Under the pieces are notes generated by a model. It was not told the DNA's origin and ran no database searches. It worked only from the letters and a program-made list of their open reading frames with translations. From Lacticaseibacillus yichunensis (GTDB lineage Bacteria; Bacillota; Bacilli; Lactobacillales; Lactobacillaceae): 33,507 bases of DNA. Of this stretch, positions 1 to 33,507 are shown piece after piece. The translations under genes and the position numbers were made by a program. The DNA is taken from NCBI RefSeq assembly GCF_003946405.1, contig NZ_RHOG01000032.1, forward strand, positions 1 through 33,507, read 5' to 3'. Position 1 is the first letter of the stretch, and each line of letters opens with the position of its first letter.

Positions 1-62
1 GGAGGTAAAAACCTGAACGAACACCGTCGTTGTGCACTTTAGCAAAACGGCGGTCCAAAAAA

Positions 63-431
63 ATGTCCGCACGCCCCTTCTTCAAGTCGCTGTTTTCAAG
101 TGTGACGTACTTATTGTCTTTCAATTTGTTTTACGACCTTGCTTTCCAGGTGACTCTCAGTATCTGGTTCGATGTGCCACTGGCTTGTGTGGCCGTCGCG
201 TTTGGTTACTATTGCTGCATATCAGAGAATGCCTCAACGGTTGGCGTTGACGTGATTGCCTTAATTCTGCATCGGCGTAACGAACAAATTCGAATTGCAC
301 CAACGATTCGTAATATCAACTTTGTCATCCTTGGCGTTGGTCTATTTGTTTTCGGTTGGAAGAGCGTGGCGTTCGGCATCGGCTTTAGTATTCTGTATGC
401 TTGGATTCTGAGGCATATGCTACGTGAATAG
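63..431 (+). CDS. Small multi-pass membrane protein, function unknown
   Basis: A 122-residue hydrophobic protein that I do not recognise. About three membrane-spanning stretches are visible: a long one around residues 20-55 containing LACVAVAFGYYCC, a second around NFVILGVGLFVFGW, and a third near the C-terminus (VAFGIGFSILYAWIL), with basic residues between them. I chose ATG 63, preceded by a weak GGCGG at 49-53. A TTG at 30 in the same frame would add 11 residues, but the GGAGG at 1-5 is too far from it to serve. The gene ends at the ribosome binding site of the next gene, so the two are probably co-transcribed. The promoter and any upstream partner lie outside the window. Confidence 0.6.
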   Translation: MSARPFFKSLFSSVTYLLSFNLFYDLAFQVTLSIWFDVPLACVAVAFGYYCCISENASTVGVDVIALILHRRNEQIRIAPTIRNINFVILGVGLFVFGWKSVAFGIGFSILYAWILRHMLRE

Positions 432-442
432 GAGGTGTGAAA

Positions 443-1138
443 ATGCAGGTTCGAATCGCAACTTTTAATATGGCTTCAGGAGAAGATCCAGATTGTACAG
501 CCGTAGAGCGACTGTTTGTCGATGAAGATCTGGATGTGATCGGTTTGCAAGAAATCGAACGCTTCACAGCGCGTGCACCATACGATATGCTTCCGATTGT
601 TGCAGGTCGGAACTACCAATGGCAATTTGCCCCAACGCTTGCGCTAATGGGTGGCCAGTATGGAATCGCGACTTTTGCCAGACATCAGATCTCCCAGGTC
701 AAGATTCATAAGTATGGTGTCACCGGTGAGGAGGACCGAGTGTTTATCAACGTAGTCATACGGCTTGGCGACGATACGCTTTCGTTCTATAATACGCACC
801 TGTCGTTTGAGACACCAGCAATACGCAGTGCACAGGTGGCGGAGCTGATGCAGGCGGTACACGACGATAAACACCGAAACAAGGTGGTCGTTGGAGACTT
901 CAATATGGATCAGTCCCTCAGTGAATGGGAGGCGTTTGACTCTTCCTATACACGGGTCAATGGAAATTCTGGGCACTGGTTTGACACGTACAAATGGCGA
1001 GATTCGGCCATGAAGGTTAATGCAATCGACAACATTATTCTGTCCCCCGGAATTAACTTGGTTGAGGCACACGTGGTCCGGCGAATTTTGTCTGACCACC
1101 AGATGCTCGTGGCAACAATCTCCTTGCCAGATATGTGA
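443..1138 (+). CDS. Endonuclease/exonuclease/phosphatase (EEP) family protein
   Basis: A 231-residue metal-dependent phosphoesterase of the EEP superfamily (DNase I/AP endonuclease/sphingomyelinase fold). The signature motifs appear in order: TFNM near the N-terminus with Asn9, GLQEIE with metal-binding Glu37, YNTHLSFE, VVGDFNMD, AIDNIILS and the C-terminal SDHQMLVA with the catalytic Asp-His pair. The full motif set suggests an active enzyme. There is no signal peptide, so it should act in the cytoplasm. The substrate (nucleic acid, phospholipid or sugar phosphate) cannot be read from sequence. ATG 443 sits 7 nt after GGAGG (431-435); an upstream in-frame GTG at 437 is too close to that site. 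It follows the small membrane protein by 11 nt and is followed by a terminator hairpin. Confidence 0.85.
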   Translation: MQVRIATFNMASGEDPDCTAVERLFVDEDLDVIGLQEIERFTARAPYDMLPIVAGRNYQWQFAPTLALMGGQYGIATFARHQISQVKIHKYGVTGEEDRVFINVVIRLGDDTLSFYNTHLSFETPAIRSAQVAELMQAVHDDKHRNKVVVGDFNMDQSLSEWEAFDSSYTRVNGNSGHWFDTYKWRDSAMKVNAIDNIILSPGINLVEAHVVRRILSDHQMLVATISLPDM

Positions 1139-1248
1139 GTATCGCTACTAGTTGCTGGCCACTATAAGCGGCGCGTCGCAGAACCAGATCAACTGGCAGC
1201 TGATAGTCTGACTGCTCACCTCAGTCGGATTGCCAGATCATAAGAAGC

Positions 1249-1298
1249 AAAGGGATTTCTCGGTGCGTGTCTGCGCATTGAGGAATCCCTTTTGCTTT
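1249..1298 (+). terminator. Rho-independent terminator after the EEP gene
   Basis: A 13-bp stem pairs AAAGGGATTTCTC (1249-1261) with GAGGAATCCCTTT (1280-1292), with one G-U wobble. The 18-nt loop contains its own TGCG/CGCA pairing, and TGCTTT follows. It lies 110 nt beyond the EEP stop codon. The symmetric flanks (AAGC before, GCTTT after) extend the stem with a bulge, so it may work in both directions. Confidence 0.65.
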
Positions 1299-1553
1299 GG
1301 GGACCGCCATTATATGAAAGAAAAGCCGAGATAAAGTTCCTCTTTCCAACTCCCAAAAGCGGTGGGGCTTTCGCTGGATATACAAAAATCGGATAACCTT
1401 GCACGCAGAACACACATCTGTTGCTATTTAACACACCTATGTTAGTGGTCCCCAGCCGCGGCAGTCGGGCTTTTTGCCCCAATCGTGCCTCGCGTTTTCG
1501 CCACTTTCTAGCACTTTTCTTCCTATTATATAGACACAATTTTTGCCACAAAA
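1299..1553. other. Gene-free stretch
   Basis: Together with 1139-1248 this forms about 500 bases without a supportable gene between the EEP gene and the convergent GH2-GH43 operon. Apart from the two terminators described separately and a small GACTG/CAGTC hairpin near 1210-1226, I see nothing in it. Confidence 0.5.
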
Positions 1554-1595
1554 AAAGGCCACGTCAGTTCCGGGGGAGGAAACGACGTGGTCTTT
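1554..1595 (-). terminator. Terminator of the minus-strand GH2-GH43 operon
   Basis: A 12-bp stem pairs AAAGGCCACGTC (1554-1565) with GACGTGGTCTTT (1584-1595), extended inward by GTTCC/GGAAAC pairing. Read on the minus strand it runs into seven T residues (opposite the A run at 1550-1556), the classic intrinsic terminator layout. It lies 74 nt beyond the end of the GH43 reading frame. Confidence 0.8.
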
Positions 1596-1668
1596 CCAAA
1601 AAGGGAGGAAGAGAATTGTGCTGGACCCGGTTCTGGGGGAAAGGGTATCAGCGTAAGGCGTGATGCAG

Positions 1669-2619
1669 TTAAGTAAATGCGACGGGGATGCCGGGCGTGA
1701 TGGGATGGCCGAAGACTGGATCGCCGGTAGCGGTCCAAGTGAACGGCTGCATGCGGATGTTGCGCATCGTGCCGGCGCCTTGGTGAATCGCGGCGTGGTA
1801 AACGAGGTAATCTTGCCCACTGGCGCTGGTGATGAACGAGCAATGTCCCGGGGTGAAGACATGCGCCGTTTTCTCAAAAAGCGGATCGTCAGCTTTCTGC
1901 CAAGCATGTGGATCCATCGGGTCGCTGCCGATGAAGCGCAGTTGGCCGAGGCAATAATCATCGGTCCACACACCGCTGGCTGAGTAGATAATCGACAAGA
2001 AACCGTTGTGAATGAGGACTTCGGGGCCTTCATTCACGTATGGCAGGCCGCCGGGAGTGCCGCCGTGCTGTTCTCACGGGCGGGTTGGCGCTGAAATCAA
2101 CGCGCGCTCGCCAATTGGGGTCGCAGGGTCTTTGAGCCGCTGGATGTAAAGATTCTGCGCCACATTTTCCACGCCGGCCCAGCCTGACCAGATAAAATAC
2201 AGCTGATCGTGCCAGTCAAGGACGGTGCCGTCGATTGCCCAGCGGTTCGCATCCAGCTCGAGCCGCCCGACAAATTCATAGGCGCCAGCCAGTGGATCGC
2301 TGGCGTCTTGGCCGCCGCGTAAGACGTACATGCGGTGGTGGTCGTTGAGACCGTCATCGGCTGCGAAATACACGTACCAGTGGCCGCGGAGAAAATGCAG
2401 CTCGGGCGCCCAGACTTCGAAGCTATATTTGGTGCCGACCGGGGCCTGCCAGATCACGTGATCATCGGTGGTCAAGATGTCCAAGGGAGAGGAACTGGTC
2501 TTGATCAGGATGCTGCTATGCGGGCCGGCGCCACAGTAGTAATAGGTATCGCCAACGCGGATGAGCCAAGGATCGGCATACCGCTTGCCATCGTCGGGCA
2601 GCGGGTTGGTGAATTGCAT
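1669..2619 (-). pseudogene. GH43 glycoside hydrolase interrupted by an in-frame TGA
   Basis: A reading frame of 316 codons, matching a single-domain GH43 enzyme (beta-xylosidase or alpha-L-arabinofuranosidase type, five-bladed beta-propeller). It starts at ATG 2619, 8 nt after AAGGAGG. Family features are LPDDGKRYADPW with the probable catalytic base Asp16, EVWAPELHF, AIDGTVLDW, and beyond the break NEGPE with the general acid Glu197, then YSASGVWTDDY. Codon 182 is TGA (2074-2076). The frame is the same on both sides and both halves look intact; the context (ISAPTRP-stop-EQHGGTPGG) suggests a former Trp codon TGG. As read, the product stops at 181 residues and loses the acid residue, so it should be inactive. 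A sequencing error or readthrough is possible. It follows the GH2 gene by 44 nt. Confidence 0.8.
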
Positions 2620-2663
2620 GGGAGTTGCCTCCTTGAGAAGGGGATGTGTCGAGCGGCTAAGCG

Positions 2664-4490
2664 TCAGTGACGGTAATCGGCCGCGGTGTCGTTGAGTCGG
2701 CCAAAGCGTGGAAAGACGAAGCGTTTGTGCAACTCTTCTAGTGGCGCTTTTGGCTCGCGGTCCTTGGTGAGGACCCCGTTGACTTCCTGCATGACGTCGG
2801 TCAGCTGCGTGTAGCAGTAGCCCCACAGACATTCAGACGCTTGCAGCGCATCGAGCACGCGGGTCAACTCGCTGAGATAATTATCGACCGAGGTCGCGCG
2901 GGTATAACCCCATCCGTCTTTGCGCGACGCATCAAAGCCAATCCCACCGAATTCGGACAACACGATTGGCTGGCCCTGATAGGCATACCCGCTGGCAAAA
3001 TTCGCCCAGTTGGCTGAGGATTGATCGAGAATCTTCTCAGTTGTGCTCAGCGTGTCCTTGAAGTGGTGGTAAGCGGCGCTCTCCGCGGAATCGCCGTGAC
3101 TGTAATTGTGAATGCCGATCACATCGCCATCTGTCGTTTCCCAGCCATCGTTAGTCATCACTAAACGCGTGTCATCCAGCGCGTGGACCAGGTGATACAC
3201 GGCGGTGGAGAAGTGCTGGACCTGGGTGTCGTAGTGAATGCGATCGACGCCCCAACTTTCATTGAACGGCACCCACATGATGATCGAGGGGTGGTTGTAA
3301 TCACGGCGAACGGTGTCTTGCCAAGCATCGATCACGCGGTCCACCGAGTTCTCCGAGAAATAGGGCACCGATGCGATCTCTTCCCACACGAGATAGCCGA
3401 GTTTGTCGGCCCAGTAGAGGAAGCGCGGATCTTCGACCTTTTGATGTTTTCGGCAACCGTTGAAGCCGGCCGCCTTGGCAAGTTCAATATCCTTTTTGAA
3501 CGCCTCGTCGGTGGGGGCGGTCAAAAGCCCCTCAGGCCAGTAGCCTTGATCCAGTACCAGTCGCTGGTAACACGGCCGGTTGTTCAGGAAGATCATGCCA
3601 TTTTCGCGGCTGACCTTGCGCAGGCCAAAATACGAAGCAACCGTATCGGTCGGCTGACCATCTGGCGCGAGAACGGTGAACGTGATGTCAAACAGGTTGG
3701 GGTTTTCCGGCGTCCAGGTCCAGCCATCGTTGTGAAACGAGGTACGGAAAATGTGCTGTTGCACCAGATCGATGGTGCGGACGGTGTGATTGGCGACAAT
3801 GCGCACCGTATCCTCGGCGACCAACTCGCCTTTGAAGGAGATTTCAATTTTCAAGTTACTGCCAATCGCGGCATCACTGAGCTCAGCGGCGATGCCGATG
3901 CTGGTGTGATCCAGATCAGGGGTCAGGCGCACGCTGGCGAGGCGGGCGGCATCGACGATCTCTATCCATACCGGCTGCCAGATACCGGTGGAGTTGGTGT
4001 ACCAGATGGCTTCGGCATGACCGGTCCAAGACTGTTTGCCACGGGGCAGGGTCTCGTCGTAGGTGCGGTCCTCCGCGCGGACGGTGAGGACTTGTTGGGC
4101 ATCGGCGATCAATGCATCGGTGATGTCGAAGGAGAAACTGCTATCGCCGCCTTCGTGGTGGCCGACCAGCTGGCCGTTGACATAGACATCGGCAAAATAA
4201 TCGACCGCCCCGAAATGGAGCAAGGCACGTTGACCGGCTTGGGGCGTTGCAATGGCGAGGTCGCGCTGATACCACACGATGTCATGCACGGTCTGGTCGT
4301 CGATGCCACTGGCTGGGGCTTGATAAACAAACGGCACGTTGATCTGGCTGTGGTCAGTCGGGAGACCTTTTTCCCAGTGGGCACCGCGGCCGCGATCGTT
4401 ATCATCGAAGCTGAATTGCCAGGTGCCATTGAGCGATTGCCAGTCGCCGTCGCGCACGAATTGGGGCCGTGGATATTCCGTTCTTGCCAT
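2664..4490 (-). CDS. Glycoside hydrolase family 2 (beta-galactosidase/beta-glucuronidase-like)
   Basis: A 608-residue GH2 enzyme hydrolysing a terminal beta-linked sugar; the sugar (galactose, glucuronate or mannose) is not settled by sequence. The N-terminal jelly-roll sugar-binding domain (about 1-180, with LNGTWQFSFDD and a VYVNGQLVGHHEGG-type motif) is followed by an immunoglobulin-like domain and a TIM barrel. The acid/base Glu411 lies in FNESWG and the nucleophile Glu513 in LSEFGG. The protein is short for LacZ because it lacks the extra C-terminal domains. It has no signal peptide and should be cytoplasmic. ATG 4490 begins the conserved MARTEYPRPQF start, although the ribosome binding site is weak. 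It is the first gene of the operon that continues into the broken GH43. Confidence 0.9.
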   Translation of the reverse strand: MARTEYPRPQFVRDGDWQSLNGTWQFSFDDNDRGRGAHWEKGLPTDHSQINVPFVYQAPASGIDDQTVHDIVWYQRDLAIATPQAGQRALLHFGAVDYFADVYVNGQLVGHHEGGDSSFSFDITDALIADAQQVLTVRAEDRTYDETLPRGKQSWTGHAEAIWYTNSTGIWQPVWIEIVDAARLASVRLTPDLDHTSIGIAAELSDAAIGSNLKIEISFKGELVAEDTVRIVANHTVRTIDLVQQHIFRTSFHNDGWTWTPENPNLFDITFTVLAPDGQPTDTVASYFGLRKVSRENGMIFLNNRPCYQRLVLDQGYWPEGLLTAPTDEAFKKDIELAKAAGFNGCRKHQKVEDPRFLYWADKLGYLVWEEIASVPYFSENSVDRVIDAWQDTVRRDYNHPSIIMWVPFNESWGVDRIHYDTQVQHFSTAVYHLVHALDDTRLVMTNDGWETTDGDVIGIHNYSHGDSAESAAYHHFKDTLSTTEKILDQSSANWANFASGYAYQGQPIVLSEFGGIGFDASRKDGWGYTRATSVDNYLSELTRVLDALQASECLWGYCYTQLTDVMQEVNGVLTKDREPKAPLEELHKRFVFPRFGRLNDTAADYRH

Positions 4491-4578
4491 GTTGCCACGC
4501 TTCTTTCACACAGAATTGGTTGTGGGCGAGGGGACCTACAACGATTTTTATAAAATGTTGCCAATATGGGTAACTAAT

Positions 4579-4627
4579 TCTGAACCGCTTACATTTTTCA
4601 TCATATAGCAAGAAAATACAGTGTCAA
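4579..4627 (-). promoter_or_regulatory. Promoter of the GH2-GH43 operon with a cre-like site at +1
   Basis: On the minus strand a perfect -35 TTGACA (4622-4627) is followed after 16 bp by TATGAT (4600-4605). Just downstream, ATGTAAGCGGTTCAGA (4579-4594) matches the left half of a CcpA cre site (TGTAAGCG) but not the right half, so it is at best a weak cre. It covers the expected start of transcription, a position suited to repression. An imperfect palindrome, TTGCCAATATGGGTAA (4558-4573, 12 of 16 positions symmetric), follows and could be an operator for the divergently placed regulator. Confidence 0.65.
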
Positions 4628-4685
4628 CGGGGCTTTGACGTTCTGTGATAAAAGTGAACGACCGGTCGCTACCCCACAAAATTAG

Positions 4686-4694
4686 TGCTAGAAT
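4686..4694 (+). promoter_or_regulatory. Extended -10 promoter of the ArsR-type regulator
   Basis: TGC-TAGAAT (4686-4694) forms an extended -10 element. No good -35 lies at the right distance, which is usual for extended -10 promoters. Transcription would begin near 4701, leaving a short leader before the ribosome binding site at 4722-4729. Confidence 0.5.
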
Positions 4695-4738
4695 GTTAAC
4701 TGAAATGGCAACTATACCACTTGGAGGAGGCCATCAAA

Positions 4739-5656
4739 ATGGAACTTCAACTGGATGAAAACGCGCTGGTAGTGCTTCATGCGCTGGATTCTGAGACGCG
4801 CATCGAGATCATGAATCAGCTGGCAAAGCAACCGATGAATGTGACTCGATTAGCCAGCGAATTGCATTACAGCAAGGCAATCGTTTCTAAGCATCTGAAG
4901 GCGCTGGGTGAAGCGGGGCTGATCGTCCAGCGCGCCGACACGCAAGGGGATAAACGTCAAAAAGTATTCGCGGTGCAGGCCGCCAACATCAACTTTTCGT
5001 TGCCAGAGACTGTCTATCCGGAATTCAAGCGGCTGGATTATGAACTGCCCCTCGGCAACTATTTTGCCAATGAAGGCATCGAGCCGAGTTGCGGCCTGGC
5101 AAATAAGGATGAGGCGATCGGCGACTTCGATGACCCGACTGTCTTTCTCCAACCGGAACGCTTGTCTGCGTCTCTTCTTTGGTTCACCAAAGGCCGTATT
5201 GAATACATGCTGCCAAATGAGGTGAAAGGCAACCGCCGCGCCGAGATGATCGACATCTCGTTTGAGATCTCCTCGGAATTCCCAGGCTCGAACAATAATT
5301 GGCCTAGCGATATTTCGTTTTGGCTCAATGATGTGAAGATCGGGACGATCACCGTGCCGGCGAATTACTCGGACGTGCGCGGCAAGTTGACCCCGCGGTG
5401 GTGGCCGTCGACGCATAGTCAATATGGGGTGCTCAAGCATCTGCATATACAGCGAGACAGCACCGGGCTGGACGGCTATGAGATCTCAAAGGCATCATTG
5501 GCGAATCTCGACCTGCAGGACAGTTCAACCTTACGTTTTGCAATCGGCATCGATCCGACTAGTCCGCATCAAGGCGGCATGACCTTGTTTGGCAAGGACT
5601 TTGGCAACTACCCACAGGACATCCATGTGACTTATTATTTTTCCAAGGATGAGTAG
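4739..5656 (+). CDS. ArsR-type winged-helix regulator with a large C-terminal domain
   Basis: A 305-residue transcription factor. Residues 10-80 form an ArsR-like winged helix; the recognition helix region NVTRLASELHYSKAIVSKHL is at about 34-53. The remaining 220 residues form a beta-rich domain with motifs WWPST.SQYG (about 220-229) and DFGNYPQDI (about 288-296). I know this architecture from Firmicute regulators lying beside glycoside hydrolase genes; the C-terminal part probably senses a sugar or glycan ligand, which is inference. ATG 4739 is chosen because GGAGGAGG (4723-4730) precedes it by 8 nt; a TTG at 4721 overlaps that site. It is divergent from the GH2 operon, an arrangement that suggests it controls that operon and itself. 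Confidence 0.85.
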   Translation: MELQLDENALVVLHALDSETRIEIMNQLAKQPMNVTRLASELHYSKAIVSKHLKALGEAGLIVQRADTQGDKRQKVFAVQAANINFSLPETVYPEFKRLDYELPLGNYFANEGIEPSCGLANKDEAIGDFDDPTVFLQPERLSASLLWFTKGRIEYMLPNEVKGNRRAEMIDISFEISSEFPGSNNNWPSDISFWLNDVKIGTITVPANYSDVRGKLTPRWWPSTHSQYGVLKHLHIQRDSTGLDGYEISKASLANLDLQDSSTLRFAIGIDPTSPHQGGMTLFGKDFGNYPQDIHVTYYFSKDE

Positions 5657-5662
5657 GCTGGC

Positions 5663-5703
5663 TGGCGGCTTCGTCGAAAAGAAAAGATGACACCGCCACT
5701 TTT
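5663..5703 (+). terminator. Weak hairpin after the ArsR-type gene
   Basis: TGGCGG (5663-5668) pairs with CCGCCA (5693-5698), followed by CTTTTC. The stem is only 6 bp with a long loop, so termination is probably partial and the next gene may still be co-transcribed. Confidence 0.35.
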
Positions 5704-5769
5704 CACCCTTGGCAGCGCTTTATTTCTGGCGCATGATGGCTCTCAGGACCTGTGTAGGAGGAAACGTGA

Positions 5770-6297
5770 ATGGAATCAAAAGAGAAAAAAGACGCGCGCC
5801 GCGTCAAAGAGACGCTGAAGACGTTGACGTGGCCGAAGAAGATTGGCTATCTCTGGTACAGTTACAAGGGATGGGTCATCGCGGTCGTCGCGGTGCTGGC
5901 GATGGCCATCTCGATCGGGGTCTCGGTGTCAGGCCGCTCGGAGACGGTTTTGTCGGTGCGGTTGATGGGCGACGAAGATTATTCTGAAGTAGCAACGGAA
6001 CTGAAGAAGGACTACGAGAAGGAATTGAATCTCGGCAGTCGGCAGATCGTCGATGTCTCGGCCGTCAACCTTAACCAGTATCAAGACCAAGATGCCTTGA
6101 CTGCTCAGGTCGCCGGCAACCAGATCGATCTTGTGTGGGTACTCAAATCCAGCGAGTCCAAGCGAACCAAGTTTTTCAAGAACACGGGGATGACCCGCGA
6201 ACCGAACATCAAGATGCCGGGTAAGTATGGCAAATTGTTTGTCGCGTATCAGCCGGCCAAAGTCCCACATCCCAAGACATTAGCCAAAATCAAATAA
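5770..6297 (+). CDS. Single-pass membrane protein with extracytoplasmic domain, unknown function
   Basis: A 175-residue protein that I cannot assign to a named family. A charged cytoplasmic start (residues 1-34) is followed by one membrane helix (about 35-53, WVIAVVAVLAMAISIGVSV) and an outside domain of about 120 residues. That domain begins like a periplasmic solute-binding protein (SVRLMGDEDYSEVATELKKDYEKEL) and contains QVAGNQIDLVWVL, a strand pattern resembling type I binding proteins, but it is far too short to be a whole one. ATG 5770 follows AGGAGG (5757-5762) by 7 nt. It lies 113 nt after the ArsR-type regulator and is probably co-transcribed. A role as a membrane accessory or sensor for the sugar uptake system is possible but unproven. 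Confidence 0.75.
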   Translation: MESKEKKDARRVKETLKTLTWPKKIGYLWYSYKGWVIAVVAVLAMAISIGVSVSGRSETVLSVRLMGDEDYSEVATELKKDYEKELNLGSRQIVDVSAVNLNQYQDQDALTAQVAGNQIDLVWVLKSSESKRTKFFKNTGMTREPNIKMPGKYGKLFVAYQPAKVPHPKTLAKIK

Positions 6298-6314
6298 CAT
6301 AGTGTTGCCGCATA

Positions 6315-6355
6315 AAACAGGCCACGATTCGATGATCACGAATCGTGGCCTGTTT
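6315..6355. terminator. Bidirectional terminator hairpin between convergent genes
   Basis: A perfect 17-bp inverted repeat, AAACAGGCCACGATTCG (6315-6331) and its complement (6339-6355), with a 7-nt loop. The outer A/T pairs give short T runs on both strands. It lies 17 nt after the small membrane protein and 12 nt from the end of the convergent GH43 gene, so it should stop transcription from both sides. Confidence 0.85.
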
Positions 6356-6367
6356 GCGTCTTGCGAT

Positions 6368-7276
6368 TTATTGAGGTGCGCCGGCTGGCATCGGTTGAGG
6401 CGCACTGGTTGGGCCGTTGATGATGAGCCGCGGCCCCCCATTTGCATCATTGGCGAAGACGGCGCGGTCGATCGCCATCTTACGTGGGTTTGCATGCGTC
6501 GCATCGGCGTGCACGTGATAGAGGATGAACAGCTCACTGCCGTCTGGGCTCCAAGCAAACGTGTGGTGGCCGGGGCCGTGCACCAGCTCCGTGCCGTGCA
6601 AAATGGGATTGTCTGAATGTTTGACAAACGGACCCAATGGCTTTTCGCCGATCGCCAAACCAACGCCATAGCTCGGACTGGCAAAATGTGAGCCGGAGTA
6701 CGTCAGGAGATAATGACCCTCGTGCTTGAGCATGAAGGGGGCCTCGTTGACATCACCCATCTGTTTTTCCCAGGGCTGTGAGGGCCGAAGCAATTCGACC
6801 AGGGTTTCTTCTTCGATGCCGAGCCGGTCGGGTGTCAGTTGCGCGGCCCAGATCACGTTGCCGCCGGTGAAGCGGACAAAGTACAAGTAGGCCTGACCAT
6901 CATCGTCGACAAACACATGCGCGTCGATCTCCTTGGTGGCAGGATGTAGCGGGCCAAATATTGGCTGAACGAATGGCCCGAGCGGATCGTCGCTGACGGC
7001 GATACACAGATGTTCCTCAGCGGTGTAGGTCATGATGAACTGGCCGTCGAATTCGGTGACATCCGGGGCCCAGAACCCGCGTGTGCCCCAATTCTGATCA
7101 CCGCCACGCATCGCGACTCCGCGGTCTTGCCAGTGGACAAGGTCACGCGACGTATACACTTTGATGCCACCGACTTCTTTGTCTGTGGTGGTGGGATAGA
7201 GGTAGTACTGGCCTTGGAATTGCAGAACGTCGGGATCCGCCACGTTGGCGAGAACCGGGTTTTGATAAGTTGACAT
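6368..7276 (-). CDS. Glycoside hydrolase family 43 enzyme
   Basis: A 302-residue GH43 five-bladed beta-propeller enzyme, probably an alpha-L-arabinofuranosidase, beta-xylosidase or exo-galactanase-like enzyme; the exact specificity is not readable. Catalytic features: NVADPDV with base Asp14, GFWAPDV, the transition-state-modulating aspartate region KEIDAHVF, and NEAP with the general acid Glu178. The family core is complete and there is no extra C-terminal domain or signal peptide, so it should act inside the cell. ATG 7276 is preceded by GGAGGTG at 7 nt or less. It lies downstream of the GntR/LacI-type regulator on the same strand, but a terminator (7443-7472) separates them, so it probably has its own promoter in 7277-7440; I could not identify one with confidence. 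Confidence 0.9.
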   Translation of the reverse strand: MSTYQNPVLANVADPDVLQFQGQYYLYPTTTDKEVGGIKVYTSRDLVHWQDRGVAMRGGDQNWGTRGFWAPDVTEFDGQFIMTYTAEEHLCIAVSDDPLGPFVQPIFGPLHPATKEIDAHVFVDDDGQAYLYFVRFTGGNVIWAAQLTPDRLGIEEETLVELLRPSQPWEKQMGDVNEAPFMLKHEGHYLLTYSGSHFASPSYGVGLAIGEKPLGPFVKHSDNPILHGTELVHGPGHHTFAWSPDGSELFILYHVHADATHANPRKMAIDRAVFANDANGGPRLIINGPTSAPQPMPAGAPQ

Positions 7277-7434
7277 GAGGCACCTCCGAGATCTGTCTGC
7301 CTTGATGATAGCTGGTGGTTATCCCTGACGCCATTCCTTGCGAAAAATGGCAACAAATGCGCGGTTACTTGGTGCGCGTCCAGCGGGTCGTTAACGAGGC
7401 GACTAACAATAATGGTCTGTCATCAACGAATGGC

Positions 7435-7472
7435 GCAAAAAAGGAGTCGTGACAGATTTTGTCATGGCTCCC
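7435..7472 (-). terminator. Rho-independent terminator after the GntR/LacI-type regulator
   Basis: On the minus strand GGAG-C-C-A-TGACA pairs with TGTCA-C-G-A-CTCC around an AAATC loop (two mismatches inside the stem), followed by six T residues. It lies 46 nt beyond the regulator stop codon. Confidence 0.75.
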
Positions 7473-7518
7473 AATTCTGACCATTTACATTTTTCCCTAG
7501 CCAAGTCATTTTTTTGCG

Positions 7519-8634
7519 TTAGGCGCGGATCATTTCCGAAGCCCGAATGACGCTGCCGTAATCCACGATGGCAGGCGGAATCAATTGCTTTTTGACTGCG
7601 ACGCGTTTGTTTGTGATGTAGTCACTCAACATAGTGAACGCGGTCTTCCCTATCATTTCCTCGTCCTGGGCTAGGTACGTATAGCGCAAGGAGGGAAAAG
7701 CGGAGGAGTCGGAGTCAAATCCAAACAGACAAATGTCCTTGGGGATGTCTAAATGCAATTCCTTGATGGCCTCGCGAGTCAGTGAGGCGACGTAATTGTC
7801 GATCGCCACCACGCATGTCGGTCGCTTGGTGGCGATGAAGTTTCGAATGCGTTTGATGTCCTCTTGAAGAGCTGCCTCGTCGTGTTGGAAATAATGCGAT
7901 TGGACAATGTGCGCGAAGGCTGCTGCTCGGAGAGGATGATTTGTCTGTGAGTAAACATAGACAAACGCATTCTCACGAGTTTCCAACGAAGAGTTCGCAA
8001 TGCGGTCATACCCGAAGAACGCGATGTTGCGATGGCCCATCCCGGCAATCAGCTGCGCGGCCTGCTCGGCGCCGGAGGTGTGGTCGGTGCCCACAAATAG
8101 TGAGTCGATGCCGGTGAATTGCTTGTCGAGTACCACGATTGGCATCCCATCCAGAATCTTTTGCATCAGCAACGGATCGAAGAACGTTTTTTCAAGGGGC
8201 GCAATCAGGATGCCCTGCACGGGAATGTCGAGCAACGCTTGAATGCAGGCCTGCTCCTTGCGCTGGCTTTCATGGGAGAACTTGATGATCAGGGAATAGC
8301 CGGCTAGGTTGCAGGCGTCCGTGATGCTTTCCACCAACCGCCGCCCAAACGAATCTGAGATCCCGGACATCACGAGACCGATCAATCGGTTACTGGAAGG
8401 CAGGCGTTCCTGGTGGATGACCGTGGTGCCGACCCCGGCATGCCGCGTCACCATATCTTCGGCGGCCAGCAAGTTGACCGCTTTTTGAATCGTGATGCGG
8501 CTGACATTATAAAGACCGGTCAGCTCTTTTTCCGTTGGCAACAGCGTGTTGATCGGGTACGTATTGTCGTTGATCTTGTCTTTCAGATCCTCGTAGATCT
8601 GCTCATACAGGGGCTTGGATGACCCTCGATTCAT
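7519..8634 (-). CDS. GntR/LacI-type (AraR-like) transcriptional regulator
   Basis: A 371-residue regulator with a GntR winged helix at residues 1-75 (KPLYEQIYEDLKDKI...LLPTEKELTGLYNVSRITIQKAVNLLAAEDMVTRHAGVGT) fused to a LacI-type periplasmic-binding-protein-like effector domain (about 85-371, with IGLVMSGISDSFGRRLVESI, GILIAPLE and PKDICLFGFD). This is the AraR architecture, in which a sugar releases the protein from its operator. ATG 8634 follows AAAGGTGG; an upstream in-frame extension of 51 residues has no family similarity. It is divergent from the transporter operon at 9140 and is the natural candidate for its regulator. The effector sugar is unknown. Confidence 0.9.
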   Translation of the reverse strand: MNRGSSKPLYEQIYEDLKDKINDNTYPINTLLPTEKELTGLYNVSRITIQKAVNLLAAEDMVTRHAGVGTTVIHQERLPSSNRLIGLVMSGISDSFGRRLVESITDACNLAGYSLIIKFSHESQRKEQACIQALLDIPVQGILIAPLEKTFFDPLLMQKILDGMPIVVLDKQFTGIDSLFVGTDHTSGAEQAAQLIAGMGHRNIAFFGYDRIANSSLETRENAFVYVYSQTNHPLRAAAFAHIVQSHYFQHDEAALQEDIKRIRNFIATKRPTCVVAIDNYVASLTREAIKELHLDIPKDICLFGFDSDSSAFPSLRYTYLAQDEEMIGKTAFTMLSDYITNKRVAVKKQLIPPAIVDYGSVIRASEMIRA

Positions 8635-8714
8635 AATTAAACGCCACCTTTTTTGGACGGCCTTCGCACAAAGACCGGTGTGATGCGAAACGTCAACTTT
8701 TTGACTCTCGCTAA

Positions 8715-8743
8715 ATGATATAAAACGAAAGTCATTAGCCCAA
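8715..8743 (-). promoter_or_regulatory. Candidate promoter of the GntR/LacI-type regulator
   Basis: On the minus strand TTGGGC (8738-8743), a 17-bp spacer, then TATCAT (8715-8720). The -10 matches five of six positions and the -35 three of six. The start would fall near 8708, about 75 nt before the start codon. Confidence 0.45.
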
Positions 8744-8760
8744 AAATGAGATGAAAATAA

Positions 8761-8776
8761 ATGTAAGCGTTGACAA
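8761..8776 (+). promoter_or_regulatory. CcpA cre site in the divergent control region
   Basis: ATGTAAGCGTTGACAA matches the cre consensus WTGNAARCGNWWWCAW at all but one position. It sits about 107 bp upstream of the -10 box for the transporter operon and just upstream of the candidate regulator promoter, suggesting carbon catabolite control of one or both. Confidence 0.75.
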
Positions 8777-8879
8777 CTTTTGGACATGCCTCTATTCTAC
8801 ATGTGGCTGGTACGATTTGAAACCAAAATTTTTCGGGGGTGGTTAGACCAGGGTAAGTGAAAGTCTTAGGGGAATACTT

Positions 8880-8888
8880 TGTTATAAT
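8880..8888 (+). promoter_or_regulatory. Extended -10 promoter of the transporter/mannosidase operon
   Basis: TGT-TATAAT (8880-8888) is a perfect -10 with an extended TG. The -35 position is poor, suggesting activator or extended -10 dependence. A start near 8895 leaves a leader of about 245 nt before the solute-binding protein gene, with no open frame I can support. Confidence 0.6.
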
Positions 8889-9139
8889 TGTGCGTTCATT
8901 GCTTTCAATTATTATTCGTAACAAATTGCGAGTTTCCGATGGTCACGGGCTCTCGCCAGGGTATGAAGTCGATAACGGTTAATTGACTGACAGGGTTTTG
9001 AACTTGGTAACAGGAGCGGTCGTATGACAGCCTTTGATGCTTAGACATCAACAAGCATGAGGATCAAGGACCAAAGATTTAGATCGATGAATGTTGCAGT
9101 CGTTTCAAAATAAAATTTTATGTATGAGGTGAGTACATA

Positions 9140-10720
9140 ATGAAAAAGTCTGTTAAGGTACTGGGCACAACGTTAATGGTTCTCACAGCCGCCGTCACAT
9201 TGGCAGCTTGCGGGTCAAAGAGTGGCGCAAGCAAGGAAGACAAGAACACGATCTCCTTGATCTCGCCAGACCATAGCGACGTTCACCCAAAGAACAAAGA
9301 TCTTTGGATGTGGAAACAATATCAAAAGAAGACCGGCGTCAAGGTCAACTGGGAACAAGTCAAGGACTGGGACAACAAGAAGCAGTTGATCCTTTCTCGT
9401 AAGACTTTGCCAGATGGCTTCTATCAGACGGGCTGGTCTAACGAAGAGCTGACCAAGTACGGTAGCCAGGGCCTCTTCAAACCTCTGGAAAAACTGATTC
9501 CAAAGTATGCGCCAAACCTGGCCAAGCTGATGGAAAAAGATCCTTCGATTGCCAAAGCCATCACTTCCGCTGACGGCCATATCTACAGCCTGCCATATAT
9601 GAGTACTGACCCACTTGGCGGCGGCCGTAACTTTAAGCTTTACATCAACAAGAACTGGCTCAAGAAGCTCAACTTGAAGAAGCCAACCAACACGACCGAA
9701 CTGGCCAACGTTCTCGAGCAGTTCGTGACCAAGGATCCTAATGGTAACGGCAAGGCTGATGAGCAAGGGTTCTACATGGACTCCGGTCAGTTCAGTGCGT
9801 TTGAACTCATGATCAAAGCTGCATTCGGTATGAACACGGCCGGCCGTACCGCGATGGAAAACAACTTCTACATCGACGATAACGACCAGCTGCAATATAT
9901 CTTCACCGACGACAAGATGAAGCAGGTCTGGGAATACGAAGCAGAGCTCTACAAGAAGGGCCTGATCGCTAAGACTGCCTTCTCTGGCATGGACTACGAT
10001 AAGTGGGTCGCCGATGCTGCTAAGGACAAAGTTGGTCTGTTCGCTTGGGTCGGCTCTGACTTTATCGGTGCCAGCTCCATGAACAACTACGAGCCAATCG
10101 CTATTCTGAATGGCCCTGACGGCAAGAACGGTTCTCTGGTCACCCAGTCTGGTGTCATGGGGACTTCCGCCTTCATCATCACCAAGGATGCAGACGAAGC
10201 CAAGACCAAGAAGATGCTCAAGTGGGTCGATTACTTCTACAGCAAGGAAGGTTCCGACTTCGGTTACTTCGGTAAAGAAGGCGTGACCTACAATGTCGAC
10301 AAGAACGGGAACAAGGTCTACGTCAAGAAGATCTTGGACTACCCAAAGGGCGCCCAGCTGGGCGCGTACCAGTATGTTGACAACGTTTATGCAGGGTTCT
10401 TCCCATATCTGGAAGTTGAAGAAAAGCTGAAGTCCATTTCCAAGGGTCTGCAGCCTGAAGTCTTCACTGACGATCCGCTGAATCACATGCCTAAGCAAGT
10501 TTTGCCAAGTCTGCAAGGGACAGTTGAAGAAGCCAATAAGCTATCGACTATTCAAACAGATATGAATAACTATGTAGACCAGGCACGTGTGAAGTTTGTC
10601 ACCGGCAAGTGGGACATTGACAAGCAATGGGACGCTTACAAGACGCAGTTGAAGAAGATCGGTGTTGACGAATGGGTCAAGATCCGTCGTGCGCAGTATA
10701 AGCGTTACGAGAGTGAATAA
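9140..10720 (+). CDS. ABC transporter solute-binding lipoprotein (LplA/YtcQ type)
   Basis: A 526-residue extracellular sugar-binding lipoprotein. The N-terminus has a lysine pair, a hydrophobic stretch and the lipobox LAAC with lipidated Cys24, followed by a Ser/Gly/Lys-rich linker. The mature part has the large two-lobe fold of family 1 oligosaccharide-binding proteins; its length and the motif FYQTGW...YGSQGLFKPLEKLIPKYAPN are typical of LplA/YtcQ proteins paired with LplB/YtcP permeases. Codon use is strongly biased towards C-ending preferred codons (AAG, GTC, ATC), suggesting high expression. ATG 9140 follows GAGGTGAG (9126-9133). It is first in the operon and should determine which oligosaccharide is captured; a mannose-containing glycan is inferred from the downstream enzymes. 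Confidence 0.93.
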   Translation: MKKSVKVLGTTLMVLTAAVTLAACGSKSGASKEDKNTISLISPDHSDVHPKNKDLWMWKQYQKKTGVKVNWEQVKDWDNKKQLILSRKTLPDGFYQTGWSNEELTKYGSQGLFKPLEKLIPKYAPNLAKLMEKDPSIAKAITSADGHIYSLPYMSTDPLGGGRNFKLYINKNWLKKLNLKKPTNTTELANVLEQFVTKDPNGNGKADEQGFYMDSGQFSAFELMIKAAFGMNTAGRTAMENNFYIDDNDQLQYIFTDDKMKQVWEYEAELYKKGLIAKTAFSGMDYDKWVADAAKDKVGLFAWVGSDFIGASSMNNYEPIAILNGPDGKNGSLVTQSGVMGTSAFIITKDADEAKTKKMLKWVDYFYSKEGSDFGYFGKEGVTYNVDKNGNKVYVKKILDYPKGAQLGAYQYVDNVYAGFFPYLEVEEKLKSISKGLQPEVFTDDPLNHMPKQVLPSLQGTVEEANKLSTIQTDMNNYVDQARVKFVTGKWDIDKQWDAYKTQLKKIGVDEWVKIRRAQYKRYESE

Positions 10721-10737
10721 CTAATTCCCCTCGCGTT

Positions 10738-10850
10738 GATTGCCCGGGGTAGGAACCTTGGGCAATCTTTATATCCTAAAGGTACCGCGACACCAGCCCC
10801 CGCTCAGGGCTGGTTAGTGCCGCGGCACCTTCAGGGCCAATGCATTGCCC
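10738..10850 (+). promoter_or_regulatory. Intercistronic stem-loops between binding protein and permease
   Basis: Three hairpins fill the 152-nt gap: GATTGCCC/GGGCAATC (10738-10767), a long GC-rich imperfect stem (about 10779-10831, with AAGGT, CCGCG and CCAGCCC arms), and GGGC/GCCC around an AATGCATT palindrome (10834-10850). None has a good T run. Such structures commonly protect the 3' end of binding-protein mRNA and reduce downstream expression, so that the binding protein is made in excess over the permeases. Confidence 0.6.
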
Positions 10851-10872
10851 ATTTGAAGGGAGGTAACCGTGT

Positions 10873-11835
10873 ATGGCGGCAGCAACAGCAAAAAAAGTGG
10901 CTTTACCGAAAATTGATAAGGTAAAGCGGCGTCAACTCAGAAAACGCTATTTCAGCCAGCACAAGACATTGTATTTAATGATGCTCATCCCGATCGTCTT
11001 CACGTTGATCTGGAGTTACTGGCCGATGTACGGGATCATCATTGCTTTTAAGAATTATTCCCCGGCTTTCGGGATCTTCGGTAGTCCATGGACTGGGCTT
11101 GATAACTTTACACGTTTCTTCAAAGGTTATTTCTTTGGGAACATCATTTGGAACACGTTGCGGATCAGTATCTACGGTCTGTTGGTCTCGATTCCACTGC
11201 CAATTATCTTGGCCTTGATGTTCAACGAAATTCGTGTGAAGTGGTTCAAGTCGACCGTTCAGACGATCTCTTATATCCCGAACTTCATTTCCGTAGTTAT
11301 TATCGTCGGGATGATCAACTTCTTCTTCGGCACCCAAAACGGTGTCATCAACAGCATTATCACCATGTTTGGTGGTAAGGCCGTTGACTTCCTGGGTTCT
11401 CCAGGTGCATTCCCGCATCTGTATGTTTGGTCTGGGATCTGGCAAGGTGTTGGTTGGGGGACCCTGATCTACACCGCTGCGATGTCTGGGATTCCACAGG
11501 ATCAGTACGAAGCCGCTTATCTGGAAGGCGCGTCACGCTTCCAGATCATCCGCAATATCACCATTCCAGCCATTATGCCGACCATCGTGATCTCTGCGAT
11601 CTTGGCAACTGGGGGGATCATGGCTGTTGGGTTTGATAAGACCTTCTTGATGCAGAATGCCTCTAACCTTTCGACCTCAGAAGTGCTGTCGACATACGTT
11701 TACAAAGTCGGGTTGGTCAATGGGGAGTATAGCTTCTCGACTGCCGTCGGACTGTTCAACAACGTCGTCAACTTCATCTTCTTGTTCATCGTTAACAAGT
11801 TCGCCCAGCACGTTGGCGATACCAGTCTGTGGTAG
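10873..11835 (+). CDS. ABC sugar transporter permease (LplB type)
   Basis: A 320-residue inner permease subunit with a basic cytoplasmic N-terminus and six predicted membrane helices, the first at about residues 35-55 (LYLMMLIPIVFTLIWSYW). The cytoplasmic EAA loop that docks the ATPase is visible as EAAYLEGASRFQIIRNITIP at about 213-232. The YGIIIAFKNYSPAFGI segment after helix 1 is characteristic of LplB-type permeases. ATG 10873 follows GGGAGG (10858-10863) by 9 nt. It should form a heterodimer with the next gene product. No ATPase gene is present in the window, so the pair must use an ATPase encoded elsewhere. Confidence 0.93.
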   Translation: MAAATAKKVALPKIDKVKRRQLRKRYFSQHKTLYLMMLIPIVFTLIWSYWPMYGIIIAFKNYSPAFGIFGSPWTGLDNFTRFFKGYFFGNIIWNTLRISIYGLLVSIPLPIILALMFNEIRVKWFKSTVQTISYIPNFISVVIIVGMINFFFGTQNGVINSIITMFGGKAVDFLGSPGAFPHLYVWSGIWQGVGWGTLIYTAAMSGIPQDQYEAAYLEGASRFQIIRNITIPAIMPTIVISAILATGGIMAVGFDKTFLMQNASNLSTSEVLSTYVYKVGLVNGEYSFSTAVGLFNNVVNFIFLFIVNKFAQHVGDTSLW

Positions 11836-11850
11836 AAGGAGGGGACATCT

Positions 11851-12753
11851 ATGGCATCACGTGCGATTTACAAACCAACCAGGGGTGACAGAGTTTTTGA
11901 TATCGTGAACATTGTAATCATCACGATCTTTACCCTCATTATTCTCTACCCGATCATCTTCGTTATCATGGCGTCCTTGAGTGATCCAAACAAGATTTTC
12001 GACACACCGCTGCTTCTTTGGCCGCGTGGGTTCACCCTTAAAGGGTATACCGAAGTTCTGAAAAACGGGGACATCCTGACCGGGTTTGGCAACGCCGTTC
12101 TTTACACATTCGCAGGGACGATGGTCAACCTGATCGTCACCACCCTCGGCGCCTATCCGCTGTCGCGTAAAGACTTTGTTGGCAAAGGCCCGATCACGAT
12201 CTTCTTCACGATCACCATGTTCTTCAGCGGCGGCTTGATCCCGACATACTTGGTCAACCAGCAGCTCGGCATTTTGAACACGATCTGGGTCATGATCCTG
12301 CCAGGCGCCTTGAGCGTTTACAACATGATCTTGATGCGGACCTACTTCCAGGCCAACATTCCAAACGAATTGCTGGAAAGTGCCTATGTCGATGGGGCCA
12401 ACGATCTGCAACTGCTGTGGCGTGTTGTTTTGCCACTATCAACACCGATCATTGCCGTTATGGCGATGTTCTACGGTGTTGGCCGGTGGAACGATTACTA
12501 CACCGCGATGATCTACCTGACTGATCGCTCCAAGTTCCCTCTGCAACTGATCTTGCGGGAGATCCTGGTGCAAGGATCCTTCGGTGACACCAGTACCGCG
12601 CTGAGCCAAGGGGCTGACGCGCAGATGATGATGCTGAAGCTGACTATGAAATATAGTGTTGTTATTATCTCCACATTGCCAGTTATGCTGTTTTATCCAG
12701 TCGTTCAGAAATACTTTGAAAAGGGTATCATGGTCGGCGCTATTAAGGGGTGA
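11851..12753 (+). CDS. ABC sugar transporter permease (YtcP/LplC type)
   Basis: A 300-residue second permease subunit with six predicted membrane helices. The first helix region is IVIITIFTLIILYPIIFVIMASLSD, and the EAA-like loop ESAYVDGANDLQLLWRVVLP is at about 176-195. The FTLKGYTEVLKN segment and the C-terminal MVGAIKG tail are family hallmarks. ATG 11851 is preceded by AAGGAGGGG. It starts 15 nt after the first permease stop codon, so expression of the pair is tightly linked. Together with the lipoprotein at 9140 it forms an oligosaccharide importer. Confidence 0.93.
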   Translation: MASRAIYKPTRGDRVFDIVNIVIITIFTLIILYPIIFVIMASLSDPNKIFDTPLLLWPRGFTLKGYTEVLKNGDILTGFGNAVLYTFAGTMVNLIVTTLGAYPLSRKDFVGKGPITIFFTITMFFSGGLIPTYLVNQQLGILNTIWVMILPGALSVYNMILMRTYFQANIPNELLESAYVDGANDLQLLWRVVLPLSTPIIAVMAMFYGVGRWNDYYTAMIYLTDRSKFPLQLILREILVQGSFGDTSTALSQGADAQMMMLKLTMKYSVVIISTLPVMLFYPVVQKYFEKGIMVGAIKG

Positions 12754-12758
12754 TTTAG

Positions 12759-13379
12759 ATGTTTGCAGAAAAAGGGATGCGTGTCATCAACGACATCTAT
12801 TACATGATGAAGATCAATCTCTGCTGGTTCCTCTTTACGCTTGAGGGCGGCATTGTGCTGGGAATTGTACCTGCGACACTCACAGCATTTGATTGTATCC
12901 GAGACAAGATGAAGAACAACTATGACGGCAAGGTCTATCGCGAATTCAAACAATTCTACTGGGCTAACTTCAAGTCGAGTTGGAAGATCACACTGAGCTT
13001 CGCGGCCGCAGGATTCATCCTCCTAGTTGAAACGGCGATGCTCAATGGTGTCGGGCAAACAAACGTGGTCATTGAGATCATGCTCAAATTGACCCGCATG
13101 TTGATCGTTTTGACGATGGTCTTCTTCTTCCCGGTGTATTCTCACTTTGACGTGCACGGGTTCCGCGCATGGCTGCAACCTTTTCTGTTTCTCTTTATCT
13201 GCCCGTTGCAGGTGGTCTTGATCGTCTTGATGATCGCGGTCACCGCGCTGCTTTACATGATCAACCCGTTGTTGGTCTTCTTCCTCGGCATTGGGTTGCC
13301 AGCTTACGTGATCATGGGGATGATGCTCCGCAAGTTCAATAAGCTGGCTGAAAAAGTCCCAGCAATTCATGAGGTGTAA
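12759..13379 (+). CDS. YesL family (DUF624) membrane protein
   Basis: A 206-residue protein with about five membrane helices (roughly residues 20-42, 75-98, 105-128, 138-162 and 166-190). The N-terminal pattern MRVINDIYYMMKINLCWFLFTL...GIVPAT and the YFWANFK-like FYWANFKSSW mark DUF624/YesL. Members of this family occur next to LplB/YtcP transporters in Bacillus and lactic acid bacteria; their function is not established, and a role as a transporter accessory is the usual guess. ATG 12759 follows AAGGGG (12745-12750), 5 nt after the second permease ends. Confidence 0.88.
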   Translation: MFAEKGMRVINDIYYMMKINLCWFLFTLEGGIVLGIVPATLTAFDCIRDKMKNNYDGKVYREFKQFYWANFKSSWKITLSFAAAGFILLVETAMLNGVGQTNVVIEIMLKLTRMLIVLTMVFFFPVYSHFDVHGFRAWLQPFLFLFICPLQVVLIVLMIAVTALLYMINPLLVFFLGIGLPAYVIMGMMLRKFNKLAEKVPAIHEV

Positions 13380-13382
13380 TCG

Positions 13383-15572
13383 ATGAGCTTTATTCGCACG
13401 AGGCAATCTGAACTCACAGGGTTTCAGGAGTCTGCCCCGTTTGACCCGGCGCTGGACGTCGGGGTCGATTTTGTCATGGTCTATGGCAACGATGAGAGCC
13501 TGTACGAGCGGATCCGGGCATACAAGGCACGCGGTTATGTCGTGCACTTGATGACTGGAATCGCCTGGGGCACTTATCAGGATTATTTGTACGGCAGGTG
13601 GGACGGCCTGGATCACTGGGCTGAAGCGCAGCGCCGCGTTGATGGATCCATTGTCGGCCATGGCAAAGACATTCCGTATATGGTCCCGACCATCGCATTT
13701 TCCAACTACTTGTCTGAGCAGATGAAAAAAGCGATCGACGCCGGGGTCGAGGCGATCCACATGGAGGAGCCCGAGTTCTGGGATCACTCCGGCTATTCGG
13801 ACGCTTTCAAATTACAATATGAGCTGTTTTACCGCGAGCCGTGGCAGGCGCCGACGACCAATGTCTCGGCGCACTACAAGGCCGCGAAACTCAAAGCCCT
13901 TTTATATAAACGCATTCTTGAGCGGGTGGCGGACTCGGTGAAGGAGTACTCGCTGACGCAAAAAGGCAAGGTGGTGCGCTTTTACGTGCCGACTCACAGC
14001 CTGATCAACTACACGCAATGGAAGATCATGAGCCCAGAAGGCCTGCTGAATTCCATTGACTCGCTGGATGGGTTCATCGCCCAGGTCTGGACCGGCAACA
14101 GTCGCACCGCGAACACGTATCGCGGTGTGACCAAGGAGCGGACACTGGAAACGGCGTACTGCGAATATTCCGTTATGCAGGAGCTGATCAAGGGTACCGG
14201 CAAGCGGATGTGGTACCTGGCCGATCCGATTGAAGACAACCCGCGTTATCCATGGTCGTCTTATCAGGCTAGCTATCTTGAAACGGTGACGGCTTCGCTG
14301 CTGCACCCCGAGGTCTCACGGTTTGAGGTCTGCCCGTGGCCAAACCGGGTGTTCAACGGCCGGTATCCAAAGCCGGATCCGGACGACCCGAATGCCAAGC
14401 CAGGCGAGCCAATTCCGCCGCGTTACCGCACGCTTTTGCAAAACATGTTCCAGACCCTTGGCAACATGGACCAGCCGGACTATCACTATGAGCACAACAA
14501 TGACTTGCGCCTCGGCGTTGCGCTCAGTGACACCGCGCTTTACCAGCGGACGTATCCGGATCCGGACCACGCTGATCATGGCACGCCGATGCTTGGCGAG
14601 CTGACGGAAAAACAGCTGGCGCAATATTCCGGCAATGAGTTCCCGATGTTTTACGGCATGAGCTTGCCACTGCTGAAACGCGGCCTGCCGTTGCGGTGCG
14701 TGCAGATCGACAATGTCACGCGCATTCCCAATTACCTCAATGAACTGAAGTATCTGGTGTTGAGCTACGACTTCATGAAGCCGGCCTCGCCAGCGGTCAA
14801 CAGTGAATTGGCGGCTTGGGTGGCGCGCGGCGGCACGCTGATCTATGTTGGCGACAACAAGGATCCGTATAACGATATGCCGGCTTGGTGGAATGAGAAT
14901 GGCAAGACCCACGCCACCCCGCTTGCGCATCTGCTTTCGCTTCTCGGCATCACTGGAACGCCTGCGCCGATCACCCCTATCGGCCAAGGTCAGTTCCTCT
15001 ATGTCGACGCGAATCCAGCGGTGTTCACCGAAGATGCGGCGACGGAGCAGACCTATGTTGATCTGGTCGCCCAAACGATCGATGGGCGCGGCGACCAGTG
15101 GAACCAAACGAACAGCCTAAGTTTGGTTCGCGGCCCGTATGTGGTCACGGCGGTGTTTGATGAAACAGAGCCGGGCAACAGTGTGTCACGCACAGGCAAT
15201 TTTGTCGATCTGCAGACCCCGGACTTTGATCTCAAAGAACGGGTGACGACACATCCTGGCCAGACCAGCTTGCTGTATGATGTCGACCGCGCCCCAAGCG
15301 CGACGACCATCATCGGCACCACGGCGCGCGTCTTGAGTGAGACGGACAACGCGGGCAAGCTCCAGCTGAGCCTGCAGACAAACGCCGGCACCCAGTCCTA
15401 TCTGATGCTCAAGGTTCCGCACGCCGTCACATCGGTGTCGGCAGTCGACGACCAAGGCCGGACGCTAGAGGTGCATTACACCCTTTACCCGGCGCAGTCA
15501 CTGATCAAAATCAACTATCTTGGAACCGGCTCGCGCGTCGAGCTGACTATCCAACAATCGGAGGATCAATAG
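13383..15572 (+). CDS. Putative TIM-barrel glycoside hydrolase-like protein of unrecognised family
   Basis: A 729-residue cytoplasmic protein I cannot assign to a CAZy family. Residues 25-320 read like a (beta/alpha)8 barrel: VDFVMVYGND (strand), VVHLMTGIAWG, AIHMEEPEFWD (about 125-134, a cluster of candidate catalytic acids Glu128, Glu129 and Glu131), VVRFYVPTHS, MWYLADPIED (about 275-284) and RFEVCPWPNRVF. Residues 440-520 (LKYLVLSYDFMKP...VARGGTLIYVGD) resemble the flavodoxin-like, glutamine amidotransferase-like trimerisation domain of GH42 enzymes, and a beta-sandwich follows to the end. ATG 13383 follows GAGGTG by 6 nt, and the next gene (GH92) starts 4 nt after its stop. Position between transporter and mannosidase genes argues for a role in the same glycan's breakdown. 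Confidence 0.7.
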   Translation: MSFIRTRQSELTGFQESAPFDPALDVGVDFVMVYGNDESLYERIRAYKARGYVVHLMTGIAWGTYQDYLYGRWDGLDHWAEAQRRVDGSIVGHGKDIPYMVPTIAFSNYLSEQMKKAIDAGVEAIHMEEPEFWDHSGYSDAFKLQYELFYREPWQAPTTNVSAHYKAAKLKALLYKRILERVADSVKEYSLTQKGKVVRFYVPTHSLINYTQWKIMSPEGLLNSIDSLDGFIAQVWTGNSRTANTYRGVTKERTLETAYCEYSVMQELIKGTGKRMWYLADPIEDNPRYPWSSYQASYLETVTASLLHPEVSRFEVCPWPNRVFNGRYPKPDPDDPNAKPGEPIPPRYRTLLQNMFQTLGNMDQPDYHYEHNNDLRLGVALSDTALYQRTYPDPDHADHGTPMLGELTEKQLAQYSGNEFPMFYGMSLPLLKRGLPLRCVQIDNVTRIPNYLNELKYLVLSYDFMKPASPAVNSELAAWVARGGTLIYVGDNKDPYNDMPAWWNENGKTHATPLAHLLSLLGITGTPAPITPIGQGQFLYVDANPAVFTEDAATEQTYVDLVAQTIDGRGDQWNQTNSLSLVRGPYVVTAVFDETEPGNSVSRTGNFVDLQTPDFDLKERVTTHPGQTSLLYDVDRAPSATTIIGTTARVLSETDNAGKLQLSLQTNAGTQSYLMLKVPHAVTSVSAVDDQGRTLEVHYTLYPAQSLIKINYLGTGSRVELTIQQSEDQ

Positions 15573-15575
15573 AAG

Positions 15576-17714
15576 ATGGATATTTCTTCAATTGACACAC
15601 GGCACGCAACAAGCAACACGTTTGAACTGTCTCGCGGGAACAGTTTTCCCTTCACCGGCTATCCGTTTGGGATGAACTATTTTGCCATCGAGACCACCAA
15701 TGACAACTGGTGGTTCCACCCAGAGGCCCAGCATTATCGCGGCTTCCGTCTGACCCACCAGCCGACGATGTGGGCGGGCACGAAAGGCGACTTCGCCTCG
15801 GTGCGCATTTTGCCATTCGCGACGCGCTCCAAGGGCCTGCTGGATGTGCCATACGCCCCGCAATTCTCCACGTTCCAGCCCAATAAGCTGGAGATCGTGC
15901 AGAAAAACGACCGCATCCGCACGACGCTGGTGCCTTCCGAATACGGCGCGCTGATGCACATCACAGCCGCCGATGACGAACTCGGTGTAATCATTTCCTT
16001 CCCGACTGAGGGTGAAGTGACCAAGCACGAGGGCAATGTCATCGAGGGTTACTCGTTGCAGTTGCACGCGGACCGCACCACGCCGCTGAAATTGCGGTTC
16101 CACATCGAAGCGACCTCCCCCGTCGTCGATGCGACCACGATCGAAGACGGCGCCTTGCAGCTGAGCTTCGCCACGAGCGATGATGTCACGCTGCGCATTG
16201 GCACGTCTTTCATCAGCGAGGCTTATGCTGTTCGCAACATGCCGCAAGAAGACGAGGCAACGCTTTCGGCCAACATCACGGATGCGTGGAACGCCAAGCT
16301 CGGCAAGATCGAGATCTCTGATCACGACCGCGAGCGGGTCCAGACATTCTACCAGAATCTCTGGCGCGCGTTCCTGTACCCGATGAAACTCTACGAACTT
16401 GATGAAAATGGCGAGCCAGTCCATTACGACATGCACGCCGATGACGTCAAGCCGGGGTATCTCTACACCAACAACGGTTTTTGGGACACGGCGCGCACAG
16501 TGTATTCGCTGCAATCGCTGATCGAAGGCGACGAGTATCCGAAGATCCTGCACGGTTTTGTCAACAGCTACAAAGAAGGCGGCTATATGCCAAAATGGCT
16601 GTCGCCTGCAGATGGCGGCGGCATGCCGGGTAACTTGATCGACGCGGTTCTTGCAGACGCGGTGATCAAAGGCATTGCGCCTGAGTTGAATGAAACGTTC
16701 CTGGAAGGGATGCTGCATTCGGCGACGGAGCAGGATCCAAACGGTCGCTTGGGCCGGCGCTACCAGAATGATTACGCCAAGTATGGCTACATTCCGGCCG
16801 ACGTCCCAGAATCCGTTAACAACTCTCTTGATTATGCGTTCAGCGACTGGTGCATCTCGATCGTTGCGGCGCATCTTGGCAAGGACGAGCTGGCGGCCAA
16901 GTACCGCAAGCTGGCGCTGAATTATCAAAATAATTTTGATAAAGAGGTCGGCTTCATGGTGGCCAAAGACCGTGATGGTAACTTCAAGCCAGGCTTCTCC
17001 CCGATCTCATGGGGCGGCGATTTCACCGAGGGTTCGTCTTGGCAGTCGACCTTCCAGGAACCGCATGACATTCAGGGCTTGATCAATTTGTACGGCGGCG
17101 ATAAGGCGTTCTTGAAGCAGATCACCACCATGGCCAACTCTGAGCCGAAATACGACGTCAAAGGCTATGGCCACATCATTCACGAAGTCGCAGAAATGGA
17201 AGTCAACGAGTTTGGCCAGATCAACATGGGCAACCAGCCGAGCTTCCACCTGCCATATCTCTTCGCCTTTGCCGGCAAGTCGTATTACATGCAGCCGATG
17301 ATCAAGCAGATGATGACCAAACTGTTTTCCGCTGGCTGGCAAGGCTATCCAGGGGATGAAGATAACGGGTCCATGGCGTCCTGCTACATCTTCAACAGCC
17401 TTGGCTTCTATCCATTCTGCCCAGGCACCGATCAATATCTGTTCGGCATGCCGCTGTATGACCAGATCATCGTGCACCTGGCAAACGGCAAGGACCTGAC
17501 CCTGACCACCACGCAAAACCTGCCGCAGCATCAATTCATCGACCATCTCGAAGTCAACGGTGAGGCGTACCACAAGCCATACATCACCCACGACACCCTG
17601 ATGAACGGCGGGGCCATTGATTACACGCTGGGCCTGGTGCCAAATCCGGATAACTTTGATTCAGATGTTGTGCCGTATAGCTTGAGCAAAAAGGGTGCGG
17701 AACGCGGCGAATAG
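15576..17714 (+). CDS. GH92 exo-alpha-mannosidase
   Basis: A 712-residue calcium-dependent inverting alpha-mannosidase of family GH92, acting on alpha-1,2-, 1,3- or similar linkages in mannans and high-mannose N-glycans. The N-terminal beta-sandwich (about 1-240, with GNSFPFTGYPFGMNYF and a DNWWFHPEAQHYRGFRLTH-like motif) precedes an (alpha/alpha)6 barrel. Barrel motifs are GFWDTARTVYSL, GGYMPKWLSPADGGGMPGN, EGSSWQSTFQEPHD, GNQPSFHLPYLFAFAG and GYPGDEDNGSMASCYIFNSLGFYP; the DED triplet (594-596) includes the expected general base region. Most characterised members are secreted, but this one lacks a signal peptide. ATG 15576 follows GGAGG at 11 nt. It is the last gene before the structured region at 17715. 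Confidence 0.93.
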   Translation: MDISSIDTRHATSNTFELSRGNSFPFTGYPFGMNYFAIETTNDNWWFHPEAQHYRGFRLTHQPTMWAGTKGDFASVRILPFATRSKGLLDVPYAPQFSTFQPNKLEIVQKNDRIRTTLVPSEYGALMHITAADDELGVIISFPTEGEVTKHEGNVIEGYSLQLHADRTTPLKLRFHIEATSPVVDATTIEDGALQLSFATSDDVTLRIGTSFISEAYAVRNMPQEDEATLSANITDAWNAKLGKIEISDHDRERVQTFYQNLWRAFLYPMKLYELDENGEPVHYDMHADDVKPGYLYTNNGFWDTARTVYSLQSLIEGDEYPKILHGFVNSYKEGGYMPKWLSPADGGGMPGNLIDAVLADAVIKGIAPELNETFLEGMLHSATEQDPNGRLGRRYQNDYAKYGYIPADVPESVNNSLDYAFSDWCISIVAAHLGKDELAAKYRKLALNYQNNFDKEVGFMVAKDRDGNFKPGFSPISWGGDFTEGSSWQSTFQEPHDIQGLINLYGGDKAFLKQITTMANSEPKYDVKGYGHIIHEVAEMEVNEFGQINMGNQPSFHLPYLFAFAGKSYYMQPMIKQMMTKLFSAGWQGYPGDEDNGSMASCYIFNSLGFYPFCPGTDQYLFGMPLYDQIIVHLANGKDLTLTTTQNLPQHQFIDHLEVNGEAYHKPYITHDTLMNGGAIDYTLGLVPNPDNFDSDVVPYSLSKKGAERGE

Positions 17715-17791
17715 GTCTGAGCAGCTAGTGCGGCCCAGGCGCGAATGGCGTCCTTGGCCATCCGTGACTGGGCGACTAGATGCCTCAGACC
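17714..17791 (+). terminator. Long imperfect hairpin after GH92
   Basis: GGTCTGAG (17714-17721) pairs with CTCAGACC (17784-17791). Further pairing inward is CTAG/CTAG, CCCAG/CTGGG and TGGC/GCCA, giving a stem of over 25 paired positions with bulges. It begins at the last base of the GH92 stop codon and has no T run, so it is more likely an mRNA 3'-end stabiliser or partial terminator than a classic terminator. Confidence 0.5.
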
Positions 17792-18396
17792 TGCCGCGTG
17801 AAGCCCAACTAGCGCGGATAGGCATCTCACTGATACATCGTTATGGCGGTCCGCCGCCAAGTTAAAAAGCCTTCTTCGACAGAGACCTTTTGTCCTTTTG
17901 CCATCTGCACACGCGATGACCACAAAGGGCTCTGGGTCTCTGCTTTTTTGAGGAAGGGCAGGCAAGATTGACGACCTCTTCGACTGCACAGAAGTCCATT
18001 TGGAGAAGTGCAGGAAACGGTAATCAGAGGCCGGTTCAAACGTTTCTCGCAATGAGAAAGATTGGGAATCCGGCAATATATTTCCAGTACGTGTTTAGTA
18101 ACTTCAGTGCTGGATTTGAGGGCGGGCTCCGGCCAGAAACGGCTCAGCCCCCTTGTCGTTGTTAGCGGCCAAGCCGCTTACAACGAAGGCAAGCTTTGAG
18201 ACCGCGACCTTTGCGGGCTCAAAGTTGCCTGGGAGCGTTCCAGCCAGTTTCTGGCCGGAGCCCACCCGGGCGTTAGCACAAACAGGTTTTATAGAACTTA
18301 GGAACTGGGCAGATTGTTGCTCGGCTCCCCGCAATTATTCAAAATTCGAGTAAGGTTTGACCGGCTGCGGAGCCGGTCTAAAAGGAGTTGTGACAT
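17792..18396 (+). other. Gene-free region dense in inverted repeats
   Basis: I see no gene in these 600 bases. Visible pairings are CCTTC...CAGAGACC with GGTCTCTG...GAAGG (about 17867-17957), CTGCAC/GTGCAG with an inner TCCA/TGGA (17984-18013), the nested element 18124-18263, and GACCGGCT/AGCCGGTC around GCGG (18359-18378) immediately before the ribosome binding site AAAGGAG of the next gene. No convincing promoter was found, so the downstream genes may be read from the transporter operon or from an unseen promoter here. Confidence 0.6.
18124..18263 (+). ncRNA. Nested inverted-repeat element, three-way-junction shape
   Basis: A long outer stem pairs 18124-18144 (GGGCTCCGGCCAGAAAC then GGCT) with 18242-18263, with one bulged base. 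It encloses two hairpins: CGTTGTTAGCGG/CCGCTTACAACG (18157-18168 with 18174-18185, one mismatch) and GGCAAGCTTTGAG/CTCAAAGTTGCC (18188-18200 with 18218-18229, one bulge) whose stem continues as CCGC/GCGG. The order and depth of pairing indicate a folded RNA or a mobile palindromic repeat. I do not recognise it as a known riboswitch. Confidence 0.5.
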
Positions 18397-20382
18397 ATGG
18401 TAGATCGAATTCCATCAGTCCCGTTGATCGTCCATGATCCATATTTTTCCATCTGGTCCCCGGCAGATCACCTCAATGATCGCGAAACTGAAAGTTGGAA
18501 CGGTAAACAGATGCCGATTCGCGCGGTCCTGCGCATTGCGGGCCAAACCTATTCGGTGATCGGCGAAAATCGCGGCGTTGAAAAACTGCCGCAAGTCGAC
18601 CTCAGCATTCAGCCGACCGAGACCATCGCGACATTCCAAAACAAGCAAGTCAACCTGACTCTGACGTTTGCCCAGCATTTTGACCTCGCTGATCTTGAGG
18701 CGGTGTCCGAGCCAGTCACGTATTTCCGGGCGGCGCTGGCGTCGGCGGATGGCAAGGCCCATGATGCCGAGCTGCAGCTGACATTCGACAGTACGATCAC
18801 CTATGAAAGTCTGAACGACAACCGCTTGATCGCGTCCTCGTTTGAGCTGGCGCATTCGACGGCGGTGATGCTGGGTAAGGCGCGGCAGACGCCACTTAAC
18901 CAGTCCGGTGACCTCATCAATATTGATTGGGGCTATCTGTATCTGGCTGCCAGCAATGAAAGCCAGACCACGGTGAGCGCGGTCAGCGAGTGGAATGATT
19001 ATTCGCTGAAGGCGTCGATGAACCTGTCGACTTATGACAACGGGAGCTGCGACCTGTTGATCGCATACGACGATGTGGCGTCGATCAATTATTTTGGCCT
19101 CACGCTGAACGCGTACTGGAAGAAGCAATATCCATCGCTGCTGGACTTGCTGGATGTGCGTAGCCAGCAGATCGACCCAATTTTGGCGCATTGCGCCCAG
19201 CTCAACGAGTCCATCAACAAGCAGGCCACCACAGTCGGTGGGGATGATTACCGGCTGATCTGCGCAACGGCTTATCGCCAGTCGATCGCGGCGCACAAGC
19301 TGGTCGAGGATGAAAATGGCGAGTTGCTTTTCCTCAGCAAGGAATGCAACTCCAACGGGTGCATTGCCACGGTCGACGTTTCCTATCCGTCGACGCCGCT
19401 TTACCTCGCGTTCAACCCGCAGTTGGTGGAAGGCATGCTGCGCCCAATCTTCCGTTTCGCCAGCTTGCCAGTGTGGCCATTTGCCTTTGCGCCGCATGAT
19501 GCGGGCCGCTATCCATATGCGACGGGCCAAGTCTATGGCATGAAGCAACAGCGCGGCCGCGATGATGGTACCTGGATCATCGACCGTGACACGATTCCGC
19601 CGTACTACACTTATCCGGCTTCTTCGGATCTCTACGAAGAAAAGTTCCAGATGCCAGTTGAGGAATGCGGCGACATGATCATCATGAGTTGCGCCGCGGA
19701 CGCCCTGCTCAAGGATGGTTTTGTCCGGGCGCACAAGGATCAGCTGATCGCCTGGAGCGACTTCCTCATTCGCAATGGTCAAGATCCGGAGAACCAGCTC
19801 TGCACGGATGATTTTGCCGGTCATTTGGCGCATAACGTCAACCTGTCCTTGAAGGCAATCGTCGCGCTAGGCGCGTTGGGTAAGGCGCTGCTGGATATCA
19901 ACGAAGACGATGCCAAGCGCTTGACCTTGGCCGCCCAAGAGATGGCCGCAATCTGGGAAAAGACGGCGGCCAATGACACGGATACGCGCTTGGCCTTTGA
20001 CCAGGCGGATACTTGGTCCTTGAAATACAACTTGGTCTGGGATGATGTCTTGCACCTGAATCTCTTCACCCCTGAGGTCAAGGAAAAGGAGCTCGCGCGG
20101 TACGCCAAAGAGGCCAACGATTACGGGACGCCGCTTGATCCACGGGCGGAATACACAAAGGCGGATTGGCTGATGTGGGTCGGCGCCCTGGCGGAAAATC
20201 GCAAGGGGCTGGCGGTCTTCACCACGCCGCTGGCCAAGTTCCTGCATGATACCACGGACCGCGTGCCATTTTCCGATTGGTATCACACCACCGACGGCCA
20301 TTTTGTGGCGTTCAAGAATCGCACGGTCATCGGGGGCACGTTCATGCCGCTGCTCAAGTCGCTGCATAAATTTCGTGGCTGA
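18397..20382 (+). CDS. Glutaminase A-like protein (DUF4965/DUF1793 family)
   Basis: A 661-residue protein of the family named after fungal glutaminase A (DUF5127/DUF4964-like N-terminus, then DUF4965 and DUF1793 regions). It opens with PSVPLIVHDPYFSIWSPADHLND, a typical family start. The C-terminal (alpha/alpha)6-like part shows PVEECGDMIIMS, WDDVLHLNLF, YGTPLDPRAEYTKADW (about 576-591) and RVPFSDWYHTTDG (about 621-633). In bacteria, genes of this family often lie in glycan-degradation clusters beside mannosidases, and the fold suggests a glycosidase as readily as an amidase; true activity is uncertain. It has no signal peptide, whereas fungal members are secreted. ATG 18397 follows AAAGGAG by 9 nt. 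The next gene starts 29 nt downstream. Confidence 0.85.
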   Translation: MVDRIPSVPLIVHDPYFSIWSPADHLNDRETESWNGKQMPIRAVLRIAGQTYSVIGENRGVEKLPQVDLSIQPTETIATFQNKQVNLTLTFAQHFDLADLEAVSEPVTYFRAALASADGKAHDAELQLTFDSTITYESLNDNRLIASSFELAHSTAVMLGKARQTPLNQSGDLINIDWGYLYLAASNESQTTVSAVSEWNDYSLKASMNLSTYDNGSCDLLIAYDDVASINYFGLTLNAYWKKQYPSLLDLLDVRSQQIDPILAHCAQLNESINKQATTVGGDDYRLICATAYRQSIAAHKLVEDENGELLFLSKECNSNGCIATVDVSYPSTPLYLAFNPQLVEGMLRPIFRFASLPVWPFAFAPHDAGRYPYATGQVYGMKQQRGRDDGTWIIDRDTIPPYYTYPASSDLYEEKFQMPVEECGDMIIMSCAADALLKDGFVRAHKDQLIAWSDFLIRNGQDPENQLCTDDFAGHLAHNVNLSLKAIVALGALGKALLDINEDDAKRLTLAAQEMAAIWEKTAANDTDTRLAFDQADTWSLKYNLVWDDVLHLNLFTPEVKEKELARYAKEANDYGTPLDPRAEYTKADWLMWVGALAENRKGLAVFTTPLAKFLHDTTDRVPFSDWYHTTDGHFVAFKNRTVIGGTFMPLLKSLHKFRG

Positions 20383-20411
20383 TCGCAGCTGATTGATAAG
20401 GAGAGAACGAT

Positions 20412-23400
20412 TTGAATTATTCCGTAGATGATTTTCTCGCGAAAGCCCGCCAGCAGCTGGCTATCTTGCACGGCTGGTTCTACGCAGGCTTCAGTGAGGT
20501 CCCCGATCTTGAGCTGACGCCGGACACCCGCGCGGATAAGCGCTGGGAGCCGGCCGATGCGACATGGACGCCGGTGTCACTTGGCAGCAAGTGGGAAGGC
20601 CGCGACAAATATTTCTGGCTGCGTTTTTCCCTGACGGTGCCAGAGCTTGAACAAGGCGCGCACTTTGTCCTGCACATGGAATTGGGTCGCACAGGAGGCG
20701 GCGGCAATTCCGGGTTTGAGGGGCTGGTGTTTGTGAATGGCAAGCCGCGCCAGGCGGTGGATTCCAATCACGAAGATGCCTATTTTGAGGACAGTTTTGC
20801 CGGCCAGACGCTTCAAATCGCAATCAAGCTCTGGACCGGGCTGGAAGGTGGCGGCGAGCCGCAGATTCAGCATTATGTCCTGAAGGCGCTGTGTGCCGGG
20901 GTGCTGGATCAGCCGGTGGTCGATGTGTTCGATTATCTCGACAACATTGTCGGCACGGTGGCGACGCTGGGGCCGGATGAGCCGCTGCGCTATGGCTACA
21001 TGACTCTTGTGCGCCAGGCGTTTGCCCAGTTCGTTTGGGCGGAGATGACCCCAAGCACGATCGATGGCGTGGCGCAGGCGGTGCTCGGCCAGATCCATCA
21101 ATTCATCGCCAGCCATGCCGGGGAGAAAAAGGCGTACACGATCACGGCGGTGGGGCACACGCACATCGACGTCGCGTGGCTGTGGCGGCTGCGCCACACG
21201 CAGGAAAAAGTGGCCCGGTCCTTTTCGACTGTTCTGGAGCTGATGAAGGAATATCCCGACTATGTCTTTTTCCAAAGCACGCCTCAGGGTTATGCCTACT
21301 TGCAGGAAGATTATCCGGAGATGTGGGAGGAGATCCAGGCCCGCATCAAGGAAGGCCGCTGGGAGGCCAATGGTGCGACGTGGCTGGAGCCGGATACGAA
21401 TATTCCTAGTGGCGAAAGTCTGACACGCCAGTTCCTGTATGGCAGTGGCTATTTCCACCAGCACTTCAACGCCCGGCAAAATGTGTTGTGGTTGCCGGAT
21501 GTGTTCGGCTACTCGGCGGCGGTGCCGCAGATCATGCAGGGCTTTGGGGTCAAGAATTTCATGACCACGAAGATCTCGTGGAACGACACAAACCGGATGC
21601 CGCATGACACGTTTTACTGGCAAGGCATTGATGGGTCGAAGGTCTTGACGCATTTTGTCACGACGGTCGAGCCGGAAGCCGAGTTCGACAACCCGCGGGA
21701 GTGGCGATACACGTACAATGGCCTTTTGACGCCGCGGACGGTGCTGGGCACGTATCATGTGTATGCGGACAAGCCGCTGAACGACGACTTGCTGCTGAGC
21801 TATGGCTTCGGCGATGGCGGCGGCGGCCCAACGCGCGAGCAGATCAAGAATATGGCGATCATGGATGAGCTGCCGGGCTTGCCGCATGTCCGGCCCGGCC
21901 GCGTGGATGATTATTTTGACCGGCTCGATGGGAAGATCGAAGCGGCTGAGGCGGATGTCGCCACGTGGCGTGGGGAGCTGTACCTGGAATTCCATCGCGG
22001 CACGTACACGTCGCAGGCCAATGTGAAAAAGTGGAACCGGCGCGCCGAATACGCACTGCGGGATGTTGAGTTGCGGTACGCGGCGGCGCATGTCGAGCGC
22101 GGCATCGAGTACCCGACGGAAAAATTACGCGACTTGTGGATCATCTTGCTGCGGAATCAGTTCCATGACATTCTGCCCGGCTCGGCGATTCGCGAAGTCT
22201 ACGAAGATGCGGCGGTCGAGTTCAAGCAGCTGTTTGACGGTGTCGCGGAATTGCAGGCCGCATTGACCGACCAGACGACGACCAAGGCACCAGATCAGGT
22301 GACGGTGGTCAATCATTTGGCTTGGCCGCAAACGGGGCTGGTGCACTTGCCGAAGCTCGTGACCGCCAAGTTGCCAAATGGCGATTTTGCGCCGCGCGCC
22401 CAGGTCAAGGCGGGCACTGCGGTACAAGTGACAGTGCCGGCCATGGGTAGCGTGACCCTCACGCTCTCGGACGCACCGGATGAACGCGACCTTCTGACCC
22501 CGCCGCATCCGGTTCCGGCGCTTCATGTGAGCGACCACACGGCGACGACGCCATTTTACGATGTGCTGTTTGACTCAGACGGGCATCTCGTTTCGTTGCG
22601 GGACCGCGTAACCGGCCGCGAATTTCTCGACCCCAAATTGGGCGGGAACGTCCTGACGATCTACGAAGATAAGCCGCTTTATTTCGACGACTGGGATATC
22701 AATAAGGATTATCCGGACAAGGCTCAGCGGCTGGTCGCCAAGAGCTGGCGAGTCGGCGAGGAAAACGATCTTTATGCCGATTTTGAATCCAAGTATGTGA
22801 TTGGCGAGTCGACGATCAAGCAGACGATTCGCTTCTATTCAGACAAGCCGCAGATCGATTTTCTCACCCATGTCGATTGGCACGAGCGCCAGCGCCTGCT
22901 TCGGACCGCGTTCAACACCAACATCTTGGCGGACAACGCGCGCTACGACATTCAATATGGCAATGTGCTGCGGCCAACCAACGACAACACCAGCTGGGAT
23001 CAGGCGAAGTTTGAGACCTGCGCGCACAAGTGGGCGGATCTCTCCGAGCGCGATTACGGCCTGGCGCTGCTCAACGACAGTAAGTATGGTTATCGGATCA
23101 AGGACAAGCAGGTGTCGATGACGCTACTCAAGTCGGGCAATTACCCGGATCCGCACGCGGACGAAGGCGAACACGACTTCACCTATTCCTTGCTGCCACA
23201 TGACGGTGACTTCTTGGTCGGCGAGGTGGAGAAGGTGGCCAGCGAACTGAACCAGCCGCTGACTGTGAACGCCGGTGTCGGCGAAAACACGGCGGCACCG
23301 CTGTTCACCTTCACGGGCGAGCATCCGGTGGCGGTGGATGCCATCAAGCTTTCCGAAGATGGGCAACATGTCCTCGTGCGCCTGCATGATTACACCGGCG

Positions 23401-23564
23401 GGCACGAAGGGGTCATGATCCGACCGAATCAGCCGGCGAAGGCCGCTTACTTGGCGAACTTGGATGAGACGCTGGTCGATGACGGGACAGACCTGTTGGT
23501 GGATGATTGCGTGAATATCACGATGCGGCCGTATCAGATTCTGACGGTGGCCTTTGACTTTTGA
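20412..23564 (+). CDS. GH38 alpha-mannosidase (first copy)
   Basis: A 1050-residue zinc-dependent retaining alpha-mannosidase, family GH38, bacterial cytoplasmic type. After an N-terminal region of about 240 residues, the catalytic barrel carries zinc ligands in HTHIDVAW (His251, Asp253), the nucleophile Asp363 in LPDVFGYS, and another metal ligand His585 in RNQFHDILPGS; a helical bundle and beta-sandwich domains follow. It should release terminal mannose from imported oligosaccharides. The start is a TTG: AAGGAG (20399-20404) precedes it by 7 nt, and the N-terminus aligns with the second copy (DDFLAKARQQLAIL against SDFLAKATQQLHIL). Very close to the enzyme at 29186, implying a duplication. 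Confidence 0.95.
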   Translation: MNYSVDDFLAKARQQLAILHGWFYAGFSEVPDLELTPDTRADKRWEPADATWTPVSLGSKWEGRDKYFWLRFSLTVPELEQGAHFVLHMELGRTGGGGNSGFEGLVFVNGKPRQAVDSNHEDAYFEDSFAGQTLQIAIKLWTGLEGGGEPQIQHYVLKALCAGVLDQPVVDVFDYLDNIVGTVATLGPDEPLRYGYMTLVRQAFAQFVWAEMTPSTIDGVAQAVLGQIHQFIASHAGEKKAYTITAVGHTHIDVAWLWRLRHTQEKVARSFSTVLELMKEYPDYVFFQSTPQGYAYLQEDYPEMWEEIQARIKEGRWEANGATWLEPDTNIPSGESLTRQFLYGSGYFHQHFNARQNVLWLPDVFGYSAAVPQIMQGFGVKNFMTTKISWNDTNRMPHDTFYWQGIDGSKVLTHFVTTVEPEAEFDNPREWRYTYNGLLTPRTVLGTYHVYADKPLNDDLLLSYGFGDGGGGPTREQIKNMAIMDELPGLPHVRPGRVDDYFDRLDGKIEAAEADVATWRGELYLEFHRGTYTSQANVKKWNRRAEYALRDVELRYAAAHVERGIEYPTEKLRDLWIILLRNQFHDILPGSAIREVYEDAAVEFKQLFDGVAELQAALTDQTTTKAPDQVTVVNHLAWPQTGLVHLPKLVTAKLPNGDFAPRAQVKAGTAVQVTVPAMGSVTLTLSDAPDERDLLTPPHPVPALHVSDHTATTPFYDVLFDSDGHLVSLRDRVTGREFLDPKLGGNVLTIYEDKPLYFDDWDINKDYPDKAQRLVAKSWRVGEENDLYADFESKYVIGESTIKQTIRFYSDKPQIDFLTHVDWHERQRLLRTAFNTNILADNARYDIQYGNVLRPTNDNTSWDQAKFETCAHKWADLSERDYGLALLNDSKYGYRIKDKQVSMTLLKSGNYPDPHADEGEHDFTYSLLPHDGDFLVGEVEKVASELNQPLTVNAGVGENTAAPLFTFTGEHPVAVDAIKLSEDGQHVLVRLHDYTGGHEGVMIRPNQPAKAAYLANLDETLVDDGTDLLVDDCVNITMRPYQILTVAFDF

Positions 23565-23573
23565 TCTCGTTTT

Positions 23574-23603
23574 GCGCGTTGGCCTTTCCCCTGGCCAGCG
23601 CGC
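23574..23603 (+). repeat. Hairpin after the first GH38 gene
   Basis: GCGCGTTGGCC (23574-23584) pairs with GGCCAGCGCGC (23593-23603), 11 bp with one wobble. There is no T run; it immediately precedes the true terminator and may stabilise the GH38 mRNA end. Confidence 0.5.
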
Positions 23604-23605
23604 CG

Positions 23606-23637
23606 CAGCTCCTGCCGAAATGGTGGGGGCTGTTTTT
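23606..23637 (+). terminator. Rho-independent terminator between GH38 and GH76
   Basis: CAGCTCCTGCC (23606-23616) pairs with GGTGGGGGCTG (23622-23632) through an 11-bp stem with three G-U wobbles and a GAAAT loop, followed by TTTTT. It ends only 22 nt before the GH76 start codon, so it would attenuate rather than cleanly divide the cluster. Confidence 0.7.
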
Positions 23638-23659
23638 GGTGGAGAGATGAGGTGTGAAA

Positions 23660-24703
23660 ATGAATTTTGAGGAAGAAGCGGCTCTGGCGCAGCGCAGTCT
23701 AGAACATTATTTTCGCTCGGCGGATCCATTGCAGGGCTACAACAATGTTTATCCTTTGATGCACTGGCACCAAAATGATGTCTTTAATTATTGGTGGGTG
23801 GCGCATCTGGTGGACAGTCAGCTGGATGCCTTTTCGCGAAGCGGGGATGCCCTTGATCTGCGGCGGGCCGAGGCCACGTATGCGGCGAACAAGGCGCGCA
23901 ACCACGGGACGCTGCTGCATGTTTATTACGATGATGAGTTGTGGAACGCGCTGGCGGCGGTGCGGCTATATCAGGCGACGGGGACGGCAAGCTATCTGGC
24001 GGATGCCCAGCAGGTCTGTGCGGACGTGTTCCGGACGGCGTGGAATGAGGCGCAAGGCGGCGGCTTCGCGTGGACGCGGATGCAGCTGGATTACAAGAAC
24101 ACGCCGGCCAATGCGCCTGCGATGATCTTGGCGTTGCGACTCTATCAGCTCGATCCGCAGCCCGCGTATCTGGAGAAGAGTCTGGCGGATCTGGCATGGC
24201 TTCGCGAGACGCTGGTGGATGCGGATTCGCAATTTGTGGCGGATGGCGTCAACCGGCTGGGCGATGGGAAAATCGATGTGCAGTGGCCGTTTTCGTACAA
24301 TCAGGGCGTTTATATCGGCGCGCTGATCGAATTTTTCCATGTGACCGGCGAGCGGCAGTATCTTGAGGATGCCCTGACGTGTGCCCGCACGACTTTGGCC
24401 CGGCTGGCGCAGGATGGCGTGCTGGTCGATGTCGGTGAAGGCGGCGGGGATGTCGGGTTGTTCAAGGGCATTTTCTACCGGTATGCGGCGCTGCTGGTGC
24501 AAGAGACCGGCGATGCAGGGCTGCGCGACTTTATTTTGGCGAGCTGCGCAGTGCTCGCAGACCATGCGTTGACCGACGATGGCTGGCTATTGGCACGGGC
24601 CAATTGGCGGGAACGGGTGATGCTGCCGCTGGTGGCTTTGTCGGAAGAACTCAGTGCGGTGATGGTGCTGGAGGCAGCGGCGTCGCTCCAGACGAAAGGG
24701 TGA
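23660..24703 (+). CDS. GH76 family protein (alpha-1,6-mannanase-like)
   Basis: A 347-residue (alpha/alpha)6-barrel protein of family GH76, whose characterised members are retaining endo-alpha-1,6-mannanases acting on fungal mannan backbones. The paired catalytic aspartates are visible as YYDDELW (Asp91, Asp92), followed by GGFAWTRMQLDYKNTPANAPA and WPFSYNQGVYIGAL, both family-typical. It spans a single complete domain. Known GH76 mannanases are exported; this one has no signal peptide, so it may trim short imported mannosides. ATG 23660 lies 7 nt after GAGG; a GTG at 23654 overlaps that site. GH78 begins 5 nt after its stop, indicating translational coupling. Confidence 0.88.
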   Translation: MNFEEEAALAQRSLEHYFRSADPLQGYNNVYPLMHWHQNDVFNYWWVAHLVDSQLDAFSRSGDALDLRRAEATYAANKARNHGTLLHVYYDDELWNALAAVRLYQATGTASYLADAQQVCADVFRTAWNEAQGGGFAWTRMQLDYKNTPANAPAMILALRLYQLDPQPAYLEKSLADLAWLRETLVDADSQFVADGVNRLGDGKIDVQWPFSYNQGVYIGALIEFFHVTGERQYLEDALTCARTTLARLAQDGVLVDVGEGGGDVGLFKGIFYRYAALLVQETGDAGLRDFILASCAVLADHALTDDGWLLARANWRERVMLPLVALSEELSAVMVLEAAASLQTKG

Positions 24704-24708
24704 AGCAG

Positions 24709-27375
24709 ATGGGGTTGTTACAGATTCGCGTGAATGATCAGGAAGAACCGCTGATTGGAACGCTTCGGCGGGTGAGTTGGACGGTGGATGCCCTGCCGGC
24801 CGAGGTGGTGGAAGGCACGCTGGCGATTGCGTTGGTGGGCGGCGCTTCGACGCAGACGGACGGTGCGGTTGGAATCGGGACGGCTGAGATCGTCGAACCT
24901 GTGTGGTGGGACACGCTGGCGCCCGGGGTCCATGTGGTGTCGGCGTTTGATGGACTGAATCTGGCGCTTGAACGGCGGTATTCAGTGACGGTCACCCTAG
25001 TCGATGCGACCGGGCAGACATGGCAGGAATCGGCCGCCTTTTTCACCGGGACGACATGGGATGAGGCGGCCTGGGTGACGTGCCGCGACGACCCGACTGA
25101 GGGGGAAGGCGAGTTCCTGTTTTCCCGAACCGTGCAGCCCGAAAAGCCGGTGGCATCGGCGCTGCTGTATGCGAGCGCCCGCGGGTTGTATGAGGTGTAC
25201 GCGGCTGGCGAGAAGATCGGGGACGACCTGTTGACGCCGGGCTGGACGTCATACAGCCACGCGATTCAGTATCAGGTGTATGACGTGACGACGCTGCTTC
25301 AAGGCGGCGGGCCGGTGCGGCTGGATGCGCGGCTGGCAAACGGCTGGTACTTGGGGATGCTGACATGGGACAAGCACCCACATTTTTACGGCGCTGAAAA
25401 ATCGTGGATCGCCAAGCTTGTGGTGACGTACACCGATGGCACGCGCGCGGTGGTGGCCACGGATGCGCAGTGGCGGACGGCGCCGGGGCCAATTGTGTCG
25501 TCGGAGCTTTATGACGGCGAGGTGATCGATGGCAAGCAGGCAAATGCCAACTTCTTGACGGACGGCACGCGGGATGGCTGGCAGGCGGCGACAGTGGTCG
25601 AGGCGGATAAGGCGGTTTTGACGCCTCAGCGCGATCAGCCTTGTCGGGTCACGGAAACGGTCGGGGTGCAGCGCATTTTTACCTCGCCAAATGGGGCGGT
25701 CACGCTGGATTTTGGCCAGAACCTGGTCGGCCGGGTGCGCGTGGATCTGGCGCGCTTGTTGCCGGCGGGCGAAACGGCGCTATCGCTGCATCATGCCGAG
25801 GTGCTGGATCCGGCGGGCAATGCGTATTTTGGCAATCTGCGCAAGGCCAAGCAGATGCTCGTGTTGCCACATGCGACACCGGGAGATGGGGCGGCGTTGA
25901 CGCATTTTACCTTCCAGGGCTTTCGCTATGTGGTTGTTGAGGCAAATCGGCCGCTGGTGCTGGACCCGCGCGCTTTTTCGGCGGAGGTGGTGCACACGGC
26001 GATGCCGCGCACAGGCTATTTCACATGCAACGACATGATGCTCAACCGGCTGTTTGACAACATCGTGTGGGGCCAGCGCGGCAACTTTGTCGATGTGCCG
26101 ACCGACTGCCCGCAGCGCGATGAGCGGCTCGGCTGGACGGGGGATACGCAGGTGTTTGCGAGCACCGGCCTGTTCAACTTCGACAGCGCCGCCTTTTATC
26201 GCAAGTGGCTCGCGGACCTGGCCAGCGATCAGTTAGAAAATGGCGGGGTGCCGGCGGTCATTCCGGATGTCATCACGCCACTTCAGCCGGAGACCAATTC
26301 GTCTGCGGCCTGGGGCGATGCGGCGGTGATCGTGCCGTGGCAGGTGTTCCAATTCACGGGCGATCGCAGTGTGCTTGAGGATCAATACGACAGCATGGCG
26401 GCCTGGATCGCCTTCAACAATCAAGCCGGGCCGACGCCTTACACGGGCAACCAAGGTTTTCACTACGGTGACTGGGTGGCGCTGGATGTGCCAGGCAGTA
26501 ATTTTGGCGCGACGCCGCATCCGTATTTGGCTTGCTGCTTCCACCGCTACACGACGGAGATCATGCGGCAGACGGCGCGGGAGCTGGGCCGGACGGATGA
26601 TGCGGCGGGGTATGCAACCCTGCGTGATGGCATTGATGCCTATTTTCAAAAGACCTATTTCGCTGGCGACGAGTTGACCGTGCAGACCCAGACGGCGCAG
26701 GTGTTGGCGCTGAAGATGATGCGGCTGTCTGAGGGGCAACGTGCGGCGATCGCCAAGCGCCTGAACAGTTTGGTCGTGAACAACAACACGCATCTGAACA
26801 CGGGGTTTGTGGGGACGCCATACTTGCTGGCGGCGCTGTCGGACAATGGCTATCCGGAGACTGCGGTGGCGCTGCTTCGGCAGGAGGATTTTCCTTCCTG
26901 GCTCTACTCGGTGCGGCAAGGCGCGACGACGATCTGGGAACACTGGGACGGCATTCGCCAAGATGGCACGCTGTGGTCAGACACGATGAATTCGTTCAAC
27001 CATTACGCGTTTGGTGCGGTCGGTGATTGGCTCTATCGGCATTTGGTCGGCATCGACCAAATGGCGGGCGAATCCGGCTTTCGGCAGATTCAGGTGGCGC
27101 CGTTGATCAAGGCATCGGGCCTGCGTGATGTGAGCGGGTCGTATCAGTCGGTGGCCGGCAAGATCGCGGTGGCCTGGGCCAATCAGGACGGCGCCGTGGT
27201 GATGCGGGCGCAGATTCCTGCAGGCAGTCACGCGGAGATCGTGCTATTTGATGCGCGGCCTGGCAGCCTCGATCGCGCGCTTGGCTCGCGGGATACCTAT
27301 GATGCGGCGGCCGGGGCGTATCACTTGCAGGTTGATGGCGGGGCGGCTGTGACGCTGAATTATGCGCTGCGGTAA
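24709..27375 (+). CDS. GH78 alpha-L-rhamnosidase
   Basis: An 888-residue GH78 enzyme releasing terminal alpha-L-rhamnose. Domains in order: N-terminal fibronectin-like region, the Bac_rhamnosid_N carbohydrate-binding domain (about 145-310, with ASARGLYEVYAAGEKIGDDLL and PGWTSYSHAIQYQ), a second beta domain, the (alpha/alpha)6 catalytic barrel (about 430-800) and a C-terminal beta-sandwich. The general acid Glu472 is in DCPQRDERLGWTGD and the probable general base Glu744 in TTIWEHWDG. There is no signal peptide. ATG 24709 follows AAAGGG; the frame is open upstream, overlapping GH76, but the upstream part shows no family similarity. Its presence implies that the imported glycan carries rhamnose or that the cluster serves more than one substrate. 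Confidence 0.93.
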   Translation: MGLLQIRVNDQEEPLIGTLRRVSWTVDALPAEVVEGTLAIALVGGASTQTDGAVGIGTAEIVEPVWWDTLAPGVHVVSAFDGLNLALERRYSVTVTLVDATGQTWQESAAFFTGTTWDEAAWVTCRDDPTEGEGEFLFSRTVQPEKPVASALLYASARGLYEVYAAGEKIGDDLLTPGWTSYSHAIQYQVYDVTTLLQGGGPVRLDARLANGWYLGMLTWDKHPHFYGAEKSWIAKLVVTYTDGTRAVVATDAQWRTAPGPIVSSELYDGEVIDGKQANANFLTDGTRDGWQAATVVEADKAVLTPQRDQPCRVTETVGVQRIFTSPNGAVTLDFGQNLVGRVRVDLARLLPAGETALSLHHAEVLDPAGNAYFGNLRKAKQMLVLPHATPGDGAALTHFTFQGFRYVVVEANRPLVLDPRAFSAEVVHTAMPRTGYFTCNDMMLNRLFDNIVWGQRGNFVDVPTDCPQRDERLGWTGDTQVFASTGLFNFDSAAFYRKWLADLASDQLENGGVPAVIPDVITPLQPETNSSAAWGDAAVIVPWQVFQFTGDRSVLEDQYDSMAAWIAFNNQAGPTPYTGNQGFHYGDWVALDVPGSNFGATPHPYLACCFHRYTTEIMRQTARELGRTDDAAGYATLRDGIDAYFQKTYFAGDELTVQTQTAQVLALKMMRLSEGQRAAIAKRLNSLVVNNNTHLNTGFVGTPYLLAALSDNGYPETAVALLRQEDFPSWLYSVRQGATTIWEHWDGIRQDGTLWSDTMNSFNHYAFGAVGDWLYRHLVGIDQMAGESGFRQIQVAPLIKASGLRDVSGSYQSVAGKIAVAWANQDGAVVMRAQIPAGSHAEIVLFDARPGSLDRALGSRDTYDAAAGAYHLQVDGGAAVTLNYALR

Positions 27376-27421
27376 CATCGCCCGCGACCTGTTTTGCGAG
27401 GCGCGAGGAGGCCGGTCAAAC

Positions 27422-27433
27422 TTGGTATACCAA
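27422..27433. promoter_or_regulatory. Perfect palindrome, candidate regulator operator
   Basis: TTGGTATACCAA is a perfect 12-bp palindrome in the 170-nt gap before the GH-D gene. Its size and TGGTATACCA core resemble operators of GntR-family proteins, so the GntR/LacI-type regulator at 7519 is a candidate ligand. Confidence 0.5.
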
Positions 27434-27491
27434 TCCCAACCACTTATTCGCCGGATTCCGGGCAAAAGCCGTTTCTGCGCGGCATGGGCGG

Positions 27492-27523
27492 TATACTCAA
27501 CTCGAACCGGAAAAGCGCTCTCA
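27492..27523 (+). promoter_or_regulatory. Candidate internal promoter with cre-like site
   Basis: A -10-like TATACT (27492-27497) without a good -35 is followed by GAAAAGCGCTCTCA (27510-27523), which agrees with the symmetric cre TGAAAGCGCTTTCA at 11 of 14 positions. The arrangement, with the palindrome at 27422 upstream, suggests local control of the last two genes. Confidence 0.4.
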
Positions 27524-27545
27524 TTTTGATGAAGGAGACGATGCA

Positions 27546-29123
27546 ATGCCAGCCGATCCAGAAAAGATCATGCTTGAGCTTGACGACGGCACGTGGCACG
27601 ACTTGGTGCATGACCACACCGACTCGTGGCGCCTGCCGGACAGCGAAACGGCCGTGACGTTTGCGGCAGATGGCACGATCACCCTATTTTCCCCGCATCG
27701 TCCTGTGTGCCGGGTGCGCGTGGACTTGCCGCGTGCCCCGCAGGCAGAGACGCTGTTTTTCGGTGATACATTTGAACGCTCGTATGGCGACTTGCAGGTC
27801 CACCGCTTCGATGACGGCCAGGTCTATGACTGGTACTTGATCGAGCAAAATGCGGCGGCGCAGGAAGCCATCGGGGTGGCCATTCAGCCACAGGCGTTTT
27901 GTGCGTGGACAGTTTCGCAGACCGCCCGCACGCTGTGGCTGGATGTGCGCAGTGGCACGAAGCCTGTCGCGTTGGGCGCGCGGGCGCTGCGGTGTTGTCA
28001 ATTGGTGACACAGTCGTATCCGGCGGCTCAGCCTCTGGCGGCGGTGCTGGCCGATTTTTGCGCTCGGCTTGCCGGGCGCGCGACTCTGCCTGCGCGCGAG
28101 GCACCACTGGTCGGCACGAATGATTGGTATTTTGCCTATGGCGCGAATTACCGCCAGTTGATCGTTGAGAATGCCCGGGCGATGGCCGCGTTGTGCCAGC
28201 CATTTGGTTATCGGCCGTGGGTGCTTATCGATGATGGCTGGCAGGTCCAGCACGCCGCGGATTATAACGGCGGGCCGTGGACCGGAGGCAATGAAAAATT
28301 CGGGGACATGGCTGAGGTCGCGCAGGAGTTGCGCGCGCTCGGCACGCGGCCTGGCCTGTGGTTTCGGCCGCTGGTCACGCGCGATTCTGCGCTGGCGCCG
28401 TTTGCCTTGCATCAAGACGGGGCGACGCTCACGCTGGATCCCAGCCGGCCAGAGGTGTTGGCGCAGGTTGCAGCGGATGTCCAGCGCTTTGTGTCGTGGG
28501 GGTTTGAGCTGATCAAGTTCGACTTTTCCGCGTTTGATGTGCTGGGCCGCTGGGGCAATACGACGGGGCTGGATTATTTTGACCGGCCTTGCGACTTTGC
28601 GGACCGCACGCACACAACGGCGGAGATCTTCAGTCAATTGTACCGCACGATCAAGAAGGCGGCGGGGCCGGCGCTGGTGATGGGCTGCAACACGGCCAGT
28701 CAGTTGTCGGCCGGGCAGCTGGATGTGATGCGCATCGGCGATGATACCAGCGGCGTGTCGTTTCACCGCACCGTCAACCGCGGTGTGAACACGCTGGCGT
28801 TTCGGCTGGCGCAGGAAGGTAGTTTCTACCGCATCGACGCGGATTGCGTGGGCATCACAGACGCGATTTCCTGGGCGCAAAATCGGCAGTGGCTGAGGCT
28901 ACTTGCGGCCAGCAACACCACCTTGTTTGTGTCCGCGGACTTACCGGGGCTGTCGGCTGAGAAAAAATCGGCCCTGCAAGAGGCGATCGGCGAGGCTCTA
29001 CGGAATGAGACGCAGGCTGTACCGGCGGACTTGCGGGCTGGGCGGACGCCTGAGGATTGGCGGACCAAGAGCGGCGACGCGCTGCACTTTGATTGGAACG
29101 TGGATCTTAGTCAGCCGCTATAA
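27546..29123 (+). CDS. Clan GH-D (GH36/GH27-like) alpha-galactosidase-like enzyme
   Basis: A 525-residue retaining glycosidase of the GH-D clan, most like GH36/GH27 alpha-galactosidases. A beta-sandwich (about 1-190) precedes a TIM barrel. Motifs: TNDWYFAYG, WVLIDDGWQ, PGLWFRPLV, the nucleophile Asp326 in IKFDFSAFD, and MRIGDDTSG (Asp399/Asp400) where the acid/base is expected. The usual KWD nucleophile motif is replaced by KFDFS, so the substrate may differ from classical melibiase. It is shorter than typical GH36 (about 700 residues). ATG 27546 follows AAGGAG (27532-27537) by 8 nt; an out-of-frame ATG at 27541 is ignored. Likely removes terminal alpha-galactosyl decorations. Confidence 0.82.
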   Translation: MPADPEKIMLELDDGTWHDLVHDHTDSWRLPDSETAVTFAADGTITLFSPHRPVCRVRVDLPRAPQAETLFFGDTFERSYGDLQVHRFDDGQVYDWYLIEQNAAAQEAIGVAIQPQAFCAWTVSQTARTLWLDVRSGTKPVALGARALRCCQLVTQSYPAAQPLAAVLADFCARLAGRATLPAREAPLVGTNDWYFAYGANYRQLIVENARAMAALCQPFGYRPWVLIDDGWQVQHAADYNGGPWTGGNEKFGDMAEVAQELRALGTRPGLWFRPLVTRDSALAPFALHQDGATLTLDPSRPEVLAQVAADVQRFVSWGFELIKFDFSAFDVLGRWGNTTGLDYFDRPCDFADRTHTTAEIFSQLYRTIKKAAGPALVMGCNTASQLSAGQLDVMRIGDDTSGVSFHRTVNRGVNTLAFRLAQEGSFYRIDADCVGITDAISWAQNRQWLRLLAASNTTLFVSADLPGLSAEKKSALQEAIGEALRNETQAVPADLRAGRTPEDWRTKSGDALHFDWNVDLSQPL

Positions 29124-29185
29124 ATGCCGGTCTCACGAATAAAATTTTCAATATGATCTGAATCCATTAAAAAGGAGCCAATATC

Positions 29186-32100
29186 ATGGAACAAAAGATC
29201 TCTGATTTTTTGGCAAAAGCAACCCAACAACTGCACATTTTGCAGGGCTATACTTACGCAAACTTCACGCCGGTCGCCGGGCTGGAACTGACGCCCGACA
29301 CGCGTGAGGACAATCGCTGGGAGCCGGAAGACGCCACCTGGTCGCCGATCGAGCAAGGCGCCAAGTGGGAAGGCCGCGATAAGTATTTTTGGCTGCGGTT
29401 CACCCTCACCGTGCCGGAGATTCCGGCTGGCGGGCATTTTGTGCTACACACGGAGCTTGGCCGCACCGGGGGCAATGGGTCCGCGTTTGAGGGCCTGGTC
29501 TTTGTGAATGGGGAGCCTCGGCAGGCCGTCGATTACAATCACCGCGATGCCTATTTTGAGGACAGTTTTTCCGGCCAGACTCTGCATGTCGTGATCAAGT
29601 TGTGGACGGGCACGGAAGGCGGCGGGGTGCCGCGCGTCCAGCATTACACCCTTGAGACGCTGGCGAGCGGCATCATCGACCAGCATGTCGTCGACGCGGC
29701 GGCTTACCTCGAGAACATCATTGAGACCATCGCCCAGCTCGGTCCGGACGAACCGCTGCGCTACGGCTACATCGCGCTGGTGAAGAAGTCGTTCCAGCAG
29801 TTTGTCTGGGCGGAAGTTACTCCGGAGAATGTCGGCGCGATCGCCGCGTCTGTGCTGGGCCAGATCCAGCAATTCATCGCGGCCCATGCCGGTGAAAAAA
29901 AGGCGTACACCATCACCGCGGTGGGGCACACGCACATCGATGTCGCCTGGCTGTGGCGGCTTCGGCACACGCGCGAGAAGATCGCCCGCTCATTTTCCAC
30001 CGTGCTAGAGCTGATGAAGGAGTACCCGGATTACATTTTCTTCCAGAGCACGCCGCAAGATTACGCGTATCTGGAAAAGGATTACCCGGATCTCTGGCAA
30101 CAGATCCAGGCCCGCATCAAGGAAGGGCGCTGGGAGGCCAATGGCGCCACGTGGCTTGAGCCGGACACCAACATTCCAAGCGGCGAAAGCTTGACCCGCC
30201 AGTTCCTGTACGGCATTGGCTACTTCAAGGAAAAATTCGGCGCGCGCCAAAATGTCCTGTGGCTGCCCGATGTTTTCGGCTATTCGGCCGCGACGCCGCA
30301 GATCATGAAGGGCTTTGGCGTCGACAATTTCATGACCACCAAGATCTCCTGGAACGACACGAACCGCATGCCGCATGACACGTTCTACTGGCAGGGCATC
30401 GATGGCACCAAGGTCTTGACGCATTTCATCACCACCGTAGACAACTGGACCAACCTCGACGACCCGAACCAGTGGACGTACACTTACAACGGCACCTTGA
30501 CGCCAAAATCCGTGCTGGGCTCCTATCACGTGTACGCCGACAAGGGGCTGAACGACGACCTGCTCGTCAGCTACGGCTTCGGCGATGGCGGCGGCGGTCC
30601 GACCCGCGAAATGATCAAAAACATGAAGATCCTCGACGAACTGCCGGGCTTGCCACACGTCAAGCCGGGCCGTGCCGATGACTATTTTGACCGGCTGGAC
30701 AAGCGCGTCGAGGCGGCGCGTGATGAGGTCGCGACCTGGCAAGGCGAGCTGTACCTCGAGTTCCACCGCGGCACCTACACCTCGCAGGCCGACGTGAAAA
30801 AGTGGAACCGCCGCGCCGAATTTGCCCTGCGCGACCTGGAACTGCGCTATTCGGCAGCCCATGTCCAACATGGCGTGGCCTATCCGACCGAGGCGATTCG
30901 CGACTTGTGGATCATCTTGCTGCGGAACCAGTTCCACGACATTTTGCCGGGCTCGGCCATTCACGAAGTCTACGAAGACGCCGCCGTCGAATTCAAGCAA
31001 CTCTTTGATGGCGTCGCGGACTTGCAGGCCAAGCTCCAGGCCGATTTCGCAACGCGGGCAACCGACCACGTCCTTGTGGAAAATACGTTGGCATGGCCGC
31101 GCACCGAGCTCGTTGCCCTGCCGGCTGGGGTCCAGGCCACGGCGGATGGCAAGGCGCTGAATGCGGTCTACACTGCCGAAAAGACGGTGGTGGCGGTCAC
31201 CGTGCCGGCGATGGGCGCCACGAGTCTGACCGTGACGGCTGCGGATGCGTCTGGTGCCGGCGCCGGAGCCACTGCGCCGGCAGCCGCCGAGCCCGCGGAA
31301 GCCGGGGCTGCTGGTTCCCTGGAAGCCGCTACGCCAAAGCAGACGGCGACCGCTGCGCCGCATACGTTGGTCACGCCTTTTTACAAGGTGACCTACGCCA
31401 AGGACGGGCGGCTTGAACAGATCCGCGACCTGAAGCATGACCGCGATCTGCTGGACGAAAGCCGTGGCGGCAACGTGCTCACACTTTTTGAAGACAAGCC
31501 ACTGACGTACGACGATTGGAACATCGATCAGGACTATCCGGAAAAGGCGACGCGCCTGGTTGCGGACAGTGTGACGGTGGGCGAGAACAACGCCTTTTAC
31601 GCGGATCTGGATCTCGTTTACACGTTCGGCGCCTCTCAGCTGACGCAGACGATGCGCTTCTATGCTGATAAGCCGCAGATCGATTTTCTCACTCATGTCG
31701 ACTGGCATGAGCGCCAGCGCCTGCTTCGGACCGCGTTCAACACGAACCTACTCGCGGACAACGCGCGCTACGACATCCAGTACGGCAACGTCGAGCGCCC
31801 GACCAACGACAACACTAGCTGGGACTGGGCGAAATTTGAGACCGTCGCGCACAAGTGGGCGGACCTTTCCGAACGCGATTATGGCCTGGCCCTGCTCAAC
31901 GACTCGAAGTACGGCTACCGCATCAAGGCCAAGCAGATTTCAATGACCTTGCTGAAGTCGGGCAACCAGCCGGACCTCCACGCAGACGAAGGCGAGCACG
32001 ACTTCATCTACTCGCTTCTGCCACACGAAGGCGACTTCCTGGCTGGCGACGTGGAAAAGACGGCGGCAGAGCTGAACGAACCGTTGCACGTTGAAAATGG

Positions 32101-32389
32101 CGTCGCGGCCCCGGCCACAACGGCGCTGTTCAACTTTGCTGCCCAGTATCCGGTTCAGGTGGATGCGATCAAGCTCGCGGAAAATGGGGCGCACGTCCTT
32201 GTCCGCCTGCACGATTACACCGGCGGCCATGAAACGGTCACCATCACCCCAACCACCGAAGCCAAGGCGGCGTTCATCGCCAAGCTCGACGAGTCCGTGG
32301 CCGACGACGCCAAGAACGTCTTGGCGGATGGCCGCGTGGAAGTGGTGTTGAGTCCGTATCAGGTTGTGACTGTGGCGTTTGATTTTTAA
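29186..32389 (+). CDS. GH38 alpha-mannosidase (second copy)
   Basis: A 1067-residue GH38 alpha-mannosidase paralogous to the enzyme at 20412 along its whole length. Zinc ligands His250 and Asp252 (HTHIDVAW), nucleophile Asp362 (LPDVFGYS) and His584 (RNQFHDILPGS) are all conserved. It differs by an Ala/Gly/Pro/Glu-rich low-complexity insert at about residues 684-730, between the helical bundle and the C-terminal beta domains, which the first copy lacks. ATG 29186 follows AAGGAG (29172-29177) by 8 nt. It lies 62 nt after the GH-D gene with no terminator between, so it is probably co-transcribed with it, and a strong terminator follows. The two copies may differ in linkage preference. Confidence 0.95.
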   Translation: MEQKISDFLAKATQQLHILQGYTYANFTPVAGLELTPDTREDNRWEPEDATWSPIEQGAKWEGRDKYFWLRFTLTVPEIPAGGHFVLHTELGRTGGNGSAFEGLVFVNGEPRQAVDYNHRDAYFEDSFSGQTLHVVIKLWTGTEGGGVPRVQHYTLETLASGIIDQHVVDAAAYLENIIETIAQLGPDEPLRYGYIALVKKSFQQFVWAEVTPENVGAIAASVLGQIQQFIAAHAGEKKAYTITAVGHTHIDVAWLWRLRHTREKIARSFSTVLELMKEYPDYIFFQSTPQDYAYLEKDYPDLWQQIQARIKEGRWEANGATWLEPDTNIPSGESLTRQFLYGIGYFKEKFGARQNVLWLPDVFGYSAATPQIMKGFGVDNFMTTKISWNDTNRMPHDTFYWQGIDGTKVLTHFITTVDNWTNLDDPNQWTYTYNGTLTPKSVLGSYHVYADKGLNDDLLVSYGFGDGGGGPTREMIKNMKILDELPGLPHVKPGRADDYFDRLDKRVEAARDEVATWQGELYLEFHRGTYTSQADVKKWNRRAEFALRDLELRYSAAHVQHGVAYPTEAIRDLWIILLRNQFHDILPGSAIHEVYEDAAVEFKQLFDGVADLQAKLQADFATRATDHVLVENTLAWPRTELVALPAGVQATADGKALNAVYTAEKTVVAVTVPAMGATSLTVTAADASGAGAGATAPAAAEPAEAGAAGSLEAATPKQTATAAPHTLVTPFYKVTYAKDGRLEQIRDLKHDRDLLDESRGGNVLTLFEDKPLTYDDWNIDQDYPEKATRLVADSVTVGENNAFYADLDLVYTFGASQLTQTMRFYADKPQIDFLTHVDWHERQRLLRTAFNTNLLADNARYDIQYGNVERPTNDNTSWDWAKFETVAHKWADLSERDYGLALLNDSKYGYRIKAKQISMTLLKSGNQPDLHADEGEHDFIYSLLPHEGDFLAGDVEKTAAELNEPLHVENGVAAPATTALFNFAAQYPVQVDAIKLAENGAHVLVRLHDYTGGHETVTITPTTEAKAAFIAKLDESVADDAKNVLADGRVEVVLSPYQVVTVAFDF

Positions 32390-32417
32390 AGGGTTTCGCT
32401 GTTGAGTTTTTGATTTG

Positions 32418-32452
32418 GGCGCCTCTGCCAGAGATGGTGGCGGCGCCTTTTT
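32418..32452 (+). terminator. Rho-independent terminator ending the enzyme cluster
   Basis: GGCGCC (32418-32423) pairs with GGCGCC (32442-32447), extended inward by GCCA/TGG(T), followed directly by TTTTT. It lies 29 nt after the second GH38 stop codon. Confidence 0.85.
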
Positions 32453-32538
32453 GAATCGGGGGGCCGGTTTGGGGATATGGGCGCTTGATGGGCGAGCTGC
32501 TTTGGCGAATTTGCGAGCACTTTGGTTTACTGCATGCT

Positions 32539-32585
32539 TGTCCCTACCGCACACATTTTTCAACAAATTGTGTGCGGTAGGGACA
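32539..32585. repeat. Perfect 17-bp inverted repeat
   Basis: TGTCCCTACCGCACACA (32539-32555) and its exact complement (32569-32585) flank 13 bases that themselves pair TTT/AAA. No T run follows on either strand, so it does not look like a terminator. It could be a small palindromic repeat element or an operator. Confidence 0.6.
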
Positions 32586-32902
32586 CAAACTTCAAAATTT
32601 TGTGAAATTGAATCCCCGTCCCGAACCTCGTTGAGAGACACGGCGTAATTCTTTTCCTACGACAACCCGGTTCTTCGCACTTCGAGGGCCGCTTTCTTCT
32701 ATAGAAATAACGTGATCTGGCGTGACCGGTTTGCTCGGTGGGCATGGACCCGGGCCGGAATCGTCAATGCGCACAAGTGAAAGCTTCGGGCATTTTCTCG
32801 GTGGGTGACAAGACGTGCCGGTGCAATAGGACACCGGCGTGGGGGCTTCCTGGACCTATTTTCACAAAGCGCGCTTGAAAAGATGACAGAAGCGCCACGT
32901 TC
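32586..32902. other. Gene-free stretch
   Basis: I find no supportable gene here. It holds one hairpin, GCCGGTG/CACCGGC (32817-32838), without a T run, and a palindromic core AAGCGCGCTT (32867-32876) upstream of the putative small-RNA promoter. Confidence 0.5.
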
Positions 32903-32904
32903 TG

Positions 32905-32939
32905 TTCACAAAGTGTTCACACTCTCCCGTTAGTATAAT
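32905..32939 (+). promoter_or_regulatory. Promoter of the hairpin-array RNA with a PhoP-box-like repeat
   Basis: A perfect -10 TATAAT (32934-32939) has no matching -35. Instead TTCACA (32905-32910), 5 nt, TTCACA (32916-32921) forms an 11-bp-period direct repeat. The B. subtilis PhoP box is TT(A/C/T)ACA-N5-TT(A/C/T)ACA, so both units fit. Direct repeats in place of a -35 suggest activation by an OmpR-family response regulator. Confidence 0.6.
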
Positions 32940-32945
32940 AAACGT

Positions 32946-33288
32946 AGACAAGAGCTACCCCAGAAGAACAAAACTCTTGCCGCAACTTCATGAAAAACTC
33001 CTCCAATCTCGTGATACCCCCTAATATCGCGAGCGCACCGCCGGCGATCCCCCTAAGTCGCCGAGCGTGCAAACCCTTGGTCGCAAGTCCCCCTAACTTG
33101 CGACCGCCAAACCCCTGACGATCTTCGACCCCCAATCGAAGATCACGCACCACAAGCGATGCAGACCCCCTATCCGCATTCGCAACGTCGGATCACACCC
33201 CCCTAATGCGATCTGACAAAATACTCACAAGTCCCCCTAACTTGTGAACTCCTCCAAACGCCACTGGCCCCCTACCAGTGGTTTTTTT
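32946..33288 (+). ncRNA. Putative small RNA: eight hairpins with CCCCCUA(A) loops
   Basis: A predicted transcript of about 343 nt. A 5' hairpin CAAGAG/CTCTTG (32949-32979, loop containing ACCCC) is followed by eight hairpins: 33008-33033, 33042-33063, 33079-33105, 33120-33144, 33156-33183, 33187-33217, 33225-33247 and 33261-33281. Stems are 7-11 bp and differ completely in sequence, yet nearly every loop is CCCCCTA or CCCCCTAA (one CCCCCAA, one with six C). ACTCCTCCAA occurs unpaired at 32997-33006 and 33248-33257. The last hairpin is followed by T7. Constant loops on unlike but complementary stems indicate selection for RNA structure. C-rich loops are how Gram-positive regulatory RNAs such as Listeria LhrC contact G-rich ribosome binding sites; that role here is inferred. 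Confidence 0.75.
33261..33288 (+). terminator. Terminator of the hairpin-array RNA
   Basis: CCACTGG (33261-33267) and CCAGTGG (33275-33281) form a perfect 7-bp stem around loop CCCCCTA, followed by seven T residues. It is both the last array member and an intrinsic terminator. Confidence 0.85.
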
Positions 33289-33507
33289 GTGTGGTTTTTG
33301 GGGGGAGCGGGGATGCCTTGTGGTGCGGATGGTGATGAAAAAGTCGAGGGAGTCTGCAGATAGTAATTGAAGGAAAGGTACAACGGCTGAACACCGACTA
33401 CTTTATCTGCAATCAAAGAATCCTTATTGTAGTCAGTACTGAACTAGGCTGCTGACTTTGACCGTTCAGTGATGACTTTATAGTTAATTTGATATGTTTT
33501 GCCGGCT
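33289..33507. other. Window end with two imperfect inverted repeats, no gene seen
   Basis: TGCAGATA-GTA (33355-33365) pairs with TACTT-TATCTGCA (about 33399-33411), and GTCAGTACTGAAC (33432-33444) pairs with GTTCAGTGATGAC (33464-33476) with two mismatches. They may belong to a leader or operator of a gene beyond the window. Confidence 0.35.

Follow-up and report, generated by a model that had tools for sequence, protein, structure and literature searches.

An array of eight C-loop hairpins, apparently an expanded member of a seemingly uncatalogued sRNA family of lactic acid bacteria

Introduction

What is the role of an RNA that displays much the same C-rich loop on eight hairpins with largely unlike stems, and does such an RNA stand alone? 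This question is raised by a locus near the end of a 33,507-nt stretch of Lacticaseibacillus yichunensis DNA, referred to below as the window, which is an entire contig of a 2.56-Mb genome. A first-pass annotation, made from the sequence, described there eight near-perfect hairpins with one loop on unrelated stems, between a TATAAT box and a terminal T7 run, and proposed an undescribed plus-strand regulatory RNA acting either as a multivalent antisense RNA or as a protein sponge. The sequence comparisons presented here suggest that the array is an enlarged member of a multi-copy sRNA family of lactic acid bacteria that seems to be uncatalogued so far. The family is a firmer finding than the function of the eight loops, which is the more interesting question.

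Architecture of the locus

The array extends over positions 33008-33281 of the plus strand and comprises eight hairpins with self-complementary arms and C-rich loops of the CCCCC(U)A type, each with a run of five to six Cs (Table 1). Its existence is borne out by comparison with randomized sequences. Eight hairpins combine a CCCC(C/T) loop with a stem of at least 6, versus a maximum of three in 500 dinucleotide shuffles (none in 418 shuffles, one in 78, two in three and three in one), and RNAfold gives -116.8 kcal/mol for 32946-33295 (z = -9.9), a stability reached by 0 of 100 shuffles. The string CCCCCTAA occurs five times in the window, both strands considered, and always inside the array (shuffle mean 0.44, largest 2). 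The initial description nevertheless has to be qualified on several points. All eight hairpins are present, but hairpins 5 and 6 contain internal mismatches; all eight loops are C-rich, but the exact CCCCCUAA is found in only five, the remaining three being CCCCCAAU, CCCCCUAU and CCCCCUAC; and the stems are mostly unlike, except that hairpins 3 and 7 are near copies. The motif UCCC is located at the loops of hairpins 2, 3 and 7, and the terminator loop is GCCCCCUA. As to coding capacity, the absence of a credible reading frame holds insofar as no ribosome-binding site was seen by eye, but the plus strand does contain an ORF of 42 aa (32990-33118), the longest that overlaps the array.

Table 1. 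Features of the array locus, in window coordinates
Feature	Position	Strand	Basis
Direct repeat TTCACA-N5-TTCACA, presumed response-regulator box	32905..32921	+	sequence, PWM, model R2
TATAAT -10 element, without -35	32934..32939	+	sequence, sigma-70 scan, aligned in 32 members
Leader hairpin CAAGAG...CUCUUG, ACCCC in loop	32949..32979	+	fold; 5' arm and ACCCC aligned to R2
Unpaired anti-translation-start segment AACUUCAUGAAAAACUCCUCC	32985..33004	+	sequence, fold, motif scan
C-loop hairpin 1	33008..33033	+	fold and hairpin scan
C-loop hairpin 2	33042..33063	+	fold and hairpin scan
C-loop hairpin 3, near copy of hairpin 7	33079..33105	+	fold and hairpin scan
C-loop hairpin 4	33120..33144	+	fold and hairpin scan
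C-loop hairpin 5, internal mismatches	33156..33183	+	fold and hairpin scan
C-loop hairpin 6, internal mismatch, six Cs	33187..33217	+	fold and hairpin scan
C-loop hairpin 7	33225..33247	+	fold and hairpin scan
Second CUCCUCC anti-Shine-Dalgarno segment, last linker	33249..33255	+	sequence; unpaired in fold centroid
C-loop hairpin 8 (33261-33281) with T7 run (33282-33288), intrinsic terminator	33261..33288	+	hairpin and terminator scans

The left arms of the array hairpins have on average 2 of 7 letters in common. Over the seven loop-proximal positions, the two arms of one hairpin pair at 6.75, versus 2.68 when arms of different hairpins are combined. This self-pairing of unlike arms supports the view that, in the array, pairing is kept while stem sequence drifts. 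Hairpins 3 and 7 are a special case, with left arms identical at 6 of 7 letters and a sole difference consisting of one fully compensatory pair, from which we infer that they may be the trace of an internal duplication.

Upstream of the array, the promoter repeat, the leader hairpin and the anti-start/anti-Shine-Dalgarno (anti-SD) segment had been overlooked and complete the parts list. The TTCACA repeat is separated from TATAAT by 12 nt and obtains a score of 35.2 with a weight matrix (PWM) of sRNA promoters, the next best score in the window, which belongs to the training set, being -5.8. The TATAAT and T7 elements are thus present as first described, but the promoter is not of the ordinary kind: in the array promoter region, a sigma-70 scan found no promoter with a -35 box, as expected if the promoter is activator-dependent. 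Transcription would start near 32946 and produce an RNA of about 343 nt. Within it, the reverse complement of AACUUCAUGAAAAACUCCUCC contains a Shine-Dalgarno (SD) sequence and a start codon at their natural spacing, with CAU at 32989-32991 (anti-AUG) and CUCCUCC at 32998-33004 (anti-SD) separated by 6 nt. This segment was found by eye and by motif scan, the alignment of the window to the family model R2 (described below) ending at the leader loop (model positions 4-63). Taken together, structure, promoter and terminator support the proposal of a plus-strand regulatory RNA, and its multivalent character is likewise supported. Between the last large gene and the array, positions 32539-32585 form a 21-bp inverted repeat (95% complementary, 5-nt loop), an arm of which was found in 4 of 307 fetched loci, all from that same place.

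Sister species and genomic setting

Among the 60 genomes of a blastn search, the eight-hairpin form is restricted to two species. The copy of the sister species is 98% identical to the array and differs over 32946-33295 by five substitutions (one of them past the terminator) and four one-base indels; one substitution breaks a pair, and the indels remove, among others, one C from the loop of hairpin 7 and one paired base from hairpin 5. Being too similar, this copy is unusable as a test of the array stems. What the two species have in common is the array and about 217 nt upstream, both outer flanks being different (window positions 32730-33295), which implies that the locus or its neighbours have moved. 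A role as leader of a conserved downstream gene is ruled out, the downstream flank in the sister species being unrelated. A mobile or viral origin was also rejected: comparison of the array with plasmids and phages gave no match, and one scan of viral contigs with a three-loop pattern returned 65 stretches with no like array (of 66 matches folded, 54 had no such hairpin, 11 had one and one had two). Elsewhere in the window, the ORFs 20412-23564 and 29186-32389 have similar translations, alpha-mannosidase-like by eye, in an apparent carbohydrate gene cluster.

A multi-copy sRNA family

The relatives of the array were recognized by their promoter and leader. Over these parts, three further species were matched by blastn (E 1.1e-5, 0.0017 and 0.0018), and a promoter-leader pattern with at most 3 mismatches gave 52 matches in 25 of 30 genus genomes, whereas the reversed control gave 2. 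Three matches proved to be non-members (two recognized by eye, one by the same string), so that 24 of 30 genomes remain. Common to the members inspected are the box, the -10 element, a hairpin whose loop is CCACCCA-like, a segment of the type CCCAACUUUUUCAUUUUUACUCCUCCAAAGUA and a terminator; most have an additional C-rich-loop hairpin, the terminator loop is often C-rich, and a genome often contains several copies. The window itself carries the phased TTCACA-type repeat, the C-rich leader loop, the anti-AUG/anti-SD segment and the intrinsic terminator.

A sequence model of 32 members, window included (R1), has matches in 146 of 301 Lactobacillaceae genomes, and by hand count matches reaching model position 93 or beyond occur in at least 85 genomes of 12 genera, with E no worse than 6.8e-6. 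Across the wider order, matches at E 0.01 or better were obtained in 67 of 198 genomes; 17 of these are Lactobacillaceae, and the matches outside that family are mostly weak, some being of the promoter only. Since R1 and R2 span the promoter, weaker matches may indeed be promoter-only, htrA promoters among them. Visual inspection of 18 stretches outside Lactobacillaceae found the box and a UUUUCAU...ACUCC-type segment, often after AACCCUAAC, in 12; the other six comprise one with the box and CUCCUCC only (L232), three in which the box precedes a protein gene and two with neither. The window is part of both R1 and the weight matrix, so that their matches to it prove nothing, and model R2 was therefore built without it. 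Searched over 36.9 kb of sequence, R2 gives two matches only, both at E 2.4e-10: window positions 32902-32961 and the sister copy.

Loop number and loop sequence distinguish the array from its relatives. Over 84 promoter hits (loci L107-L151 left out, at least one htrA promoter included), the window has the most C-rich loops, namely eight with the sister copy merged; two hits reach four and most have two to three, a count of seven for L022 running through two tandem genes. The anti-AUG/anti-SD motif was detected in 61 of the 84 hits, with a spacing of 2-6 nt and a mode of 5. The C-rich loops of relatives are seldom exactly CCCCCUAA, canonical loops being varied (CACCCA, CUCCCA, CCCCCAA). Loops of the C4-5UAA type were found beyond the array in four genomes: G014 (L014), G006 (L015/L087), G011 (L022) and G008 (L007, terminator loop). 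Canonical sRNA genes also occur in tandem, with four model matches in 217-base steps at L101 (G216, contig C40) and four in steps of about 212 bases at L228 (G398, contig C1). At L059, the canonical sRNA of the genome that harbours the array is followed by a tandem repeat of a 126-base unit (1688-1949; 2.1 copies, 81% matches), and a similar-looking one lies near the L070 site.

Covariation in canonical members

Conservation of pairing was assessed on alignment A2, which retains 22 of the 84 promoter hits (a filter on length and motif removed 58, and four more were left out by choice). In these 22 canonical members, 92.3% of cells are paired and 17 of 25 pairs have changed on both sides; 0 of 500 shuffles reach either value, counts that are not probabilities because the members have common ancestry and the alignment tested is also the one that yielded the structure. 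Sliding the partners along the alignment as a control lowers pairing to 33-50%. In the C-loop helix, all 9 pairs have changed in both partners. Of the 7 pairs in the helix surrounding the anti-SD segment, 5 are invariant, which fits a sequence held by its targets. RNAalifold gave no consensus pair on alignment A1, which is shorter, covers promoter and leader and includes 32 of 44 member references. The view that pairing is kept while stems drift is therefore upheld by canonical-member covariation as well as by self-pairing in the array, and the relatives have kept C-rich loops and paired stems, not freely varying loops on unconserved stems.

Regulation and the link with htrA

The box of the sRNAs resembles sequences near htrA genes. 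When the sRNA-promoter weight matrix was applied to htrA loci of the genus (both strands, 600 nt), 22 of 30 scored above the highest of 900 single-letter shuffles and 29 of 30 above the 95th percentile of shuffles. The sites are mostly TTCATA-N5-TTCAAA-like and lie shortly upstream of htrA, and R2 finds 11 of the 23 htrA loci supplied at E 0.013 or better. With the plain 13-letter box consensus (up to 2 mismatches), the array's own genome gives 20 matches versus 19 in the reversed control, and htrA loci are not separable from shuffles. The link between the sRNAs and htrA hence rests on the fuller weight matrix, the plain consensus not standing out. These promoter sequences suggest that the sRNAs and htrA are under a shared response regulator. 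One regulator for htrA and several anti-start sRNAs would resemble the situation of CiaR in streptococci and LisR in Listeria.

In the own genome, a direct-repeat box of the sRNA kind is located at the htrA-like gene (L074, contig C45, 52830-52863, minus strand). None of its nine OmpR-type regulator loci has the box. An NCBIfam scan of five OmpR-type regulators identified one as YycF/WalR, on the same contig and strand as htrA and about 6.3 kb away. A search of this genome for Hfq found none, and pairing would thus need to work without it. Similar boxes precede genes other than htrA: in L223, L224 and L225 (one genus), a like box lies before a gene that by eye resembles a membrane/ABC transporter, not an sRNA, and at L062 of the own genome (contig C2, 8123-8156, minus strand) TTCACA-N5-TTCACA without a clear phased -10 lies before an MFS transporter-looking gene.

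Comparison with known RNAs

At gathering cut-offs, Rfam 15 has 0 matches in the window and yields tRNA only across 17 family loci, and an Rfam sRNA search of 13 more distant sRNA loci gave no match at E 0.01 or better. At these curated thresholds the RNA thus has no Rfam counterpart, but it is not stand-alone: it is the largest member found of a multi-copy family. The best sub-threshold Rfam matches of a canonical member are Listeria rli32 (RF01468) and Enterococcus Ref84 (RF02846), with 29.6 and 22.3 bits versus cut-offs of 100 and 52, respectively. In titles and abstract openings of open-licence papers, no description of a TTCACA-box anti-start sRNA family was found, and the accessible portion of PMC13109727 contains nothing on it. 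A study of Lacticaseibacillus casei BL23 reports 307 putative sRNAs (PMC8220740), some of which may be canonical family members.

Two groups are among the closest known RNAs. The LhrC family of Listeria (LhrC1-5, Rli22 and Rli33-1) consists of multi-copy RNAs of 105-121 nt. Their UCCC motifs, three at most and placed in loops and in a single-stranded stretch, pair with AG-rich SD regions of mRNAs such as lapB and oppA; several mRNAs may be bound per molecule, and LhrC1-5 and Rli22 are induced via a two-component system under cell-envelope stress (PMC4132741, PMC8079631). The array RNA would be longer (about 343 nt) and has nine C-rich loops instead of at most three UCCC motifs. The LisR-responsive element of lhrC5 is upstream of -53 (PMC4132741), whereas the repeat of the array would be at about -41 to -25 if transcription starts near 32946. 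Identity with LhrC was rejected, as the Rfam model has no match in 32880-33310 even at E up to 10.

The streptococcal csRNAs are described as RNAs of 51-202 nt, some with more complex structures, present in several copies per genome, with a direct repeat with N5 upstream of the -10 element and with unpaired anti-SD and anti-AUG (CAU) sequences (PMC3091779, PMC8186281). The array shares with them the repeat with N5 before -10 and the unpaired anti-SD and anti-AUG, but the csRNA box is TTTAAG-N5-TTTAAG at 10 nt from -10, versus TTCACA-N5-TTCACA at 12 nt. The kinase CiaH is reported to be absent from Lactobacillus (PMC3091779). With its other box and an Rfam score of 24.8 bits (E 0.43) versus a cut-off of 57, the csRNA model (RF02379) was discarded. 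The best reading of these analogies is that the array RNA would work like LhrC or csRNAs while belonging to neither.

Another comparison concerns architecture. CsrB and RsmZ are RNAs with many hairpins whose repeated GGA loops titrate CsrA. The array is similar in having many hairpins with one loop motif, and different in that its loops are C-rich instead of GGA and that it has an anti-start segment.

Targets and possible functions

In the own genome, TTAGGGGG-N3-11-ATG has six sites versus two in the control, including genes that by eye resemble those of a surface protein, a sugar-binding lipoprotein and an OppA-like lipoprotein. Across the 30 genus genomes, TTAGGGGG-N4-10-ATG has 272 sites versus 88 in the reversed control and is present in all 30, an excess as expected of an SD-like string. 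In the six species with C4-5UAA loops (G000, the own genome; G021, the sister; G006, G011, G014 and G008), the numbers are 6, 7, 10, 8, 10 and 8, respectively, within a range of 1-18 over the 30 genomes, in other words without enrichment. The scan suggested by the first-pass annotation, with UUAGGGGG-like start sites as the specific target set, thus failed to single out such a set, and TTAGGGGG start sites were dropped as loop-specific targets because species with such loops do not have more of them. That leaves three readings: the loops act on SD sequences more broadly, their target set is small, or they have another role. The pattern GGAGGA-N3-9-ATGAAAAAG has three matches in the own genome, one being itself an sRNA gene of the family. 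Duplex energies calculated without constraints against 17 start regions in the window gave no useful signal.

The explanation we favour, and hold to be likely, is that of a regulator-induced, multivalent, trans-acting sRNA in which C loops and the anti-start segment block ribosome-binding sites and the array is a lineage-specific expansion. As suggested by the box and its phase, a response regulator, probably that of htrA too, would bind TTCACA-N5-TTCACA and activate a promoter that has only a -10 element, presumably under envelope stress. The resulting RNA of about 343 nt would present the anti-AUG/anti-SD stretch, the second CUCCUCC in a linker and nine C-rich loops (leader plus eight). Loops and anti-SD segments would pair with G-rich ribosome-binding sites and so block translation initiation, and one transcript could hold several mRNAs. 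The stems would serve to hold the loops open under selection on pairing only, as covariation indicates for the canonical C-loop hairpin and as self-pairing supports for the array, which may have expanded from a few canonical C-loop hairpins, with hairpins 3 and 7 recording an internal duplication. A broader reading is more tentative, and we regard it as possible but doubtful: Lactobacillales would have in common a large, uncatalogued, multi-copy family of anti-start sRNAs under response-regulator control, equivalent to csRNA/LhrC, and in the L. mingshuiensis lineage one copy of it would have become a multivalent hub. The eight similar loops of this copy, on stems that drift freely, would titrate many mRNAs, or many copies of one, instead of acting as a one-to-one antisense RNA.

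One loop repeated on unlike stems is also the layout of a sponge, whose identical loops would titrate one C-rich-binding protein or a G-rich regulatory RNA, and eight copies are more than mRNA pairing seems to need. The array RNA nevertheless retains the anti-start/anti-SD segment of a pairing sRNA, and the varied C-rich loops of canonical members suit SD pairing better than one fixed protein site. We know of no candidate C-rich-loop-binding sponge protein, positive evidence for the protein sponge first proposed did not emerge, and a sponge of either kind seems unlikely. Alternatively, the expansion may be in decay, with extra hairpins multiplied by slippage that do little and a family core that alone acts. 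The presence of the eight-hairpin form in only two species among the 60 genomes, the C4 loop, broken pair and lost stem base (one each) of the sister copy and the lack of enrichment of loop target sites are in line with such a process, but decay would lose pairing, whereas unlike arms are still matched over 6.75 of 7 positions and the difference between hairpins 3 and 7 is compensatory, and we consider this quite improbable. That the minus strand is the functional one, with a short ORF behind a strong ribosome-binding site (GGAGGAG-N6-ATG, MKLRQEF...) and with G-loop hairpins, is hardly credible: 61 of the 84 promoter hits do have on that strand an ATG preceded by an SD-like sequence, but the ORFs of these 61 members, 3 to 40 aa long, have no product in common, and promoter box, TATAAT and T7 terminator are all on the plus strand.

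Significance

The family provides lactic acid bacteria, including L. zeae, L. chiayiensis and L. manihotivorans, with an apparently uncatalogued group of sRNAs that its promoter box links to htrA, and its consensus is precise enough to find further members in other genomes. Together with its relatives, the array provides a natural series, from a few to eight C-rich loops, for relating valency to the strength or breadth of repression. The role of valency has been discussed for the three UCCC motifs of LhrC (PMC8079631).
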